From contig JADBKR010000008.1 of the NCBI GenBank assembly GCA_014896295.1, positions 124,001-188,000 on the forward strand: DNA of 64,000 bases, written 5' to 3'. The stretch comes from Limnochordaceae bacterium. Its GTDB lineage: Bacteria; Bacillota; Limnochordia; Limnochordales; Geochordaceae. A program made the translations under genes and the position numbers. Below, piece by piece: positions 1-64,000 of the stretch; position 1 is the first letter of the stretch; each line of letters opens with the position of its first letter. A model generated the notes under the pieces. The model was given only the letters and a program-made list of their open reading frames with translations. It searched no databases and had not been told where the DNA came from.

Positions 1-8
1 CTCCGTTC

Positions 9-1680
9 GTGCGGCAGGCGCGACGTCTGGTGCGGCTGAACCGGCGCCGGAGCTGGCAGCGATCCCTCTTGGGCGGCCTGGCGGTGGCGTCGGTCGCTTT
101 TACGGCCTTCATGCTCGCAGCGGCGGCCATGGGCCCCGCAACGGCCGCGGCCGGCCGGCCCTGGGCGGTAGGAGCTGCGCTCGTCCTGGGCGCGACGGCG
201 GCGGTGACGGCGGTGGGCCGGGCCGGCCTGTGGGCACGGCGCCGGCGTGACGCAGAGATCGCCGTGGTCTCCCGTATGGACGCCGTCCTGGGGTGGGAGC
301 ACCTTGCCGTGACGGCATGGGAGTGGGCCCACGGCATCATCGCCTCTCCGCTCGGCCCGGCCATCCTCTCTCGAGCGGATCGCCTCGCGCGGCGTCCGGA
401 GCTGTCGGACCGGGCCGTCGAGGACCGCATCGCCCCTCCGGTCAGGGGCGTCAGGGCGTCCGTGGCGCTGCTGGCGGTAGCTGCGTGGATGGGCACGGCG
501 CCCGCATGGAACCTTGTCCACGAGCTGACCAGCCGGATGCACCAGGAGATTGCGGCGTGGCGTGCCCGCCAGGCGGCGCGGGCGCCCCTGGACGCGTCCC
601 AGGCCGCTTTCCTGAAGGCCCTTTCCCGGGCTCTGCGGGAAGAGGGCCTGCGCAGCCGGGACCCGGCGGCGCTCGAAGCGGCCCGCGAGCTCGAACGGGT
701 CACGGCGGCGAACCCTTCTCCTGAGAGCCCCTTTTCTTCCCCCATGGGCAGTCCGGACGCACGCCCCGGGCTGCCCGGCCCCGCAGGCGCGCCGGACGCC
801 GCCTGGGCCGTCCCGCCTGCCGGCGGGGCTCTCCCGGGCGGCACGCTGCCCGCGGATCCTTCCTGGGCGGAGCCAGGGTACGGAGCCGGCCTCCCCTGGA
901 GTGAACGGCTGGCGTTGCTCATGCAGCTGGCCTCGATGGGGGAGATCTCCCCTCAGGCGGCCGACCGGGCCGCTCAACTCGCGGCGCTCCTGGCACACGA
1001 CGGAGCGGGCGGCAGCGCTTCCAGCGCCTGGGACGCGGATGGCGGGGCAGGCGCCGCAACGCCCCAGGAGAGCGCCGGGGATCAGAGGCGGGCATCCTCT
1101 TCTCCCCCCGGGCAGGGAGACGGGAGGTCGCAGCCCGGGCGACAGACTCCGCCGGCACCCGCTCAACCGGGCACCTCTGCTGACCCCGGGCGAGCATCGT
1201 CTCGTTTGCCAGGCCACCTGCCCCCCGACCAGGGCGCGCCGGGAGCGGCTGCGGCCGGTCGCGAAACGGAGCCCCGGCGGGCCGGCGCGCCCGCTCGGCC
1301 CGACGAAGGCGAGGGCCTCAGCAGCGCGGCCCGCCGGGGCCCGGGAGCCCTGCGAGAACCGCCCGACGCCCGCCCCTCCGACGTGCCCGGCACCGCTCCA
1401 GGGCGCTTGCAGATGCCGGCTCCCGGCCCGTTGCCCGATGGCTCCGGCGCCGTCCCCGTCCCTTCCCATCCGCAGCTGGGGCCGGGCAGCGCCGTCATGC
1501 TTCCCGGGCCTCCAGGGCCCCCGCCACGGGGAACGCTGGCCGTGCCATGGGAGCAAGGCCCGCCCGGACACGACGGCACCCCGGTCCAGGAACTCGCTGC
1601 CGCTGTTGGAACGGGTGCCGGTGGAGTACCGGGGTGCGGTCCGCCGCTATTTCGAGGCCGTAGCAGGCCAGGGGGGTTGA
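9..1680 (+). CDS. Membrane protein upstream of MoxR, apparent frameshift, possibly 5' truncated
   Basis: I do not recognise the family beyond its place at the head of a MoxR/DUF58/VWA cluster. The GTG at 9 opens a frame that is also open back to the window edge, so the true start may lie outside. Hydrophobic segments lie near residues 19-41, 51-72 and 146-168. A helical, charged stretch follows, then a long Pro/Gly/Ala/Ser-rich region from about residue 235. After about position 1590 the coding signal moves by one base: the conserved-looking tail VPVEYRGAVRRYFEAVAG ending at the TGA of 1678-1680 is in another frame. If the first frame were real it would run on through moxR to 2873. A single-base indel somewhere before 1603 would join the two parts. 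The next gene starts 6 nt downstream. Confidence 0.55.
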
Positions 1681-1686
1681 AGAGCC

Positions 1687-2760
1687 TTGCGAGACGCGTC
1701 CTCTTCCGCCGCCGGAAGCGAGCCCGCTGCCGGGGCTTGCGCGGCCCTCGATCCCGCCGAGGCCGAGCGCCTGGTCGCCGCTGCGGCGGAGAGCGCCCGC
1801 CGGATTCGAGAGGCGGTGGGCAGGGTCCTCGTTGGCCAGCAGGAAGTGCTCGACCAGACCCTCGTCGCATGGATGGCCGCAGGCCACGTCCTTCTCGAAG
1901 GCCTGCCGGGATTGGGCAAGACCCTGCTGGTCAAGACCCTGGCCCGGGTGACGGACCTGACCTATTCCCGCATCCAGTTCACGCCCGATCTGATGCCCGC
2001 CGACATCGTGGGCACCCAGGTCCTGGTGCAGGACCCCGCGGGCGGGGCGCGCACGTTTCGTTTCCAGCCCGGCCCCATCTTCGCCCAGGTCGTGCTGGCC
2101 GACGAGATCAACCGGGCCACGCCCAAGACCCAGTCCGCGCTCCTGGAGTGCATGCAGGAGCACCGGGTCACCGTGGCCGGCGAGGAGCACGTCCTCGAGG
2201 AGCCCTTTTTCGTGCTGGCCACGCAAAACCCCATCGAGATGGAAGGAACGTACCCGCTTCCCGAGGCGCAGCTCGACCGTTTCCTGTTCAAGGTAAAGGT
2301 GCCCTACCCGTCTCGGGAAGAGCTCGCCCGGATCGTGGACCGGACCACCGGCGTCGAGGTGCCGAGCGTGGAACCGGTCATCGGGCGCGAAGAGATCCTG
2401 AGCATCCAGCGTGCGGTGCGCATGGTGGCCCTATCCCGCTCCATGTTGGAAGTGGTACTCGCTCTGACGGAGGCCACCCACCCCCACGAGTCGTCGCTCG
2501 AGATGGTGAGGCGCTACGTCCGCTACGGGGCGAGCCCCCGGGGAGCGCAGTCCCTGGTGATGGCCGCCAAGGCCCGGGCGCTCTTGCTCGGCCGGATGCA
2601 CGTGACGCCCGAGGATCTGGAGCACGTCCTGCTCCCCTCCTGGCGCCACCGCATCGTCCTGAGTTTCCAGGGAGAGTCCGAGGGCGTGGATCCCGACGAC
2701 ATCCTGCGGGCGGTGTGGCAGGAGTCCGGCGCGCAAGAGGTGGGCCGCGGTGCTGGATGA
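1687..2760 (+). CDS. MoxR family AAA+ ATPase
   Basis: A 357-residue MoxR-type AAA+ ATPase, a cytoplasmic chaperone-like ATPase thought to assemble or activate VWA-domain partners. Walker A is GLPGLGKT at residues 72-79, Walker B is VVLADE at 135-140 followed by INRATPKTQ, and sensor 1 is ATQNP at 178-182. A C-terminal lid follows. The TTG start at 1687 lies behind a purine-rich AGGGGGG about 10 nt upstream, and the neighbouring gene ends at 1680. The stop overlaps the next gene (DUF58) by 11 nt, so these are one operon. The MoxR-DUF58-VWA order is the classic arrangement of this system. Family call is firm; the client process is unknown. Confidence 0.93.
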   Translation: MRDASSSAAGSEPAAGACAALDPAEAERLVAAAAESARRIREAVGRVLVGQQEVLDQTLVAWMAAGHVLLEGLPGLGKTLLVKTLARVTDLTYSRIQFTPDLMPADIVGTQVLVQDPAGGARTFRFQPGPIFAQVVLADEINRATPKTQSALLECMQEHRVTVAGEEHVLEEPFFVLATQNPIEMEGTYPLPEAQLDRFLFKVKVPYPSREELARIVDRTTGVEVPSVEPVIGREEILSIQRAVRMVALSRSMLEVVLALTEATHPHESSLEMVRRYVRYGASPRGAQSLVMAAKARALLLGRMHVTPEDLEHVLLPSWRHRIVLSFQGESEGVDPDDILRAVWQESGAQEVGRGAG

Positions 2761-3625
2761 ACGGTGGCTCGGCGTGCTCGGGCAGCTCCGGTTCGCCACC
2801 GAACTCCGCCCGAAGGGCACACGGCCTGCCTGGCGCCCCGTCTCTCGCCCGGGTTCCGGGCTGGAGTTCTTGAGCCACCGGGAGTACATGCCGGGTGACG
2901 ACTTCCGTGCTATCGATTGGAAGGCCCTTGCCCGCTTCGACCGGCCTTTCGTGCGTACCCACGCCCGGGAAGAAGGGCTTCCCGTGGAACTGCTCCTCGA
3001 CACCAGCGCCTCCATGAGCCAGGCGCAGCCTTCCAAGCTGGCCTTCGCGGCGGGGCTTGCCGCCTGCCTCGGGTACGTGGCGCTGGCTTCGGGAGAACCC
3101 CTTCGCCTGGCCCTCCCGGGCCCGGGAGGGATCCGCTCCCTCGCGTTCGACGGCCTGGCCGGGGTCACGCTCCGGAGGCTGGTCAGGGCTCTCGGAAGCC
3201 TGGCCGGCGATGGCGCGACGGAGCTCGACCGGTGGACCGCAGCCCTCACGCGCCGGCATGCGGGCCCCGCGCTGACCCTGGTCATCAGCGACCTCCTGCA
3301 GGCACCCGCGGAAGTGGAGAAGGCCCTGAGGCTGCTCGAGCATGGCCGCCGGGCGTTCGTGTTGTTGCACGTGTTGAGTCCGGAAGAACATGCACCGGCC
3401 GAAATCGGAGAGCTACGCCTGGTCGACGTCGAAACGCAGGAGAGCGCCTGGGTACGGGTGGACCCGCTTGCCGTGTCCCGTTACGTCCGAGCGCTTCGAG
3501 CGTGGCAGGCGGGCCTCCGGCGCGCCGCCGAGGAGCGGGGAGGGCGCTATGCCTCTCTGCGCTCCGACCTGTCGCCGTTCGAGACGGTGGTCCGGACGCT
3601 CCGGGAGGCCGGGGTGGTTCGATGA
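2750..3625 (+). CDS. DUF58 family protein (VWA-like)
   Basis: A 291-residue DUF58 protein. The family hallmark GDDFRAIDWKALAR is near residues 48-61, and a degenerate von Willebrand A fold follows with the MIDAS-type DTSAS at about residue 84. The GTG start at 2750 sits inside the last codons of moxR, and its TGA overlaps the ATG of the next gene (ATGA at 3622-3625), so translation is probably coupled on both sides. DUF58 proteins are the usual partner between MoxR and membrane VWA proteins. No transmembrane segment is obvious, so it is probably cytoplasmic or peripheral. Confidence 0.9.
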   Translation: MLDERWLGVLGQLRFATELRPKGTRPAWRPVSRPGSGLEFLSHREYMPGDDFRAIDWKALARFDRPFVRTHAREEGLPVELLLDTSASMSQAQPSKLAFAAGLAACLGYVALASGEPLRLALPGPGGIRSLAFDGLAGVTLRRLVRALGSLAGDGATELDRWTAALTRRHAGPALTLVISDLLQAPAEVEKALRLLEHGRRAFVLLHVLSPEEHAPAEIGELRLVDVETQESAWVRVDPLAVSRYVRALRAWQAGLRRAAEERGGRYASLRSDLSPFETVVRTLREAGVVR

Positions 3626-6600
3626 ACCAGCCTCCCGGGAGCTGGTCGCTCACGCTTGGCGCTCCGGCGTGGCTGGCAGCCGCCCTGGGCGGCGCGCTGG
3701 TCATCCTGCTGCTTCACATGGTGCGCCCGAGGCCTCGGACCGCGCCCGTCTCGAGCCTCCTGCTGTGGAGGCTCCTGGAGCAGCAAGTGAGGCACGAAGC
3801 CCCTCTCCGCCGGCTCCTGCCGCACCTGCTCATGTGGCTGCAGATGGTGGCGCTCCTGCTGCTGGGGCTCGCCCTGAGCCGTCCCATCGCGCAGGTATCG
3901 AGCGCCGGGCCCGAGGTAGGCGTGCTGTGGGTCGACCGCTCGGCCAGCATGCAGGCGGTGGAGGGCGGGCAGAGCCGCTTCGCCATGGCCATCCGCGCCC
4001 TCGCCGAGGCCGCCGGGCAGGAGGAAGCCCGGGGCATCCGGGAATGGTGGGCCGGAGGCGTCGGCCCGGGGCAGGCCACCCTTCTGGGGCCTGCTCGTTC
4101 GCCGCAAGAAGCCCGCGACCTGCTTCGCCGGATCCCCCCACCCTCCGACGGAGAGGCCTCCTTCGAGCGAGCGCTCTCGGCCCTCGCCGGCCTGAAGGCA
4201 AGAGGGCGAAGCGTCTTCGTCTGGCTCGCCACCGACGGCGTGATGGACGACCGCTCCCGCGCCGGGCTCGAGGAACTGGCCCGGTCCGTGGCGCTGAGGG
4301 TGCTGCCCGTAGGCGACGGCCCTCTCCCCAACGTCGCCGTTACCGCCCTCGAGGCACAGCGTTCGGGCCCGGACCCCGGGCAGGCCGACGTCATGGTCGA
4401 GGTGACCAACTTCGGGCGTGCGCCCGCCCGGGCCACCCTCTCGGTGCAGGGGGACTTCGGCGTGCAGCGCCGGGAGATGTTGACCCTGGAGCCGGGGCAG
4501 GCCTGGCGAACGGTGTTCGCCTACCAGGTGCGGGGGCTCGGGTCCCTCGAAGCCCGCATCCAGACCCAGGGGCCGGACGCCCTGGCCGTGGACGACGCCC
4601 GCACCCTGGTCTTCGGCGACCCTGCCCGGCCCGCCCTGGTCTGCGTGCGCGGAAGCCCCTACGCGCCTTTGCGCTACGCTCTGGCGGCGGCAGGCAACGT
4701 GGCCGTGGTTTGGGATCCGGGAGGGGCCGTGGCCCCTCCCGCCGCCGCGCCGGACGCGTCCTGCGGGCGCGTGCGAGCCCCCGACCTCGTGGTTTTCCGG
4801 GGGACGGAGCCGCCAGCATCCTCCTCTGGCGCCTGGAGAGCGCCCCTGTGGTGGGTGATGCCGCAGGCAGGTCCCGGAGACGGGCCGCCCGTCCGGGAGC
4901 AAGCGCCGTGGGAGCCCGTTCTCTTCTGGCAGAAGAGCCATCCGCTGCTGCGCTTCGTGCCATTGGACGGCGTCTGGATCCGCCGGTCCCCGGCAGCCGC
5001 CACCCCTCCCCCATCGGCCGAGGTTCTGGCGGAGACCGCCGCCGGCCCCGCCATGTGGGAGTGGACCGACGAAAGGAGCGGGCAGCGGCGGGTCGAGACC
5101 GCGTTCGCCCTGGAGGACTCCAACCTGGCGGAGCACGTCGCCTTCCCCGTGCTGGTCGCCAATGTCATCCGGGATGCCGCTCCAGGCCTGTGGGATCCGG
5201 TGCAGCCCTCCGTTGGGGCTGGACGGCCCGTGAGCCTGTGGCTCCCGCCCGGCGAGAAGCTGCTCCTCGTCGCGCCTGACGGGCAGGTGAGCCCGTGGGA
5301 GCCTCCAGCCAGCGACGCCGCCTTCGAGGCGACCGAACGGGCCGGCGTCTACTCCCTGTGGCCCGCCGGAGAACCCTCCACGAACCCGGCGGCCATGTGG
5401 GCCGTCCAGCCGCCCGGCCCGGCCGAGTCCAACCTGTCGGGGCGCAACCTTCCTCCTCTGGACACCCCTGTCCCGGTGGCCGGAGCGGCCCGGGAGCTGC
5501 CACTCTGGCCGTACACGGCGGCAGCGGCAGCCGCCGCGATGGCGGGCGAAGCAGCGCTCTACTGGATGCTGACGCGGCTTCCGGGGCGCTCTGCCGCCGG
5601 CGGGGCTCTTGCGGCGGCACGGCGCCGGTCGTTGGCCCTGCGCTCCATCGCGGTCGCGGCAGCCCTGGCAGCCCTCAGCGGCCTGATGGTGCCCTGGCCG
5701 CCGGCCGGGCGCCGGTGGGTGTTCGTGGTGGACCGGTCGGCCAGCGTGCCGGAGGATGCCCGCCGACAGGTCGATGCGTTCTTGCGGGAGGCGCTGCGCC
5801 ACCTGGGCCGGCGCGACCGGGCATGGGTCGTGGAAGCAGGCGCCACGCCGCGGCTGGCCGGCGTCTACCAGGGCGGACGGCCGGACCTGCCTCGCCAGCC
5901 CGCGGGGGACTCCGGCCTCGACCCGTCGGACACCGATCTGGAGGCTGCGCTGGCTGCCGCTCGCAGCCTGCTGGCGGATACGGGCGGACCCGCCGGCGGG
6001 CGGATCGTGCTCATCAGCGATGGGCGGCAGACCCGCGGGGACGTGACCCGCCAGGCCCGCTCCACGGATGGGGAGCAGGCGCCCGGCGCGCAGGAGGTCC
6101 CCGTGCCCATCGACGTGCTGCCCGTCGTCGCGAGGCCTGCCCCTGACGTCGCCGTTGCCGGCATCGAAGTCCCGGACGTGCCGCCCGGCCACGGGCCCGT
6201 CCCTCTCCGCGCTCGCCTTTACGCCTCCCAGGCCCAACTTGCCAGGGTGACGCTGTCGCGCAACGGAGAGGAGCTGTGGCGGGGAGAGGTCCACCTTCCC
6301 GCAGGGTGGTCCGCTTTCCGCTACGACGACCGATCGCCCCTACCGGACGGGCACATGGCCGTCTACTCGCTGGCCGTCGAGAGCGCCGGGCCCGACGCCG
6401 TGCCCGAAAACGACCGGGCCAGCGTGGCCATATCCCCACGGCGGCCCGGGCGCATCCTGTGGGTCGCGGGCAGCGACGGGCAGGGGACGGCCCCGGCCGG
6501 GGCGACATGGATCGAGCAGGCCGGGCTGGAGGTGGATCGCGTGCCGGCCGGCGCGCTCCCCGCTCAGGCCGCCCGGCTGGGCAGTTACGCCGCCGTCGTG

Positions 6601-8475
6601 CTCGACAACGTCGCCGCATCCTCGATGTCGACGGAGCAGATGCGGGCGCTGGCCTCGTTCGTGCGGGATTCCGGTGGCGGGCTCGTAGTCACCGGAGGAC
6701 CCGCATCCTACGGCCCGGGCGGGTACCTCGGCACCCCCCTCGACGACGTGCTGCCGGTCCGCTCCGAGGTGCCACGGCGCCTGGTCGTGCCCCGGGTGGC
6801 GCTCGTCCTGGTCATCGACAAGTCCGGCAGCATGAGCGAGCGGGACGCCTGGGGCACCAAGCTCGACGCCGCGCGGCGGGCGGCGGCCGCAGCCATCCAG
6901 CTGCTCACCCCGGACGACCGGGTAGGGCTCCTGGCCTTCGACTCCGAGCCCCGGTGGCTCGCTCCCCTGGAGCAGCTCCGGGATCCGGCGCCCCTCCTGA
7001 CGAGCCTCGCCCGGCTGGCTGCCGACGGCGGCACCGAACTGGGGCCTGCCCTGGAAGAGGCCCTCCGGGCCCTCGCCGGCACCCGGGCCATGGTCCGCCA
7101 CGCGATCGTGCTGTCGGACGGCAAGTCGACCGCCGCCGACTTCGAGGCCATGGCCCGGCGGGCGGCAGCCGAGGGCATCACCATCAGCACGGTGGCCATC
7201 GGGCCCGATGCCGACGCGGCGTTGCTCGCCGACCTGGCACGGTGGGGGCACGGGCGGTTCTATCTCACGCGGCAGCTGCAGCGCCTGCCGCAGATCTTCG
7301 CGTCCGAGACCCTGACGGTCACCCGGTCGGCCATGGTCACGACCCCGGTCGTTCCGGTGTGGACCCCTGAAGGCCGCCAGGACGGCGAGGATGGGCCGAT
7401 CCCGGCGGATCCCGCGAGCGCGCTGCCGGCGCTGGGCGGCTACGTGGCCACCACGCCCCGCCCCGCGGCCCGGGTGCTGCTCGCCTCCCCCGAGGGCGAC
7501 CCGGTGCTCGCAACCTGGCGCATCGGATTGGGGCGGGTCGTCGCCTTCACTTCCAGCCTCACCGGGCCGTGGGGGTACCAGTGGCAACGCTCCGGGCTGG
7601 CGCGCCGCAGCCTGGTGCGCATGGTTCGCTGGGTGATGCCCGCCCAAGCCCCCGGTACTTTCACCATCCTGGCAGACTGGGAGGCCGACCGGGTACGCCT
7701 CGCCCTCGAGGCGGTAGGCGAAGACGGTCGTCCCCTCAACTTCCTTCCCGTGACCGCCACGCTCACCGGGCCCTCCGGCACGCCGTCGCCTTCCGTCCCC
7801 ATGGCGCAGGAGGCTCCCGGCCGGTACGCCGGTTGGTTCGTGGCCTCCGAGCCCGGCGAGTACCTGGTCACGCTGCGGGCAGGCGACGAGACCCTGCGCG
7901 CTACCCTGGTCCGAGGCTACCCTGCCGAGTACGCCCCGGGAATGCCCTCTCCCTCGCTGCTGGCGCGCCTTGCCCGCGATAGCGGCGGGCGGGTGCTGGG
8001 TTACGTGCGTGGTGCTCCGGGACCGAACGGCCGGCATGCCGTCCAAGACGCAGGGCCGTCTCCCACGCCGCCCGAGCTGACCCCTGAACTCGCCAGGGCC
8101 GCCACCTCTCTCGGCCGGCTTGCCCTGTCCCAGCCGGGCACGTGGGCCCAGGCGCCCGCCTGGCCCCTGCTGCTGGCAGCCGCCGGGCTCCTGTTCATCG
8201 CCGACGTGGCGGTCCGCCGCTGGTGGGGGGAGAGCCCCCTGGCGATCGCCAGGGAACTCGTGCTCGGCGGCGCCCGTCGCCTCTCGGCCGCCGCCCGCGC
8301 GATCGGCGGCGCCGGCGGGACGGTCCGGCGGGTACGCGAGCAGGCCCTCGCCAGGCGTTCGGGCGCCTCCGGCTCTGCCCCGGGGAGAGCCTCCCCCGCC
8401 GGGGATGGGGTCGACCCCACGCAGGCCGCCCGGATCTATCTCGCCCGGTTGCGAAAAGAGCGGCGCCCTCGCTGA
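3622..8475 (+). CDS. Giant membrane protein with three VWA domains (fused BatA-like and GATase-like VWA proteins)
   Basis: 1617 residues from the ATG at 3622, which overlaps the DUF58 stop. The N-terminus has the two membrane helices of BatA-type proteins, then a first VWA domain with DRSASM at residues 105-110. A mid-protein pair of helices lies near 628-650 and 671-693. A second VWA with DRSAS at 704-708 follows, then a Rossmann/GATase1-like segment. A third VWA has a full MIDAS, DKSGSMS, at 1066-1072. A final helix lies near 1514-1534, before a basic tail. Related clusters as I know them encode two separate proteins, one ending and one beginning at the mid-protein helices; here they are one frame with no stop. 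Probably a MoxR client in the envelope. Confidence 0.85.
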   Translation: MNQPPGSWSLTLGAPAWLAAALGGALVILLLHMVRPRPRTAPVSSLLLWRLLEQQVRHEAPLRRLLPHLLMWLQMVALLLLGLALSRPIAQVSSAGPEVGVLWVDRSASMQAVEGGQSRFAMAIRALAEAAGQEEARGIREWWAGGVGPGQATLLGPARSPQEARDLLRRIPPPSDGEASFERALSALAGLKARGRSVFVWLATDGVMDDRSRAGLEELARSVALRVLPVGDGPLPNVAVTALEAQRSGPDPGQADVMVEVTNFGRAPARATLSVQGDFGVQRREMLTLEPGQAWRTVFAYQVRGLGSLEARIQTQGPDALAVDDARTLVFGDPARPALVCVRGSPYAPLRYALAAAGNVAVVWDPGGAVAPPAAAPDASCGRVRAPDLVVFRGTEPPASSSGAWRAPLWWVMPQAGPGDGPPVREQAPWEPVLFWQKSHPLLRFVPLDGVWIRRSPAAATPPPSAEVLAETAAGPAMWEWTDERSGQRRVETAFALEDSNLAEHVAFPVLVANVIRDAAPGLWDPVQPSVGAGRPVSLWLPPGEKLLLVAPDGQVSPWEPPASDAAFEATERAGVYSLWPAGEPSTNPAAMWAVQPPGPAESNLSGRNLPPLDTPVPVAGAARELPLWPYTAAAAAAAMAGEAALYWMLTRLPGRSAAGGALAAARRRSLALRSIAVAAALAALSGLMVPWPPAGRRWVFVVDRSASVPEDARRQVDAFLREALRHLGRRDRAWVVEAGATPRLAGVYQGGRPDLPRQPAGDSGLDPSDTDLEAALAAARSLLADTGGPAGGRIVLISDGRQTRGDVTRQARSTDGEQAPGAQEVPVPIDVLPVVARPAPDVAVAGIEVPDVPPGHGPVPLRARLYASQAQLARVTLSRNGEELWRGEVHLPAGWSAFRYDDRSPLPDGHMAVYSLAVESAGPDAVPENDRASVAISPRRPGRILWVAGSDGQGTAPAGATWIEQAGLEVDRVPAGALPAQAARLGSYAAVVLDNVAASSMSTEQMRALASFVRDSGGGLVVTGGPASYGPGGYLGTPLDDVLPVRSEVPRRLVVPRVALVLVIDKSGSMSERDAWGTKLDAARRAAAAAIQLLTPDDRVGLLAFDSEPRWLAPLEQLRDPAPLLTSLARLAADGGTELGPALEEALRALAGTRAMVRHAIVLSDGKSTAADFEAMARRAAAEGITISTVAIGPDADAALLADLARWGHGRFYLTRQLQRLPQIFASETLTVTRSAMVTTPVVPVWTPEGRQDGEDGPIPADPASALPALGGYVATTPRPAARVLLASPEGDPVLATWRIGLGRVVAFTSSLTGPWGYQWQRSGLARRSLVRMVRWVMPAQAPGTFTILADWEADRVRLALEAVGEDGRPLNFLPVTATLTGPSGTPSPSVPMAQEAPGRYAGWFVASEPGEYLVTLRAGDETLRATLVRGYPAEYAPGMPSPSLLARLARDSGGRVLGYVRGAPGPNGRHAVQDAGPSPTPPELTPELARAATSLGRLALSQPGTWAQAPAWPLLLAAAGLLFIADVAVRRWWGESPLAIARELVLGGARRLSAAARAIGGAGGTVRRVREQALARRSGASGSAPGRASPAGDGVDPTQAARIYLARLRKERRPR

Positions 8476-8482
8476 CGCCGCT
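8459..8482 (-). terminator. Intrinsic terminator after ndk
   Basis: A perfect 7-bp inverted repeat (AGCGGCG at 8459-8465, CGCCGCT at 8476-8482) with a 10-nt loop. Read on the minus strand it is followed by CTTTTCG, so it fits an intrinsic terminator for the ndk transcript. The left arm and loop lie within the last codons of the convergent VWA gene, so it may act for both directions. Confidence 0.6.
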
Positions 8483-8512
8483 CCTGCGTTTGCCCTGATC
8501 CGTCGCCGCGGC

Positions 8513-8926
8513 TCAGGCCCCCTCGCCGAAGAACCGGCGGATCTCCTCCTCCGCGGTCTCGGGGCTGTCGGAGGCGTGCACCATGTTGAAGGGGAGCTCC
8601 CGGGCGAAATCCCCGCGGATGCTGCCCGGCGTCGCCTCTATCGGGTTGGTGGCGCCGACCAGGTTACGCACGTGGGCGATGGCCGAAGGCCCTTCGATGA
8701 TGGCGAAGACCACCGGCCCCGCCGTGATGGCGTCGAGGAGCCCCTCGAAGAAGGGTTTGTCCGCATGGTGCGCGTAGTGTTGTCTCGCCAGCGCCCGGTC
8801 CACCCTGCCGTCGCGGATGCGGGCGATCTTCAGCCCCTTGCGCTCGAAGCGGGCCAAAATCTCCCCAACCAGTCCTTCCTTGACCGCCTCCGGCTTGATG
8901 ATGACCAGCGTCCGCTCTACCGCCAC
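8513..8926 (-). CDS. ndk: Nucleoside diphosphate kinase
   Basis: Transfers the gamma phosphate between nucleoside triphosphates and diphosphates through a phosphohistidine. The 137-residue product has TLVIIKPEAV near the N-terminus and the active-site motif NMVHASDS with the catalytic His at residue 117. The frame is open upstream to 8953 with several GTG codons. I prefer the GTG at 8926 because GGTGAGG lies about 7 nt before it and the protein then begins, as the family does, just before ERTLVIIKP. It lies 31 nt downstream of the formate-THF ligase gene on the same strand and is probably co-transcribed. Confidence 0.95.
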   Translation of the reverse strand: MAVERTLVIIKPEAVKEGLVGEILARFERKGLKIARIRDGRVDRALARQHYAHHADKPFFEGLLDAITAGPVVFAIIEGPSAIAHVRNLVGATNPIEATPGSIRGDFARELPFNMVHASDSPETAEEEIRRFFGEGA

Positions 8927-8957
8927 GACTTGCCTCACCCGCACCTTTCGCACCGGT

Positions 8958-10640
8958 TTACGACAGGCCCGTGACGTACCCTGTCTCGTCGATGTCCATG
9001 CGCAGCGCCGCGGGCTCCTTGGGCAGCCCCGGCATGGTCATGATCTCGCCCGTGAGCGCGACCACGAATCCGGCGCCCAGGGACGGCCGGATCTCTCGCA
9101 CCTTGAGCCTCCATCCCACAGGCGCGCCGCGCAGGGAAGGGTCGTCGGTGATCGAGAACTGGGTCTTGGCCACACAGACCGGAAGTCCTCCGAACCCGTG
9201 TGCGGAGAGATCCTCCAGGGCTGCCGCCGCCTCGGGCGTGAAGTCGACGCCGTCCGCCCCGTAGATCTCGGTGGCCAGGCGCTCGATCTTGCCGGCGAGC
9301 GGCTCCTCCCACCGATAGATGGGCCGAAAGTCCGGCCGCTCCTTCTCCATGGTCTCGAGCACCGCCCCGGCCAGCTCGAGGCCGCCCTCTCCACCCCTCG
9401 CCACCACGTCGGCCGCCTCGGCCCGCACGCCCAGCGAGCGGCAGTGCTCGATGACCGCCTGGATCTCGCCCGGGTCGTCGGCTGCGAAACGGTTGACGGC
9501 CACGACCACCGGCAATCCGAACTTGCGGATGTTGGTGATGTGCCGGTCGAGGTTGCTCAAGCCCTTTTGCAGCGCGTCCCGATTTGGCGTGTGCAGGTCG
9601 CCCCTGGAGGCTCCCCCGTGGTGATGCAGCGCCCGGATGGATGCCACGAGCACCACCACGTCGGGCACGAGCCCCGTCTGCGGCACCACGATGTCGAAGA
9701 ACTTCTCGGCCCCGAGGTCGGCGGCGAACCCGCCCTCCGTCACCACGTAGTCGGCCAACCCGAGGGCCGTCTGCGTGGCGAGGATGGAGTTGTTGCCGTG
9801 CGCGATGTTGGCGAAGGGACCGCCGTGCACGAAGGCGGGCTGGCCCTCCAGGGTCTGGACCAGATTGGGCTTGATGGCATCCTTGAGCAGGACGGCCATG
9901 GCACCCACCACGCCGATCTCTCGTGCGCTCACCCAGCGCCGGGACCTGGAGGGCCCCGAAGTCTGCCCGACCACCATACGTCCCAGGCGCTCCTTGAGAT
10001 CCCGGAGGTCCCGGCTGAGGCAGAGTACCGCCATCACTTCCGAGGCGGCCGTGATGTCGAAGCCCGTCTCCCGCACGACCCCGTCCGCCGCCCCTCCCAG
10101 GCCGACGACGACGTGCCGGAGCTGCCGCTCGTTCATGTCCATGACCCGGCGCCACGACACCCGTTTGGGGTCGAGGCCGAGCGCGTTGCCCTGGTGGATG
10201 TGGTTGTCGACGGCGGCGGCCAGGAGGTTGTGGGCGCTGGTCACCGCATGCATGTCGCCCGTGAAGTGGAGGTTGATGTCGACCATGGGAGCGACCTGGC
10301 TGAGCCCTCCCCCGGTCGCCCCTCCCTTGACCCCGAACGTCGGCCCCAGGGAGGGCTCCCGCAGGCATACGGCCACTCGCTTGCCCAGCCGGCCCAGTGC
10401 CTGCGTGAGGCCGATGGCGACGGTCGTCTTGCCCTCACCGGCCGGCGTGGCGGTGATGGCGGTGGTGTAGATGAGACGTCCCCTGCGCTTTTGGGCCGCG
10501 CGGCGGACCGCCTCCATGCGGACCTTGGCCATGTACCGGCCGTACGGCTCGATGTCGTCCGCAGACAACCCTATCCGTTCGGCGACTTGCCAGATGGGAA
10601 GCAGCGACGCTCTTTGGTTGATCTCGGCGTCGTTCTCCAT
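8958..10640 (-). CDS. fhs: Formate--tetrahydrofolate ligase
   Basis: Makes 10-formyl-tetrahydrofolate from formate, THF and ATP in the cytoplasm, feeding purine and formyl-Met synthesis or one-carbon/acetogenic metabolism. At 560 residues it has the family's normal length. The P-loop TPAGEGKTT is at residues 65-73, followed by LREPSLGPTFG, KGGATGGG and MHAVTSAHNLL, all diagnostic of the family. The ATG at 10640 is the start. No other Wood-Ljungdahl or folate gene is nearby, so its role in this organism cannot be set from context; ndk follows it. Confidence 0.97.
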   Translation of the reverse strand: MENDAEINQRASLLPIWQVAERIGLSADDIEPYGRYMAKVRMEAVRRAAQKRRGRLIYTTAITATPAGEGKTTVAIGLTQALGRLGKRVAVCLREPSLGPTFGVKGGATGGGLSQVAPMVDINLHFTGDMHAVTSAHNLLAAAVDNHIHQGNALGLDPKRVSWRRVMDMNERQLRHVVVGLGGAADGVVRETGFDITAASEVMAVLCLSRDLRDLKERLGRMVVGQTSGPSRSRRWVSAREIGVVGAMAVLLKDAIKPNLVQTLEGQPAFVHGGPFANIAHGNNSILATQTALGLADYVVTEGGFAADLGAEKFFDIVVPQTGLVPDVVVLVASIRALHHHGGASRGDLHTPNRDALQKGLSNLDRHITNIRKFGLPVVVAVNRFAADDPGEIQAVIEHCRSLGVRAEAADVVARGGEGGLELAGAVLETMEKERPDFRPIYRWEEPLAGKIERLATEIYGADGVDFTPEAAAALEDLSAHGFGGLPVCVAKTQFSITDDPSLRGAPVGWRLKVREIRPSLGAGFVVALTGEIMTMPGLPKEPAALRMDIDETGYVTGLS

Positions 10641-10715
10641 GTGCTGTGCCCCGCCCCCTGGTCGCGCCGCGACCGCTAGTTTGCCTCACCGGGGAGCCTT
10701 TCGAGACGGGGCCTC

Positions 10716-11495
10716 CTACACCCTGTCGGTCGGGGAGGGGCGGGCGCTGCCCCGCGGGGCGGCGAGCCACGCGATCCAGATGCTCACCTCGTAGAGGACC
10801 ACCAGGGGCACCGCCATCAGCAGCTGGGAGAAGACGTCGGGCCCGGGCGTGAGAGCCGCCGCCAGGGCGGCGATCCCCACGATCGCATAGCTCCGCCGCT
10901 GCGCAAGGCCGCGGTGGCTGACGACGCCCAGGCGTGCCAGGAAGAAGACCAGGAGCGGCAACTGGAAGACCAGCCCGAAGGGCACCACCATGGTGAGGAT
11001 GAAGTTGGTGTAGCTGTTGATGGAGATCATGGGCTGCAGCCGATCCCGGGCGAAACCCAGCAAGAACCGCAACGCGGGCGGCACGACCCACCCGTACGCG
11101 AAGTAGGCCCCTCCGAAAAAGAGCCCGAGGGAGGCCGGGATGAAGAGGAACCGGCTCAGCCGCTTCCCCCACGGCCATCCCCTGGTCACCACCGCCCACA
11201 CGCCGAACATCACGGCCGGGATCGCGATCGCCGCCCCGAGGGCCAGCGCCACCTTGATCCGCACCATGAACCCCTCGGCCGGCGCCAGCATCACCAGCCT
11301 GGCGAACTCCGGCTGCTTGCGCTCCATGTCGGCCACGACCGCCGGCGCCACGGCGAACGCGGCCGCCGATCCCACCGCGAACAGCAGCAGCCCTGCCGCC
11401 AGGTAGCGCCGCACCGATTCGAACCGGCGCACCCACGGCGAGCGCGCCAGCATCTCCGTCAGCTGTTCCCACGGTGAGGGCTCTGGTTGCGCCAT
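10716..11495 (-). CDS. tatC: TatC paralogue without the N-terminal HLxELR motif
   Basis: A 259-residue polytopic TatC-family protein. The family core is clear: APAEGFMVRIKVAL, then a region ending in VVPFGLVFQLPLL, and LTPGPDVFSQLLMAVPLVVLYE. The N-terminus, however, reads EQLTEMLARSPWVRRFESVRRY in place of the HLxELRxR motif that helps read twin-arginine signals. It lies 3 nt downstream of a canonical tatC. The pair might form mixed TatC assemblies, or this copy might serve a separate role. The 220-nt gap to the next gene downstream is only 75 nt from fhs, so the operon may end here. Confidence 0.88.
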   Translation of the reverse strand: MAQPEPSPWEQLTEMLARSPWVRRFESVRRYLAAGLLLFAVGSAAAFAVAPAVVADMERKQPEFARLVMLAPAEGFMVRIKVALALGAAIAIPAVMFGVWAVVTRGWPWGKRLSRFLFIPASLGLFFGGAYFAYGWVVPPALRFLLGFARDRLQPMISINSYTNFILTMVVPFGLVFQLPLLVFFLARLGVVSHRGLAQRRSYAIVGIAALAAALTPGPDVFSQLLMAVPLVVLYEVSIWIAWLAAPRGSARPSPTDRV

Positions 11496-11498
11496 ACG

Positions 11499-12308
11499 TC
11501 ACTCCGACCGTTCCACGAGATGGGGAAGCGGGCGCCGGGCCCGTTCGCCCCATGCCGCCGTCCAGATGGAGACTTCGTAGAGCAGGACGATGGGCCCCGC
11601 CATCAGTACCTGCGACACCGGGTCCACCGTCGGCGTCAACACCGCGGCCAGCACGAAGGCGAGGAACACCGCCCACCTTTGCATGCGGCGAAGCGGCGCC
11701 GGCCTCAGGATGCCCAGCCGGGCCAGCAGGTAGGCCACTACGGGCATCTCGAAGACGATGCCGAACGGGAGCATCAGCCCGAACAGGAACGAGACCACCT
11801 TCGCCGCCGAAAGCGCCGGCATCACGCCCGGGCCGGACTGCCCGACGAGGAAACGCATCGCCACGGGGAACATCAACGCGCCCCCGAAGCCGAGCCCTGA
11901 CGCGAACAGCGCGGCTGCCGCAGGAGCCAGGCGTACCGCGAGCGCCGCCTCGTGGGGGTAGAGAGCGGGCGCCACGAAGAGCCACACCTGTGCCATCAGC
12001 ACCGGAGAGGCCAGCACCAGCCCGATGGAAAAGGCGACCCGCAGGTAGGTCACGAACGCCTCTGCCGGAGTGACCACGATCAGCTGGCCCCCCACGGCGC
12101 GCAAGTGGTCCATGAACGGGGGGACCAGGCGCCAGCCGGCCACGAAGCCGCCCGCCACCGCCAGGAGGGAGAGGAAGACCCGGTAGCGGAGCTCCTCGAG
12201 GTGCTCGGTCAGGGTCATCTCCGCGCCGGGCTGCCGGCGCCGGGCTCGCCAGCCCGCCAGGCGCTCGGCCGAGGAGACCGCTTCGCCCTCAGCCGGCCTT
12301 TCCGCCAC
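11499..12308 (-). CDS. tatC: Sec-independent translocase subunit TatC
   Basis: The twin-arginine translocase receptor subunit in the inner membrane. HLEELR is at residues 36-41, [14 protein letters not shown] follows the first periplasmic loop, and [22 protein letters not shown] lies near the C-terminus; about six helices are expected. At 269 residues it is slightly long because of a 30-residue polar N-terminal extension. The GTG at 12308 overlaps the end of tatA by 20 nt and has GGGGGAG just upstream. The ATG at 12218, directly before [10 protein letters not shown], is the alternative start. Confidence 0.94.
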
Positions 12309-12603
12309 CGGACTCCCCCTGCCCCGAACTGCTCGGGGAAGCCTGGGCGGCAGCCTCGCCGCGCACCGCCGTCGACTCCGGCGCCGGCCTGTCGTTGCCG
12401 GACCCGTCCGGCCGGGGCGGCGGGGTGGAACCGGAACCGGCCGGCCCGGTCACCGGCGGCAGGCTCGCTTCGCTGGTCGCACGCTTGAACTCGTTGATCG
12501 TCTTGCCCAGCGCCCGGCCCACCTCTGGAAGCTTGCCCGGGCCGAAGATGATCAGGGCCAGGAGCAGGATGACCAGCAGCTCCGCCGGCCCGATGTTGAA
12601 CAT
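12289..12603 (-). CDS. tatA: Twin-arginine translocase subunit TatA/TatE
   Basis: A 104-residue TatA-type protein. It has one N-terminal membrane helix (about residues 6-21), the hinge [15 protein letters not shown], an amphipathic helix, and a Pro/Gly/Ser/Ala-rich tail of about 55 residues that is acidic and presumably disordered. It polymerises at substrate-loaded TatBC/TatC to form the export path for folded proteins. No TatB is visible, as is usual in Bacillota. It sits between moaB/mogA and two tatC genes and overlaps the first tatC. Confidence 0.95.
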
Positions 12604-12620
12604 ACGCCTCTCGCCCGCCC

Positions 12621-13136
12621 TCAGGGCTCATGGCGGTGCGAAGGCTCGTGGAGGGTGATCTCCCCGCGCAAGAGCCCCACCGCATGAGCAAGCTGATCCG
12701 CGATGGCCTCCAGGCTCTCGCCGGCGCCATCCGGGCTCCCGGGCAGGTTGATGACCAACGACCGCCCTCGGATACCGGCAACCCCCCGGGAGAGCATGGC
12801 CGCACGCGTCTTCTGCAGGCCGTACCACCGCACTGCCTCGGCGATGCCCGGCGCCATCCGGTCGAGCACGGCGGCGGTGGCCTCCGGCGTCACGTCCCGG
12901 GGTGCCATGCCGGTGCCCCCGGTCGTGAGCACCAGATCCGCCTGCCTCCGATCGCACGCCTCCACGATGGCTGCCGCGATGCGCTCCTTTTCGTCGGGCA
13001 CCACGGCAGTCCATACCACCTCCGCTCCCACCCGCCCCGTGAGCAGCTCGACCAGGCGGCGCCCGCTCGCGTCCTCGCGCCGACCTGCCGCCACCCCGTC
13101 GCTCACGGTGATCACGGCCGCCCTCACCGGGTGCAC
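12621..13136 (-). CDS. MogA/MoaB family molybdopterin biosynthesis protein
   Basis: A 171-residue protein of the MogA/MoaB fold, which adenylylates molybdopterin before molybdate insertion. [17 protein letters not shown] near the start, [17 protein letters not shown] in the middle and [15 protein letters not shown] near the end are characteristic. It is followed after 17 nt by tatA. Cofactor-loaded molybdoenzymes are exported folded by Tat, so the gene pairing makes functional sense, although no molybdoenzyme is in this window. MogA and MoaB cannot be separated from sequence alone here. Confidence 0.9.
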
Positions 13137-13192
13137 CCGCTTACGCCCGCTCCCTCCACCGACTCCCCTGAACCTGCGGCCGCCCGCCGGTG

Positions 13193-14164
13193 TCAGCTCT
13201 TGCGCTGGCCCAGTGCCACCACCATCTCGGCCAGAAGGCGCGTCGCCTCGGTGGCCGGCAGTTCCGCCAGGAGCCCCATCGCCCGGAGCACGTACCCCTG
13301 GGCCACCTCCTCAGTATATCGCAGGGCTCCGTTTTGACGGATCAGGTGAACGATGGCCGCCATGTCGTCCGGAGGAGGGGGTACCTCTCGCAGGCGAGAG
13401 AGGAGCTGATCGCGATACCGGGGATGCTGCAGCATGTGGATCACCGGTAGGGTGAGCACGCCCTCCATGAGATCGGAGCCCACCGGCTTGCCGAGCACCG
13501 GGGCTTCGCCGGTGAGGTCCAGCAGATCGTCGACCACCTGGAAGGCCATCCCGAGGAAGTACCCGAACTGGCCCATCGCCCGCACCTGCGCCGGGCTCGC
13601 TCCTCCGAGCAGGGCGCCGCTCTCGGCGCACGCCTGGAAAAAGCGGGCCGTCTTCTTCCCGATGCGCCGCAAGTACTCCTCTTCGGTCAGATCCAGGCGT
13701 CCCTTGGCCTCGTGCTGGGCGATCTCCCCCTCGCACATCTCGTAGATCATGTCCGACATGACCTTCAACACTCGGGGGTGGCCCTGGTCGACGATGAGGC
13801 TCATGGCCCGGGCCAGCATGAAGTCGCCGGTCAGCACCGCCGGGTAGTTGCCCCAGACCGCGTTGACCGTCGGCCGCCCGCGCCGGGTATCGGCATGGTC
13901 GATGACGTCGTCGTGGACGAGGGTGGCCATGTGGATCATCTCTGCGGCGGCCGCGATCGGAATGACGTCCCGGTCGGCGGCCCCGAAGACGCGCCCCGAC
14001 AAGAGGGTGACCAGCGGGCGGACGCGCTTGCCTCCCGCCTTGAGCAGGTGCAGCGAGGTGCGAGCTCCCAACCCCTCGGTCTCCGAGAGCACCTGCTCCA
14101 GCATGCGCTCGACCTGGCCGAGGGCGTCCCCGACGTAAGCGTGGATCTGCCGTGCTACGTCCAC
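13193..14164 (-). CDS. Polyprenyl (heptaprenyl) diphosphate synthase component II
   Basis: A trans-prenyltransferase that builds the menaquinone side chain. The 323-residue product has the first aspartate-rich motif HDDVIDHAD at residues 84-92, the second VDDLLD at 211-216, and GGKRVRP before the first. The frame is open far upstream, but the GTG at 14164 overlapping the last 10 nt of menG gives the normal family length. The preceding menG and rex make this a redox-regulated quinone operon. Heptaprenyl is inferred from the menG-hepT pairing of Bacillota; chain length cannot be read from the sequence. Confidence 0.92.
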   Translation of the reverse strand: MDVARQIHAYVGDALGQVERMLEQVLSETEGLGARTSLHLLKAGGKRVRPLVTLLSGRVFGAADRDVIPIAAAAEMIHMATLVHDDVIDHADTRRGRPTVNAVWGNYPAVLTGDFMLARAMSLIVDQGHPRVLKVMSDMIYEMCEGEIAQHEAKGRLDLTEEEYLRRIGKKTARFFQACAESGALLGGASPAQVRAMGQFGYFLGMAFQVVDDLLDLTGEAPVLGKPVGSDLMEGVLTLPVIHMLQHPRYRDQLLSRLREVPPPPDDMAAIVHLIRQNGALRYTEEVAQGYVLRAMGLLAELPATEATRLLAEMVVALGQRKS

Positions 14165-14985
14165 TCCCGGGCCTCCACTTCGGCTGGTGCAGTCCCAGCC
14201 CCGGGCGGCACCTCGCCCACGTGAATCGCTGCGATGCCGCCGAGCAGGTCGTAGTAGCGCACCCGCTCGAGCCCGGCGGACTGCATGATGGCTCGTAGTC
14301 GATCCTGGTCGGGGAACGGGGTCAGCGAGTGGGGGAGGTACCGGTAAGGATCCCGTCGCCCGATGAACCATTGCCCGATCTTGGGCACGATGCGGTAGAA
14401 ATAGAAGTGGTAGAGGGCGGGCCACAGCCTCCCGCGGGGGTGGGACAGCTCCAGGCAGACCACCCGCCCCCCTGGCCGGACGACCCTGCGCATCTCCTCG
14501 AAGCATCGCCGGAGGTCGACGACGTTACGGGCGGCAAAGGCCATGGTGGCCGCGCCGAACGCACCCGAGGCGAACGGGAGTAGAAGCCCGTTGCCCGCGA
14601 CCAGCGCCAGGCGCCGCCCGAGCTTGCGCCGCGCGTGCTCCATCATCTGCAGCGCAAAGTCCACCCCGACGACCTCTCCCCCGGGCCCCAGTTGCTCCAA
14701 CAGCTCTTTGGCCAGATCGCCCGTCCCCGTCGCGAGGTCGAGCACCCGCGATCCGCGCGGGAGCCCTGTCACCGCCAGTCGCGCCGCCCGCCGCCTCCAC
14801 AGCACGTCCTGCCCCAGGGAGAGAAGGCGGTTGAGCAGGTCGTAGCGTGGGGAGATGGCGTCGAACATCTCCCGCACGTAGCGTTCCCTCGCCGAGGGCT
14901 CCTTCGGCACCCCCAGCGCGTCCAGGCCGCTCGTACCGGTACGCCCGTCGCGGCTTAGCCGGTCTTGCAGTCGCGGTTGCATCAT
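14155..14985 (-). CDS. menG: Demethylmenaquinone methyltransferase
   Basis: The SAM-dependent C-methyltransferase (UbiE/MenG) that finishes menaquinone. The 276-residue protein has a YDLLNRLLSLGQD region, the SAM-binding motif VLDLATGTGD at residues 81-90, a G-VVGVD second motif, and a MAFAARNVVDLRR region typical of the family. A 30-residue N-terminal extension precedes the conserved part. The ATG overlaps the rex stop (ATGA), and its 3' end overlaps the prenyl synthase start. Menaquinone rather than ubiquinone is inferred from the Bacillota context. Confidence 0.94.
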   Translation of the reverse strand: MMQPRLQDRLSRDGRTGTSGLDALGVPKEPSARERYVREMFDAISPRYDLLNRLLSLGQDVLWRRRAARLAVTGLPRGSRVLDLATGTGDLAKELLEQLGPGGEVVGVDFALQMMEHARRKLGRRLALVAGNGLLLPFASGAFGAATMAFAARNVVDLRRCFEEMRRVVRPGGRVVCLELSHPRGRLWPALYHFYFYRIVPKIGQWFIGRRDPYRYLPHSLTPFPDQDRLRAIMQSAGLERVRYYDLLGGIAAIHVGEVPPGAGTAPAEVEAREWT

Positions 14986-15626
14986 TCACCCAAGTAGTAG
15001 GCCAGCCGCTGCATCTCGAGGCTCACGTCGGCGTTGGCCAGATGCACTCCGGCCGGCACGACGAGCTTGGCCGGAGCGAAGTTGAGGATGGCCCGGATCC
15101 CTGCCTCCACGCACCGCTCCGCCACCTGCTGAGCCGCGGCGGCGGGCACGGTCACGATCGCCATCTGCAGCCGCTCCTGCCTGGTGACCTCCGGAAGCGC
15201 ATCGATGGGGTGGATCAACATCCCGTCCAGTTGTCGATGCACTTTGGAAGGATCGTTGTCGAAGAGCGCGACGATGTGGAGGTTGAAGTGGCTGTCTTCC
15301 GCGTAGCGCTGCTGGTTGTACCGGACGAGGGCATGGCCCAGGCTTCCGACGCCGATGAGGCCTATCCGGATCTCTCGATCGAGGTTGAGGATCTTCCGGA
15401 GCTCCTCGCGCAAGTAGCCGACCTCGTAGCCCACGCCCTGCTTGCCGAACTCCCCGAACCAGGCCAGATCCTTGCGCACCAGGGCCGGGCTGACCCCCGC
15501 CCGCTCCCCGAGCTCATGGGAGGACATGAGCTTGGTATCGCCGCTCTGATGAGCCTCCTCGAGGACCCTCAGGTACAGCGGCAGGCGGCGCACGACCGCG
15601 TCGGAGATCTTCTTCCAACGCATCAT
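14982..15626 (-). CDS. rex: Redox-sensing transcriptional repressor Rex
   Basis: Senses NADH/NAD+ and represses anaerobic/respiratory genes. The product is 214 residues from the ATG at 15626. It has an N-terminal winged helix (ERAGVSPALVRKDLAWFGEFG, about residues 41-61) and a Rossmann fold with IGVGSLG at 91-97. The frame is open to 15749, but that extension lies across the promoter, so the GTG/ATG cluster at 15632-15623 is the realistic start. It is first in a rex-menG-prenyl synthase operon, which suggests that quinone synthesis follows cellular redox state. Confidence 0.95.
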   Translation of the reverse strand: MMRWKKISDAVVRRLPLYLRVLEEAHQSGDTKLMSSHELGERAGVSPALVRKDLAWFGEFGKQGVGYEVGYLREELRKILNLDREIRIGLIGVGSLGHALVRYNQQRYAEDSHFNLHIVALFDNDPSKVHRQLDGMLIHPIDALPEVTRQERLQMAIVTVPAAAAQQVAERCVEAGIRAILNFAPAKLVVPAGVHLANADVSLEMQRLAYYLGE

Positions 15627-15695
15627 CACCACGCGCGCTCGCACCCCCCGTCCAAGCAAGGCATCCGGCTCCGAAGCAGGAAAAGCTGACACGCC

Positions 15696-15740
15696 CCCGC
15701 ATGCGGGCTCATTATACCTTGGCCGGTACCACCCAATCAA
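15696..15740 (-). promoter_or_regulatory. Promoter of the rex-menG operon with a palindrome at the start site
   Basis: On the minus strand, TTGATT (15740-15735) and a perfect TATAAT (15716-15711) are separated by 18 nt, a strong sigma-A type promoter. The expected start of transcription is near 15704, leaving a leader of about 78 nt to rex. A perfect 12-bp palindrome, CCCGCATGCGGG, covers 15696-15707, exactly the start site, where a repressor would block. It does not resemble the usual Rex box (TTGTGA-n-TCACAA), so I do not name the protein that binds it. Confidence 0.7.
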
Positions 15741-15763
15741 TGCGGCCACGACGGGCCTTGCCG

Positions 15764-16234
15764 CTATTTGTGATATGGCGCACCGCGGGCCAGGGTGGCC
15801 GCTCTGTAAATCTGTTCCACGAGGACGAGCCGCGCGATGTCGTGGGCCATGGTGAGCGGCGACAGGGACAACCGTTCGTCACACTCCTGCAAGAGCGACT
15901 CGCCGAGCCCCCATGCGCCGCCCACGAAGAACACGACGGGTACCCGGTCCAGGAGGCGCCCGAGCCAGCCGGCGAACGCCTCGCTCGTGAATCCCCGCCC
16001 CCCGGCGTCCAGCGCGACCCGCAAGGCGCCGGGCGGAAGGGACAACCGCAGCATCCGACGGCTCTCCTCCTCCGCCACCGCCCGGGGATCGGTACGCCCT
16101 CCCGCCCCTTCCCGCACCTCGACCACCCGCACCTGCCAGCCGTACCCCGCCGTGCGCCGCAGGTACTCCCGGACGGCATCCCGGAGCCCCGGGTGCTTGA
16201 TCCGGCCGGCCGCCACCAGCCATATCCCGGCCAT
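15764..16234 (-). CDS. rlmH: 23S rRNA (pseudouridine1915-N3)-methyltransferase RlmH
   Basis: A SPOUT-class methyltransferase acting on helix 69 of 23S rRNA. The 156-residue length is normal. The knotted SAM site VVFFVGGAWGLGESL and the C-terminal TMAHDIARLVLVEQIYRA ending in YHK are diagnostic. The ATG at 16234 starts the protein 19 nt after the phosphohexomutase stop, so the two are probably co-transcribed. Confidence 0.95.
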   Translation of the reverse strand: MAGIWLVAAGRIKHPGLRDAVREYLRRTAGYGWQVRVVEVREGAGGRTDPRAVAEEESRRMLRLSLPPGALRVALDAGGRGFTSEAFAGWLGRLLDRVPVVFFVGGAWGLGESLLQECDERLSLSPLTMAHDIARLVLVEQIYRAATLARGAPYHK

Positions 16235-16253
16235 CGGGCTGCCCTGGTCGCCC

Positions 16254-17696
16254 TCATGCCCCCATGCGGGCGACGAGCTGGCGGACCTCCCGTTCCATAC
16301 CGTCGACGAGCCCGGCGTCCGGCGCCTCCAGGTACAGCCGCATGAGCGGCTCCGTGCCCGAGGCCCGCAGCAGCCACCAGGCACCGCTCTCCAGGATCAC
16401 CTTGACCCCGTCCATCACCACGACCTTGTCGACCCGCTGGCCCGCCCACCGATCGGGTGGCTGGGAAGCGAGATGATCGAGGATGCGCCGCTTCACTTCG
16501 TCGGAGGCGATGGGCATGTCGACGCGGCGGCCCGTCGCAGGCCCCACCCGCTCGTGGATGGCTGCGAGGCGCCGTCGCAGGCTGATGCCCCCTTCGGCCC
16601 AGATGCGGGTGACCAGCAGCACCGCCAGGATCCCGTCCTTCTCCGGGATGTGGCCCGCGATGCTCATGCCCCCGCTCTCCTCGCCGCCGAGGGTGACGTT
16701 TTCCCGGCGCATCCACGCCCCGACGTGCTTGAACCCCACGGGCGTCTCCCGGGCCGTCACGCCGAACTGCGCGGCCAGCCGGTCGAGCACGTGGGTGGTG
16801 GCCACGGTCCGCACGATGCTGCCCCGCATCTGCCGGACCCCCAGCAGGTAGTCGGCGACGATCGCCAGGACCTCGTTGGGAGTCAAGTAGGTGCCGTCCT
16901 CGTCGACGACGCCGAAGCGATCGGCGTCGCCGTCCGTGGCGAGCCCGAGAGCGCCCTGGCGGGAACGCACCGCCTGGATCAGCTCCTGCAGGTGCTGCGC
17001 GGTGGGTTCAGGGGCGCCTCCGCCGAACAGCGGGTCCCGGCGGTCGTGGAGCCGGTGCACTCTGACCCCCAGGTTTTCCAGGGCTTCGGCGGCGTAATGG
17101 CGCCCGGTTCCATACATGGCGTCGTAGACGACCTCGACGCCCCTCGACAGCGGCGCCGTGCCGACCACGCTCATGAGGTGCTCCACGTAGTCGATCCGCG
17201 GGTCCACGGTGTCGACCAGCCCCTGGCGCCGACCCTGCTCCAGGTCCAGGGTGCGGACCACCATGTTGCCCGACGCCTCTGCCCGCTGCACGCGGACAAT
17301 CTGCTCTTCGATGGCGGCCGTGACGTCCGACTGGGCCGGCCCCCCGTACTCGGGGATGAACTTCAGCCCCAGGTACTGTGGCGGGTTGTGGCTGGCCGTC
17401 AGCATGATGGCCCCGGCGGCCCTGCGGTGCAAGACGGCGTGGGCCAGCACCGGCGTCGGCACGTCGGAGGCCGTGAGGCCCACGGCGAGGCTGTTGCCCG
17501 CCAGCACCCGGCTCACCTCCTGAGCGAAGTGCTCGGCGGCGAAGCGCGTATCGTAGCCTACCAGGATCTCCCGCCGCCCCAGGCCGGCCTCCCCGAGGTA
17601 GTTGGCGATCGCCTGCGTCACCAGGCGCACGTTGTGATACGTGAACTGGTCCGCAATGACGGCACGCCACCCGTCTGTGCCGAACCGAATCGTCAC
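16254..17696 (-). CDS. Phosphohexomutase (phosphoglucomutase/phosphomannomutase family)
   Basis: An alpha-D-phosphohexomutase moving phosphate between C1 and C6 of a hexose phosphate. With the GTG at 17696 the product is 480 residues. It begins MTIRFGTDGWRAVIAD, has the phosphoserine loop TASHNP with Ser at residue 102, and the Mg-binding DGDADR at 255-260. The frame is open to an ATG at 17723. I prefer 17696 because GGAGGTG lies 6 nt upstream and the family motif then follows directly. Whether it acts on glucose, mannose or glucosamine phosphate cannot be decided; the TASHNP serine motif differs from GlmM's usual SASHNP, which slightly disfavours GlmM. Confidence 0.9.
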   Translation of the reverse strand: MTIRFGTDGWRAVIADQFTYHNVRLVTQAIANYLGEAGLGRREILVGYDTRFAAEHFAQEVSRVLAGNSLAVGLTASDVPTPVLAHAVLHRRAAGAIMLTASHNPPQYLGLKFIPEYGGPAQSDVTAAIEEQIVRVQRAEASGNMVVRTLDLEQGRRQGLVDTVDPRIDYVEHLMSVVGTAPLSRGVEVVYDAMYGTGRHYAAEALENLGVRVHRLHDRRDPLFGGGAPEPTAQHLQELIQAVRSRQGALGLATDGDADRFGVVDEDGTYLTPNEVLAIVADYLLGVRQMRGSIVRTVATTHVLDRLAAQFGVTARETPVGFKHVGAWMRRENVTLGGEESGGMSIAGHIPEKDGILAVLLVTRIWAEGGISLRRRLAAIHERVGPATGRRVDMPIASDEVKRRILDHLASQPPDRWAGQRVDKVVVMDGVKVILESGAWWLLRASGTEPLMRLYLEAPDAGLVDGMEREVRQLVARMGA

Positions 17697-17816
17697 CGAC
17701 GGCACCTCCATGTCCTCCAGCATCCTCCACCCGGGCTCGAACGTTCCGGCCCATCAATTCCACCGGAGCTAGATTGTCCCTTTGCCGTCGAGGGGCCGGC
17801 GAGGAGGGTAGCGCGC

Positions 17817-17858
17817 GAAAACGGCGGCGGCCTTCCCGCCCGGAAAGGTCGCCGCCGT
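17817..17858 (-). terminator. Intrinsic terminator of the LacI-family gene
   Basis: A 14-bp stem (17821-17834 with 17845-17858, one G-T pair) around a short loop, followed on the minus strand by TTTT (17820-17817). It lies 35 nt beyond the stop of the frame-corrected LacI gene at 17893. The uncorrected frame would run straight through this hairpin, which supports the correction. Confidence 0.75.
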
Positions 17859-17892
17859 CCAAACCCGCCCGGCCGTCGCGCCGGGTCACCTC

Positions 17893-19018
17893 TCAGGCCA
17901 GCGAGTACACCCTGGACGGCTCGGCCCGCTGGGTCCCACAGCTCTCCCGGACGACGAGCGAGGGGGTGATGGCGAGCTGCACCGCCTGGCGCCCGCGATC
18001 CTTCAGCAGGTCGAGCAGCATCAAGCGCGGCCATCCGGCCCATCTGCTCCCGGTTGACCGTCACCGCCGTCAGGCCCATCGCCTGCTCGCCGGCAGAACC
18101 GTGCCCCCACACCACCAGGGCGAGGTCCTGAGGCACCGAGATGGAGGATTCCTTCAGGGCGTGGAGCACGCCAGGCACCAGCGCCTCGTGGGCCACGTAC
18201 AGCGCCGTGACCGGCAGCCCTTCGCCGGGCGTCCACCGGCCGGCCCGTTCGGCGAGCCCCAGCACCTGCCGGGCTGCACGGTAGCCGGCTGCATGGGCCG
18301 TGCCGTTACGAAGTTCGGAGACGTCGACCCGGGCCACCCGGGAGCTATCGGCCGCGACCCCGGCTCCGGCCAGGGCTCGCTCGAAGCCTGCACGCACCTG
18401 GTCGCCCCAGCGCCCGCCCGGCACGATCGCCCCGATGCGGCGGTGCCCTGCGGCCAGCAGGCGCTCCGTCGCCTGTGCCGACGGCGTCAACCAGTCGATG
18501 GTGACCGCGCTGAACTGGACGCCCTCCGGCACCTCGTCTCCGAGCACGACGACGGGCAGGGAGTCGCCGGCCAGCTCCTTGAGCCACGAGGCTCCGTTGA
18601 GGTCGCCCCCGACGATGAGCCCGTCCACCTGACGCTGTGTCACGGTGCTGGGAGGATCCCACTGCGCGGCCTGGGCGTCCATCACGTTGAGCACCAGGTG
18701 CATCTGCTCCCGGCGGAGCACGGCCTCGATACCCTGGATCAGGCCCAAGCCGTAGCCAGGCATGGAAGAGGGCAGGGCGAGCAGGAGGCCGACCTGGCCG
18801 GTCCTGCGGGTGGCGAGCGCCCGGGCGACCGCGTTGGGATGGTAGTTCATCTTCTTGACGGCTTTGATGACTCGCTCGCGAACGTGGGGCCGTACACACG
18901 ACTTCCCGTTGATGACCCTGGAAACGGTGGCCTTCGAAACCCCTGCGAGCTGGGCCACCTCGTCCAGGGTGACTCGCCCGCTGCTGGCTCCCGTTTCACT
19001 GCGCTTGCGTCGCGGCAT
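17893..19018 (-). CDS. LacI family transcriptional regulator, apparent single-base frameshift
   Basis: A 374-residue regulator once corrected. It has an N-terminal helix-turn-helix (TLDEVAQLAGVSKATVSRVINGK, about residues 17-39), the hinge PNAVARALA, and a periplasmic-binding-like effector domain. The annotated-looking frame reads VNREQMGRMAAL and then turns to nonsense. Dropping one A of the AA at 18023-18024 (plus strand) restores MLLDLLKDRGRQAVQLAI, PSLVVRESCG and the end VYSLA at 17893, with an intrinsic terminator 35 nt later. The effector sugar is unknown. A promoter with a palindrome upstream suggests autoregulation. The downstream phosphohexomutase is separated by the terminator. Confidence 0.85.
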
Positions 19019-19238
19019 CCTCTCTTCAGCTCCTTATCCTTCCCCGTGCCGCCGGGCCGGCGTGCCAGCCCGGCTACTCCTTTTCTGGTCGATCCGTCGA
19101 TGGCCCAGGCAAACGGTTTGTCGTGAACGCCTGCCTGGAAGCTCGGCGCGTCCCGCCGGGTCGCTTTCCGTCCCGCATCCCCCAAAGAAAACAGGCTCTG
19201 GCCCCCGCCCTGCTCACCGGCCAGTCACCTGATGTAGT

Positions 19239-19289
19239 CGTAACCCGTCTGTGTTACGAGATTGTTACCGATCGCGGAAGTTTCGTCAA
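19239..19289 (-). promoter_or_regulatory. Promoter and operator of the LacI-family gene
   Basis: On the minus strand TTGACG (19289-19284) is followed after 16-17 nt by TAACAAT (19267-19261). Directly downstream, over the expected start site, lies a perfect inverted repeat CGTAAC-8-GTTACG at 19258-19239, and GTAAC recurs at 19268-19264. This is the geometry of a repressor operator, probably for the LacI protein itself. The leader to the ATG at 19018 would be about 235 nt and contains no ORF I believe in. Confidence 0.6.
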
Positions 19290-19738
19290 GGGTCCTGCGT
19301 CCTCTCCTTGCGGCGCGGGGAGCGGTTGCGAGCGCGCAACTGCTGCAACTCCCGCCAGTCCTGCTCGTCCAGCCACTCGACGCCCGCGCGGCTTTCCAGG
19401 TGATGCCGGAGCTCATGGGCCAGGGTGCGGACGACCTCCTCTTCGATCTCTTCGGGGGATGCACTACCCAGGATGGCCCGGAACGACCCGTAGTATAGGA
19501 CCACGTGCCGCCCCAGCACGGGATCCTCCACGTACTCGCCCAGGACGTACACGTCGGGCGGGTCGTTGGGGTACCGGCGGCGATCCTCGACCACGAGGAC
19601 CCCGGCCTCGAGCTGCTCCAGCACCTCCTCGGGAAAGCGGTCCAGCACGCGCGCGACGATGGCCCGGAAGGTACGGAGCGAAACTGCTTGCGTGGTGAAC
19701 CACCTGCCCTTTCGAACGACCCACCTTCCATGATACAA
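19286..19738 (-). CDS. Zincin-like metallopeptidase (DUF1025/PF06262 type)
   Basis: A 150-residue small metalloprotease-like protein. The zinc motif HELRH occupies residues 108-112 and is followed by an acidic WLDEQDW. Upstream, RFPEEVLEQLEAGVLVVED and VVLYYGSFRA match the short metallopeptidase family found next to wall and tRNA genes in many bacteria. It has no signal peptide, so it is cytoplasmic. The start is uncertain; the ATG at 19738 is used, but a later GTG/TTG would still keep the conserved core. The C-terminal tail is basic. Substrate unknown. Its 3' end overlaps the promoter of the next gene. Confidence 0.8.
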   Translation of the reverse strand: MYHGRWVVRKGRWFTTQAVSLRTFRAIVARVLDRFPEEVLEQLEAGVLVVEDRRRYPNDPPDVYVLGEYVEDPVLGRHVVLYYGSFRAILGSASPEEIEEEVVRTLAHELRHHLESRAGVEWLDEQDWRELQQLRARNRSPRRKERTQDP

Positions 19739-19857
19739 GGATCCGGAAGGGCATCCCGGTCCCGGAGGGAGCCATCTTCGACCCGACGCCTTGCGACAGG
19801 GAGCGCCCCACCGGCTACGAAAGGATAAGAGGCGGCGGGAGAGGGGCAGACAGACGC

Positions 19858-20637
19858 ATGCTGCTGGCCGTCGACGTGGGCAACACGACCACGGGCGTTG
19901 CCGTATACGAGGGCGAGCGCCTGGTCCATCACTGGTGGTTGACCACCTTTCGCGAGCGCACGGCGGACGAGCTGGCGCTCACCCTTTCGGGGCTGATGCA
20001 CCTGGATGGCGCTTCTCCGGCGCGGCTGACCGGAGCGGCCATCAGCTCGGTGGTGCCGTCCCAAACCGAGCCCTGGAGGGCGGCATGCCGCAGGTTCTTC
20101 GGGATCGAGCCGCTGGTGATCGGCCCCGAGACGCCCACGGGGGTGAAGATCGGCTACCGGTTCCCCGAGGAGCTGGGGGCCGACCGCATCGTCAACGCCG
20201 CGGCGGCCATCCATTTGTATGGCGCACCCGTGGTGGTGGTGGATTTTGGTACGGCCACCACCTTTGACGTCGTGGACGCGCGGGGAGAGTATGTCGGGGG
20301 CGCCATCGCCCCGGGAGTCGGCATTTCGGCGGAGGCGCTATTCGAGAGGGCGGCGCGACTGCCCCGCGTCGAGCTCTCCCGGCCTCCGTCGGTGATCGGG
20401 CGCACGACCGCCGAAAGCATCCAGTCGGGGATCGTCTTCGGGTTTGCGGGCCAGGTGGACGGCATCGTACGGCGGATCCTGAAGAGCGTGGGCGGCAAGG
20501 CCCGAGTGGTGGCGACCGGCGGGCTGGCTTCCCTGATCGCCCCGGAGTGCGAGACCGTCGAGGAGACCAATCCACTGCTGACGCTGGAAGGACTGCGTTT
20601 GATCTTTGCCAGACACCAAGCGTCCCGCTCGTCGTGA
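19858..20637 (+). CDS. coaX: Type III pantothenate kinase
   Basis: First committed step of coenzyme A synthesis, phosphorylating pantothenate with ATP and needing a monovalent cation. The 259-residue protein is of normal length. It starts MLLAVDVGNTTT with the phosphate-binding motif at residues 6-12; GADRIVNA is at 107-114 and DFGTATT at 129-135. The ATG at 19858 follows GGGAGAGGGG by about 12 nt. The next gene begins inside its 3' end. Confidence 0.97.
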   Translation: MLLAVDVGNTTTGVAVYEGERLVHHWWLTTFRERTADELALTLSGLMHLDGASPARLTGAAISSVVPSQTEPWRAACRRFFGIEPLVIGPETPTGVKIGYRFPEELGADRIVNAAAAIHLYGAPVVVVDFGTATTFDVVDARGEYVGGAIAPGVGISAEALFERAARLPRVELSRPPSVIGRTTAESIQSGIVFGFAGQVDGIVRRILKSVGGKARVVATGGLASLIAPECETVEETNPLLTLEGLRLIFARHQASRSS

Positions 20638-21772
20638 TCTCCGCAACCATCACGGGCCCGCCAAAGAGGAGCGGGGCCACGGCCCGCACCTGGTGCGTAA
20701 CCTCTTGGTCGGGGCAAGCGTCACGGTGCTCACGTTGGGCCTCTTGCTCAAAGCCACGTGGGCACCCGACAGCTGGAGGCTGCTCACCACCATCCGCCTC
20801 GACGCGGTCGGGGCGGCCCTCGGGCTCATAGCCGTCACGTGGGCCATCGGCGGCCTTCGCGCGTGGCTCATGACCCGTTCGCTGGGGTATCCCATCCCAT
20901 ACTCGGCGGCGCTCCGGGCCACGCTGGTGGGCGCGATGGTCTCCGGCCTCACGCCTTTCACGGGCGGCGGAGGTGCAGCGGAGGCGCTGGTGCTGTCGCA
21001 AGCCGGCATCCCGTACGCCAAGGCACTGGCCACCGTCAACGCCGCCGGGGTGCTCAACCAAAGCGTGCTCCTCGTCGCTTCCCTCGCCCTGGCGTTCAGC
21101 CCCGTGCCCCTTCCCGGCTTGCCTGTGGTGCGGGCCATCCTGCGCTGGGTCCTGGTGGTCTACGCCCTTGGCTTGCTGGGCGTGGTGGCGGCGCTCCTGC
21201 AGCTCGATTGGCTGGCCGGGCCCGTGGAGCGCCTCTTGGGCCGGCTCGAGCGCGTCATGCCGGCGTGGGCGGCGCGCCTTCGGGCGGCCCGCACGCGCAG
21301 CCGCCACTTCCTGCTCTCGACGGCCGACGCGTTCCGTACGGTGGTGGCCGGGCGCCCGGCGGTCATGGCCGTGGTGGGAGCAGGGTTCCTCGTTTACTAC
21401 CTCCTGATCTTCCTCGTGGCTCCCATCCTGGCCAACAACCTGGGAGGCCGCATTCACGCCGGCGTGCTGGTCGCCGCCCAATTCCCCCTTTTCCTGGTCG
21501 GAGGGGTCCTGCCCACCCCGGGAGCCTCGGGCGGGATCGAGGCCGGCATGGCGGCCATCGTGGCGCCTTACTTGCCCCGGGCGGCGGTGGGCATCTTCGT
21601 CTCGGTGTGGCGCCTCCTGACGTTCTATCCCTCGCTGATGGCCGGAGCCGTCGCCGCGGCGGTAAGCGTCCACCGCTCGGCCGTCGCCGCCGTTCCCGAA
21701 GCGGTATCCTCCGAAGAGCCGCCGGGCCGGCCTGCGAGGACAGGAGCATCGTCGCTGCGCGAGCCCGTCTGA
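20606..21772 (+). CDS. UPF0104/lysylphosphatidylglycerol-synthase-type integral membrane protein
   Basis: A polytopic protein of about eight helices from the family of the MprF/AglD flippase domain (PF03706). Typical features are the SGLTPFTGGGGAAEALVL loop, the ANNLGGRIH region, and GGVLPTPGASGGIEAGMAA near the end. It has only the membrane domain and no aminoacyltransferase domain, so lipid flipping or glycolipid handling is the likely role; the substrate is unknown. The ATG at 20606 overlaps coaX by 32 nt; a start further in, at VRNLLVGAS, is possible. Confidence 0.85.
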   Translation: MPDTKRPARRDLRNHHGPAKEERGHGPHLVRNLLVGASVTVLTLGLLLKATWAPDSWRLLTTIRLDAVGAALGLIAVTWAIGGLRAWLMTRSLGYPIPYSAALRATLVGAMVSGLTPFTGGGGAAEALVLSQAGIPYAKALATVNAAGVLNQSVLLVASLALAFSPVPLPGLPVVRAILRWVLVVYALGLLGVVAALLQLDWLAGPVERLLGRLERVMPAWAARLRAARTRSRHFLLSTADAFRTVVAGRPAVMAVVGAGFLVYYLLIFLVAPILANNLGGRIHAGVLVAAQFPLFLVGGVLPTPGASGGIEAGMAAIVAPYLPRAAVGIFVSVWRLLTFYPSLMAGAVAAAVSVHRSAVAAVPEAVSSEEPPGRPARTGASSLREPV

Positions 21773-21879
21773 TCCCCTTGCGAGCCCGTCCGAGCCCCCT
21801 CCTGCAGTCCGCATAGAAACGTCGCCGCCGGTTCACCGTAGCCAAAGGGCTCCCGGAGAGAAGGGACGAGGCCTTGAAG

Positions 21880-22788
21880 ATGTGCAGGGGGGCAGGCGCG
21901 CACGCGCTGGGAGGGCTCGTGCTGGCCACGGCCATCCTGGCGGGGTGGAGCCGGCCCGCCTGGTCCGCGCCGGCCGCAGCCCGCTTCGAGGGCCGCCCTC
22001 TGGCCGGCAGGGCGGTGGTGGTCGACCCCGGCCACGGCGGCATCGACAGCGGCTGCGTGGCCGGGGGCTTCTACGAAAAAGACGTGGTGCTTCCGATAGG
22101 CCTGCAACTCGCCCGCCTGCTGCGGGCCGCCGGAGCGCGCGCCGGCCTCACCAGAATCCAGGACATGGAGCTCGGACACATGCGAGCCGGTCCCGGTTCG
22201 CGCTATCGCCGGGATCTCGCCACCCGGGTGGCCGTCTCCAGGCGACTCGGGCCGGACGCTTACGTCAGCTTGCACGCCAACTCCTCCAGGGATGCCGGGA
22301 TGAGCGGCGTCATGACCTTTTACGCGCCCAACCGCCCCGAGGGCCGAGTGCTGGCCCTCCGGCTGCTGGAAGCACTTCGGCCGGTGATGCCCGGTAACCA
22401 AAACGCCGCGCTCCCGGGCGACCTGTACGTCCTGCGTACCAACCCCTTCCCCGCCGTACTGGTGGAGCTCGGCTTCCTCACTCACCCCAGGGACCGGGCC
22501 GTCCTCACCAGCCTCGAAGGGCAAAAGAGGCTGGCCGACGCGCTCTTCTCCGGCGTCACCTCGTACCTGACGGGGCCGGACGGTGGAGGTATCGACGAGC
22601 CACCCGAGCTCCGGGAGCAACCCCTGCCTTCCCGGCTGTCGCCGCGCTCCGGCGCGCCCTCCGGTACCCTGGCGCAACCCTCCGCCCTCCGGCTGCTCCC
22701 GGCCGCTCCCGAGGCGGGCCCGGATCCGGTACCCGCCGTCCGCACCAGCGTGGACCCCGCCTTCTGCCCGCACCACGAGGATTCCTGA
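21880..22788 (+). CDS. N-acetylmuramoyl-L-alanine amidase (Amidase_3), secreted
   Basis: Zinc amidase cutting the MurNAc-L-Ala bond of peptidoglycan. An N-terminal signal peptide ends near residue 30 (AWSA). The zinc ligands are His 52 in VDPGHGG, Glu 66 in FYEKD and His 132 in SLHANS, and the catalytic Glu 195 is in VELGF. The C-terminal 80 residues are Pro-rich and low in complexity. I choose the ATG at 21880, 8 nt after GACGAGG; a TTG at 21874 is also in frame. It is one of three Amidase_3 genes in the window and looks CwlD-like. Confidence 0.92.
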   Translation: MCRGAGAHALGGLVLATAILAGWSRPAWSAPAAARFEGRPLAGRAVVVDPGHGGIDSGCVAGGFYEKDVVLPIGLQLARLLRAAGARAGLTRIQDMELGHMRAGPGSRYRRDLATRVAVSRRLGPDAYVSLHANSSRDAGMSGVMTFYAPNRPEGRVLALRLLEALRPVMPGNQNAALPGDLYVLRTNPFPAVLVELGFLTHPRDRAVLTSLEGQKRLADALFSGVTSYLTGPDGGGIDEPPELREQPLPSRLSPRSGAPSGTLAQPSALRLLPAAPEAGPDPVPAVRTSVDPAFCPHHEDS

Positions 22789-22863
22789 GCGGTCCTGTTC
22801 GAACTCCTCGACGCTGCAGGCATCACGTGGCCGGTGGGACGGCCCGGGGATGGTGTCGAGGAC

Positions 22864-23595
22864 ATGCTCTGGCTGGGCACGTGCGGATGGTCACTGAGCC
22901 AGGCGAAGTATTTCCGGCAGTTCAACGCCATCGAGATCCAGCAGACGTTCTACGAGCCTCCTCGCATCGGGACGGCGCTGCGGTGGAAACGCTCGGCGCC
23001 CGAGCACTTCGCGTTCGCCGTCAAAGCGTGGCAGCTCGTCACCCATCCGGCGTCGAGCCCCACCTACCGGCGGCTGCGCACGCCGCTCGATGAGCAGGAG
23101 AGGGCCGCGTGCGGCTTCTTCCGAGATGCGCCCGTGGTCGAGGAGGCCATGCGGCGCACCCTCGAGGTGGCCGATGCCCTCGGGGCGCGGGTCGTGCTCT
23201 TCCAGACTCCGGCCTCGTTCGCTCCCGAGCCTGCCAATGTCGCCGCCCTTCGCTCCTTCTTCACCCGCTACCGCAGGGAGGGGTCCGCCTTCGTGTGGGA
23301 ACCCCGTGGCCCGTGGCCGGACGACCTGGTGCGGTCGCTGTGCGAGGAGTTGGGGCTCGTGCACGGCACCGATCCCTTCCGCAGGCCCGCCCTGACCCGC
23401 GGAGTGATCTACTACCGGCTGCACGGCGTCGGAGGGTACGGCCACCGGTACACCGACGCCGAGATCCAGGAGCTGGCGCGGCGAGTATCCCAGCACCTGG
23501 AAAGCCAGGAGGATATCTGGTGTTTCTTCAATAACGTAACCATGGCCGAAGATGCGGCCCGGCTGGCTGCGACGTTGCGGCTCCCGGGCCACTGA
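22864..23595 (+). CDS. DUF72 family protein (YecE-like)
   Basis: A TIM-barrel DUF72 protein of 243 residues from the ATG at 22864. It starts MLWLGTCGWS as the family does, with FNAIEIQQTFYEPP, FAFAVKAWQLVTHP, FVWEPRGPW, YYRLHG and CFFNNV all in family positions. A GTG at 22834 would add ten residues. The biochemical function of DUF72 is not established to my knowledge; a DNA/RNA-related or sugar-related enzyme fold has been suggested. The next gene follows after 14 nt on the same strand. Confidence 0.9.
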   Translation: MLWLGTCGWSLSQAKYFRQFNAIEIQQTFYEPPRIGTALRWKRSAPEHFAFAVKAWQLVTHPASSPTYRRLRTPLDEQERAACGFFRDAPVVEEAMRRTLEVADALGARVVLFQTPASFAPEPANVAALRSFFTRYRREGSAFVWEPRGPWPDDLVRSLCEELGLVHGTDPFRRPALTRGVIYYRLHGVGGYGHRYTDAEIQELARRVSQHLESQEDIWCFFNNVTMAEDAARLAATLRLPGH

Positions 23596-23609
23596 GGGGC
23601 GGGCGTGTC

Positions 23610-24332
23610 GTGGTGAGGACGCCGAACAAGAGCGATGCACGCAGGCCGGTCCTGCGCGGGGCGCACGTGACGGGAGCGCTCCTGCTGGCCGCCTTGCTTG
23701 CCGGGCTGGCCGGCGTGCAGGCCGTAGCGCAAGAGAAAGGGCCTGCGTCCGGCGCAGCGCCGGCGGGGGAGCAGGCTTCGGCCGGCGTGGTGATAGGCCA
23801 GGAGCCGGCTCTGAGCGCGCTGCGAGAGAGCTTGCGCTACGTGGAAGCCGGGGTGCCCTTCCGGCTGGGGGGTAAGACCACGGTCGACGAGTACCTCCGG
23901 CTTCAAGGTTCCGATCCACGGGCAGCTGCGTCTGCCGGCGTGGACGCGTCGGGCCTGGTGGTCAACGCGCTGCGGGCCGCCATCCCGGGCGTCCGCTTCT
24001 TCGCCGGTCCCCCGGACCAGGGGAGGACCGCGGAGTACGTGACCTCGGCGATGCTGCGGCAGTACAACTCCACGGAAGTCTCCCTCGAGGAGGCCCGGCC
24101 GGGCGACCTGCTCTTCTTCAAGTCGCCTTCCACCGGGCAGGTCACCGGGGTCGGCATCGTCCACGTCGTGATGCCGGGCGTGGTACGCGTGGTGGTGGCC
24201 AGCGCCAGCCAGGGTCGCGTGGTCGAGACCGGCATCCGGATCGGCGGCGCGTACTGGGCCTCCCAGGTCGACGCCGTCGCCCGCCTGGTCCTGCCTCCCG
24301 GCGTCACAGCTGCGGCAGCGGAGTCCAGATGA
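23610..24332 (+). CDS. Secreted NlpC/P60-like protein lacking the catalytic Cys
   Basis: 240 residues with an N-terminal signal or membrane segment (about 18-40). The NlpC/P60 fold is recognisable: YVEAGVPFRLGG, then VDASGLVVNALR where active members have D-C-SG-L-V, RPGDLLFF, and the second catalytic residue His 185 in GIVHVV. Residue 113 is Ala (codon GCG at 23946), so peptidase activity is not expected. It may bind peptidoglycan or act as a regulator. Its last 29 nt overlap tail-to-tail with the convergent LysM gene. Confidence 0.7.
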   Translation: MVRTPNKSDARRPVLRGAHVTGALLLAALLAGLAGVQAVAQEKGPASGAAPAGEQASAGVVIGQEPALSALRESLRYVEAGVPFRLGGKTTVDEYLRLQGSDPRAAASAGVDASGLVVNALRAAIPGVRFFAGPPDQGRTAEYVTSAMLRQYNSTEVSLEEARPGDLLFFKSPSTGQVTGVGIVHVVMPGVVRVVVASASQGRVVETGIRIGGAYWASQVDAVARLVLPPGVTAAAAESR

Positions 24333-25020
24333 GGCTGCCTGCCTGGAGCGTGTCGGTCAGGCGCAGGCCGTTGAGCCGGGCCATCGCCTCTCCGGGCACT
24401 CCGAGGCGGGCCGCCAGGTCTCTCAGCTGCACGGCCACCGGCACGAACAGCCGGCGCACGGTGGGGATGGTGATGGTCTGGCCGGGATGGAGCGTAGTAT
24501 CCTCCATCCCGTTGGCATCCATGAGCGCCTCCATGGTGGTGCCGAAGCGGCGGGCCACGTTCCACAGGGTATCGCCCTGCTCCACGCGGTAACGGTACGG
24601 TGTGCCGAGCGCGTCGACCACCCGGGCGGTGGCCGAGCCGATCACCCCGTCCGCGGGGAGCCCCATGGCCCGCTGCAGCGCCTTCACCGCCTGGGTGGTC
24701 TCAGGGCCGTAGTACCCGTTGGGATTGACGGTCCGGAAACCGAGCTCCCGCAGGGTCTCTTGCACCTGCCGGACGTCGTCGCCCCACATGCCCTCCTGGA
24801 GCACCCGCGCTGCGCCGGTGGCCCCGCCCGGCCAGGCTGCGCCTGCGATGGCCACGACCAAGAGCGCCTTGGCTACCAGTAGCCAGGACCCGTGCCGTGC
24901 CGGCCTCGCGCCGGCTCCTGTGCTCTTGCGCAACGGGCCATCGCCTCTCCCCCGCCGTTTCGGTTCGTGTGCGCCCGGCCGGATCCTCTTGGGTGCCCTG
25001 GGAGCTCCACGGGAAATCAT
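24304..25020 (-). CDS. Peptidoglycan-binding and LysM-domain envelope protein
   Basis: A 238-residue exported or membrane-anchored protein. It has a basic N-terminus with a hydrophobic segment at about 45-66. A PG_binding_1 domain (about 77-138, GMWGDDVRQVQETLRELGF) is followed by a LysM domain (about 143-187, YRVEQGDTLWNVARRFG) and a degenerate second LysM-like repeat to the end. No catalytic domain is present, so it probably anchors or scaffolds at the cell wall. Its ATG overlaps the livF stop (ATGA at 25020-25017), so translation is likely coupled to the amino-acid transporter, an unusual partner. Confidence 0.85.
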   Translation of the reverse strand: MISRGAPRAPKRIRPGAHEPKRRGRGDGPLRKSTGAGARPARHGSWLLVAKALLVVAIAGAAWPGGATGAARVLQEGMWGDDVRQVQETLRELGFRTVNPNGYYGPETTQAVKALQRAMGLPADGVIGSATARVVDALGTPYRYRVEQGDTLWNVARRFGTTMEALMDANGMEDTTLHPGQTITIPTVRRLFVPVAVQLRDLAARLGVPGEAMARLNGLRLTDTLQAGSLIWTPLPQL

Positions 25021-25727
25021 CCCACGCCCAGGTATGCCGCCTGGACCCCGGGGTGGGCCAGCAGCTCCCTTCCCGCTCCCTCCATCACGACCCTCCCGTT
25101 CTCCAGCACGTAGGCCCGGTCGGCGATGGTCAGGGCCTGGTGCACGTTTTGCTCCACCAGGAGGACCGTGGTGCCGTCCCGGGCAATCCGCTGGATGACG
25201 CGGAAGAGTTCCTGCACCAGCACCGGCGCCAGGCCCAACGAGGGTTCGTCGAGGATGAGCAAAGCCGGCTCGCTCATGAGCGCCCGGCCGATGGCCACCA
25301 TCTGCTGTTCGCCGCCGGAGAGGGTGCCGGCGTCCTGGCGGCGCCGCTCCGCAAGGCGCGGAAACAAGGCGTAGACCCGCTCCAGATTGGCCCGGCGGTG
25401 CGGCCGGGCGCGAGGCAGGTAGCTGCCTGCCAGGAGGTTTTCCTCGACGCTCATCAGGGGAAAGAGCTGGCGGCCCTCCGGGATGTGCGCGATGCCGAGA
25501 TCGGTCACCCGGTGCGCCGCCATCCGCTCGATGGGGCGCCCGCCGAAGAGGATGCGCCCCCGGCGCGGGTGTAACAGCCCCGAGACGGCTCGCAAGGCAG
25601 TCGTCTTGCCGGCGCCGTTGGCGCCGACCAGCGCGACCGTCTCGCCGCGCTCGACCCGGAAGCTGACGCCCCACAGTGCCTGGACGTCGCCGTAGTAGAC
25701 ATCGATCCCGTCAACCTCCAGCAGCAG
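25017..25727 (-). CDS. livF: Branched-chain amino acid type ABC transporter ATPase LivF
   Basis: Second ATPase of a Liv/HAAT importer. Walker A is GANGAGKTT, the signature is LSGGEQQMVAIGRAL, and Walker B is LLILDEPSLGLAP. The frame is open far upstream, but homology begins at [12 protein letters not shown]. No ATG, GTG or TTG lies near it, so the start is probably one of three CTG codons at 25727-25719, with AAAGGGGG about 9 nt before the first. That gives 236 residues and a 17-nt overlap with livG. The downstream LysM gene overlaps its stop. Confidence 0.88.
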   Translation of the reverse strand: MLLEVDGIDVYYGDVQALWGVSFRVERGETVALVGANGAGKTTALRAVSGLLHPRRGRILFGGRPIERMAAHRVTDLGIAHIPEGRQLFPLMSVEENLLAGSYLPRARPHRRANLERVYALFPRLAERRRQDAGTLSGGEQQMVAIGRALMSEPALLILDEPSLGLAPVLVQELFRVIQRIARDGTTVLLVEQNVHQALTIADRAYVLENGRVVMEGAGRELLAHPGVQAAYLGVG

Positions 25728-26483
25728 GGAAGGCTGCCCCCTTTCCGGCGCCGCTCTCCTGGGTGCCCAGGTACGCCTCGACGACGAGGGGATTGGAGGC
25801 CACCTCTCCCGGCGGGCCCTCGGCAATCTTCTCGCCGTGGTGCAGCACGACGATGCGGTCGGAGATCTGCATGATGACCCGCATGATGTGCTCCACGGCC
25901 ACGATGGTGATGCCGCGCTCGCGGATGGCCAGGATGAGCCTGACCGTGGCGTCCGCCTCGGAAGGGTTGAGGCCGGCGACCACCTCGTCCAGCAACAAAA
26001 GACGCGGCCGCAGCGCCAGCGCCCGCGCGATCTCCAGGCGCTTGCGGCCCGCCAGGGTGAGCTCCCGGGCCGCCGCGTGCGCCCGATCGGCAAGCCCCGT
26101 CCACTCCAGGATCTCCAGGGCCGCCCGCCGCGCGCCCGCCCGCCGGCCCTCCGCCAGGAAGGCCCCCACCATCACGTTTTCCAGCACCGACAGCTGCGGA
26201 AAGGGGCGCACGATCTGGAAGGTGCGGGCGATGCCCATGCGGGCCAGGAGGTACGGGGGTCGACCCGTGACCCTGTGCCCGTCGAACCACACCTCCCCGA
26301 GCGGGGCCAGAGGTACCCGCTCACCGCGTGGAACAGCGTCGTCTTGCCCGCGCCGTTGGGGCCGATGAGCCCCACGATCTCCCCCGGGTAGACCTCGAAG
26401 CTCACGTCACGAAGGGCCAGAAGCCCCCCGAAGGCCACGCTCAAGCCCTTCAACCGCAGGATGGGCTGCCGCTTCCCGTTCAT
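25711..26483 (-). CDS. livG: Branched-chain amino acid type ABC transporter ATPase LivG, apparent frameshift
   Basis: First ATPase of the Liv importer. The N-terminal part (ATG 26483) carries [12 protein letters not shown] and Walker [10 protein letters not shown] and reaches SGYLWPRSG. The rest (WFDGHRVTG, the Q-loop region, [28 protein letters not shown]) is in another frame. Adding one G to the run complementary to CCCC at 26295-26298 gives [17 protein letters not shown], the family consensus. Whole corrected length is about 257 residues. The 5' end overlaps livM by 77 nt. Since every other component is intact, a sequencing indel is more likely than a dead transporter. Confidence 0.85.
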
Positions 26484-27462
26484 GACGGGCGCGCCACCTC
26501 CTCTCCAGGCCGCCGAGCGTCCCCACGATCCCCTGGGGAGCGAAGCGCACCACCAGCACGATGAGGATGCCGTAGATCAGCAGGTTGGCCTCCCGGAACG
26601 AGGCCCGGAAAAACTCCGCCGACAACACCAGCACCGCCGACCCGATGAGCGGCCCGAAGAGGGTGCCCGTGCCTCCGATGATGGCCACCAGCGCGATCTG
26701 GATGCTGAGGCCGATGTCGAAGACGCCGTGGGGCTCGAAGAAGGAGAGGAAGACGGCGTAAAGCGCTCCGCCGAGCGCCGTCGCCACCCCGCTCAGGGCA
26801 AAGGCCTGGAGCTTGTAGCGCAACGGCGCGATGCCGAGCGCCATGGCCGCGTCCTCGTCTTCCCGGATCGCCTGCAGGTAGTAGCCGAACCGGCTGCGCG
26901 ACAGCCACCACGCGCCCGCCATCGCCGCCCCCAACAACACCAGCGCCGCGTAGTACTCGACCGTGCGGTCGAAGGGGTCGAGCCCTGCCACGGGTGGGAG
27001 ATTGGCCAGGAAGAGCCCCTCGGCGCCCCCCGTCCAGCGCCGTTCGTTGGTGGCGACCAGCCGCAAGATCTCGGCCACCGCAATGGTCGACAGCGTGAAG
27101 TAGGGGCCCCGCAGCCGGAAAGCGATCCATCCCCAAAGGAGCGTCGCCACGGCCGCTACGGCAGCGGTGCCCGCCAGGGCCAGCCCGATCCCCTCCGCCC
27201 CGAAGCGCGTCCACGCCGGCGACTGCGTCAGCAGCCCGAACGTGTACGCCCCGAGGCCCACCAGGGCCGCATGGCCCAAGGAGAGCTGGCCGGCCCAGCC
27301 GCCCAGCACGTCCCAGGCGTACGCCAGCGCCGCGAACAACACCAGCGTCACGCCGACGTTGAGCGCCCCCGGGAAAAGCAGCGGGTAAGCCACGAGCAGC
27401 AAGGCCACGCCCGTGGTGGCCCCGAGCCGTGCCCACATGATGAGCTTCGCGTCGTTGCTCAT
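26407..27462 (-). CDS. livM: Branched-chain amino acid type ABC transporter permease LivM
   Basis: A 351-residue polytopic permease of the Liv family with the usual [19 protein letters not shown] motif near residue 53 and [16 protein letters not shown] in the second half. The ATG at 27462 has AAAGG just upstream; the frame is open to 27579 without homology. The last 25 codons run into livG. One extra base near the GAGGAGG before 26484 would instead end it at a TGA overlapping the livG ATG, so its C-terminus is uncertain. Confidence 0.93.
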
Positions 27463-27517
27463 GCGCCTTTCGTCCTCTCGTGGCATGCTGGCGCCGGAAC
27501 CCCCCGGGCCGTGGTCC

Positions 27518-28393
27518 CTACACCCTGCTCTTGCCGAAGAGCCCGGCCGGGCGAGCCAGCAGCACCAGCAAAAAGGCAAGCAGGCCGAAGGCGTCTCGGT
27601 AGCCGCTCGACACGTACGTCGCCCCCAGGCTCTCCGCCAGCCCCAACAAGAGCCCGCCCCCGATGGCCCCGGCCACGTTGCCCATCCCGCCCAGCACCGT
27701 CACGACGAACGCCTTGAGCGTGAAGACGCCCCCGATGGTCGGGATGACGTACAAGATGGGCAGCATCAACGTGCCCGCCACGGCCGCCAGCGCCACGCCC
27801 AACCCGAACACCACCGCCCGGATCCGGGCCGTGTCGATCCCCTGGAGCTCGGCCGCCTGGGGGTTTTGGGCCGTCGCCCGGATGGCCCGGCCCAGCTCGG
27901 TGCGCAGCAACAGATAGTACAAAAGGCCGATGACCAGGACCGTGACGCCGAACGAGGCCGAGAGCGCCCGGCTCAGGCTGACGCCGCCCACGTGGAACGT
28001 GGCCGTGGAGTACGCCGTGTAGATGCTCTGCGGATGGGCACCGAAGGCGAAGAGCAGCACGTTGCTGAGGATGAGCCCGAGGCCGACGGTCATCAGGATG
28101 AGCGCCTGCTCCGGGGCCCGGGCGAGCGGGGCGAGCAGGCCCCTTTCGACCCCGTATCCCAGCACGAAGCCGGCCGGCAAGATGGCCAGCACCGAGGCGA
28201 ACGGGTCGACGTGCCAGCGATTGAACAAGAGCAGCGCCCCATACATCCCCAGGGCCAGGAACTCCCCGTGCGCGAAGTTGACCACCCTCATGACCCCGAA
28301 GATGAGGCTCAACCCGATGCCCACCAGGGCGTAGAGGCCTCCGGTGAGAAGACCGGAGGCCACCACCTGCAACAGCGCCGTCCACCGATCCAT
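27518..28393 (-). CDS. livH: Branched-chain amino acid type ABC transporter permease LivH
   Basis: A 291-residue permease with the family motifs GLYALVGIGLSLIFGVMRVVNFAHGEFLALGMY (about residues 19-51) and VLGGMGNVAGAIGGGLLLG. About eight helices. It starts 6 nt after the binding-protein gene and precedes livM by 55 nt, giving the order livJ-H-M-G-F. Substrates of this family include branched-chain amino acids, amides, urea and aromatic acids; the genes do not decide which. Confidence 0.95.
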   Translation of the reverse strand: MDRWTALLQVVASGLLTGGLYALVGIGLSLIFGVMRVVNFAHGEFLALGMYGALLLFNRWHVDPFASVLAILPAGFVLGYGVERGLLAPLARAPEQALILMTVGLGLILSNVLLFAFGAHPQSIYTAYSTATFHVGGVSLSRALSASFGVTVLVIGLLYYLLLRTELGRAIRATAQNPQAAELQGIDTARIRAVVFGLGVALAAVAGTLMLPILYVIPTIGGVFTLKAFVVTVLGGMGNVAGAIGGGLLLGLAESLGATYVSSGYRDAFGLLAFLLVLLARPAGLFGKSRV

Positions 28394-28399
28394 CGGGCG

Positions 28400-29626
28400 T
28401 CACCGCTTCGCCCACGGCGGCGTGGGAAAGCGCGGCTTGCCGGCGGCCACCTCTTCGGGGAACACCGTGACGAACCGGCCGTCCTGCACCTGCTCCACCA
28501 CCATGGAGATGGGGTTTTGGTTGCGGAAGCCGTCGTAATCCTTGAACTCGACGGGCCCCGCTGCCGTCGTCAGGCGGGTGGCCCGCAGCGCATCGCGGAT
28601 CGCCGTCTTGTCGAGCTTACCCGCACGGTTGATGGCGTCGGCCGCGACGATGAGCGCCATGTACGCCTCGGCGGCATGGTAGGACGGTTCGGTGCCGTGG
28701 AGCTCGGCCTTGAGCTTCTCGTACAGCTGTTGCGCTCCCGGATAGCGCACCTGCGGCGTCCACGACGTCGCGGAGAAGACCCACTCCGCGGCGTCGCCGG
28801 CTCCTTTGACGAAGGACTCCAGCGCGAACCCGGCCGCGCCTCCTGCGAACATCCGGGCGTTGAGATTGACCTCCTTCACCTGCCGCATGATGGCGACGGC
28901 GTCCTCCTCGTAGGACACCATGAACAGGATGTCAGGGTCGAGCGTCCGGAAGCGGTTGAGGATGGGACGAAAGTCGGTGAGGCCCCGGTCGTACGCCTCC
29001 CTCGCCACGACCCGGTAGCCGCGCTGGCCCGCCAGCCGCTCGGCGGCGTCCGCCACCGATTGCTCGAAGGCCCCCGAGCCGGCGAGGATCGCGATCCGCT
29101 TCATCCCGCCCAGCCGGTCGGCCAGGTCGAGCAACGAGCGGGCGTAGGCCGACGCGTTGGTCTTGGCCCGGAAGACCCACTCCGACCCGGGCCGGGTGAT
29201 GGCGTCGTCGGCGCTGCCCGTCACCAGGAGCGGGGCCTGCCGGCGGGCCATGTACTGCGCCAGGGGCTTGCTGATGCCGCTGGCGTAGGTGCCCAGGATC
29301 ACCGGCACCCCGCGCTGGAGCAGCCGCTCGGCGGCCGAGAGGGCCGCGTTCTGGTCGCTGGCGTCGTCTTCGACCAGCAGCTTGAGCGGCCTGCCCAGCA
29401 CGCCGCCCCGGCTTTCGATTTCCTCCAGGGCGACTCGATACCCGGCCATTTGCATGGTTCCAAAGGTTGCAAAACGGCCACTCAACGAGGTGATGACGCC
29501 GATTTCAACCGGCTCTCCCTGTGGCGCCGCAAGAGCGACGCCTCCTGCGAGGTGTGGGACCTGCCACAGCACGAAGATACTCGAAGCGATTGCAAGCAGT
29601 CCCAAGGTACGCTTTACCCTGCTCAT
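28400..29626 (-). CDS. livJ: Branched-chain amino acid type ABC transporter substrate-binding protein
   Basis: A 408-residue periplasmic/lipid-face binding protein of the Leu/Ile/Val type (Peripla_BP_6). The ATG at 29626 is followed by a signal peptide (about 1-34, ending ALAA). The mature part begins EPVEIGVITSLSGRFATFG and has the GGVLGRPLKLLVEDDASDQ and LAGSGAFEQSVADAAE regions. There is no lipobox Cys, which fits a free periplasmic protein in a diderm cell. The frame is open upstream to 30469 but lies antisense to the next gene. First gene of the livJHMGF operon. Confidence 0.93.
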   Translation of the reverse strand: MSRVKRTLGLLAIASSIFVLWQVPHLAGGVALAAPQGEPVEIGVITSLSGRFATFGTMQMAGYRVALEEIESRGGVLGRPLKLLVEDDASDQNAALSAAERLLQRGVPVILGTYASGISKPLAQYMARRQAPLLVTGSADDAITRPGSEWVFRAKTNASAYARSLLDLADRLGGMKRIAILAGSGAFEQSVADAAERLAGQRGYRVVAREAYDRGLTDFRPILNRFRTLDPDILFMVSYEEDAVAIMRQVKEVNLNARMFAGGAAGFALESFVKGAGDAAEWVFSATSWTPQVRYPGAQQLYEKLKAELHGTEPSYHAAEAYMALIVAADAINRAGKLDKTAIRDALRATRLTTAAGPVEFKDYDGFRNQNPISMVVEQVQDGRFVTVFPEEVAAGKPRFPTPPWAKR

Positions 29627-29687
29627 CGCGTTTCTCGTGAACCCCCCGCCCCATCGGATCCAGCATCGCGCCTGGTCTTCGGTAAAG

Positions 29688-29723
29688 ATACTAGTTCCTC
29701 CTGCGTTATCCACCCAACGCAGG
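29688..29723 (-). promoter_or_regulatory. Candidate promoter and inverted-repeat operator of the liv operon
   Basis: On the minus strand TTGGGT (29717-29712) and TAGTAT (29693-29688) are 18 nt apart. A perfect 8-bp inverted repeat, CCTGCGTT-8-AACGCAGG (29700-29723), covers the -35 box and spacer. No T-tract follows on either strand, so an operator is likelier than a terminator. It lies between livJ and the divergent PAP2-GDPD gene and could control either. Confidence 0.45.
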
Positions 29724-29788
29724 GACGAAACGCCGGAAGGCCGAACCCCGGAGTCCAGGCGCACGGCACGGGAGGGAGTACGGGCCCC

Positions 29789-31609
29789 ATGTGGGATACC
29801 GGGATCATCCATTGGCTGCAGCAGTTCCGTTCGCCGTTCCTCGATCAATGGTTCGTGGCGTTCACGAGCCTGGGCACCGAGTTGGCCTACATCCTCCTCA
29901 TCCCGGTGGTGTACTGGGGGATCGACCGGTACAAGGGGCACCGCCTCGCGGTCATCTTCCTGCTGTCGATCTGGCTCAACGGGGTCGTGAAGGAATGGAT
30001 GGCCATGCCCCGGCCGGAGCCCGGGGTGGGAGGGATCCTGCGGCTCGCCGAGGCCGCGGGCGCCGGCTTTCCTTCGGGCCACGCCCAGGGAAGCATGACG
30101 CTGTGGGGCTGGCTCGCCATCGAGTTCCCCCGCCCTTGGGTCATCGCGCTCGCAGGGTTGATGGTCGTCATGATCTCGCTTTCCCGCCTGTACCTCGGAG
30201 TGCACTTCCTGGGGGACGTGCTGGGCGGGTGGGCCCTCGGCCTCCTCGTCATCGCCGCCGGCGCCGTGATCTTCGCCCGGCAGCCCGGGGAGCGATGGGG
30301 CCGGGGATGGAAGATGGGGCTGGCCGTGGCCGTGCCGCTCCTGTTGTTCCCCCTCTCCCCCTCCGGCACGTCGGAGCGGGCCCTGGGTTTCCTCATCGGC
30401 CTGCTCACCGCCGACATGGTGGCGCTGCCGGGGATCCCGTACGGGGAGCGCGCAAGCGCTGTCCAGCACGTCGCCCGGTCGCTGGTCGGGCTGGCGGGGC
30501 TCGTGGGAATGGCCCTGCTCATCCAGCGCGTGGTGCCCCCCGGCCTTCCCGCCGTCCTCGCCTACGCCGTCGCAGCGGTCTGGGTGGCCGTCCTGGCGCC
30601 GCTGCTCTTCCTGCGTACGGGGTTGGCGTCACCTCCCAGGGAGCTCTCCGAGCGCGCCCGCCAGCGGCGTATCCCGAGCATCGCTTCGTCGAGCCGCGTA
30701 CCCGTCGGACCGTACCTGGGCATCGCGGCCGTGGCGGCGGTGCTGGTGGCGGCGGCGAGCGCAGCGGCCCCGAGCCCCGTCCCTCTCACCGAAGCATCCC
30801 GGTCGCTGTGGGCCACCTCGGCAGGTCCCCTCAACATCGCCCATCGCGGCGGCGCGGGCCTCGCGCCGGAAAACACCCTGGCCGCCTTCCAGGAAGGCCT
30901 GCGCTGGGGCGCCAGCTATCTGGAGCTGGACGTCCGGCCCACCCGGGACGGCGAGGTGGTCGTGCTGCACGACGAGCGGGTCGACCGGACGACGGACGGC
31001 ACCGGCGAGATCGCCTCCATGGACCTCGGGCAGGCGGAGGCCCTCGACGCCGGGTACCGCTTCAGCCCGGACGGCGCCAGCTTCCCGTATCGCGGCAAGG
31101 GCGTGCGCATTCCCCGGCTGGAGGACGTGCTGCGCGCCTTCCCCGAGGCGCGCTTCGTCGTGGAGATCAAGCCGGACGACCCCGGCTTCGCCGCCAGGGT
31201 GCTCCAGGCCATCGATGCTGCCGGGGCACGCGGCCGCGTCGTGGTCGCCTCTTTCAGCGACCGGGTGCTCGAACAGGTGCGCCGCGACGCGCCCGGCGTC
31301 CTCACCTCCACCGGTGCCGGCGAGGCGCTGCGTATGGTGATCATGGTAAGGTTGGGCCTGGGCGGTTTCTGGACGCCGCCGGGCCAGGTGGTACAAGTAC
31401 CGGAACGACAGGGCATCCTTCCCGTCGTGACGGAGAGCCTCATCCGCGTCCTGCACCGGCGTGGCGTACCGGTCCACGTCTGGACCGTCGACGACGTCGC
31501 CTCCATGCGCCGGCTGGCCGCGTTGGGAGTGGACGGCATCATCACCGACTACCCGGATCGGATGGCCTCGGTCCTCTCCACCCGGGCGGAGAGCCATGGT
31601 CACGATTAG
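29789..31609 (+). CDS. Fusion of PAP2 phosphatase membrane domain and glycerophosphodiester phosphodiesterase
   Basis: 606 residues. The N-terminal PAP2 domain shows the three lipid-phosphatase motifs: KEWMAMPRP, PSGHAQGS and SRLYLGVHFLGD. Further membrane helices follow to about residue 335. The C-terminal GDPD domain starts with NIAHRGGAGLAPENTLAAF near residue 349 and has the catalytic-site HDERVDRTTDGTG and the metal ligand region VVEIKPD. The ATG at 29789 follows GGAGGGAG by about 10 nt. A single protein could remove lipid head groups or phosphates and cut glycerophosphodiesters on the outer face of the membrane. The next gene overlaps by 14 nt. Confidence 0.88.
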   Translation: MWDTGIIHWLQQFRSPFLDQWFVAFTSLGTELAYILLIPVVYWGIDRYKGHRLAVIFLLSIWLNGVVKEWMAMPRPEPGVGGILRLAEAAGAGFPSGHAQGSMTLWGWLAIEFPRPWVIALAGLMVVMISLSRLYLGVHFLGDVLGGWALGLLVIAAGAVIFARQPGERWGRGWKMGLAVAVPLLLFPLSPSGTSERALGFLIGLLTADMVALPGIPYGERASAVQHVARSLVGLAGLVGMALLIQRVVPPGLPAVLAYAVAAVWVAVLAPLLFLRTGLASPPRELSERARQRRIPSIASSSRVPVGPYLGIAAVAAVLVAAASAAAPSPVPLTEASRSLWATSAGPLNIAHRGGAGLAPENTLAAFQEGLRWGASYLELDVRPTRDGEVVVLHDERVDRTTDGTGEIASMDLGQAEALDAGYRFSPDGASFPYRGKGVRIPRLEDVLRAFPEARFVVEIKPDDPGFAARVLQAIDAAGARGRVVVASFSDRVLEQVRRDAPGVLTSTGAGEALRMVIMVRLGLGGFWTPPGQVVQVPERQGILPVVTESLIRVLHRRGVPVHVWTVDDVASMRRLAALGVDGIITDYPDRMASVLSTRAESHGHD

Positions 31610-33653
31610 CTTCGACCTGGATGGGGTGCTGATGCGCAACCCCTTCCGGGACGGTATCTTCCCCCAGGTGACCCGGGCCCTTGCCCCCGCTTTCGGCGGC
31701 AGCGAGGCCATGGCCATGGAAGCGCTGACCGAGGAGTACCGGCGCCGCCTGGCCGCGAGCCGGGAGGCTGCCGCCTCCGGGCCGCCCGCGGGATCGCTTG
31801 CGGCCTGGGCTTACGACTGGACCGACATCATCGCGGCCGTCGCGGGCCGCCACGGCGTCCCGGGCGTTCCCGAGGAGCCGGTTGAAGCTACGGTGGAGCG
31901 CCTCGCCAGAGCCGGCACCGCCATCTCCTTCATGCACGCAACGGTACCGGCCGCCCTGGCCGCCTTGCGCCGGGATGGCTACCAGCTCATGGTGACCACC
32001 AACGGTCTGTGGGCCTACCAGCGCCCGGTGCTCGAGGCGCTGGGCATCCTCGACGCCTTCCAACGCTTCTGCGCGCCCGACCTGACGGGATGGGCCAAGC
32101 CCGATGCCCGGGCTTTCACCTGGGTCGAAGGCGGCCAAAGCCGGCGCCCCTCCGTGCACGTGGGCGACGACCTGCTGTACGACGTCGCCGCCGCCCGGGC
32201 GGCCGGCATTCGGGCCGTCTGGGTCATCCCGCCGCGCCTTTCCCGTCTCGAGCTCCTCGCTCGGCGGCCGCCCTGGGAGCGCCCTGAAGTGCTGGACGGG
32301 ATGCCCGAATGGCACGCGGAGGTGGCGGCCATCGCCGATCGGCGGCCTGCGGCCGACCGGTGGCTCGTCCCGTACGCCCTGCCGGACGCGGCCGTGCTGC
32401 ACGTCGGGGAGGTGCCCGAGGTCCTGGCCCGGTGGGAGTCCGAGGGAACCTCCGAGGAGAAAACAGGCCAGAGGGCCGGGGCCGCGGGGCGCCGGGCGGC
32501 CCGGTGGAAGGAGAACACCTTGCCCATCCCCGAGCTCGGAGAGGCCCTGGTGCGCTGGTTCGAAGGCGCGAAGAGGGCGCTTCCGTGGCGCGACCGTCCC
32601 GACCCGTATCGGGTCATGGTTTCGGAGTTCATGCTGCAGCAGACCCAGGTGCAGACCGTCGTGCCGTACTTCGAGCGATTCGTGCAGCGGTTCCCGACCT
32701 TGCAGGCTCTGGCCGAGGCGCCGCTGGAGAGCGTCCTCGAGGTCTGGCAAGGGCTCGGCTACTACCGGCGGGCCCGGTACCTCCACCAGGCCGCCCGCAC
32801 CATCGTCCAACAATACGGCGGGCGGGTCCCCGACGACCCGCTCGTCCTCGAGACGCTCCCGGGCATCGGCCCGTACATGGCCAGGGCCATCGCGAGCATC
32901 GCGTACGGCAGGCCGGAGCCGGCCATCGATACCAACGCCAGCCGGGTGCTGTCCCGGGTGCTCATGGTCTGGGATCCCCCCGGGCCGGGCTCGATGCGCC
33001 GGCTTGGGGCGTGGGCCAAAGGGATGGTGCCCGAGGGCCGGGCGGCGGACTTCACCCAGGGCCTCATGGAGCTGGGCAGCCGCATCTGCCGGCCGGCCCC
33101 GGAGTGCGGGCCATGCCCGATCCGGCGCTTTTGTGCGGCGTGGGCGTACCGGCTGCAAGAGGAGCTGCCGGCCAAGCGAAGAGGCCCCGCCCCCTCGCCG
33201 GTGGTGAGAGTGGCGGCGGTGGCGGCCTTCGACTCGGCAGGCCGGTTGCTGCTGGTGGAGCGGCCGCCCGACGGGTTGCTGGGCGGCTTGTGGGCCCTGC
33301 CTGCCGTCGAGCTCCAGCCCGGGGAGGAGTGGGAGGCAGGGGCGCGCCGGGCCATGCAGCAGGCCGGCCTGGAAGGCGCCCTCGGCACGGCGGTCGCCGA
33401 AGGGCGCCACGTCTTCAGCCACCGGATCTGGGAGATGCGGGCATTTCGCGTGCAGGCCCGAGGGAGGGGCCTTTCCCCACGAAACGGCGGCGCCGCCCGG
33501 GCCGCGGACGAGCGTCCCAACTACGCCCCTGTTGCAACCCGGTGGGTGGGCCCCGGCGAACTCGAGCGCGTGCCGATGGGGCAGGCTTTCCGGCGGCTGG
33601 TGAGGGCCCTCGTGCCCGCCGGCCGAACGGCGCAGGAGCAGGTGGCCCCATGA
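31596..33653 (+). CDS. mutY: HAD hydrolase fused in frame to adenine glycosylase MutY
   Basis: 685 residues. Residues 1-290 are a HAD-superfamily hydrolase: SFDLDGVL with Asp 7 and Asp 9, VTTNGLW, and a GWAKPD plus VHVGDDLLYDV motif IV. From about 310 a complete MutY follows: EFMLQQTQV with catalytic Glu 344, helix-hairpin-helix LPGIGPYMARAIA, Asp 445 in AIDTNAS, an Fe-S cysteine cluster, and a C-terminal Nudix-like domain that recognises 8-oxoG (LLLVERPPDGLLGGLW). MutY removes A opposite 8-oxoG. An internal TTG at 32520 with its own strong ribosome site could also give free MutY. The gene overlaps both neighbours. Confidence 0.87.
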   Translation: MVTISFDLDGVLMRNPFRDGIFPQVTRALAPAFGGSEAMAMEALTEEYRRRLAASREAAASGPPAGSLAAWAYDWTDIIAAVAGRHGVPGVPEEPVEATVERLARAGTAISFMHATVPAALAALRRDGYQLMVTTNGLWAYQRPVLEALGILDAFQRFCAPDLTGWAKPDARAFTWVEGGQSRRPSVHVGDDLLYDVAAARAAGIRAVWVIPPRLSRLELLARRPPWERPEVLDGMPEWHAEVAAIADRRPAADRWLVPYALPDAAVLHVGEVPEVLARWESEGTSEEKTGQRAGAAGRRAARWKENTLPIPELGEALVRWFEGAKRALPWRDRPDPYRVMVSEFMLQQTQVQTVVPYFERFVQRFPTLQALAEAPLESVLEVWQGLGYYRRARYLHQAARTIVQQYGGRVPDDPLVLETLPGIGPYMARAIASIAYGRPEPAIDTNASRVLSRVLMVWDPPGPGSMRRLGAWAKGMVPEGRAADFTQGLMELGSRICRPAPECGPCPIRRFCAAWAYRLQEELPAKRRGPAPSPVVRVAAVAAFDSAGRLLLVERPPDGLLGGLWALPAVELQPGEEWEAGARRAMQQAGLEGALGTAVAEGRHVFSHRIWEMRAFRVQARGRGLSPRNGGAARAADERPNYAPVATRWVGPGELERVPMGQAFRRLVRALVPAGRTAQEQVAP
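32508..32522 (+). promoter_or_regulatory. Internal ribosome binding site and TTG start for MutY
   Basis: AAGGAG at 32508-32513, 6 nt and then TTG at 32520-32522, in the reading frame of the HAD-MutY gene and exactly before the MutY homology (LPIPELGEALVRWFEGAKR). This is one of the best Shine-Dalgarno matches in the window and predicts a separate MutY of about 377 residues besides the fusion. Confidence 0.6.
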
Positions 33654-34567
33654 ACCGGGTGCGCTGGCTGAAAGGCCAGCTGCACGTGCACACCTCCCGG
33701 TCCTTCGACGGGCGGGTGCCGCCCGAGGACATGTTCGCGGCGTACCGGCTCCGGGGCTTCGATTTCCTGTGCGTGACGGATCACGACCGCGTGTGGGAGC
33801 GGGCGGCGGTCGTGGACGGCATCCTGGTCGTGCCGGGCGAAGAGAGCACCCTGGTCCGCCCTTTCCCGCCCCTGGGCCGCCACCTGGTGAGGCTGTTCAC
33901 GACGGAGCCGGTGCCGCTGCTGGCGAGCGCCCACCGCAAGCTGGAGGCGACCCGGCGGCAGGGCGCCCTGGCGATGGCCGCCCATCCGGCCTGGGACGGC
34001 AATTTCGGCACCGGGCGCTGGCGGATCGAGGCGCTGGCCGATCCCCTGCTCGACCTCGTCGAGATCGTCAACCACCACTCCCGGACGGGCGCCAACGTGG
34101 CCCTGTGGGACGAGGCGCTCGCGAGGCGGGGCCCGGCGCTGCCCCTGTGGGCGACGGCCGTCGACGACTCGCACCGCCTCGAGCAGGTGGGACGGGCGTG
34201 GGTCTGGGTAGCGGTCGAACAGACCTGGGACCTCTCCCTTCCGGCCGCCCGGCTGGCAGGCATGGTGCGGGAGGCGCTGCGTCGCGGGGCCTTTTACCCC
34301 AGCACGGGCGCCCGCGCCATCTTCCGGTGGGAACGGGACGGCGGTCGCTCCCGGGTCGTCGTCGAGGCAGTCCCCCCGGAAGACGAGGCGGCGCCGGGCG
34401 TGCCGCCTCGCATCCGGTTGATGGGAAAGGGGGGTCGGCTGCTCGTCCAGGTGGAGGGCCGCCGGGCGAGCTACGCCGTCCGGGGCGACGAGGGCTACGT
34501 CCGGGCCGAGGTCATCGAGCCCGACGGCCGCGCCGCCTGGTCCCAGCCGTGGTGGATCGAGGCCTGA
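33650..34567 (+). CDS. PHP domain phosphoesterase-like protein
   Basis: A 305-residue protein with the PHP metal-site motifs GQLHVHTSRSFDG, CVTDHD and MAAHPAWDG, then IVNHHSRTG and a late DDSH. These residues normally bind two or three metals for phosphoester hydrolysis. The ATG overlaps the MutY stop (ATGA). The C-terminal 70 residues form an extra beta-rich segment. Substrate unknown; the family ranges from nucleotide to nucleic-acid hydrolases. Position directly behind MutY hints at DNA or nucleotide damage handling, but that is only inference. Confidence 0.82.
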   Translation: MNRVRWLKGQLHVHTSRSFDGRVPPEDMFAAYRLRGFDFLCVTDHDRVWERAAVVDGILVVPGEESTLVRPFPPLGRHLVRLFTTEPVPLLASAHRKLEATRRQGALAMAAHPAWDGNFGTGRWRIEALADPLLDLVEIVNHHSRTGANVALWDEALARRGPALPLWATAVDDSHRLEQVGRAWVWVAVEQTWDLSLPAARLAGMVREALRRGAFYPSTGARAIFRWERDGGRSRVVVEAVPPEDEAAPGVPPRIRLMGKGGRLLVQVEGRRASYAVRGDEGYVRAEVIEPDGRAAWSQPWWIEA

Positions 34568-34591
34568 GGACGGCACGCCCCCGGCAGGTCC

Positions 34592-35137
34592 TCAGGGCGA
34601 GATGCGCTGGACCTCGGTCTGGAGAGGCACGGGGTTGCGCAGGCACCAGGTGGCAGGGCACCGCTCCTCTGCCAGCACCCGCAGCCGGTCGAGGGTCTCC
34701 ATGCCGGCGTCGGCGTCGGCCAGCACCGTCCACTTCATCGACTCGACCACCGGGGCGTCGCCCGCTCCGAGGAACCGCTGCATGTTGAGGCGGGCAGAGA
34801 GCTTCACCTTCAGGGAACGCAGGGCCACCCCTTCGAGCGCCGCCACCAGGGCGTACGTCGAGAGGAAGCACCCCGTGGAGGCGTAGAGGCAGTACTGGAT
34901 AGGGCTCGGCGCCTCGCCCCACCCCCCGTACTGGGGAGGGAAGTCGGCCACGAGCTCGACGGGCCCGCGGGCGGGAGTGGCGACGGAGCCCTTGTACTGG
35001 GGCTGGCCCTCGGTGAAGTCCCAGCTGCCCTCCATCTCGACCTGGAGGACCGCCGCGGAGGGATCCTCCGCCGCCCGGCGCATGCTCTCCCGCAGCCGGT
35101 CCACCTGGACGTTACCCAACACCTGGCCTGACGCCAC
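34592..35137 (-). CDS. OsmC/Ohr family protein
   Basis: A 181-residue member of the OsmC fold, a family of thiol peroxidases that reduce organic hydroperoxides and related compounds. [21 protein letters not shown] carries the first conserved Cys region, and ERCPATWCL the second. I place the start at the GTG of 35137, 7 nt after GGAGGTG; the frame is open to 35185. It faces yjbQ across a short divergent region and is convergent with the PHP gene 24 nt away. Confidence 0.82.
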
Positions 35138-35157
35138 GACGTTCCACCTCCGCATTA

Positions 35158-35173
35158 CACTGTGGGAACAGTG
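35158..35173. promoter_or_regulatory. Inverted repeat between osmC-like and yjbQ
   Basis: CACTGT-4-ACAGTG, a perfect 6-bp inverted repeat in the roughly 100-nt divergent region, 20 nt upstream of the OsmC start. It is a plausible operator for one or both genes. A further GGTACCGTACC palindrome lies just downstream, near 35195. No regulator gene is adjacent. Confidence 0.4.
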
Positions 35174-35238
35174 ACAGCATACCATGGCAGGAAGGTACCG
35201 TACCTGCCAGGGTACTCCTCGATCGGGAGGTGCCCGCC

Positions 35239-35652
35239 ATGAAATGGCACACCGAATACCTGACCTTCCATACGCCCACCAAACGCCAGTACGTCAACAT
35301 CACGGAGAAAGTACAGGAGGCCATTCGCAAGAGCGGAATTCGCGAGGGCATGGTGCTGGTCTCGGCCATGCACATCACCGCCGGGGTATGGGTCAACGAC
35401 GCGGAGGACGGGCTCATCCAGGACATCGACGAGTGGCTGGAGAAGCTGGCGCCGTACCGCCCGGACTACCGGCATCACCGCACGGGCGAGACCAACGGCG
35501 ACGCCCACCTCAAGAGCCTGCTCGTGCACCACCAGGTCATGGTCCCGGTCACCGGCGGGAGAGCCGACCTGGGTCCCTGGCAGCAGATCTACTACGCGGA
35601 GTTCGATGGGCAGCGCCCCAAGCGCGTGATCCTCAAAGTCATGGGAGAGTGA
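35239..35652 (+). CDS. yjbQ: YjbQ/UPF0047 family protein
   Basis: A 137-residue single-domain YjbQ protein. [15 protein letters not shown] and the [20 protein letters not shown] segment with clustered His residues, then [25 protein letters not shown], are the family's conserved core. Family members have been reported to show weak thiamine-phosphate synthase activity; the true role is unclear. GGGAGGTG lies 6 nt before the ATG at 35239. Confidence 0.92.
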
Positions 35653-35675
35653 GACAAACGGGCCCGCGCACCCGG

Positions 35676-35692
35676 GCCGGCGCGCCGGCTTT
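35676..35692 (+). terminator. Hairpin after yjbQ
   Basis: GCCGG-CGCG-CCGGC (35676-35689) followed by TTT, 23 nt after the yjbQ stop and abutting the stop of the convergent beta-lactamase-like gene. A GC-rich second inverted region just upstream may serve the opposite strand. Short T-tract, so moderate support. Confidence 0.5.
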
Positions 35693-36603
35693 CAGCGGGC
35701 GGCCACCTTTTCCTGGAAGTCGTAGACCATGCGGGAGATGCGGGCGATGTCGGCAAAGCCGCTTTCGATGTCCTGCACGCCCTCCGACATGATGGCCAGG
35801 ATGTACGGCTGGCGGGCGAACACGATGCCGACGTCGTCCGCCACCCCTTGCACGTCGCCTTCTTTGTGGGCAACCCGTACCGTGGGCGGCAATCGCCCCG
35901 GGAGGCCGACGTGCCAGATCGTGTGCGACAGGTCGTCCAGCAGCCGGTTGCCGAGATCGGGGTGGCGGCTTGCGAAGTCCAGCACGGCCTGCATGTAGGC
36001 CCCCATGTCGCGGGCCGTGCTGACGTTCTCCCCCCCGGGGAAGACGGTCTTGCCCCCGAGCTGGCGCATGTAGGCGGCGATGGTCTCCTTCCCCAAAAAG
36101 CGCGTCAGCATCTGCCAGGCCACATTGTCGCTCACGGTAATGAGCAGGTTGGTGAGAACCCGCAGGGAGTACGACGTCCCGTCGATACCGTCGAACTGCA
36201 GCACGCCCGCGCCGCCGGCGTAGTCCAGGTCCTTCCGATAGGTGATCCGGTCGGACCAGTGCAGCTTGCCCTCTGCCACCAACTGGTTGACGAGCAACGC
36301 GATGGGTACCTTCACCGTGCTCGCCGCCTGGAAGGGCCGATCGGCGTCCATGCCCCACTCCTGGCCCGACCGCACGTCTTTGAAGTAGATCCCGAAGCGC
36401 TGGGGCCTCGTCTCGATGAACCCCAGGATCTGGCGCTGCAACGGCCCGTAGTCGACGCTCCTCGCCCGCGCCTGCGGCAAGGCCCGGCTCAGGGCATAAG
36501 CCAGCGCGATGACCGCTACGGTGGCCCCCAGCACACGCCACGGGCCGCCCGGCGGGGCTCCTCGACCGTTCATGGGCTCATGGCCGCCTCTCTGGCCCGT
36601 CAC
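35692..36603 (-). CDS. Class A beta-lactamase-like serine hydrolase
   Basis: 303 residues with one N-terminal membrane or signal segment (about 24-42). The penicillin-binding fold motifs are complete: STVK at residues 95-98 (nucleophile Ser 95), SDN at 158-160 and a KEG triad at 247-249 in place of KTG/KSG. It could be a beta-lactamase or a related wall-acting serine hydrolase. With no nearby beta-lactam regulator, I do not assign resistance. The start is the GTG at 36603 or the ATG at 36573. Confidence 0.82.
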   Translation of the reverse strand: MTGQRGGHEPMNGRGAPPGGPWRVLGATVAVIALAYALSRALPQARARSVDYGPLQRQILGFIETRPQRFGIYFKDVRSGQEWGMDADRPFQAASTVKVPIALLVNQLVAEGKLHWSDRITYRKDLDYAGGAGVLQFDGIDGTSYSLRVLTNLLITVSDNVAWQMLTRFLGKETIAAYMRQLGGKTVFPGGENVSTARDMGAYMQAVLDFASRHPDLGNRLLDDLSHTIWHVGLPGRLPPTVRVAHKEGDVQGVADDVGIVFARQPYILAIMSEGVQDIESGFADIARISRMVYDFQEKVAAR

Positions 36604-36694
36604 GGCTGTCCTTTCCGAACCCGGCCATCCCCTCGGGCATAGCGTGAAGGGCGGATGTTCTCAGGAACAGATTGTCAGCCAGAACAGGGGGCGT

Positions 36695-38230
36695 ATGCAC
36701 GTGATCGGAGTAAGGCCCTTCCAGGGCCACGCCCGCGCCCTTCCCAGGGTCGACGTATCGCGCCAGATCCGCACGCCGCTGCTCGACGCCGTGGTGGACT
36801 ACTGGCAAAGCGGGGTCGTGCGGTTCCACATGCCGGGGCACCGGGGCGGGCCCGGAGCGGACCCCCGCATCACGCAGGTGATGGGCCGGGACGTGTTTGG
36901 CATGGACGTCACCGGGGTGCTGGGGCTCGACGACCTCCACCAGCCCCGGGGCGTCATCCAGGAGGCGGAAGAGCTCGCGGCCGAGGCGTTCGGGGCCGAT
37001 CACTCCTTCTTCCTGGTCAACGGCACCTCCGCCGGCGTGCAGGCCATGATCCTCTCGGCTTGTGACCCGGGCGATCGGCTCATCGTCGCCCGCAACGTCC
37101 ACAAGTCCATCATCGGCGGGCTCATCTTGAGCGGTGTCGTCCCGGTCTACGTGACGCCGGAGGTCGACACCGAGTGGGGCATCGCCCTGGGCGTCACGCC
37201 GGAGGAGGTTGGCCGGGCTCTCGAGCGTTACCCCGATGTTCGTGGCGTCCTGCTGGTCAGCCCTACCTACCACGGGGTGACCAGCGATCTCGAGGCGATC
37301 GCCGCCATGGTGCACGAGCGAGGCAAGGTCCTGCTGGTAGACGAGGCCCACGGGCCGCACTTCCGCTTCCACGAAGCCTTCCCCGCCCCGGCCCTGGAGG
37401 CCGGTGCGGACGCCTGCGCCCACGGTATCCACAAGATGCTGAGCGGCTTCACCCAGGCCTCGATGCTGCACGTCAAGGGCGACCGGATCGACCTCGGGCG
37501 GGTGCAGGCGGTCTTACGGCTGTTGCAGAGCACGAGCGCGTCGTACCTGCTGATGAGCTCCCTGGATGCGGCACGCATGCAGATGGCCACGGGCGGGCAC
37601 GAGCTCCTCGATCGGGCCCTTTCCCTGTCACGGCTCCTGCGCCAACGCGTCGAGGGCATCGAGGGCGTCGCCGCCTTCGAGCCGGCGCCGGGCGCCGCGG
37701 GGGCCGCCGGCTTCGACCCGACCAAGGTGGCCGTCCTGGTCAAGCACCTGGGTCTGACAGGGCACCAGGTCGAGCGGCTGCTGCGCGAGCTGGGGCCGGT
37801 GCAGCCCGAGATGCCCGACCTCTTTTACGTGCTTTTCATCGTGAGCTACGCCAACGACGAAGACGACGTCCAACGGCTGGCGGAGGTGCTGGCAGAGATC
37901 GCCGCCCACGCCGACGAGCACTCCACGCCCGAGACCCGGGCGCTGTTGCGGGCGGCACAGCCGCTGGCCGCCGACGTCGTGCGGCAACCGGTGGTCGAGT
38001 TGCCACCCCGGGAAGCCTTCTTCGGTCGTCACCGAGCGGTCGGCCTGGAGCAGGCCACCGGGCGCATCGCCGCCGAGGTAGTCACCTGCTACCCGCCGGG
38101 CATCCCCCTTCTCTGCCCGGGCGAGCGCATCACGCCCGAGGTGGTGGACTTCTTGAAGCTGGTGCGCAGCGCCGGCGCATCCGTCTCCGGGCCCAAGGAT
38201 CCCCGACTCGAGACCCTGGAGGTGCTGTGA
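36695..38230 (+). CDS. Orn/Lys/Arg decarboxylase family PLP enzyme
   Basis: A 511-residue fold-type I PLP enzyme of the short Bacillus SpeA/YaaO type. HMPGHRGG is near the N-terminus, FLVNGTSAGVQAMI covers the cofactor phosphate site, VDEAHGPH is before the cofactor, and Lys 247 in HGIHKMLSGF is the Schiff-base Lys. The C-terminal domain ends in a polyamine-enzyme-like YPPGIPLLCPGERI motif. Arginine or lysine decarboxylation for polyamine synthesis is the family's role; the substrate is not fixed by sequence here. AGGGGG precedes the ATG at 36695. Confidence 0.92.
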   Translation: MHVIGVRPFQGHARALPRVDVSRQIRTPLLDAVVDYWQSGVVRFHMPGHRGGPGADPRITQVMGRDVFGMDVTGVLGLDDLHQPRGVIQEAEELAAEAFGADHSFFLVNGTSAGVQAMILSACDPGDRLIVARNVHKSIIGGLILSGVVPVYVTPEVDTEWGIALGVTPEEVGRALERYPDVRGVLLVSPTYHGVTSDLEAIAAMVHERGKVLLVDEAHGPHFRFHEAFPAPALEAGADACAHGIHKMLSGFTQASMLHVKGDRIDLGRVQAVLRLLQSTSASYLLMSSLDAARMQMATGGHELLDRALSLSRLLRQRVEGIEGVAAFEPAPGAAGAAGFDPTKVAVLVKHLGLTGHQVERLLRELGPVQPEMPDLFYVLFIVSYANDEDDVQRLAEVLAEIAAHADEHSTPETRALLRAAQPLAADVVRQPVVELPPREAFFGRHRAVGLEQATGRIAAEVVTCYPPGIPLLCPGERITPEVVDFLKLVRSAGASVSGPKDPRLETLEVL

Positions 38231-38267
38231 GCGGCCAGGCCTCTGTGGCGGGCCTGCCGCCGACCCT

Positions 38268-39212
38268 ATGGATCCCAAGCTGACCAACCTGCGCGCCCGG
38301 GTGACGCCGCCGCCGCCGGCGAAGACCGCCGTGTCCGTGGTGGAGCTCGAGTCGACGCGTCCCCCGACGCGCCGGAGCGTGGAGGCCCTGGGCCCCCGGA
38401 CGCTGCTCGTGCGGTTGGAGGGGCTGGCGCTCAACATGGACCCGTTCGAGCGGATGGTGCTGGACGGGGTGGTCCGGTCCGTCCGGCTCGACCAGGGCCG
38501 GACGGGCGAGGTGCTGTGCCGTCTCGAGCTCGAGTTCCCTGTCTCGAGCACGCGCCCCCGGATCGAGGTCGAGACCGGCATTCCCGTCGTCACCCGGATC
38601 ACGCTCGACCGGCAGCCGCTGCGCGAGGTGCTGGGGGGCCGGCGCATCGCGATCGACCCCGGGCACGGGGGCCGGGACGCCGGCGCCCGGGGGCCGATCA
38701 ACCTCGAGGAGCGGCACGTGGTGCTCCAGATCGCGCGCCGCCTGGCCGTCCACCTGGAAGAGGCCGGCGCAGCCGTGGCTCTGACGCGGCGGGACGATCG
38801 CTTCGTCGAGCCCCACCTGCGCATGCTGGCCGCGGTCACCCACCGGGCCCAGGTGCTGGTCAGCCTGCATACCCTGCACGAACCTCCGGATCGCTGCCAG
38901 GGGATGGCCGTCCGGTTCGGGGCGGGTGTGGCCCGGGCCGAAGCCGAGGCCATCGCCCGGGCCATCGCGAGCAGCCTGCGCCGGCGGCTGGGGTTGCCGG
39001 AGCACGGGGTACAGGCGATGCACTGGCCGTCGGCCGCGGCGACCCGGGTGCCGGTGGTGCAGGTCGAGGTCCCGTGCATCGCCCACCCGCTGGAAGAGGC
39101 GCTCCTGCGGAGCGTGGTCTTCAAAGACCGCATCGCGCAGGCCATCCGCAACGCCCTCGCCGCGCACTGGGGCGCGGCGCACCAGAGCGGGGGTGCCGCC
39201 GCTGCGCTATAA
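38268..39212 (+). CDS. Amidase_3 family protein without an export signal
   Basis: 314 residues. An N-terminal beta-rich region of about 115 residues, vaguely AMIN-like, precedes an N-acetylmuramoyl-L-alanine amidase fold: IDPGHGGRDAGA, Glu in NLEERH, His in VSLHTLHE and a late VQVEVP with Glu. The zinc set is kept, but VSLHT replaces the usual S-x-H-x-N. There is no hydrophobic N-terminus (it begins MDPKLTNLRARV), so the protein may be cytoplasmic or the start may be misplaced. No clear Shine-Dalgarno precedes the ATG. It follows the decarboxylase by 37 nt. Confidence 0.75.
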   Translation: MDPKLTNLRARVTPPPPAKTAVSVVELESTRPPTRRSVEALGPRTLLVRLEGLALNMDPFERMVLDGVVRSVRLDQGRTGEVLCRLELEFPVSSTRPRIEVETGIPVVTRITLDRQPLREVLGGRRIAIDPGHGGRDAGARGPINLEERHVVLQIARRLAVHLEEAGAAVALTRRDDRFVEPHLRMLAAVTHRAQVLVSLHTLHEPPDRCQGMAVRFGAGVARAEAEAIARAIASSLRRRLGLPEHGVQAMHWPSAAATRVPVVQVEVPCIAHPLEEALLRSVVFKDRIAQAIRNALAAHWGAAHQSGGAAAAL

Positions 39213-39216
39213 GCCG

Positions 39217-39837
39217 ATGGCCATCAGGACCCACATCATCACGGAGAAGGACGACCTGCCGGAGGTGGTCCGCCGCTACACGCGCGGCATCGCACAGCCC
39301 GGCGACGTCATCGCGCTTTCCGAGTCGATGGTCGCCATCACGCAGGGGCGCGCCGTGCTGCCCCAGAGCGTCAAGGTCGGGCGGTTCGCGGACTTCTTGA
39401 GGCGCTTCGCCCACCCCGACGGCAGCCTGGCGACGCCTGCGGCCATGCAGCTCGCCATCCAGGAGGCGGGGCTGCCTCGGGTGCTGGCAGCGGCCGCGGC
39501 GGCGGCCATCGGGCGGCTGTTCGGGCGGCGGGGGGTCTTCTTCCGGGTGGCCGATCGGGGGCTCAACCTGATCGACGACATCGGGGGTACGCTCTACCCT
39601 TACGACCGGACCATCGTGCTGGGACCCGTCAACGGCCAGGAGGTCGCCCGGCGCGTCAAGGAGGCCACCGGGGTGGACACCCTGATCGCCGACGTCAACG
39701 ACATCCACTGCGTGGACATCATCGGATTCACGGGCCAGGAGGATCCGAGAGAGCTCCTGGAGGCGCTGCGCAACAACCCGCAGGGCAACGACGACGAGCA
39801 GACGCCCATCGTCGTGCTCAAGCGCGTGGCTTCCTAG
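39217..39837 (+). CDS. CofE-like (F420-0:gamma-glutamyl ligase family) protein
   Basis: 206 residues, beginning 4 nt after the preceding stop. IAQPGDVIALSESMVAITQGRAV near the N-terminus, a middle GVFFRVADRGLNLIDDIGGTLYPYD, and IADVNDIHCVDIIGF near the end match the CofE-like fold. In F420 producers, CofE adds glutamates to the coenzyme; in most Bacillota the relatives have no assigned role. No other F420 gene is in the window, so I name only the fold. Confidence 0.6.
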   Translation: MAIRTHIITEKDDLPEVVRRYTRGIAQPGDVIALSESMVAITQGRAVLPQSVKVGRFADFLRRFAHPDGSLATPAAMQLAIQEAGLPRVLAAAAAAAIGRLFGRRGVFFRVADRGLNLIDDIGGTLYPYDRTIVLGPVNGQEVARRVKEATGVDTLIADVNDIHCVDIIGFTGQEDPRELLEALRNNPQGNDDEQTPIVVLKRVAS

Positions 39838-39850
39838 CCGCCCGCAGCGC

Positions 39851-39880
39851 CCCGACCCGGCCCGACCCGGCCCGGCCCGG
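39851..39880. repeat. Three tandem 10-bp GC repeats between convergent genes
   Basis: CCCGACCCGG occurs twice in tandem and is followed by CCCGGCCCGG. It lies in the 82-nt gap between the stops of the CofE-like gene and the amidase gene. It could be replication slippage or part of a terminator; no T-tract is present. Confidence 0.6.
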
Positions 39881-39919
39881 CCACCGCCCGTTCCCGAAGA
39901 GGCGACGGCGCCCGCGGGG

Positions 39920-40720
39920 TCAACGTACCTCCGGCGGGTAGATCTCCTGGATGAAGCCCGGCGGCGGCCCGGGCCTGGTCACCGTCGGCCGGTGCTCGGG
40001 CACGTCCCCCTGGAAATACCGCACGATGGCCCTGGCAACGGCCTCTCCCAGGCGCGCCTGGTACGCCGGATCGACCAGCTTGCGCCGGTCGTCGGGGTTG
40101 GACAAGAACCCCACCTCGACCAGCGCGGCGGGCACCTGGCTGTTGCGCAACACGTAGTAGTCCGCTGCCAGGGCTTCCCGGTAGTTCTCGGGCTGCAGCC
40201 TGACGAGCTCCTCCTGCACCAAGAGCGCCAGCCGCCGCCCCTCCACCGAGGACGGGTGATAGAAGGTCTGCGCCCCGAACTGCGACGAGTCGGGATAGCT
40301 GTTGGCGTGCACGCTCACGAAGATCTGCGCCTCCCCCTGGCGGGCCCGGTACAGCCGCAAGTTGAGGCTCGTGCGGGGGTCGGTGAAGGGCGCGTCGTCG
40401 CCGGTACGGGTCATGACCACCCGGGCCCCCAGGCGCTCGAGGCTGGCCGCGAGGTGAAGGCTCACCTGCAAGTTGACGTCCTTTTCCAGGACGCCTCCGT
40501 GGGTCACTCCTCCGTCGTCGCCCCCGTGCCCCGGGTCCACCGCGATCACGAGCCCCTCGAGGGGCAGCCGGCCCGCCTGGGGAACGGACGGCGAGGCCGG
40601 CGGATGTTCGCCGGGCGGAGGCTGCCTGCCGGCCGGCCCAAAGAAGGCGAGGAACGAGAGCCCAGTAAGCAAGAGAGCTCCTGCGGCCACTGCGGTGCGT
40701 ATGCGCGTGCGCCGGTCCAT
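39920..40720 (-). CDS. N-acetylmuramoyl-L-alanine amidase (Amidase_3), membrane anchored or secreted
   Basis: 266 residues with a signal/anchor segment at about 10-28 and a Pro-rich linker. The catalytic fold has VDPGHGGDDGG, Glu in VLEKDVN, His in VSVHANSYPD and Glu in VEVGFLSNPDD. Unlike the amidase at 38.3 kb all motifs are canonical, so activity on peptidoglycan is expected; it resembles CwlD. It converges on the CofE-like gene. The ATG at 40720 is the start. Confidence 0.92.
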   Translation of the reverse strand: MDRRTRIRTAVAAGALLLTGLSFLAFFGPAGRQPPPGEHPPASPSVPQAGRLPLEGLVIAVDPGHGGDDGGVTHGGVLEKDVNLQVSLHLAASLERLGARVVMTRTGDDAPFTDPRTSLNLRLYRARQGEAQIFVSVHANSYPDSSQFGAQTFYHPSSVEGRRLALLVQEELVRLQPENYREALAADYYVLRNSQVPAALVEVGFLSNPDDRRKLVDPAYQARLGEAVARAIVRYFQGDVPEHRPTVTRPGPPPGFIQEIYPPEVR

Positions 40721-40783
40721 CGAGAGGTGTCACAGCGCACACGTATGCCGCGCAGGCCTCGGACCATGCCGACGCCTCCCGGA

Positions 40784-41404
40784 TCAGGCGACCGGTGCCA
40801 GGCCCCGGCGGATCGTCTCGAGCAGGGCGTGGATGATGCGGCCGGTGGCGCCCCAGATGAAGTGCTCGCCGTGCTCGTAGACGTAGCCGGGACGGCCCGA
40901 AGGGGAGTGCCCCACCTGCTCGTGCCCCGGCTCGAGCAGCCACTCGACGGGCACGGTCACGATCTCCGCCACCTCGGCGGGGCTGGGGACGAACCGGTAA
41001 GGCCCGGGCCGCACGACGCCTGCAACGGGGGTGACTCGAAAACCGCTGTGGGAGACCAGGACGTCGTCCAGCAGACCCAGGACCTCCACGTCCCGCGGAT
41101 CGAGCCCGATCTCTTCGGCGCTTTCACGCAGGGCTGTCGCTACGGGGCCGTCGTCCTCGGGATCCGCGGCTCCCCCGGGAAAGGAGATCTGGCCCTTGTG
41201 GTACTCGACCTCTTCCGTACGCCGGGTGAGCACGAGGAGATCCTCGTCGCCAGGACGGTAGATGGGCACCAGCACCGCGGCAGGTCGCCCGCCCTCGAGC
41301 TCGAGGCGCGCCCGCCCGGGCGACGCCAGGGCGCGACGCAGGGCCGAGACGTAGGGAGAAACGCTGCCGGCGCCGGCGCGAGGGCCATGACCCAAGGCAC
41401 CCAA
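40784..41404 (-). CDS. CoA-pyrophosphatase-type Nudix hydrolase
   Basis: A 206-residue Nudix protein. LVLTRRTEEVEYHKGQISFPGG followed by ALRESAEEIGL combines the CoA-type signature with the Nudix box, predicting cleavage of CoA or acyl-CoA to phosphopantetheine and 3',5'-ADP. The TTG start at 41404 follows AGGAGG by 7 nt. It is transcribed away from the LacI-type gene at 41.56 kb. Confidence 0.87.
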   Translation of the reverse strand: MGALGHGPRAGAGSVSPYVSALRRALASPGRARLELEGGRPAAVLVPIYRPGDEDLLVLTRRTEEVEYHKGQISFPGGAADPEDDGPVATALRESAEEIGLDPRDVEVLGLLDDVLVSHSGFRVTPVAGVVRPGPYRFVPSPAEVAEIVTVPVEWLLEPGHEQVGHSPSGRPGYVYEHGEHFIWGATGRIIHALLETIRRGLAPVA

Positions 41405-41528
41405 CCCATGCCCTCCTGGGAAGATATTGTACCGCCGCTATTCGCTCGCCACCATCCCGCATCTTGCCATACCGCCGCCTCACCGTCGAGCAGGGGAGGG
41501 CGCGCTCGGTGACGAATGGGAGGAAATG

Positions 41529-41538
41529 CAACCGGTTG
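41529..41538 (+). promoter_or_regulatory. LacI-type operator core upstream of the second LacI gene
   Basis: CAACCGGTTG, a perfect 10-bp palindrome with a central CG step, the usual architecture of LacI-family operators. It ends 24 nt before the LacI ATG at 41563 and probably mediates autoregulation and control of the following ABC importer genes. Confidence 0.55.
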
Positions 41539-41562
41539 TATTGGGCGGGAAGCGACGGAAGC

Positions 41563-42660
41563 ATGGTCACCAAGACCAGCATGGCCGACGTGGCGCGAGC
41601 GGCGGGGGTTTCCAAGTCCACCGTTTCTCGCGCGCTGGCCGGCGACAGCCGGGTCAAGGAGGCGACCCGCCTGCGGATCGAGCAGGCGGCTCAGGAGCTC
41701 GGGTACATCCCCAACCGGATCGCCCGGGCGCTGGCCCGCGGCCGCACCGAGATGATCGCGGTGGTGACGCCCACGCCGCCCCGTAGCTTCTCGGATCCCT
41801 TCTACCTGGAGTTCCTGGGCGGCCTGGGCGACCGGGTCATGGAGGCCGGGTACAGCCTGGTGATCACCTCTCCCGGCGCCGGCGGTTCGCCTGCCAGCAG
41901 CCTGGCGGAGCTGGCAGCCGGACGAGTGGTCGACGGGGCCGTCTTGACGGAGGTGCAGGTGGACGATCCCCGGCTGGCCCTGCTGCGGCAGGCACCTCTT
42001 CCTTTCGTAGTGCTGGGCACGCCGGAGGACGCCTCCGGCGGGGTCGTGCCCGGCGTCTGGTTCGTGGACGGCGACAACGAGGGTGGGGCGCGGCAGGTGG
42101 TGGAGCACCTGCTCTCCCTGGGCCACCGCCGGATTGCCTGCATCACCGGCCCCCTGCACCTCGTCTCCGCCCGGCGCAGGCTCGCAGGGTACCTGCAGGC
42201 CTTGCAGGCGGCCGGCGTCGCCTCGTCGCCCGAGTGGGTCGTCGAGGGCGACTTCACCCGCGAAGGAGGCCTGCGGGCGGGGCAGCACCTGCTGCAGGCC
42301 CGGCTCCTCGATCTCCGGGAGCCGGGATCCCTGACCGCGATTTTCGCAAGCAACGACTTGATGGCCATCGGCGTGCTCGAGGCCCTGCGCGGCGCCGGGC
42401 TGCGCGTGCCGGAGGATGTCTCGGTAGCAGGTTTCGACGGGATCTACCTGGCCGATCTCCTGGAGCCTTCGCTGACCACGGGAGCGCAGCCCATCCGCGC
42501 GCTGGGCCGGATCGTGGCCGAGCTGCTCCTCGATCGGTTGGGCGCAGCAGGTGGGGACGGGGCCGCCGTCCCTGAGCAGGGCGGGGCGGTCGGCCGGCGA
42601 GTCGTCGTACCGGTGCAGCTGCGGGTCAAGGGGAGCACCGGCCCGCCGCGAGGGAGGTGA
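41563..42660 (+). CDS. LacI family transcriptional regulator of the sugar importer
   Basis: 365 residues from the ATG at 41563. The N-terminal helix-turn-helix is MADVARAAGVSKSTVSRALAG, the hinge PNRIARALARG. The effector domain has the family's LGHRRIACITGP and IFASNDLMAIGVLEALR. The frame is open upstream to 41464 but that part is not homologous. It directly precedes a carbohydrate binding protein and two permeases on the same strand, so it is presumably their regulator. The inducer sugar is unknown. Confidence 0.93.
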   Translation: MVTKTSMADVARAAGVSKSTVSRALAGDSRVKEATRLRIEQAAQELGYIPNRIARALARGRTEMIAVVTPTPPRSFSDPFYLEFLGGLGDRVMEAGYSLVITSPGAGGSPASSLAELAAGRVVDGAVLTEVQVDDPRLALLRQAPLPFVVLGTPEDASGGVVPGVWFVDGDNEGGARQVVEHLLSLGHRRIACITGPLHLVSARRRLAGYLQALQAAGVASSPEWVVEGDFTREGGLRAGQHLLQARLLDLREPGSLTAIFASNDLMAIGVLEALRGAGLRVPEDVSVAGFDGIYLADLLEPSLTTGAQPIRALGRIVAELLLDRLGAAGGDGAAVPEQGGAVGRRVVVPVQLRVKGSTGPPRGR

Positions 42661-42731
42661 GGCAGCCCCGAGGGCGGGTGGGGACCGCGGCGTCGTTCCA
42701 CACAAGCTCAGTACGTAGAGAGGGGATCCCC

Positions 42732-44033
42732 ATGGCTGAGAGGAGACATCCGGGCAGGCTCGGGTTGCGGGCGCTCGTGTGGGTGACACTTGCCGCGTTG
42801 TTCGTCGCCATGGTGGGTGCCCAGGCGCTGGCGGCCCGCACGGTGACCATGTTGGGCACCTGGGGCGGCCAGGAGCTGGAGGCGTTCCGCAAGGTACTGG
42901 AGCCGTTCGAGAAGGAGACCGGCATTCGCGTGGAGTTCACCGGGACCCGGGACCTGCCGGCGGTGCTGACGACCCGGGTGCAGGCCGGCAACCCGCCGGA
43001 TCTGGCCGCGCTTCCCAACCCCGGCCAGATGCGGGAGTTCGCCCGGGAGGGGCACCTGGTCGATCTGAGCAAGGCGCTCGACGTGAAGGTGCTCAGGCAA
43101 CAGTATGCTCCGGTCTGGCTCGATCTGGGCAGCTACGACGGCAAGCTCTACGCCATCTTCATGTCGGCCGACCTGAAGAGCCTGGTCTGGTACAGCCCGA
43201 AGGCGTTTGCCGCCAAGGGCTACGCCGTGCCCAAGACGTGGGACGAGATGATGGCCCTCTCCGACCGGATCGTCAAGGACGGCGGCACCCCGTGGGCCAT
43301 CGGCCTGGAGAGCGGCGCCGCCAGCGGCTGGCCGGGCACCGACTGGATCGAGGACATCATGCTGCGCACCGCCGGGCCCGAGGTCTACGACAAGTGGGTG
43401 GCCCACCAGATCCCGTGGACCGATCCTGCCGTCAGGCGGGCCTGGGAGACCTTCGGCAAGATCGCCCTCAACCCCAAGTACGTTTACGGCGGCCCCACGG
43501 GTGAGCTGACCACCAACTTCGGCGACAGCGTCAACGCCCTGTTCACCTCGCCGCCGAGGGCCTACATGCACCGGCAGGCGACGTTCATCCAGAGCTTCAT
43601 CCTGAAGGCCAACCCCGGCCTCAAGGCCGGCACCGACTACGACTTCTTCGCGCTTCCGCCCATCGACCCCAAGTGGGGCACGCCGGCCCTGGGCGCCGCG
43701 GACATGGTGGGCATGTTCAAAGACTCGCCCGAGGCGCGCATGGTGATCCAGTACCTCGCCTCCCCGAAGGCTCAGGAACGGTGGGTGGCGGCTCTCGGCA
43801 AGCTCTCTGCCAACAAGGCGGTCAGCATGAACGCCTACCCGGACCCCCTCACCCGCAAGGCGGCCAAGATCCTGGTCGACGCCCAGGTATTCCGCTTCGA
43901 CGGCTCGGACCTGATGCCGGCTGCGGTCGGGTCCGGCTCGTTCTGGACCGGGATCCTGGATTACGTCGGTGGTGAGGACCTCGACAGCGTGCTCGAGAAG
44001 ATCGAGCGATCCGCCGAAGAGGCGTATCGCTGA
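42732..44033 (+). CDS. Carbohydrate ABC transporter substrate-binding protein
   Basis: A 433-residue family 1 (SBP_bac_1) solute-binding protein. A signal peptide covers about residues 1-35 (ending ALAA) and the mature region starts TVTMLGTWGGQELEAFRKVL. NPPDLAALPNPGQM and KTWDEMMALSDRI are typical of maltose/alpha-glucoside-type binding proteins. No lipobox Cys is seen. GAGAGGGG precedes the ATG at 42732 by about 6 nt. Two permeases follow; no ATPase is present, so a shared MsmK-type ATPase is probably encoded elsewhere. Confidence 0.9.
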   Translation: MAERRHPGRLGLRALVWVTLAALFVAMVGAQALAARTVTMLGTWGGQELEAFRKVLEPFEKETGIRVEFTGTRDLPAVLTTRVQAGNPPDLAALPNPGQMREFAREGHLVDLSKALDVKVLRQQYAPVWLDLGSYDGKLYAIFMSADLKSLVWYSPKAFAAKGYAVPKTWDEMMALSDRIVKDGGTPWAIGLESGAASGWPGTDWIEDIMLRTAGPEVYDKWVAHQIPWTDPAVRRAWETFGKIALNPKYVYGGPTGELTTNFGDSVNALFTSPPRAYMHRQATFIQSFILKANPGLKAGTDYDFFALPPIDPKWGTPALGAADMVGMFKDSPEARMVIQYLASPKAQERWVAALGKLSANKAVSMNAYPDPLTRKAAKILVDAQVFRFDGSDLMPAAVGSGSFWTGILDYVGGEDLDSVLEKIERSAEEAYR

Positions 44034-44155
44034 AGCGGGGAGTTTCGTAGCAAAGACCACGGGTGAGCCACAACGATCCCAAACGGCTGCCGGTGAGGTG
44101 CGGGCGCGCGGAGGCCGGCGCCCGCACCGCCGGCCCTCGAAGGGAGTGAGGCGAC

Positions 44156-45025
44156 GTGCGGCGGGGCGGAGCCTGGGCCTGGGGGTTCGTAGCGCCCGCG
44201 CTCTTGCTCATCGGCTTCTATCTCGCCTACCCCACGGTCCAGACCATCTACCTGAGCTTCATGGACCGCCGCTCGGAGCACTTCGTGGGCCTGTCCAACT
44301 ACGTGCGGCTGTTCACGTCGAGCGCGATGCTCACCGCCTTTCGTAACAACCTCTTGTGGCTGGTGGTCTTCACGGCCGGCACGGTGGGCCTGGGTCTGCT
44401 CATGGCGGTGCTGACGGATCGGGTGCGCTACGAGGCGGCGGCCAAGGCGCTCATCTTCCTGCCGATGGCCATCTCCTTCGTGGGCGCCGGCGTGATCTGG
44501 AAGTTCATGTACGCCTACCAGCCGCCGGGGGTACCCCAGATCGGCCTCGCCAACCAGGTCATGGTGATGTTGGGGCAACAGCCCAGGGGCTGGCTCGTCG
44601 AGCGGCCCTGGGTCAACAACCTGGCTCTGATTGCGGTCGGGGTCTGGATCTGGACCGGGTTTGCCATGGTGGTGCTGTCGGCCGCCTACAAAGCCATCCC
44701 CAAGGAGCTCCTCGAGGCGGCCCGGGTGGACGGCGCCACCGAGTGGCAGGTCTTCTGGCGCATCAGCCTTCCCGTCATCCAGTCCACGGTGGCGGTCGTG
44801 GCGACGACCATGATCATCAACGTCCTCAAGGTCTTCGACATCGTGTACGTCATGACCAACGGCAACTTCGGCACCGAAGTGATGGCCAACCGGATGTACA
44901 AGGAGATGTTCGAGTACCAGGACTTCGGGCGGGCCAGCGCCATCGCGGTCATCCTCTTCCTGGCCATCGTGCCGATCATGCTGGCCAACATCCGGCGCTT
45001 CCGGCGACAGGAGGCGACGCGATGA
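44156..45025 (+). CDS. Carbohydrate ABC transporter permease (MalF/UgpA type)
   Basis: 289 residues, about six helices, with the EAA coupling motif EAARVDGATEWQVFWRISLP in the loop that meets the ATPase. GTG start at 44156 behind GGAGTGAGG. The last four bases overlap the next permease gene (ATGA). A 122-nt GC-rich gap separates it from the binding-protein gene. Confidence 0.93.
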   Translation: MRRGGAWAWGFVAPALLLIGFYLAYPTVQTIYLSFMDRRSEHFVGLSNYVRLFTSSAMLTAFRNNLLWLVVFTAGTVGLGLLMAVLTDRVRYEAAAKALIFLPMAISFVGAGVIWKFMYAYQPPGVPQIGLANQVMVMLGQQPRGWLVERPWVNNLALIAVGVWIWTGFAMVVLSAAYKAIPKELLEAARVDGATEWQVFWRISLPVIQSTVAVVATTMIINVLKVFDIVYVMTNGNFGTEVMANRMYKEMFEYQDFGRASAIAVILFLAIVPIMLANIRRFRRQEATR

Positions 45026-45957
45026 GGAGCGCACCGCACGATCTTCCGGTGGCGGCGACGACGAGGCCTGCCGCTCGGCGTCGGGCTGCCACGGCGGCGC
45101 CGGCGGGCGCGGGAGAGTGGACCTCTCAGGCGCTCGTGCACCTGGTCGTGGTGCTGATGGCGCTGGCGTGGGTACTGCCCACGTTGGGGCTGTTGGTGAG
45201 TTCGCTGCGACCGGCTCCCGACGTGGCCCGCACGGGATGGTGGACCGTCTTCGCCAACCCGTTCGACCTCACGCGCTGGACGCTCGCCAACTACCGGCAC
45301 GTGCTGGGGCAGCAGGGGCTGGCGCAGGCGTTCCTCAACAGCTTCATCATCACGGTGCCGGCGACGGTGCTGCCCATCCTGGTGGCGTCGTTCGCGGCGT
45401 TCGCCTTCGCGTGGCTCGACTTCCCCGGGCGCTCGTGGCTCTTCCTGGTGGTCGTGGGGTTCCTCGTCGTGCCCCTGCAGATGACCTTCGTGCCGATCCT
45501 GAGGATCTACAGCGAGACCGGGCTCACCGGCACGTTCGTGGGGATATGGCTGGCGCACACGGGCTACGGGCTGCCCTTCGCCGTTTACCTGATGCGCAAC
45601 TTCTTCGGCTCGCTGCCGGGGGAGCTCTTCGAGTCGGCGTACATCGACGGGGCGTCTCCGCTGTCGGCGTTCTTCCGGCTGGCACTGCCGATGTCGACCC
45701 CGGCTCTGGCGTCGCTGGCGATCTTCCAATTTCTGTGGGTGTGGAACGACCTGCTGGTCGCCCTCATCTACCTGGGCGGCGGCGCCCGGACCGGCCCGTT
45801 GACCCTGAAGCTGTCGAGCCTGGTCGGCAGCTACGGGCAGGAGTGGCACGTGCTGACGGCGGCGGCCTTCATCTCCATGCTGATCCCGGTCGCCCTCTTC
45901 TTCGCGCTCCAGCGCTACTTCGTCCGGGGCATCCTGGCCGGCGCGGTCAAGGGCTGA
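45022..45957 (+). CDS. Carbohydrate ABC transporter permease (MalG/UgpE type)
   Basis: 311 residues with an Ala/Arg-rich 30-residue N-terminal extension, six helices, and the EAA-type loop ESAYIDGASPLSAFFRLALPMSTP. It ends GILAGAVKG, the usual C-terminus of MalG-type permeases. Overlaps its partner permease at the start and the convergent meaB gene by 11 nt at the end. Confidence 0.94.
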   Translation: MRSAPHDLPVAATTRPAARRRAATAAPAGAGEWTSQALVHLVVVLMALAWVLPTLGLLVSSLRPAPDVARTGWWTVFANPFDLTRWTLANYRHVLGQQGLAQAFLNSFIITVPATVLPILVASFAAFAFAWLDFPGRSWLFLVVVGFLVVPLQMTFVPILRIYSETGLTGTFVGIWLAHTGYGLPFAVYLMRNFFGSLPGELFESAYIDGASPLSAFFRLALPMSTPALASLAIFQFLWVWNDLLVALIYLGGGARTGPLTLKLSSLVGSYGQEWHVLTAAAFISMLIPVALFFALQRYFVRGILAGAVKG

Positions 45958-46990
45958 GATCCTGCCCGGAGAGGGCCTGGCGCAGGAGGAGGCCGGCGGC
46001 GTCCCGGGCCGACAGCTCGCCGTCTGCCAGGCGCCGGGCCAGCTCGGCCCAAAGCCCGCGCTGCCGGGCCGGCGCCACCACGTGGCGCTCCACCTCCGCT
46101 GCGAGGGCCGCCCGGAGCTCCCATTCGGCCCGGAGGCGGCGTCGCTCCTGGGCGGAGGGGGCCGACTCCAGATAGCGCCGGTGCGACTCCAGCGCTTCGA
46201 CGAGCTGGCCCAGCCCCTCCCGGCGGGTCGAGGAGACCAGCACCACGGGAATCTGCCAGGCGCCCGTATCGGGGGGCGAGAGGTGGAGGATCCCCGCGAT
46301 GGCCCGGTAGGCCTCGTGAGCGCCCGGGAGATCGGCCTTGTTGACCACCATCACGTCGCCGATCTCGACGATGCCGGCCTTGAGCGCCTGCACCTCGTCG
46401 CCGGAGCTCGGGTTGAAGACCAGCACGACCGTGTGGGCCACGCCCAGCACGCCGACGTCGTTTTGGCCGGCGCCGACGGTTTCGACCAGGACGACGTCCA
46501 TGCCGGCCGTGTCGAGCACCCGCACCATCGCGAAGACCGAGAGTGCGAGGCCCCCCTGCTGCCCGCGGCTGGCCACGCTGCGCATGAAGATCCCCGGATC
46601 GTCCACCGGCAGGCTCATTCGCAGCCGGTCGCCCAACACCGCTCCACCGGTGAAAGGGCTCGTGGGGTCCACCGCGAGAATGCCCACCTTGCGGCCGCGC
46701 CGGCGAAGCTCCAGGGCGAGCTGGCCGATGAGGGTGCTCTTGCCAGCGCCGGGGCTGCCCGTGACGCCCACCACGTGAGCGCGCACGACCCCGGTCAACA
46801 GAGGGGCGAGTTCGTCGGAGACGCGAGCTGCTTCCCGGCTCGTGCCGGCGACCCCGTCGTGCAGGCTCGCCTCGGCCAGGCTGAGCGCCCTGGCGAGCGC
46901 CCCCCGGTCTCCTGCCCGCACCCGATCGGCCAGCGACACCGTCCGGGCGGCGGCGTCACGTGGTTCACGCAAGCCGGAGTGCTGCTGCAC
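45947..46990 (-). CDS. meaB: Methylmalonyl-CoA mutase-associated GTPase MeaB
   Basis: A 347-residue G3E-type GTPase that guards and reloads the B12 cofactor of acyl-CoA mutases. Walker A GSPGAGKST is at residues 78-86, LAVDPTSPFTGGAVLGDRLRM follows, then VETVGAGQNDVGV and the base-recognition motif NKAD. It lies downstream of biotin carboxylase and carrier genes on the same strand, suggesting a propionyl-CoA to succinyl-CoA route. The mutase and the carboxyltransferase are not in this window. Confidence 0.93.
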   Translation of the reverse strand: MQQHSGLREPRDAAARTVSLADRVRAGDRGALARALSLAEASLHDGVAGTSREAARVSDELAPLLTGVVRAHVVGVTGSPGAGKSTLIGQLALELRRRGRKVGILAVDPTSPFTGGAVLGDRLRMSLPVDDPGIFMRSVASRGQQGGLALSVFAMVRVLDTAGMDVVLVETVGAGQNDVGVLGVAHTVVLVFNPSSGDEVQALKAGIVEIGDVMVVNKADLPGAHEAYRAIAGILHLSPPDTGAWQIPVVLVSSTRREGLGQLVEALESHRRYLESAPSAQERRRLRAEWELRAALAAEVERHVVAPARQRGLWAELARRLADGELSARDAAGLLLRQALSGQDLSP

Positions 46991-47060
46991 GGCTGGACGC
47001 CTCCCAACGGCGAAGCGACTTCACGATGGGGGGTGCAGGGCGCATCGCGCCTGCGTCACC

Positions 47061-47594
47061 TCAAGACGCTCCGGCCGGCGCCCGCAGCGCCACCAGGCTC
47101 TCCCCCGTGTTGACCGTCTGCCCCACGCGGACGGCGACGTGGCTCACCACGCCGGCTTCCGGGCTTCTCACCTCGTTTTCGAGGTTCATCGCCGACAGCA
47201 CCAGCAGGAGATCCCCCTTCCCCACGGCCTGGCCGGGAGTAACGGCGACCGACAGCACCAGGCCGGGCATCGGGGCTTTCACCACGCGGGCTCCCGCCGA
47301 GGTGCCGGCCGGCGCCGCCGGGCGCGACCCGGCGGAAAGAAGGGGCGGCCGGGCCACGCCGGCCTCCGCCGGGTGGGGCCGGGGCCGGGCCGGCGTGGAT
47401 CCCGGCAGGGCACCACCCTCGTACCCCACCCGGGTGGCCGCTCCGTCGACCTGCCCGGGTACCGGATCCACGAGCTCCTCTACCTCGACGATGTACGGCA
47501 CTCCGTCCACGTGCACCCGGAAGCGCCGGCGTGACCCATGCCCTGCGCCGGCCGTCCCCCCGTCTTCCCCGTAGAGCGCCGGGCTCCACGTCAC
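47061..47594 (-). CDS. Biotin carboxyl carrier-like protein with Asn at the biotinylation site
   Basis: 177 residues from the GTG at 47594, behind GGGGAGG. It has an N-terminal VHVDGVPYIVEVEE strand region, a Pro/Ala/Gly linker and a C-terminal biotinyl-domain fold: VVKAPMPGLVLSVAVTPGQAVGKGDLLLVLSAMN, LENEV, and GVVSHVAVRVGQTVNTGESL. The acceptor motif that should read (E)AMKMEN here reads SAMNLEN: residue 137 is Asn (codon AAC at 47186-47184). Biotin cannot be attached there. A one-base error (AAC for AAG/AAA) or a genuinely inactive carrier are both possible. It sits between biotin carboxylase and meaB. Confidence 0.75.
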   Translation of the reverse strand: MTWSPALYGEDGGTAGAGHGSRRRFRVHVDGVPYIVEVEELVDPVPGQVDGAATRVGYEGGALPGSTPARPRPHPAEAGVARPPLLSAGSRPAAPAGTSAGARVVKAPMPGLVLSVAVTPGQAVGKGDLLLVLSAMNLENEVRSPEAGVVSHVAVRVGQTVNTGESLVALRAPAGAS

Positions 47595-47652
47595 GGGTCT
47601 ACGCCTCCCCTCTCGCGGCCCCAGAGGGATCCCCGGGCGACCCGCCGGCGTT

Positions 47653-49289
47653 TCACCGGGCCCGGTGCGCCGGCCCGTGGGCTCCCCCACCTTCCGGGTC
47701 GGGGTAAATGGCCCGGATCCTCCACCGCCGGCGGCTCCCCGCGTCGCGGTCATGCCGCGCCGCTCCGGCCCTGGCCCGCGGGCCGTCCAGGTAGGCCTGG
47801 AGCGCCGCTGCCGCCGCGGCAGCCGCTTCGGGGGAAACGCCCTCCCTGCGCGCTCCCGGGGCGAGCTCGACCCGCGCTGCGGCAGCCCCCTCCCCGTTTC
47901 TCCCCGGGGCTGCCGCCCCCGGCCCCGGGCCATCGGGGGGTAGCTGGTCGGGGGTGAAGTGCTGCTCCACGAACCGGGTGGTCACTTCCCCGTCGCGAAA
48001 CTCGCGGCGCCCTACCAGCCACCGGTGGAAAGGCAGCGTCGTCCGCACCCCGTCGATCGCGAACTCCTCGAGCGCCCGGCGCGCCCTCGCCAGCGCCTCG
48101 CGCCGGGACGGTGCCCATACGACGAGCTTGGCGACCAGCGAGTCGTAGAACGGGGGGATGACCCACCCGGGGAACGCGGCCGAATCGACCCGCACGCCGG
48201 GCCCTCCGGGCGGCAGGTAAGCCTCGATGGCCCCCGGATTGGGCAGGAAGCCCCGGCGAGGGTCTTCGGCGTTGATGCGAAACTCGATGGCGTGGCCCCG
48301 CAGCACCACGTCCTCCTGCCCGAGGGGCACCGGCTGCCCGGCCGCGAGCGCCATCTGGAGCTGCACGAGGTCGGTCCCCGTCACGAGCTCCGTCACCGGG
48401 TGCTCGACCTGAATGCGGGCGTTGACCTCGATGAAGTAGAAGCGCCGCTCTTCGTCCACCAGGAACTCGGCCGTCCCGACCCCCACGTAGCCCGCCGACG
48501 CGGCGAGCCGCACCGCCGCCTCTCCCATGCGCCGCCGCAGCGTATCGTCCAGCACCGGGGACGGCGCTTCTTCTGCGAGCTTCTGGTGGCGCCGCTGGAT
48601 GGAGCAGTCCCGCTCCCCGAAGTAGACGCCCTTGCCGTACCGGTCGACGGCAAACTGGATCTCGACGTGGCGCACCCGCTCCAGCCACTTCTCCAGATAG
48701 AGGGAGCCGTCGCCGAACGCCTTCGCCGCCTCGGAGGAGGCCCGCTCCCACGCGCTCTCCAGCGACTCCGGCCCGTCCACGCGGCGCATGCCGCGCCGTC
48801 CCCGCCCGCCACCGCCTTCAGCAGCACCGGATAACCCAGGCGCTGCGCCTCCTGGCGGGCCTCCTCGACGCCGGACAGGGCGCCGGCGCTGCCGGGGATG
48901 GTCGGGATGCCGAGCCGCTCCGCCTCCCGGCGAGCGGCGTCCTTGTTGCCGAAGTGCGCCAGCACCTCTTCCGGCGGCCCGATGAAGGTCAGCCCCGCCT
49001 CCCGGCAGAGGCGGGCCAGCACCGGGTTTTCGGACAGGAAGCCGTAACCGGGGTGTACGGCGTCGGCCCCTGCCGAGCGGGCCGCCTCCACCACCGCCCG
49101 GGCATCCAGGTAGACCAGCGGGTCGTCCCGGACCACCACGCCATCCGCCAACCGTGCCGGGAGGCTCTCCCGATCGGGGCCGGATGCCAGCAGCACGGCC
49201 GGGATGCCGAGCTCCCGCAATGCGCGGATGACCCGCAGGGCGATCTCGCCCCGGTTGGCCACCAGCACGCTCGAGAAGATGGGGCCCAC
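47653..49289 (-). CDS. Biotin carboxylase subunit of an acyl-CoA carboxylase, apparent frameshift
   Basis: ATP-grasp biotin carboxylase. The GTG at 49289 starts SVLVANRGEIALRVIRAL and the frame runs through VHPGYGFLSENP to LLKAVAGG. There it breaks; the remainder (GMRRVDGPESL, HVEIQFAVDRYGKGVYFGERDCSIQRRHQK, EFLVDEERRFYFIEVNARIQVEHPVTE) is in a second frame. One extra G in the run opposite CCCC at 48800-48803 restores the glycine loop AGGGRRGMR. Corrected length is about 545 residues, longer than the usual 450-510 because of a low-complexity C-terminal tail. Followed by the carrier protein and meaB. Confidence 0.85.
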
Positions 49290-49363
49290 CGCTCTTCACC
49301 TGCCTGCCTTCCGAGCGCCCGCCCTCGCAGGGGTCTCTCGAGGGTCGATCCCGTCGTCGAGCC

Positions 49364-49389
49364 GTCAACCAAACGGCCGGTTGGTCGAC
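49364..49389 (-). promoter_or_regulatory. TetR-like operator upstream of the acyl-CoA carboxylase genes
   Basis: GTC-A-ACCAA-A-CGGCCG-G-TTGGT-C-GAC, a 26-bp palindrome with only two mismatched pairs. The ACCAA...TTGGT arms around a CG-rich centre resemble operators of TetR-type regulators that often control acyl-CoA genes. No TetR gene is in the window, so the regulator is inferred. Confidence 0.45.
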
Positions 49390-49615
49390 GGCCCCAGCAC
49401 GCGCGCCGCCGCTTCCGACGCGCCGGATAAATGATGCGAATTGCGGTTACGGTTCGCTCTCCAGTCTACCATGCATCCGGCACGGCCGAAAGCGTCCCGC
49501 AGCCGCGGGCCCTGCCGGCCCGGATGGCCGGGACGGGAGCCGGGAACCGGCGTACCTCGCGCTGGATGTCATTCGACCCGGACGTATGACCTCCGGAGAA
49601 AGGGTCACGGTTCTC

Positions 49616-49667
49616 TTGGTGCATCCCTTCACAAACGGGTATGGATGGGTAGGGACAGTACCCTACC
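49616..49667 (+). promoter_or_regulatory. Promoter and CsoR/CstR-like operator of the DsrE-TusA-SQR operon
   Basis: TTGGTG (49616-49621) and TATGGA (49640-49645) are 18 nt apart. Just downstream, over the likely start site, is GGTAGGG-6-CCCTACC (49648-49667), a perfect 7-bp inverted repeat. A further AGGGTAG follows at 49672. G-tract/GGGTA inverted repeats are typical of CsoR-family regulators, among which CstR-type proteins respond to persulfides and control just such sulfur genes. The regulator itself is not in the window. Confidence 0.55.
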
Positions 49668-49710
49668 TCCTAGGGTAGAGTTCCCAGGCGAGAGGTGAGG
49701 GGTGGATGCT

Positions 49711-50115
49711 ATGCCGGAGCAGCAGGTACCCAAACTCTCCATCGTGCTCATGTCACCCCAGCTGAGCAAGCTGCACGCGGCGGCCATCATGGCATCGACG
49801 GCCGCGGCGGCAGGCATGAGGGTGCAGGTCTTCGCCACCATGGATGCCCTCGGGCAGTTTCGCAAGGAGGTCGTCGAGCGGCGCGCTTTCGTCCTGGACG
49901 AGGTGGGCCGCGAACTGGTCGCAAAAGGCGTGCCCCTTTTCTACGACTTGCTCGCGCAGGGCAAGGAAGTCGGCGATCTGCACGTCTTCGGGTGCGCGAT
50001 GGCGGCCGACCTCATGGGCTGGCGCCAGGCCGACTTCATCGACCTGGTGGAGGACGTCATCGGAGTGACCGCATTCTTTGGCAAGTCCGAAGGCGCCCAG
50101 ATCCTGACCATCTGA
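49711..50115 (+). CDS. DsrE/DsrF-like sulfur relay protein
   Basis: A 134-residue DsrE-fold protein (DsrE2-like). SIVLMSPQLSKLHAAAIMASTAAAAGM forms the first helix-strand unit, and VFGCAMAADLMGW carries the conserved Cys expected to hold persulfide sulfur. I start at the ATG of 49711, 10 nt after AGGTGAGG; a GTG at 49702 is also in frame. First gene of the DsrE-TusA-flavoprotein-DUF1641 operon, so a role in moving sulfane sulfur to or from TusA is likely. Confidence 0.85.
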   Translation: MPEQQVPKLSIVLMSPQLSKLHAAAIMASTAAAAGMRVQVFATMDALGQFRKEVVERRAFVLDEVGRELVAKGVPLFYDLLAQGKEVGDLHVFGCAMAADLMGWRQADFIDLVEDVIGVTAFFGKSEGAQILTI

Positions 50116-50137
50116 GAGACAGGAGGAGGGGGCACCC

Positions 50138-50426
50138 ATGGCCGTCGAGCAGGGCAAACCCCAGGCTGCAGCTCGGCGGGACCAACCACGCCCAGCTGCG
50201 GCCCGACAAGGTCGTAGACGCGCGGGGCGCCTACTGCCCGGGCCCGCTCATGGAGCTCATCAAGGCCATCAAGGCGCAGCCGGTCGGCAGCGTCGTCGAA
50301 GTCTGGTCGAGCGACCAGGGTTCGAGCAAAGACATTCCCGAGTGGGTCAAGAAGGCGTCCCACGAACTGGTGTACGTCGTGGAGGAAAGCGGGTACTGGC
50401 GTATCGCCGTTCGCAAGGGACACTAG
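50138..50426 (+). CDS. tusA: TusA family sulfurtransferase, apparent frameshift
   Basis: A small sulfur carrier. The strong GGAGGAGG before the ATG at 50138 opens a frame MAVEQGKPQ that then loses homology, while the TusA sequence VVDARGAYCPGPLMELIKAIK to IAVRKGH is in the next frame with no start of its own. Removing one C from the CCCC at 50159-50162 gives MAVEQGKPRLQLGG joined to the TusA part, 95 residues in all. The active Cys is in CPGP; the C-terminal TusA/SirA fold is complete. It lies between DsrE and the flavoprotein. Confidence 0.82.
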
Positions 50427-50480
50427 GAGGTCCGGCCCGAGACGACGGCCCCCGGCGCGCCGGGGGCCGGTCGAAGGAGC

Positions 50481-51638
50481 GTGGTGAGGGTGTTTGGCCG
50501 CAAGCGAGTCGTGATCCTGGGAGGCGGGCCCGGCGGCACCATGGTCGCCAACCACCTAGCCCGGCGGTTCAACGGGTCGTTGACGGGCGACCGGGTGGAG
50601 ATCGTGCAGATCACCGCTTGCACCAAGCACACCTACCAGCCGGGCTTTCTGTTCGTGGCGCTCGGCGACGCGCCGCTCGAGCACTTCGAGCGGGACCAGG
50701 CCTCGCTGCTGTTGCCCGGCATCCGGCTGGTCGTCGACCCGGCAGAGTCCATCGACCCGCAGGCCGGGCACGTCATCACCGAGAGCGGCGCCGTCTACGC
50801 TTACGACTACCTGATCATCGCCACGGGGTCGTACCCCGATCCTTCCGCCGTCCCCGGCCTGGCCCAGGGGGCTTTTGGGTTTTACACCGCCGAGGATGCG
50901 GTGCGGCTGCGCGAGGCGCTCGGCCGGTTCGAGAAGGGCCGCATCGTGCTGACCGTGGACGTGCCCCACAAATGCCCGGTGGCGCCCCTCGAGATGGTCT
51001 TGAGCCTGGATGCCTACTTCCGCCGGATGGGGCGCCGGCACGACGTCGAGCTCGTCTACACCTACCCCATCAACCGGGTCCACTCCCTGCCGCAGGTGGC
51101 CGAGTGGGCCCAGGCGGAGTTCGAGCGGCGGGAGATCCGGTGGGAGACGTTCTTCAACGTGGATCGGGTCGATCCGGAGCAGCGGGTCGTTTACAGCGCC
51201 GAGGGCGGCGAGTACCCGTACGATCTGCTCATCTCGGTGCCGCCGCACCGGGGTGCCCCGGTGGTGGCCGCCTCGGGCCTCGGCGACGAGCAGGGCTTCG
51301 TCCCCACCGACCGCTACACGCTCCGGGGAGCGGGGCTGGAAAACGTGTACGTCGTGGGCGACGCCACCAACTTGCCGGTCAGCAAGGCCGGCTCGACCGC
51401 CCACTACGAGGCCGACATCGTGGCGGACAACGTCGCCGCCGCCATAACCGGCGAGCCGGCGCTGCGCCGGTATGACGGGAAGGTCTTCTGCTTCATCGAG
51501 GCGGGCGATGACCGCGGCACCTACATCGAGTTCAGCTACACCCGGCCGCCGAGGCCGGCGCCGGCATCGGTCATGTTGCACCAGTTCAAGATGGCCTACA
51601 ACGAGATGTACTGGCTTTCGGCCCGGGGCGTCTTGTAG
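50481..51638 (+). CDS. Sulfide:quinone oxidoreductase-like FAD flavoprotein
   Basis: 385 residues. It has an N-terminal FAD-binding VVILGGGPGGTMVA, a second dinucleotide fold with YLIIATGSYPDPSAVPG, and the late FAD motif VYVVGDATNLPVSKAG. Candidate redox cysteines are in TACTKHTYQPG, VPHKCPVAPLEM and VFCFIEAGDD, near the positions used by SQR enzymes. In this operon oxidation of sulfide to sulfane sulfur with electrons to quinone is the likely job, with TusA/DsrE taking the sulfur. AAGGAG precedes a run of GTG codons, so the exact start (50481, 50484 or 50490) is open. Confidence 0.83.
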   Translation: MVRVFGRKRVVILGGGPGGTMVANHLARRFNGSLTGDRVEIVQITACTKHTYQPGFLFVALGDAPLEHFERDQASLLLPGIRLVVDPAESIDPQAGHVITESGAVYAYDYLIIATGSYPDPSAVPGLAQGAFGFYTAEDAVRLREALGRFEKGRIVLTVDVPHKCPVAPLEMVLSLDAYFRRMGRRHDVELVYTYPINRVHSLPQVAEWAQAEFERREIRWETFFNVDRVDPEQRVVYSAEGGEYPYDLLISVPPHRGAPVVAASGLGDEQGFVPTDRYTLRGAGLENVYVVGDATNLPVSKAGSTAHYEADIVADNVAAAITGEPALRRYDGKVFCFIEAGDDRGTYIEFSYTRPPRPAPASVMLHQFKMAYNEMYWLSARGVL

Positions 51639-51738
51639 GCGTGCCGGGAGCCGTCACGGTTGGTGGCCGGGACCGGCATGCCGGTGATCCGGGCCCGGTA
51701 TTCCGGCAGGGCGGTACAACCGCGAGGGGGCGCATGGG

Positions 51739-52224
51739 ATGCTGGAGAAGGTCGAAGGCAGCGGCACCGGCGGCCATCGCGCGGACGGCGAGCCCGGGCA
51801 GCGCCCGGAGGCTCCCGCCGTCGCGCTGCAGGAGCGGCCGGTGACGACCGAGCCTTCGCAGGTAACGACGCGGGTCATGGCCAGGCTGGAAGCGCTGGAG
51901 GCATCGGGTGCGCTCGATACCCTGGTCGAGGCGGCCGGCGCCTTCAAGGCGCTCATGGATTCCATGACGCCGGGCGTCCTGGCGCGGATGGCGGGCCTCG
52001 CCTCCGATGCAGGACTGTTACTGGACGAGGTCCTGCAAAGCGGCCGGCCGGTGCTGGTCGATGCCGTCCGGGCGCTGGGGGATGCGGCGCGGGAAAGCCG
52101 CGGCCGGACGCGTGCGCCGGGCATACGGGAGCTGTGGCAGATGGCCAGGGACCCCGACACCCGCCGGGGGCTCGCCTTCCTGCTGGGCTTGGCCCGAGCG
52201 CTCGGCGCCCGGATGCGGGCCTGA
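51739..52224 (+). CDS. DUF1641 family protein
   Basis: 161 residues, all-alpha, hydrophobic-patterned without a clear membrane helix. The repeated ALDTLVEAAGAFKALMDSMTPGVLARM and ELWQMARDPDTRRGLAFLLGLARALG stretches match DUF1641, often encoded beside SQR-like flavoproteins or formate dehydrogenase subunits. Function unknown. It closes the sulfur operon 100 nt after the flavoprotein. Confidence 0.78.
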   Translation: MLEKVEGSGTGGHRADGEPGQRPEAPAVALQERPVTTEPSQVTTRVMARLEALEASGALDTLVEAAGAFKALMDSMTPGVLARMAGLASDAGLLLDEVLQSGRPVLVDAVRALGDAARESRGRTRAPGIRELWQMARDPDTRRGLAFLLGLARALGARMRA

Positions 52225-52227
52225 AGG

Positions 52228-52243
52228 CGTGCCGGCAGGCACG
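52228..52243. terminator. Hairpin between convergent DUF1641 and GntR genes
   Basis: CGTGCC-4-GGCACG in the 23-nt gap between two convergent stop codons. There is no T-tract on either side, so it is only a weak bidirectional terminator candidate. Confidence 0.35.
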
Positions 52244-52247
52244 GCGC

Positions 52248-53039
52248 TCACGAGGCGGACCGGGGCGGCGGGCCGGCCGGCACGCTCTTGAGCTCCACGT
52301 GCAGGGTGTACCGATCCGCCCGCAGCAGCGACTCCGTGTACTCCACCGGCCGCCCGTCGCCGGACGCGGCGAAGCGGCGTACCGCAAGGCAGGGGCTACC
52401 GTCGGGCACCCCGAGCCTGGCCGCGTCATCCCCGGCCACGACCACGGCCGTGTATTCCTCTCGCCCCTGCGTGGGTCTCTGGCCGAAGCGCCGCTCCATG
52501 GCCTCGTACAGGGAGCCCGTCGCCACGACGGGGTCGTCGACGAGCTCCGCCATGGTACCGGGCAGGAAGCTGGTTTGCAGGGCGATGGGTGCCCCGTCCA
52601 CCAGGCGCCGGCGGGTGATACGGACCACCGGCGTGCCGGCGCTCACCCCAAGGGCCGAGGCCACATGGCGGGCAGCAGGCACGAGGCCGGCCTCCAGGAG
52701 CTCGGTCGCGAGCGTGTGCCCCCGCTGGCGCATCTCCTCGTGGAAGCTGATCAGCCCGTCGAAACGGCGCGGGATGCGGGGCTGGCTCACGAAAGTCCCT
52801 TTGCCCTGGACCCGGTAGACCAGCCCGGCATGGACGAGCCGCTGGATCGCCTGCTTCACCGTGGTGCGGCTCACCCCGAATCGGGCGCTCAGCTCTGCTT
52901 CGGTGGGGATCCGGTCGCCCGGCCGCAGCACCCCTGACTCGATGTCGTCCCGCAGCTGATCGTGCAGGCGGTGGTAGAGCGGCACCCGGCTGTCGCCCGG
53001 TATCCCACCGCCGTTTTGCGCCTGCGTGCTTTCGCCCAT
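52248..53039 (-). CDS. GntR/HutC family transcriptional regulator
   Basis: 263 residues from the ATG at 53039. The N-terminal winged helix has the GntR signature VPLYHRLHDQLRDDIESGVLRPGDRIPTE and FGVSRTTVKQAIQRL; a UTRA effector domain follows (PVVRITRRRLVDGAPIALQTSFLP). UTRA regulators often sense phosphosugars such as GlcNAc-6-P. It is divergent from a ROK kinase-SIS-AnmK operon and probably represses it. The frame is open to 53192, through the operator region, but without homology. Confidence 0.93.
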   Translation of the reverse strand: MGESTQAQNGGGIPGDSRVPLYHRLHDQLRDDIESGVLRPGDRIPTEAELSARFGVSRTTVKQAIQRLVHAGLVYRVQGKGTFVSQPRIPRRFDGLISFHEEMRQRGHTLATELLEAGLVPAARHVASALGVSAGTPVVRITRRRLVDGAPIALQTSFLPGTMAELVDDPVVATGSLYEAMERRFGQRPTQGREEYTAVVVAGDDAARLGVPDGSPCLAVRRFAASGDGRPVEYTESLLRADRYTLHVELKSVPAGPPPRSAS

Positions 53040-53140
53040 GCGCTGTGTTTCCCCACGCACGTCGGCCCCTCCCCTTCGCACCGGCCTTGATCGCCCGGGC
53101 CGATGGCAGGATCTTCTGCCGTAGCACTCGAAACATTCCG

Positions 53141-53161
53141 TTGATATAACAATGCGTTGTT
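53141..53161. promoter_or_regulatory. Operator in the GntR / amino-sugar divergent region
   Basis: TTGATATAACAATGCGTTGTT contains AACAA-TGCG-TTGTT, a perfect inverted repeat at 53148-53161, overlapping a second near-palindrome TTGATATAACAA. This is the only AT-rich island of the 210-nt region, and its TATAAC could be a -10 box for the ROK operon. A GntR operator is the likely reading. Confidence 0.5.
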
Positions 53162-53250
53162 CGATGACCGCCGGCCAATCCCTTCCCGGCACCCGTTATC
53201 GCCTGCCGTGGAGGAGCCCGGGCGGCGCGGCAGGAGGAGCCGGTAGCCAC

Positions 53251-54183
53251 ATGCCTGCCCAGGACAAGCCCACGTCCGTGATAGCCGTCGACGTCGGCGG
53301 CACGCAGTTGCGAGCCGCCCGGGTGACCTGCGACGGACGGGTCGTGGAGCGGGCGGCCCTACCCGTCTCAGCCCCGGACGATGGAGCAGCGCTTACCCGG
53401 CAGCTCCTGGACCTGGTGCGGCCCCTGCTCGTGCCGGATGCGGGCGCCGTTGGCGTGGGCCTGCCTGCCGTCATCGACCGCAAGTCGGGCCGGGTGGAGT
53501 GGGCCCCCCACCTGCCCGGCTGGAACGGCACCCCGCTGGCCGGCGCGCTGGCCGAGGAGCTGGAGATGCCGGTGGTGCTCGAGTACGACGGCCATGCGGC
53601 GGCTCTCGGCGAGCACTGGGTCGGTGCCGGACGTGGCGTGGAGGACATGGTCTGCCTCGTCGTCGGCACGGGCGTCGGGGGCGGCATCATCGCGGGTGGC
53701 CGACTCATCCGTGGACACACCAACCTCGCAGGGGCCACCGGATGGATGGGCGTCCCGACCCGGGCGGACGTTCATGACCCGGAGCTCTCAGGGATGGGCG
53801 TTCTCGAAGGGCTCATCGCCGGGCCAGGCATCGAGCGGGCAGCTGCCCGGAGGATCGGGTGCCCTATTCCATCCAAAGAGGTGTTCGACAAGGCCGCGGC
53901 AGGCGACCCCGATTGCGGCGCGATCGTCCGGGACGCCCTGGAGCACCTCTCGTGGGGGTTGATCAACGTGGTGTCCATGCTCGACCCGGCGCTGGTGCTC
54001 CTGGGAGGAAGCGTCGGGCTGCGGCTAGGCGCATACGCCGCAGACCTGGAGGCCACGGTCCGGAAGTTTGCCCAGCCGTGGTCCGCCCGGCGCGTCCGGA
54101 TCGCCCCGGCGGGGCTTGGAGGCGACGCGGGCCTGCTGGGTGCGGCGCGCTCGGCGCTCGACTACCTGGAAACCCGGCGTTGA
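53251..54183 (+). CDS. ROK family kinase without the zinc-binding Cys motif
   Basis: 310 residues. IAVDVGGTQLRAARV is the phosphate-1 motif; YDGHAAALGEHWVGAG and GTGVGGGIIAGGRLIRG are the ROK core. The consensus that follows in most ROK kinases, a CxCGxxGC zinc site after the GH, is missing; the region holds no cysteine until much later. Some bacterial sugar kinases of the family lack it too. The ATG at 53251 is preceded by AGGAGGAG at 13 nt. In this cluster phosphorylation of an amino sugar such as GlcNAc or ManNAc is likely. Confidence 0.85.
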   Translation: MPAQDKPTSVIAVDVGGTQLRAARVTCDGRVVERAALPVSAPDDGAALTRQLLDLVRPLLVPDAGAVGVGLPAVIDRKSGRVEWAPHLPGWNGTPLAGALAEELEMPVVLEYDGHAAALGEHWVGAGRGVEDMVCLVVGTGVGGGIIAGGRLIRGHTNLAGATGWMGVPTRADVHDPELSGMGVLEGLIAGPGIERAAARRIGCPIPSKEVFDKAAAGDPDCGAIVRDALEHLSWGLINVVSMLDPALVLLGGSVGLRLGAYAADLEATVRKFAQPWSARRVRIAPAGLGGDAGLLGAARSALDYLETRR

Positions 54184-54209
54184 CGAAGGCCGTAGCAGGA
54201 GGGGTGACG

Positions 54210-54983
54210 ATGTCCCCATCGACGGTGGCAGCAGAGACCTACTTGCGCTCGGTGGAGGCGATCCTGGCCCGCATCCGGGAAACCCAGACGCCCGCCATCG
54301 CCCGTGCAGGCGAGATGATGGCGACGGCCATCGCCCGCGGGCGCGGCGTCTTCGTCTTCGGGAGCGGCCACTCCGTGATCCCCGTGCTGGACGTCTTCCC
54401 TCGATACGGGAGTTTCGTGGGCTTTTATCCCCTCACCGACCCCCGGCTGATGTGGTTCAGCCCGATCGGGCCGGGAGGGGCCCGGGAGCTCCTGTGGCTC
54501 GAGCGCAAAGAGGGGTACGTGGCGCAGTTCCTCAAGAGCCACCCGCTCGGCACCGGCGACGTCACCCTGGTCTTCTCCCACGGCGGGCTCAACGCGGCGC
54601 CCGTCGAGGTGGCCCTGGGAGCCAGGGAGCGCGGGAGTGCGGTCGTGGCCGTCACATCTCTCTCCAACGCCCGCGCCCACCGGCCCGCCCATTCCTCGGG
54701 AAAGCATCTGGCGGATGTCGCGGACGTCGCGATCGACAACTGCACCGCGCCGGAGGATGCCCAGGTCGTCGTCGAGGGCTGGCAGCATCCTGTGGCCGCC
54801 GCCTCCACGGTCGCCTTCGTGGCCATCGCCCAGGCCCTGGTGGCCTCGACGGCCCAGCAGCTCGCGGCCCGGGGCGTTCGAAAGGACGTCTTCGTCTCGC
54901 CCAACGTCCAGGGGGTGGAGCCAGGCCACAATGAAAGGATCTTCGAGCAATACGAGGCCTGGGTCCGCACCCTCGCCCGCTGA
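54210..54983 (+). CDS. SIS domain protein (UPF0309-like sugar-phosphate protein)
   Basis: 257 residues, a single sugar-isomerase (SIS) domain with VFVFGSGHSVIPVLDVFPRYG at the phosphosugar-binding loop and VTLVFSHGGLNAAPVEVAL following. It resembles the UPF0309 group rather than GlmS or MurQ. AGGAGGGG lies 7 nt before the ATG at 54210. Sandwiched between a ROK kinase and AnmK, it is presumably an isomerase or etherase acting on a phosphorylated amino sugar; the reaction is not known. Confidence 0.83.
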   Translation: MSPSTVAAETYLRSVEAILARIRETQTPAIARAGEMMATAIARGRGVFVFGSGHSVIPVLDVFPRYGSFVGFYPLTDPRLMWFSPIGPGGARELLWLERKEGYVAQFLKSHPLGTGDVTLVFSHGGLNAAPVEVALGARERGSAVVAVTSLSNARAHRPAHSSGKHLADVADVAIDNCTAPEDAQVVVEGWQHPVAAASTVAFVAIAQALVASTAQQLAARGVRKDVFVSPNVQGVEPGHNERIFEQYEAWVRTLAR

Positions 54984-55005
54984 GAGGGCCGGCGGCCATG
55001 CCGGG

Positions 55006-56382
55006 ATGACGAAGAGCCGGCGGCCGCGCCGTTGGTGCCGGCCCGCCGGGACGGACGACCCGGGGGGCCGGTGGCCGGCCTACTTTGCGGCCGTCGCCGG
55101 CCGCTCCCGGGAAGAGCGTCTGGTGCTGGGGGCCATGTCCGGCACGTCCTCGGACGGGGTCACCGTAGCCCTGGTGCGCACGCGCGGCCAGGCGCTGGAG
55201 CGGCAGGTGCGACTTCAGGCGTATCGCACGGTCCCGTATCCTCGGGCGCTGCGGGATCTCGTCTTCCGCCTGTACCCGCCCAACGTCTTCGACGGCGCCA
55301 CACTCGCCCGGGCCATGGTGGGCGTGACCGAAGCCTTTGCCGCCGCGGTTTGCGAGCTTCTCGAGCATGCGGGCACCGCGGCCGGATCGGTCCACCTGTT
55401 GAGCGTCCACGGGCCCACCCTCTATTACGAACCGCCGGGGCCCGACAACGCCGGCAGGGGTGCCTTCGTCGAACTCATGGAGCCGTCGCTCTTGGCCGAA
55501 CTCACGGGCATCCCGGTGCTCTCGGATCTGCGTTGCGCGGACCTGGCCGCCGGCGGCCTCGGCGCGCCGTTGAGCGCGTTCGCAGACCTGGTGCTCTTCC
55601 GGCATCCCGAGCGAGGACGCATCATCCAGAACGTCGGCGGCATCGCGAACCCGACGGTCATCGGGCCCGGAGCCTCGTGGGACACGTTGCTCTGCTTCGA
55701 CACGGGGCCGGGCAACGTGCTCATCGACGGCGTGGTCAGCATCATCACCGGCGGCGCGGAGGCGTTCGATCGGGACGGCGAGCGTGCCGCACGGGGCCAC
55801 GTGCACGAGGGCCTGCTCGCCGAGTTGATGGCTCACCCTTACATCCACCGCCCCCCGCCCAAGACGACGGGTCGCGAGGTCTTCGGCCTGCCCATGGCGC
55901 GGGAGTTGGTGTGCAAGGCCCGAGCGCTCGGGTTGACGGACGACGACCTGGTGGCCACCGTCACGGCCTACACGGCCGAGTCGATCGCCTTCCAGTACCG
56001 GCGGTTCGTCTTTCCGAGGCTCCCTATCCATGAGGTGTTCCTGACCGGGGGCGGTGCCAGCAACCCGACGCTGCGCCGCATGCTGGCCGAGCGCTTACCC
56101 GGCCTCGAAGTCAAACTCCTCGACCAACTCGGGATGCCCTCCGAAGCCCGGGAAGCCGTGATCTGGGCCGTGCTCGGCGACGAAAGCGCGCTGGGGCTAC
56201 CGGCCAACGTGCCATCGACCAGCGGAGCCAGTCATCCCGCCATTCTCGGGAAGCTCGCACCCGGCCGGCGTTTCGTCGCCGGGCGGCTCGCGGCCGTAGC
56301 GCCGCGCGAGGAGCCGGCCGGTGCGCGGGTCGTAAGCATTCGTTCATCTCGACGACAGCGGCCGGTAAGGTTCTGCGATTAG
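55006..56382 (+). CDS. anmK: Anhydro-N-acetylmuramic acid kinase
   Basis: Converts 1,6-anhydro-MurNAc plus ATP to MurNAc-6-P during peptidoglycan recycling. 458 residues: GAMSGTSSDGVTVALVR near the start, LSVHGPTLYY, GAPLSAFADLVLF, IIQNVGGIAN, CFDTGPGNVLIDG and FLTGGGASNPTLRRML are the family blocks. About 40 N-terminal residues before the first block are extra; the ATG at 55006 has no strong ribosome site. Together with the SIS protein and ROK kinase it makes a wall-sugar recycling unit. Confidence 0.92.
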   Translation: MTKSRRPRRWCRPAGTDDPGGRWPAYFAAVAGRSREERLVLGAMSGTSSDGVTVALVRTRGQALERQVRLQAYRTVPYPRALRDLVFRLYPPNVFDGATLARAMVGVTEAFAAAVCELLEHAGTAAGSVHLLSVHGPTLYYEPPGPDNAGRGAFVELMEPSLLAELTGIPVLSDLRCADLAAGGLGAPLSAFADLVLFRHPERGRIIQNVGGIANPTVIGPGASWDTLLCFDTGPGNVLIDGVVSIITGGAEAFDRDGERAARGHVHEGLLAELMAHPYIHRPPPKTTGREVFGLPMARELVCKARALGLTDDDLVATVTAYTAESIAFQYRRFVFPRLPIHEVFLTGGGASNPTLRRMLAERLPGLEVKLLDQLGMPSEAREAVIWAVLGDESALGLPANVPSTSGASHPAILGKLAPGRRFVAGRLAAVAPREEPAGARVVSIRSSRRQRPVRFCD

Positions 56383-56493
56383 CCTGGCGTCGCGGCGGCC
56401 GCTGGATGCGGGCCTGACCGCGCCGCCGCCAGCTGCGTGACCCTGGGTGAACCGCCCAAGCCTGTCAGGTGACACACCCTCCGGGAAGGCGGG

Positions 56494-57939
56494 ATGGATG
56501 ACATGGCAGCCGACGCGTACCGCGCGGGCCCCGTGGCCGTTTCGGGACGCCCGGCGGTCGGAGGGCTACTGGGGCTGGCCGGGCGCCAGCTCAAGAGCCG
56601 CTGGCTCGAGACCCTGCTCATCGTGGCGGGGCTTGCCGTGGGCAGCGCCGTGCTGACGGCCGGGGTCTCTTTCGTCTCTTACACGGGCGCCCTGACCAGC
56701 CGCCAGATCGCCCTGGTGCCCAACCTCCGGGCCATCACGGTGCGGCCCAAGGGGATCGACTGGCAGAGTCTCTTCACCGGTCAGGCGCCGCCGGCGCAGC
56801 GGATCGAGCCCCGGTTGCTGGAGCCCGTGAAGATCACCCGGGCGGACCTGCGGGCGGTCAAGTCCACCATCCCCGGGATCGCGTACGTGACTACCGGCTC
56901 CGGCATGATCCAGCCCCAGGGGCTGCGGGCGATCGACGACCGGCCCGTTGGCACGAGCCCCGCTCCGGCGAACAACGACCGGCCGGCGAGCAGCGGGCAG
57001 GCGGCGGCCACCGGGCCGAGTGCCGGCCCGCCCGAGCGCCTGATGTTACGGACCACGACACCGGACGTTTTCGGCTATCTCAGCCTGCGTACGCTGGCGG
57101 GAGCGCCGTTCACGTGGGAGGACTACGACGCCGGCCGGCAGGTGATGGCGGTCGATGAGACCCTGGCCAAACGGCTCTTCCCCGGGCTCGAACCCGGCCA
57201 GGTCGTGGGGCACACGGTCTCCACCGAAAAGGCCCGGTGGAGCGTGGTCGCCGTGGTCAGCGTCGATCCGCTCACCCAGTTTGCCCCCGAGCTCAAGGCC
57301 AGCGGCCTGGGCTACGTACCCGACACCGCGCTGGCGCAAGGCTCGGGCCCTGCGAGCGACGTGCTCCCTTCCATCGACGTGGTGCCGCAGGACCCGGCCC
57401 GCACCGGGGAGGTCATCCAGGCGCTGCAGACTTACTTCGACGGCAAGTACGGAGCGGGCCGGGTGCAATTCGACTCACCCATCGCCCAGCTCGAAGAGAT
57501 CACCCGCAACCAGCGGGCGTTCATGGTCAGCGCCATGGTGCTCGCCAGCCTCGGGATGATCATCGCGGCGGTCAACATCCTCAATCTGTTCATGGCCCGG
57601 GTGGTGCGCCGCCGCCGGTTGCTGGGCCTGTCGGTCGCCCTGGGGGCGAGCCGGCGGCTGTTGTTCGTGCAGACGGCGCTCGAGGCCATCATCCTCGGCA
57701 TCGCCGGATCGGCGCTGGGAGTGGCGCTGGCGGCGCCGCTCCTCGGCGGCCTTTACGGGATGATCCAGGGGAGCATGCAGCAGTTCCTGGAGTTGCTCCA
57801 GATGCCCCCGCTCGGCCTCACTCCGGCCGGGGCCGCCGTCGGGATCGGGTCGGGATTGCTGCTGAGCCTGGTCTTTGGCGCCTACCCGGCCTGGGTGAGT
57901 TCGCGGACGCACCCCGCGGAGGTGCTCCGGGGCGAGTAG
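56494..57939 (+). CDS. MacB/FtsX-type ABC transporter permease
   Basis: 481 residues. One N-terminal helix (about 41-64), a large extracytoplasmic MacB_PCD domain, then three C-terminal helices in the FtsX domain (from about 350), ending VSSRTHPAEVLRGE as these permeases do. There is no ATPase domain, unlike E. coli MacB; the ATPase is a separate gene at 60.7 kb. First gene of a permease-permease-adaptor-ATPase-TolC-TolC series. Confidence 0.9.
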   Translation: MDDMAADAYRAGPVAVSGRPAVGGLLGLAGRQLKSRWLETLLIVAGLAVGSAVLTAGVSFVSYTGALTSRQIALVPNLRAITVRPKGIDWQSLFTGQAPPAQRIEPRLLEPVKITRADLRAVKSTIPGIAYVTTGSGMIQPQGLRAIDDRPVGTSPAPANNDRPASSGQAAATGPSAGPPERLMLRTTTPDVFGYLSLRTLAGAPFTWEDYDAGRQVMAVDETLAKRLFPGLEPGQVVGHTVSTEKARWSVVAVVSVDPLTQFAPELKASGLGYVPDTALAQGSGPASDVLPSIDVVPQDPARTGEVIQALQTYFDGKYGAGRVQFDSPIAQLEEITRNQRAFMVSAMVLASLGMIIAAVNILNLFMARVVRRRRLLGLSVALGASRRLLFVQTALEAIILGIAGSALGVALAAPLLGGLYGMIQGSMQQFLELLQMPPLGLTPAGAAVGIGSGLLLSLVFGAYPAWVSSRTHPAEVLRGE

Positions 57940-57961
57940 GAGCCTGCCGGCGAGGCGGAAG

Positions 57962-59310
57962 GTGGGGTCATGCTTGAAGGTCATTTTCCACGTGCTGCGA
58001 GCCCACTGGGGACGCAGCCTCATGGCCGTGCTGCAAATAGGGGTCGCGGTCGGGGCCGTCGTGGCCATCGTGGCGACCGGGATCCCGACGCTCATGGGCA
58101 CGGGCATGGGTTCGGCGCAGCTGCTCGAGGCCTCTTACAGCGCGGTCGGGCAGGAGGTCAACCAGTTCACGCAGGAGACCATCCCCGTCTTCACGCCCGA
58201 TGACGTTGGGGTGGTCATCTCCCAGGCGGAGGCCGTAGAGGCCGCGGCCATTTTCAGCCCGCAGCCCATTGTGCTGGTGCAGGCCGGCCAGGACGTCTAC
58301 GCCGCGCGGGGGTTCGCGGCCGTCACCCCGCAACTGGCCCGCATCGCGGGGCTCGAGATGGTGGCGGGCAGCTTTTTCACGGATGGCGACATCCAGGAGA
58401 GGGAGGTCCGGGTGGCCGCGCTCTCGGAGCCTCTGGCCCGGATGCTCTTCGGAAGCGCCCAGGCGGCCGTCGGCCAGACGTTGACCCTGCGCCCGCTGCG
58501 TGAAGCGATGGCGCTCATGGGATTTGCGGCGCCCGGGGAGCAGACGGGTTCCGAGCAGTCGGCCCAGTCCTTGCGGGTCGTGGGGGTTTACCAGCCCCTG
58601 ACGGGGGACGCGGTGTTCCAGGATGTTCCGATGATGCTCCCCGCCACGGCCAACCCCGCCATGGGAGAAACCGGCGCCGGCCGCGAACCCCGGTACTCGG
58701 CGCTGTACGTGAAGCCCAAGCCCGGGCGGGTGCAGGAAGCGCAGGAGTCCGTGCGGCTGCTGCTCGCTCCCCGCGTGGAGCAGCGAGCCGCCGATCCCCG
58801 CTACAAAGACCGCATCGCCGGGCGCACCTACGAGCTCACCGTGCGGGAGCCGTTCACCAGCTCGACCCTGCGCTCCATCCTGTCCTGGCAGGTCGCCGTG
58901 ACCGCCGGCGTCGGGCTGCTCGCCGCCGTCGTGGGCGGCATCGCGGTGCTGACGGTCTCGCTCGTCAACGTGACCGAGCAGGTCCGGGCCATCGCCCTTC
59001 GCAGGGCGCTCGGCGCCACCCGGCGGCGCGTCCTCGGCGAGATCCTGGCCCAAAGCCTGGTCTTGTCCGGGCTGGGAGGCCTGGTGGGCATCCTCCTGGC
59101 CTGGCCCATCGAGCGCCTGCTGGAGCCGGCTCTGCCGACCGTGAGCTTCCTCGGCGGAAGGCTCGGGGAGGCCTACGTGGCGCTCGGATGGATGATCGCC
59201 GTCCCGGCCGGGTTGCTGCTCGCGCTCGGCATCGGGACGCTGGCGGGCTCTACCCGGCCTGGGACGCCTCCCGCACGGCGCCGGCCGAGGCATGGCGGGA
59301 GGTCGCCTGA
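57962..59310 (+). CDS. Second MacB/FtsX-type ABC transporter permease, apparent frameshift
   Basis: About 449 residues when corrected. One N-terminal helix, an extracytoplasmic domain, and a C-terminal FtsX domain with RAIALRRALGATRRRVLGEILAQS. The frame reads LLALGIGTLAG and then leaves homology. Adding one C next to 59248 gives LAGLYPAWDASRTAPAEAWREVA and a stop at 59308-59310, the expected end for this family. The start is the GTG at 57962 or a TTG at 57974. It probably pairs with the preceding permease as a heterodimer. Confidence 0.85.
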
Positions 59311-60695
59311 AGGTGGGCCACTTGAGCGAACAGCCGCGCTACGACAGGCCGATCTTCGAGGAGGGGCGTCCCTCCACCCCGCCGCCCTCTCGCGGGGCGG
59401 GAGCGGCAGGGGGGTCAGGGCCTCGCCCGCCCCGGCGGCCGCTCTTGGGGAGCGCTCAGGCACGCCTGGCGCTGGTCTTCGTAGCCTTCCTCGGTCTGCT
59501 CGCCGGCGGCGGGTACGTCGTGGCCGTCCGGCAGAACCCGCCGTACGTGCTCGACAGCTACGAGTACGCGGAGGTGACGCGGCGTGACTTCCGCCGCCTG
59601 ATCCAGGTCGAGGGACAGGTCCAGCCCGATCGGGTGTACACCCTGACCGCTCCGGCGGCAGCCGTGGTGCAGGAGGTGCGGGCCCGCGCCGGTGAGGACG
59701 TGACGAAAGGCACCGTGCTGGTCACCCTCGACTCGCCGTCGCTGCTCCAGGACCTGGACGAGGCCCGCTCCGCCTTGATCAACGCCCGGTACTCGCTGGA
59801 GGATGCCCGCCTCACCACTCAGCGCGACGTGGACGACGCCGAGGCTGCCCTGGCCGAGGCCCGCAGGGTCGAAGCCGAGGCCGCCCGCAAGCTGCCCCAG
59901 CAGGAAAAGCTCTACGAGCTCGGCGGCATCTCCAAGGCCGAACTGGACGAGGCGCGCAAGGCCCTTGACGACGCCCGCCGCAAGCGACAGGACGCCCAAC
60001 GCGCCCTCGAGCTGGCCAACGAGAAGCGTCGCCTTACGCTCGACCAGCTCGAGGCCAAGCTGGAGACCGCCACCCGGGCCGTGCGGCGCCTGGAGGACCA
60101 GGTGGCCCGCCTTACCGTGCGGGCGCCCGTGGCCGGTCGCATCCTCGCCCTCGACCTCGACCCCGGCGACGAGGTGAAGCCGGGCGACCAGCTCGTACGG
60201 GTGGCGGACCTGTCGCGCCAGCACGTCGAGGCCGGCGTGAGCGCGCTGCAGGCCTCCCAGGTCGGCCCCGGGCAGCAGGCCACGGTGACGGCCGACGGCA
60301 AGGCCTACCCCGCCAGGGTGACGTTCGTCGCCCCGGAGGCGACCCGCCAGGGTGACGCGAGCGTCGTCATGGTGCACCTCGCGCTCGAACAGGCGGCGCC
60401 CCTGCGGCCGTTCGCCCCGGTGGGAGTGGAGATCCTGACGGGCGTGCTGAAGGAGCAGCCCGCCGTCGAGCGGGGCCCGTTTTACACCAGCGGGGACGGG
60501 GCTTTCGTATACGTCGTCAGTGCCGACGGGCGCCGGGCCGTGCGCCGGCCGGTGCGCTACGGGGTGATGGACGGGCCTTACATCCAGGTCGTCGAGGGCC
60601 TGGAGGCGGGTGAACGCATCATCACCAGCTCGTACCTGGGATTCCGGGACCGCAAGGAGATCCTGCTGTCGCCAGAAGGGGGCCGATCCCGTTGA
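59292..60695 (+). CDS. MacA/HlyD-type membrane fusion protein
   Basis: 467 residues. A Pro-rich N-terminus is followed by one membrane helix (about 56-77), split lipoyl halves (LTAPAAAVVQEVRARAGEDVTKG and LTVRAPVAGRILAL), a long coiled-coil hairpin (about 145-275) and a beta-barrel/membrane-proximal region. It would bridge the permeases to an outer-membrane TolC. The ATG at 59292 overlaps the permease end; a TTG at 59322 behind AAGGTGG is an alternative. Confidence 0.9.
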   Translation: MAGGRLKVGHLSEQPRYDRPIFEEGRPSTPPPSRGAGAAGGSGPRPPRRPLLGSAQARLALVFVAFLGLLAGGGYVVAVRQNPPYVLDSYEYAEVTRRDFRRLIQVEGQVQPDRVYTLTAPAAAVVQEVRARAGEDVTKGTVLVTLDSPSLLQDLDEARSALINARYSLEDARLTTQRDVDDAEAALAEARRVEAEAARKLPQQEKLYELGGISKAELDEARKALDDARRKRQDAQRALELANEKRRLTLDQLEAKLETATRAVRRLEDQVARLTVRAPVAGRILALDLDPGDEVKPGDQLVRVADLSRQHVEAGVSALQASQVGPGQQATVTADGKAYPARVTFVAPEATRQGDASVVMVHLALEQAAPLRPFAPVGVEILTGVLKEQPAVERGPFYTSGDGAFVYVVSADGRRAVRRPVRYGVMDGPYIQVVEGLEAGERIITSSYLGFRDRKEILLSPEGGRSR

Positions 60696-61522
60696 ACGCG
60701 ATGAACGCTGCAACGACCGCTCGGCCGGCGGACGCCGCAGAGCGCGAGTTCATCCGGCTCGAGAACCTGGGCAAGACCTACTACACGCTGCGAGAGCCCG
60801 TCGAAGCTCTCTCCGGCGTCACCCTGACCATCCGCCAGCGCGAGATGATCATGGTGATGGGCCCGTCGGGTTCCGGCAAGACGACCTTCCTGCACCTCTT
60901 GGGCGCGCTCGACCGGCCGACGGCGGGGAGCTACCTCCTGGAGGGCGTCGACATGACCCGTCTCTCTGACACCCAGCTCTCCCGGGTGCGCAACCGGCAC
61001 TTCGGCTTCGTCTTCCAGAGCTACAACCTCTTTCCCGAGCTGACCGCGGTGGAAAACGTGGAGGTCCCCATGATCTACGGGGGCGTGCCACGCCGGCAGC
61101 GCCGGGAGCGGGCGGTGCAACTGCTCCAGCAGCTCGGGCTGGGCCATCGTCTCAAGCACCGGCCGTCGGAGCTCTCGGGCGGCGAACAGCAGCGGGTGGC
61201 CATCGCCCGGGCGCTCGCCAACGGCCCTACGCTGCTCCTGGCCGACGAGCCCACCGGCAATTTGCCTACGGGGCAGGGCGAGGCCATCATGCAGATCCTC
61301 CGGGACCTCAACGAGCACGGCATGACCATCGTGGTGGTCACGCACAACCCGGAGGTGGCCCGCTACGGGCGGCGCCTGATCCTGCTGCGGGACGGGCGGG
61401 TCGTCGGGGATCACGACGTCGCCTCGGCCTCCTCGGTCGATACGATCCTGCGCCAGGTGATGGCGGATACGGCCGGCGTGGCTCCGGGCCCCGTCCCGGC
61501 GCAGGAAGGCGAGGCGGTGTGA
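60692..61522 (+). CDS. ABC exporter ATPase (MacB/LolD type)
   Basis: 276 residues. Walker A GPSGSGKTT, Q-loop VFQSYNLFPELTAVENV, signature LSGGEQQRVAIARAL, Walker B LLLADEPTGN, H-loop VTHNPEVARYG. The D-loop reads NLPTGQG where most relatives have NLD: the usual Asp is Pro. It starts at the TTG of 60692, overlapping the adaptor stop, or the ATG at 60701. It energises the two upstream permeases. Confidence 0.93.
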   Translation: MNAMNAATTARPADAAEREFIRLENLGKTYYTLREPVEALSGVTLTIRQREMIMVMGPSGSGKTTFLHLLGALDRPTAGSYLLEGVDMTRLSDTQLSRVRNRHFGFVFQSYNLFPELTAVENVEVPMIYGGVPRRQRRERAVQLLQQLGLGHRLKHRPSELSGGEQQRVAIARALANGPTLLLADEPTGNLPTGQGEAIMQILRDLNEHGMTIVVVTHNPEVARYGRRLILLRDGRVVGDHDVASASSVDTILRQVMADTAGVAPGPVPAQEGEAV

Positions 61523-61525
61523 GCG

Positions 61526-62647
61526 ATGCGGGCTCGTGACGTCGCCCGTCGCGCCGGGCTTTGGCTCCTCGGTGCCGGCGCCCTGGCCGTGGCCGTGGCC
61601 ATCACCGCCGCCCCCGTGCCGGTCGCTCGGGCAGCCCAGGAGCGAACCCCTGCCACGCCCCCGGTCTCCCTCACGCTGAACGAGGCGCTGGCCCGGGCGC
61701 TCGCCCGATCCGCCGACGTGGAGCTCGCCCGGGTGGCCGTCGAGGAGAAGGATCTGGCCGTGACCGAGGCCCAGGTGGGCGAGGCAGAGGGGCAGGCACG
61801 GCGGGTGTTGCGCCAGGCGCTCCAGGACCGGGAGGTGGCCCGCAACGCCTTTCTCTCGGCGGTCCATGGCGTGGCGGTGCAGGTCGAGGAGTCGTATTAC
61901 GACCTCCTGCGCCAGCGCGAGACCCTCGCCGTGCGTTCGCAGACCCTCCAGCAGGCCCGCCGCCAGCTGCAGCTGGCCGAAGCGCGGTTCCGGGCGGGGA
62001 TGATCTCCCGCCAGGAACTGAGCGAGGCGAAGGATGCCGCCCAAAGCGCCCAGGAAGGGGTCGACCAGGCCAACCGGGCGCTTTCTGTGGCGCAGGCGAC
62101 GCTGCGCGCCCTGGTGGGGCTGGAACCGGGCGCTCCGTTCACTCCGGCGGACAGCGTGCCGCTCGAGCTCATCGAACCGGACCTCGAGGCCGGGCTCGAG
62201 TCGGCCCTGGCCAACCGGAGGGAAATCCGCGAGGCGCAGGCGGCCGTGCGTTTCGCTCGAGAGCAGGTGCAGGCCTCCGACAATCCCTACACCCCGCCCG
62301 TCGAACTCCAGCGCGCGAAGCTCGCCCTGCGGCGGGCCGAGCTGCAGCTGCGGCAGACCCAGGACAAGGTGGCCGGCGAGGTGCGTTCGCAGTGGGTGCA
62401 GCTTTCGGCGGCCCGGCAAAGGGTAGAGGCGACGCGGCGGGCCCGGGAGCTGGCGGCCTCCCGGCTCGCCATCGCCCAGGCGCGCTACGACGCCGGGCAG
62501 ATCGCCATGCTCGACCTGCTGAAGGCGCAGGCGGACGACGCGTCGGCCCGGCTGGAGGCGGTCGGCGCCGTCTGGGACTACAACCTGCAGAAGGCGCGGT
62601 GGCTGCGGGCGATCGCCACGGCGCCGCTGCCGCCGTTGCCGGCCTGA
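61526..62647 (+). CDS. TolC-like outer membrane efflux protein
   Basis: 373 residues with a signal peptide (about 1-36, ending ARAA). LTLNEALARALARSADVELARVAVEEKD opens the first OEP repeat; long alpha-helical hairpins follow, with QARYDAGQIAMLDLLKAQADDASARLEA closing. This is the periplasmic channel family of outer-membrane efflux proteins. It begins 4 nt after the ATPase stop. The presence of such a protein implies an outer membrane. Confidence 0.88.
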   Translation: MRARDVARRAGLWLLGAGALAVAVAITAAPVPVARAAQERTPATPPVSLTLNEALARALARSADVELARVAVEEKDLAVTEAQVGEAEGQARRVLRQALQDREVARNAFLSAVHGVAVQVEESYYDLLRQRETLAVRSQTLQQARRQLQLAEARFRAGMISRQELSEAKDAAQSAQEGVDQANRALSVAQATLRALVGLEPGAPFTPADSVPLELIEPDLEAGLESALANRREIREAQAAVRFAREQVQASDNPYTPPVELQRAKLALRRAELQLRQTQDKVAGEVRSQWVQLSAARQRVEATRRARELAASRLAIAQARYDAGQIAMLDLLKAQADDASARLEAVGAVWDYNLQKARWLRAIATAPLPPLPA

Positions 62648-62698
62648 GCTGGAGCAGTGGATGGCGGCGTGGCAGGACGGCCGGGAGCGCGTCGAGCC

Positions 62699-64000
62699 AT
62701 GAGGCAGCCCTTCCCTGACCGGCGGCGTAGCATCGCCGCAGCCGTTCTGGCAGCGACGACGATCCTGGCGCCGCCTGCCGGGAGCGTGCACGCAGCCTCC
62801 GAAACGACCTACCGGCTCTCCGAGTACCTGCGCGCGGCGCTCTCCTCCGGGCCTGCCGCGGTGCAGGCCCGGATCGACCAGGAGCGGATCCTCCTGCAGG
62901 AGCGGCTCGACGGAGAGCGAAAGCGGCCGGTCCTCTCGGCCCACGGGTCGGCGGCGCTGCAGCCAAACTTCGAGGGCCGCCCGGAGCCCAACGATCCGGC
63001 GAGCCCGCCGCGTGGAGAGGTGGGGTTCACCCTATCCAAAGGCCCCAGCCCGGTCGAGGCCATGCACCGGCGCGCAGGCGAGTGCCGGTGCGGCCGGTAG
63101 CGCTGCGGCCGGTACCGCCGGTACCGCCGGCGGGCCTGCCTCTTCGGAAGCCTGGAGCCTCGATCTCTCGGTCGCGTGGCAGGCGCAATCCGACCCCTGG
63201 CAGTGGGATCGGCGGCCGGCGCAGCTGAGCGTGACGTATACCCGTCCCCTGTGGCCGCCCGTGCTGACCGACCCCACCGGCTTCGAGGCACGCCGGGTGC
63301 GCGCCGGGCAGCGGCAGCGGCAGCTCACCGTCGACGCGCTCCAGACGTTCTACGGCCTGCAACAGGCCTTTGCGGCCTACCGCACGACGTGGGGGCGGGC
63401 CGCGCTCGCCCAGCAGCGCTACGAAGCAGCTCAGGCTCTCGTCGAGGCGGGGGCGAGAGGGCCGGCGGACCTGCTCCGGGCGCAGGACGACCTGGCGCAG
63501 TCCCGCAAGGAGCTGCGCGAGGCGTGGCGGCGCACCCGTGACGCTCTCGTGGCTTTCACGAGCACGGCAGGGTTGCCGCTGCCGGGCTTCGCCGGCGCCA
63601 CCACGCCCCCGGCCCCGGAAGCCCTGGGGCTCGAGCTGGTAGACGATCTGCGGTGGGAGGGAGCCCTGCGCTCTCTGGCCTCCCTCGTGGGGATCGAGGA
63701 CGGCTCCCGGCTCGACGCCCTCACCACCTGGCAAAGCACCGGGCAAGAGGAGGCGCTCATCCAAGCCTGGCACTCCCGTGCGCTCGAGGCCCATCCCGAC
63801 GTCGCCGACGCCAGGCTGGCCGTGCAGGAGGCGGAGGTGCAGCTCGCCCGGGCGCGCCAGGCCGCGGGGCCGTCGGTACAGTTTTCGGCGGGAGTCGTGG
63901 CGGTCCTCGAACCCGGCCAGCGGGCGGACCCAAGGTTGACCATGAGCCTGTCCCAGCCGCTCTGGGCGCCCGCCCTCGGCCCCGGCGTGCAGGAGGCGGC
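62699..64000 (+). CDS. Second TolC-like outer membrane efflux protein, apparent frameshift, 3' truncated by window
   Basis: The ATG at 62699 starts a signal peptide (ending VHAA) and an OEP-like start TYRLSEYLRAALSSG, reaching GEVGFTLSKGPSPVEA, then stops at 63100. From about 63066 the next frame is coding: TGAQASAGAAGSAAG, then LSVTYTRPLWPPVLTD, LQTFYGLQQAFAAYRTTWG, and helical repeats with AHPDVADARLAVQEAEVQLARARQ up to the window end. One base too many near 63058-63065 would explain this. It is a second, divergent TolC-type protein next to the first. Confidence 0.75.

Follow-up and report, generated by a model that had tools for sequence, protein, structure and literature searches.

What defines a biotin carrier is a single lysine, the residue to which biotin is attached. 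In the window, which is the whole 64,000-nucleotide stretch of Limnochordaceae DNA analysed here, the gene of one such carrier (carrier1) has an asparagine codon in this place; a biotin carboxylase gene (BC1) lies upstream of it, and the gene of MeaB, the methylmalonyl-CoA mutase-associated GTPase, lies downstream (Table 1). The question that this locus raises is whether the substitution is real and, if so, by which carrier the carboxylase works and why the altered protein is kept.

Table 1. Positions of the carrier1 gene, its parts and its neighbours in the window.
Feature	Position	Strand	Evidence
BC1, biotin carboxylase	47653-49289	minus	Pfam Biotin_carb_N, CPSase_L_D2 and Biotin_carb_C over two frames
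carrier1, PCC/MmdC-type biotin carrier protein (178 aa)	47061-47597	minus	ORF; Biotin_lipoyl and NCBIfam MmdC profiles; 95% identical in G244
Biotinyl domain of carrier1 (residues 103-171)	47085-47291	minus	phmmer match to 2d5d
Codon AAC (Asn138) in place of the biotinyl lysine	47184-47186	minus	direct sequence; G244; 28 homologues
MeaB, methylmalonyl-CoA mutase-associated GTPase	45947-46990	minus	Pfam MeaB, 270.9 bits; TIGR00750, 286.4 bits (cut-off 240.75)

Asparagine at the biotin site

The gene of carrier1 is part of a minus-strand open frame (47061-47933), and its start is likely the GTG at 47595-47597, as judged from the frame and from an upstream GGGAGG. Asn138 sits in LLLVLSAMNLENEVRSPEAG, and the sequence around this residue is LVLSAMNLENEV. 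The initial annotation had described a biotinyl domain in which SAMNLEN replaces AMKMEN, and both parts of this description hold: the AAC codon is read directly, and the C-terminal domain scores 56.9 bits against Pfam Biotin_lipoyl (PF00364, cut-off 22.1), which places it in the biotinyl fold family. Among the homologous domains of related genomes, all 28 whose alignment covers the site have Lys there. Both strains of the window's species lack this biotinyl lysine of the A/E-M-K-M/L motif, while the rest of the biotin-loop motif is intact (SAM-LENE). Another lysine as acceptor was looked for by eye, and none is found within the biotin loop. An AlphaFold model of the domain, built from its sequence without an alignment, has a pLDDT of 36.5 and supports no structural claim; an Rfam search of the whole window gave no matches.

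The best PDB match of the domain is the gamma chain of methylmalonyl-CoA decarboxylase from P. horikoshii, and in its structure 2d5d a lysine is aligned by phmmer to Asn138. Carriers of this MmdC/GcdC type (2d5d/2ejf) are the best sequence match of carrier1 in both PDB and NCBIfam, and share with it a short N-terminal beta segment, an Ala/Pro/Gly linker and a C-terminal biotinyl domain. Carrier1 differs from them in having Asn for the biotinyl Lys and in its score against the NCBIfam MmdC equivalog NF047903, which at 89.3 bits is below the curated cut-off of 200.

It had been advised that sequence error be excluded before anything else, and a second genome now allows this. G244 is a complete genome (3.31 Mb) of another strain of the same species, with 97.5% identity to the window and 215 differing sites over 9 kb. 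Since its codon at the Asn138 site is also AAC, the K-to-N substitution is real and fixed in two strains. The relationship between the two genomes would fit that between Carboxydochorda subterranea L945, whose genome is complete, and the MAG Bu05, which have been assigned to a single species (PMC11456536). The assembly that contains the window is indeed rich in indels, which would favour an error with a true codon of AAG or AAA: we counted 68 putative in-gene frame switches in the 418 kb sampled (about 0.19 per coding kilobase), those in accC and the methylmalonyl-CoA mutase gene included, and both BC1 and the mutase are frame-switched there and intact in G244. However, the surplus errors are indels rather than substitutions, and two independent assemblies would have to share the same wrong base. 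Such an error is ruled out for practical purposes, and we assign it only a minute probability. One-base indels relative to G244 are found at window positions 48794, 50170 and 44109, and the extra A at 50170 splits a TusA-like gene (about 50138-50426).

A strict DNA pattern for the asparagine form, A-M-N-x-E-N-[ED]-x-x-[AS]-P, gave one match over 84,980 species genomes, although the scan covers that motif rather than every lysine-less carrier and may have left out records of this or very near genomes. This match is not a biotinyl domain; it is an unrelated protein starting with MNIENELTSP that was hit by chance. With Lys in place of Asn, the pattern occurs in 126 of the 398 genomes of the phylum. 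To our knowledge, natural carriers without the biotin lysine are known mainly as the BADC proteins of plants. A search of the open literature turned up no description of a lysine-less carrier from bacteria; this carries little weight, since it leaves most subscription journals uncovered.

The operon and its missing carboxyltransferase

Carrier1 had been assigned to an operon with a biotin carboxylase and MeaB. The profiles bear out both neighbours; less regular are the carboxylase gene, which is split in the window, and the absence from the locus of a carboxyltransferase, which the relatives have. BC1 is matched at 48393-49289 plus 47653-49368, and the split is caused by one missing base at 48794, inside a motif that reads AVAGGGGRGMR in relatives. 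G244 has an extra G and a single open frame of 547 codons. A decaying operon, which the frameshift might suggest, is rejected because BC1 is intact in G244 and comparable frameshifts, such as those in accC and the mutase gene, occur across the sampled genome; the break is a property of the indel-rich assembly. Between the two strains, pN/pS is about 0.18 for BC1, which indicates that the gene is under purifying selection. Adjoining the operon on the plus strand (49702-51638), DsrE-like, TusA-like and sulfide:quinone-reductase-like genes stand in a row, as judged by eye from their translations.

Five genomes of the same order and another family (G003, G006, G009, G011 and G012, family f2) have the gene order mutase, carboxyltransferase (CT1), BC1, carrier with AMK[ML]EN, and MeaB; note that the G012 contig ends inside MeaB. 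By similarity and gene order, BC1, carrier1 and MeaB of the window are orthologous to their counterparts in these propionyl-CoA carboxylase operons. The locus here differs in having neither CT1 nor the mutase and in the missing lysine of its carrier. The mutase of the window's species is encoded elsewhere, outside the carrier1 operon, and CT1 is absent from both strains. The Asn change is seen in one lineage of two strains, so that its association with the loss of CT1 is a single event.

In the two genomes of a sister genus (G001 and G002), the mutase is present, MeaB is confirmed in G002, and BC1, CT1 and CT2 (the second carboxyltransferase, see below) are absent. No BC1-type carrier was found beside MeaB in these genomes, and the propionyl-CoA carboxylase branch appears to have been lost in this genus.

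A second carrier beside the remaining carboxyltransferase

The initial annotation had reasoned that, if the substitution is real, the carboxylase needs another carrier, and had proposed a search for it and for the carboxyltransferase. This search was run, and both were found about 64 kb from the carrier1 operon. The sole acyl-CoA carboxyltransferase of the window's species, CT2, is located at C8:234963 (C1:2597134 in G244), and shares 72% identity with its counterparts in G006 and G009 and 71% with that in G004; its pN/pS between the strains is 0.13. Its locus contains a 70-residue carrier with the intact motif ESMKMEIP, two enoyl-CoA hydratases, two acyl-CoA dehydrogenases and electron-transfer genes. 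This carrier consists of a single domain of about 70 residues whose best PDB match is 1z6h (E = 1.8e-15), which identifies it as the YngHB/BLAP type; we call it BLAP.

Apart from carrier1, the only biotin-type carriers in the genome are AccB (EAMKL) and BLAP (ESMKM), and both keep their lysines. Two matches to the ligase family PF03099 are also encoded, so that biotin use as such is intact. The BLAP (YngHB) of B. subtilis, the best match of the 70-residue carrier, is biotinylated in vitro by B. subtilis BirA (PMC4016012). The CT2 locus resembles the YngHB system of B. subtilis in its 70-residue ESMKMEIP carrier beside a carboxyltransferase, enoyl-CoA hydratases and acyl-CoA dehydrogenases. Unlike that system, it has no adjoining biotin carboxylase gene, so that BC1 (or AccC) would be needed. 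The species has no biotin carboxylases besides AccC and BC1, and none is encoded at the CT2 locus, which makes BC1 the obvious candidate for supplying BLAP and CT2.

The CT2 locus varies among the relatives. In G004 a biotin carboxylase adjoins BLAP, whereas in G006, G009 and G011, genomes that also contain the complete CT1/BC1/carrier1 operon, no biotin carboxylase accompanies CT2 and BLAP. In these three genomes, two carboxyltransferases may share one biotin carboxylase via two carriers.

Signs of selection on carrier1, and its possible role

Between the strains, the biotinyl domain of carrier1 has one change in 222 bases, compared with a neutral expectation of about 12.5. Given the mean synonymous divergence of 0.057, the single nonsynonymous change in its 74 codons compares with about 9 expected under neutrality (Poisson P = 0.001). 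Synonymous changes are also scarce (0 compared with 3.6 expected, P = 0.03), so that the low divergence may partly reflect chance or local history. In the 103 codons of the adjacent linker, 8 synonymous and 8 nonsynonymous changes separate the strains, and 6 differences are found in the 70 bases downstream of the domain. Because strain differences are dense on both flanks of the domain (at 47060 and below, and at 47325 and above), a long recombined tract is argued against. Over the longer term the domain is not accelerated: its distance to family f2, divided by the distance within f2, is 1.60, compared with 1.92 for BC1 and 2.12 for MeaB. The Asn change may postdate most of this divergence. 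The strain and long-term comparisons both point to a constrained protein, and neither proves function. Elsewhere in the window, an ABC sugar permease gene (45023-45955, plus strand) has 12 nonsynonymous and 2 synonymous strain differences (dN/dS about 2.4), several of which cluster near its 5' end; assembly errors and real change are both possible sources.

Biotin protein ligase does not accept the side chain of Asn as a substrate. In the BC1/BCCP system of Chloroflexus, which is comparable, mutating the lysine at this site abolishes biotinylation (PMC11077971). For these two reasons, carrier1 should be unmodified. The explanation towards which we lean, by a small degree, combines an exchange of partners with the retention of carrier1. 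In this view, carrier1 is the carrier subunit of an ancestral propionyl-CoA-type carboxylase and has lost its biotin attachment site, in a species from which the cognate carboxyltransferase CT1 has also been lost. BC1 would now carboxylate biotin on BLAP, and CT2 would hand the carboxyl group to an acyl-CoA. Carrier1, neither biotinylated nor carrying CO2, would be retained to bind BC1 as a partner without catalytic function, acting in assembly or regulation, like the BADC proteins of plants. The conservation of the biotinyl domain is what makes such retention probable. The scaffold role that had been offered as an alternative is likewise compatible with this conservation, both between strains and in the long term, which does not by itself establish the role. 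Besides the scarcity of synonymous changes and the single lineage, two further points count against this explanation. Systems of the B. subtilis YngH/YngHB/YngE type and of the G004 type appear to manage without a carrier1-type protein, and therefore no scaffold is needed in principle; moreover, AccC rather than BC1 could serve BLAP and CT2.

The main rival to the exchange of partners with a retained carrier is that carrier1 became useless when CT1 was lost, that its lysine drifted away, and that a functionless protein is now disappearing. The absence of CT1 from both strains agrees with this, as do the tolerance of the linker for strain changes and the sister genus, where BC1 and both carboxyltransferases are missing and no BC1-type carrier was found beside MeaB. 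Against a disappearing protein speak an open frame intact in both strains, a domain nearly unchanged between variable flanks and not accelerated in the long term, and a biotin loop that lacks nothing but its lysine; we consider it unlikely, while still giving it appreciable weight. Alternatively, carrier1 could act not in assembly but as a dominant-negative regulator, in competition with BLAP or AccB for the biotin carboxylase. The conserved domain surface and loop would suit a competitor, and plant BADC has likewise been proposed to be inhibitory (discussed in PMC11926652), but the co-orientation of carrier1 with BC1 better suits a constitutive partner than a switch, and this reading seems to us improbable.

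Returning to the retained, non-catalytic carrier, the closest parallel is plant BADC in heteromeric acetyl-CoA carboxylase, a carrier paralogue without the biotinylation motif that occurs beside an active biotinylated carrier, and for which roles as glue in assembly and as inhibitor have both been argued (PMC11926652). The window's species similarly encodes a lysine-less carrier-like protein together with the lysine-bearing BLAP and AccB. BADC, however, is a plant protein derived from AccB that lacks the whole AMKL motif, whereas carrier1 is bacterial, of the MmdC type, and changed by one substitution in an otherwise intact motif. We tentatively propose, as a possibility that we hold less firmly than the explanation above, that a single K-to-N change after the loss of CT1 turned carrier1 into a non-biotinylated structural or regulatory subunit that lets BC1 use an unrelated small carrier and carboxyltransferase, which would make it an independent bacterial parallel of BADC.

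Whether BADC acts as glue or as inhibitor is disputed. If the proposal is true, a bacterial case that arose from one substitution, in a lineage that can be cultured and whose subunits are simple and stand-alone, would offer a clean test of the effect of a biotin-less carrier on a carboxylase, and would document a biotin carboxylase that changed its carrier partner after the loss of its carboxyltransferase.
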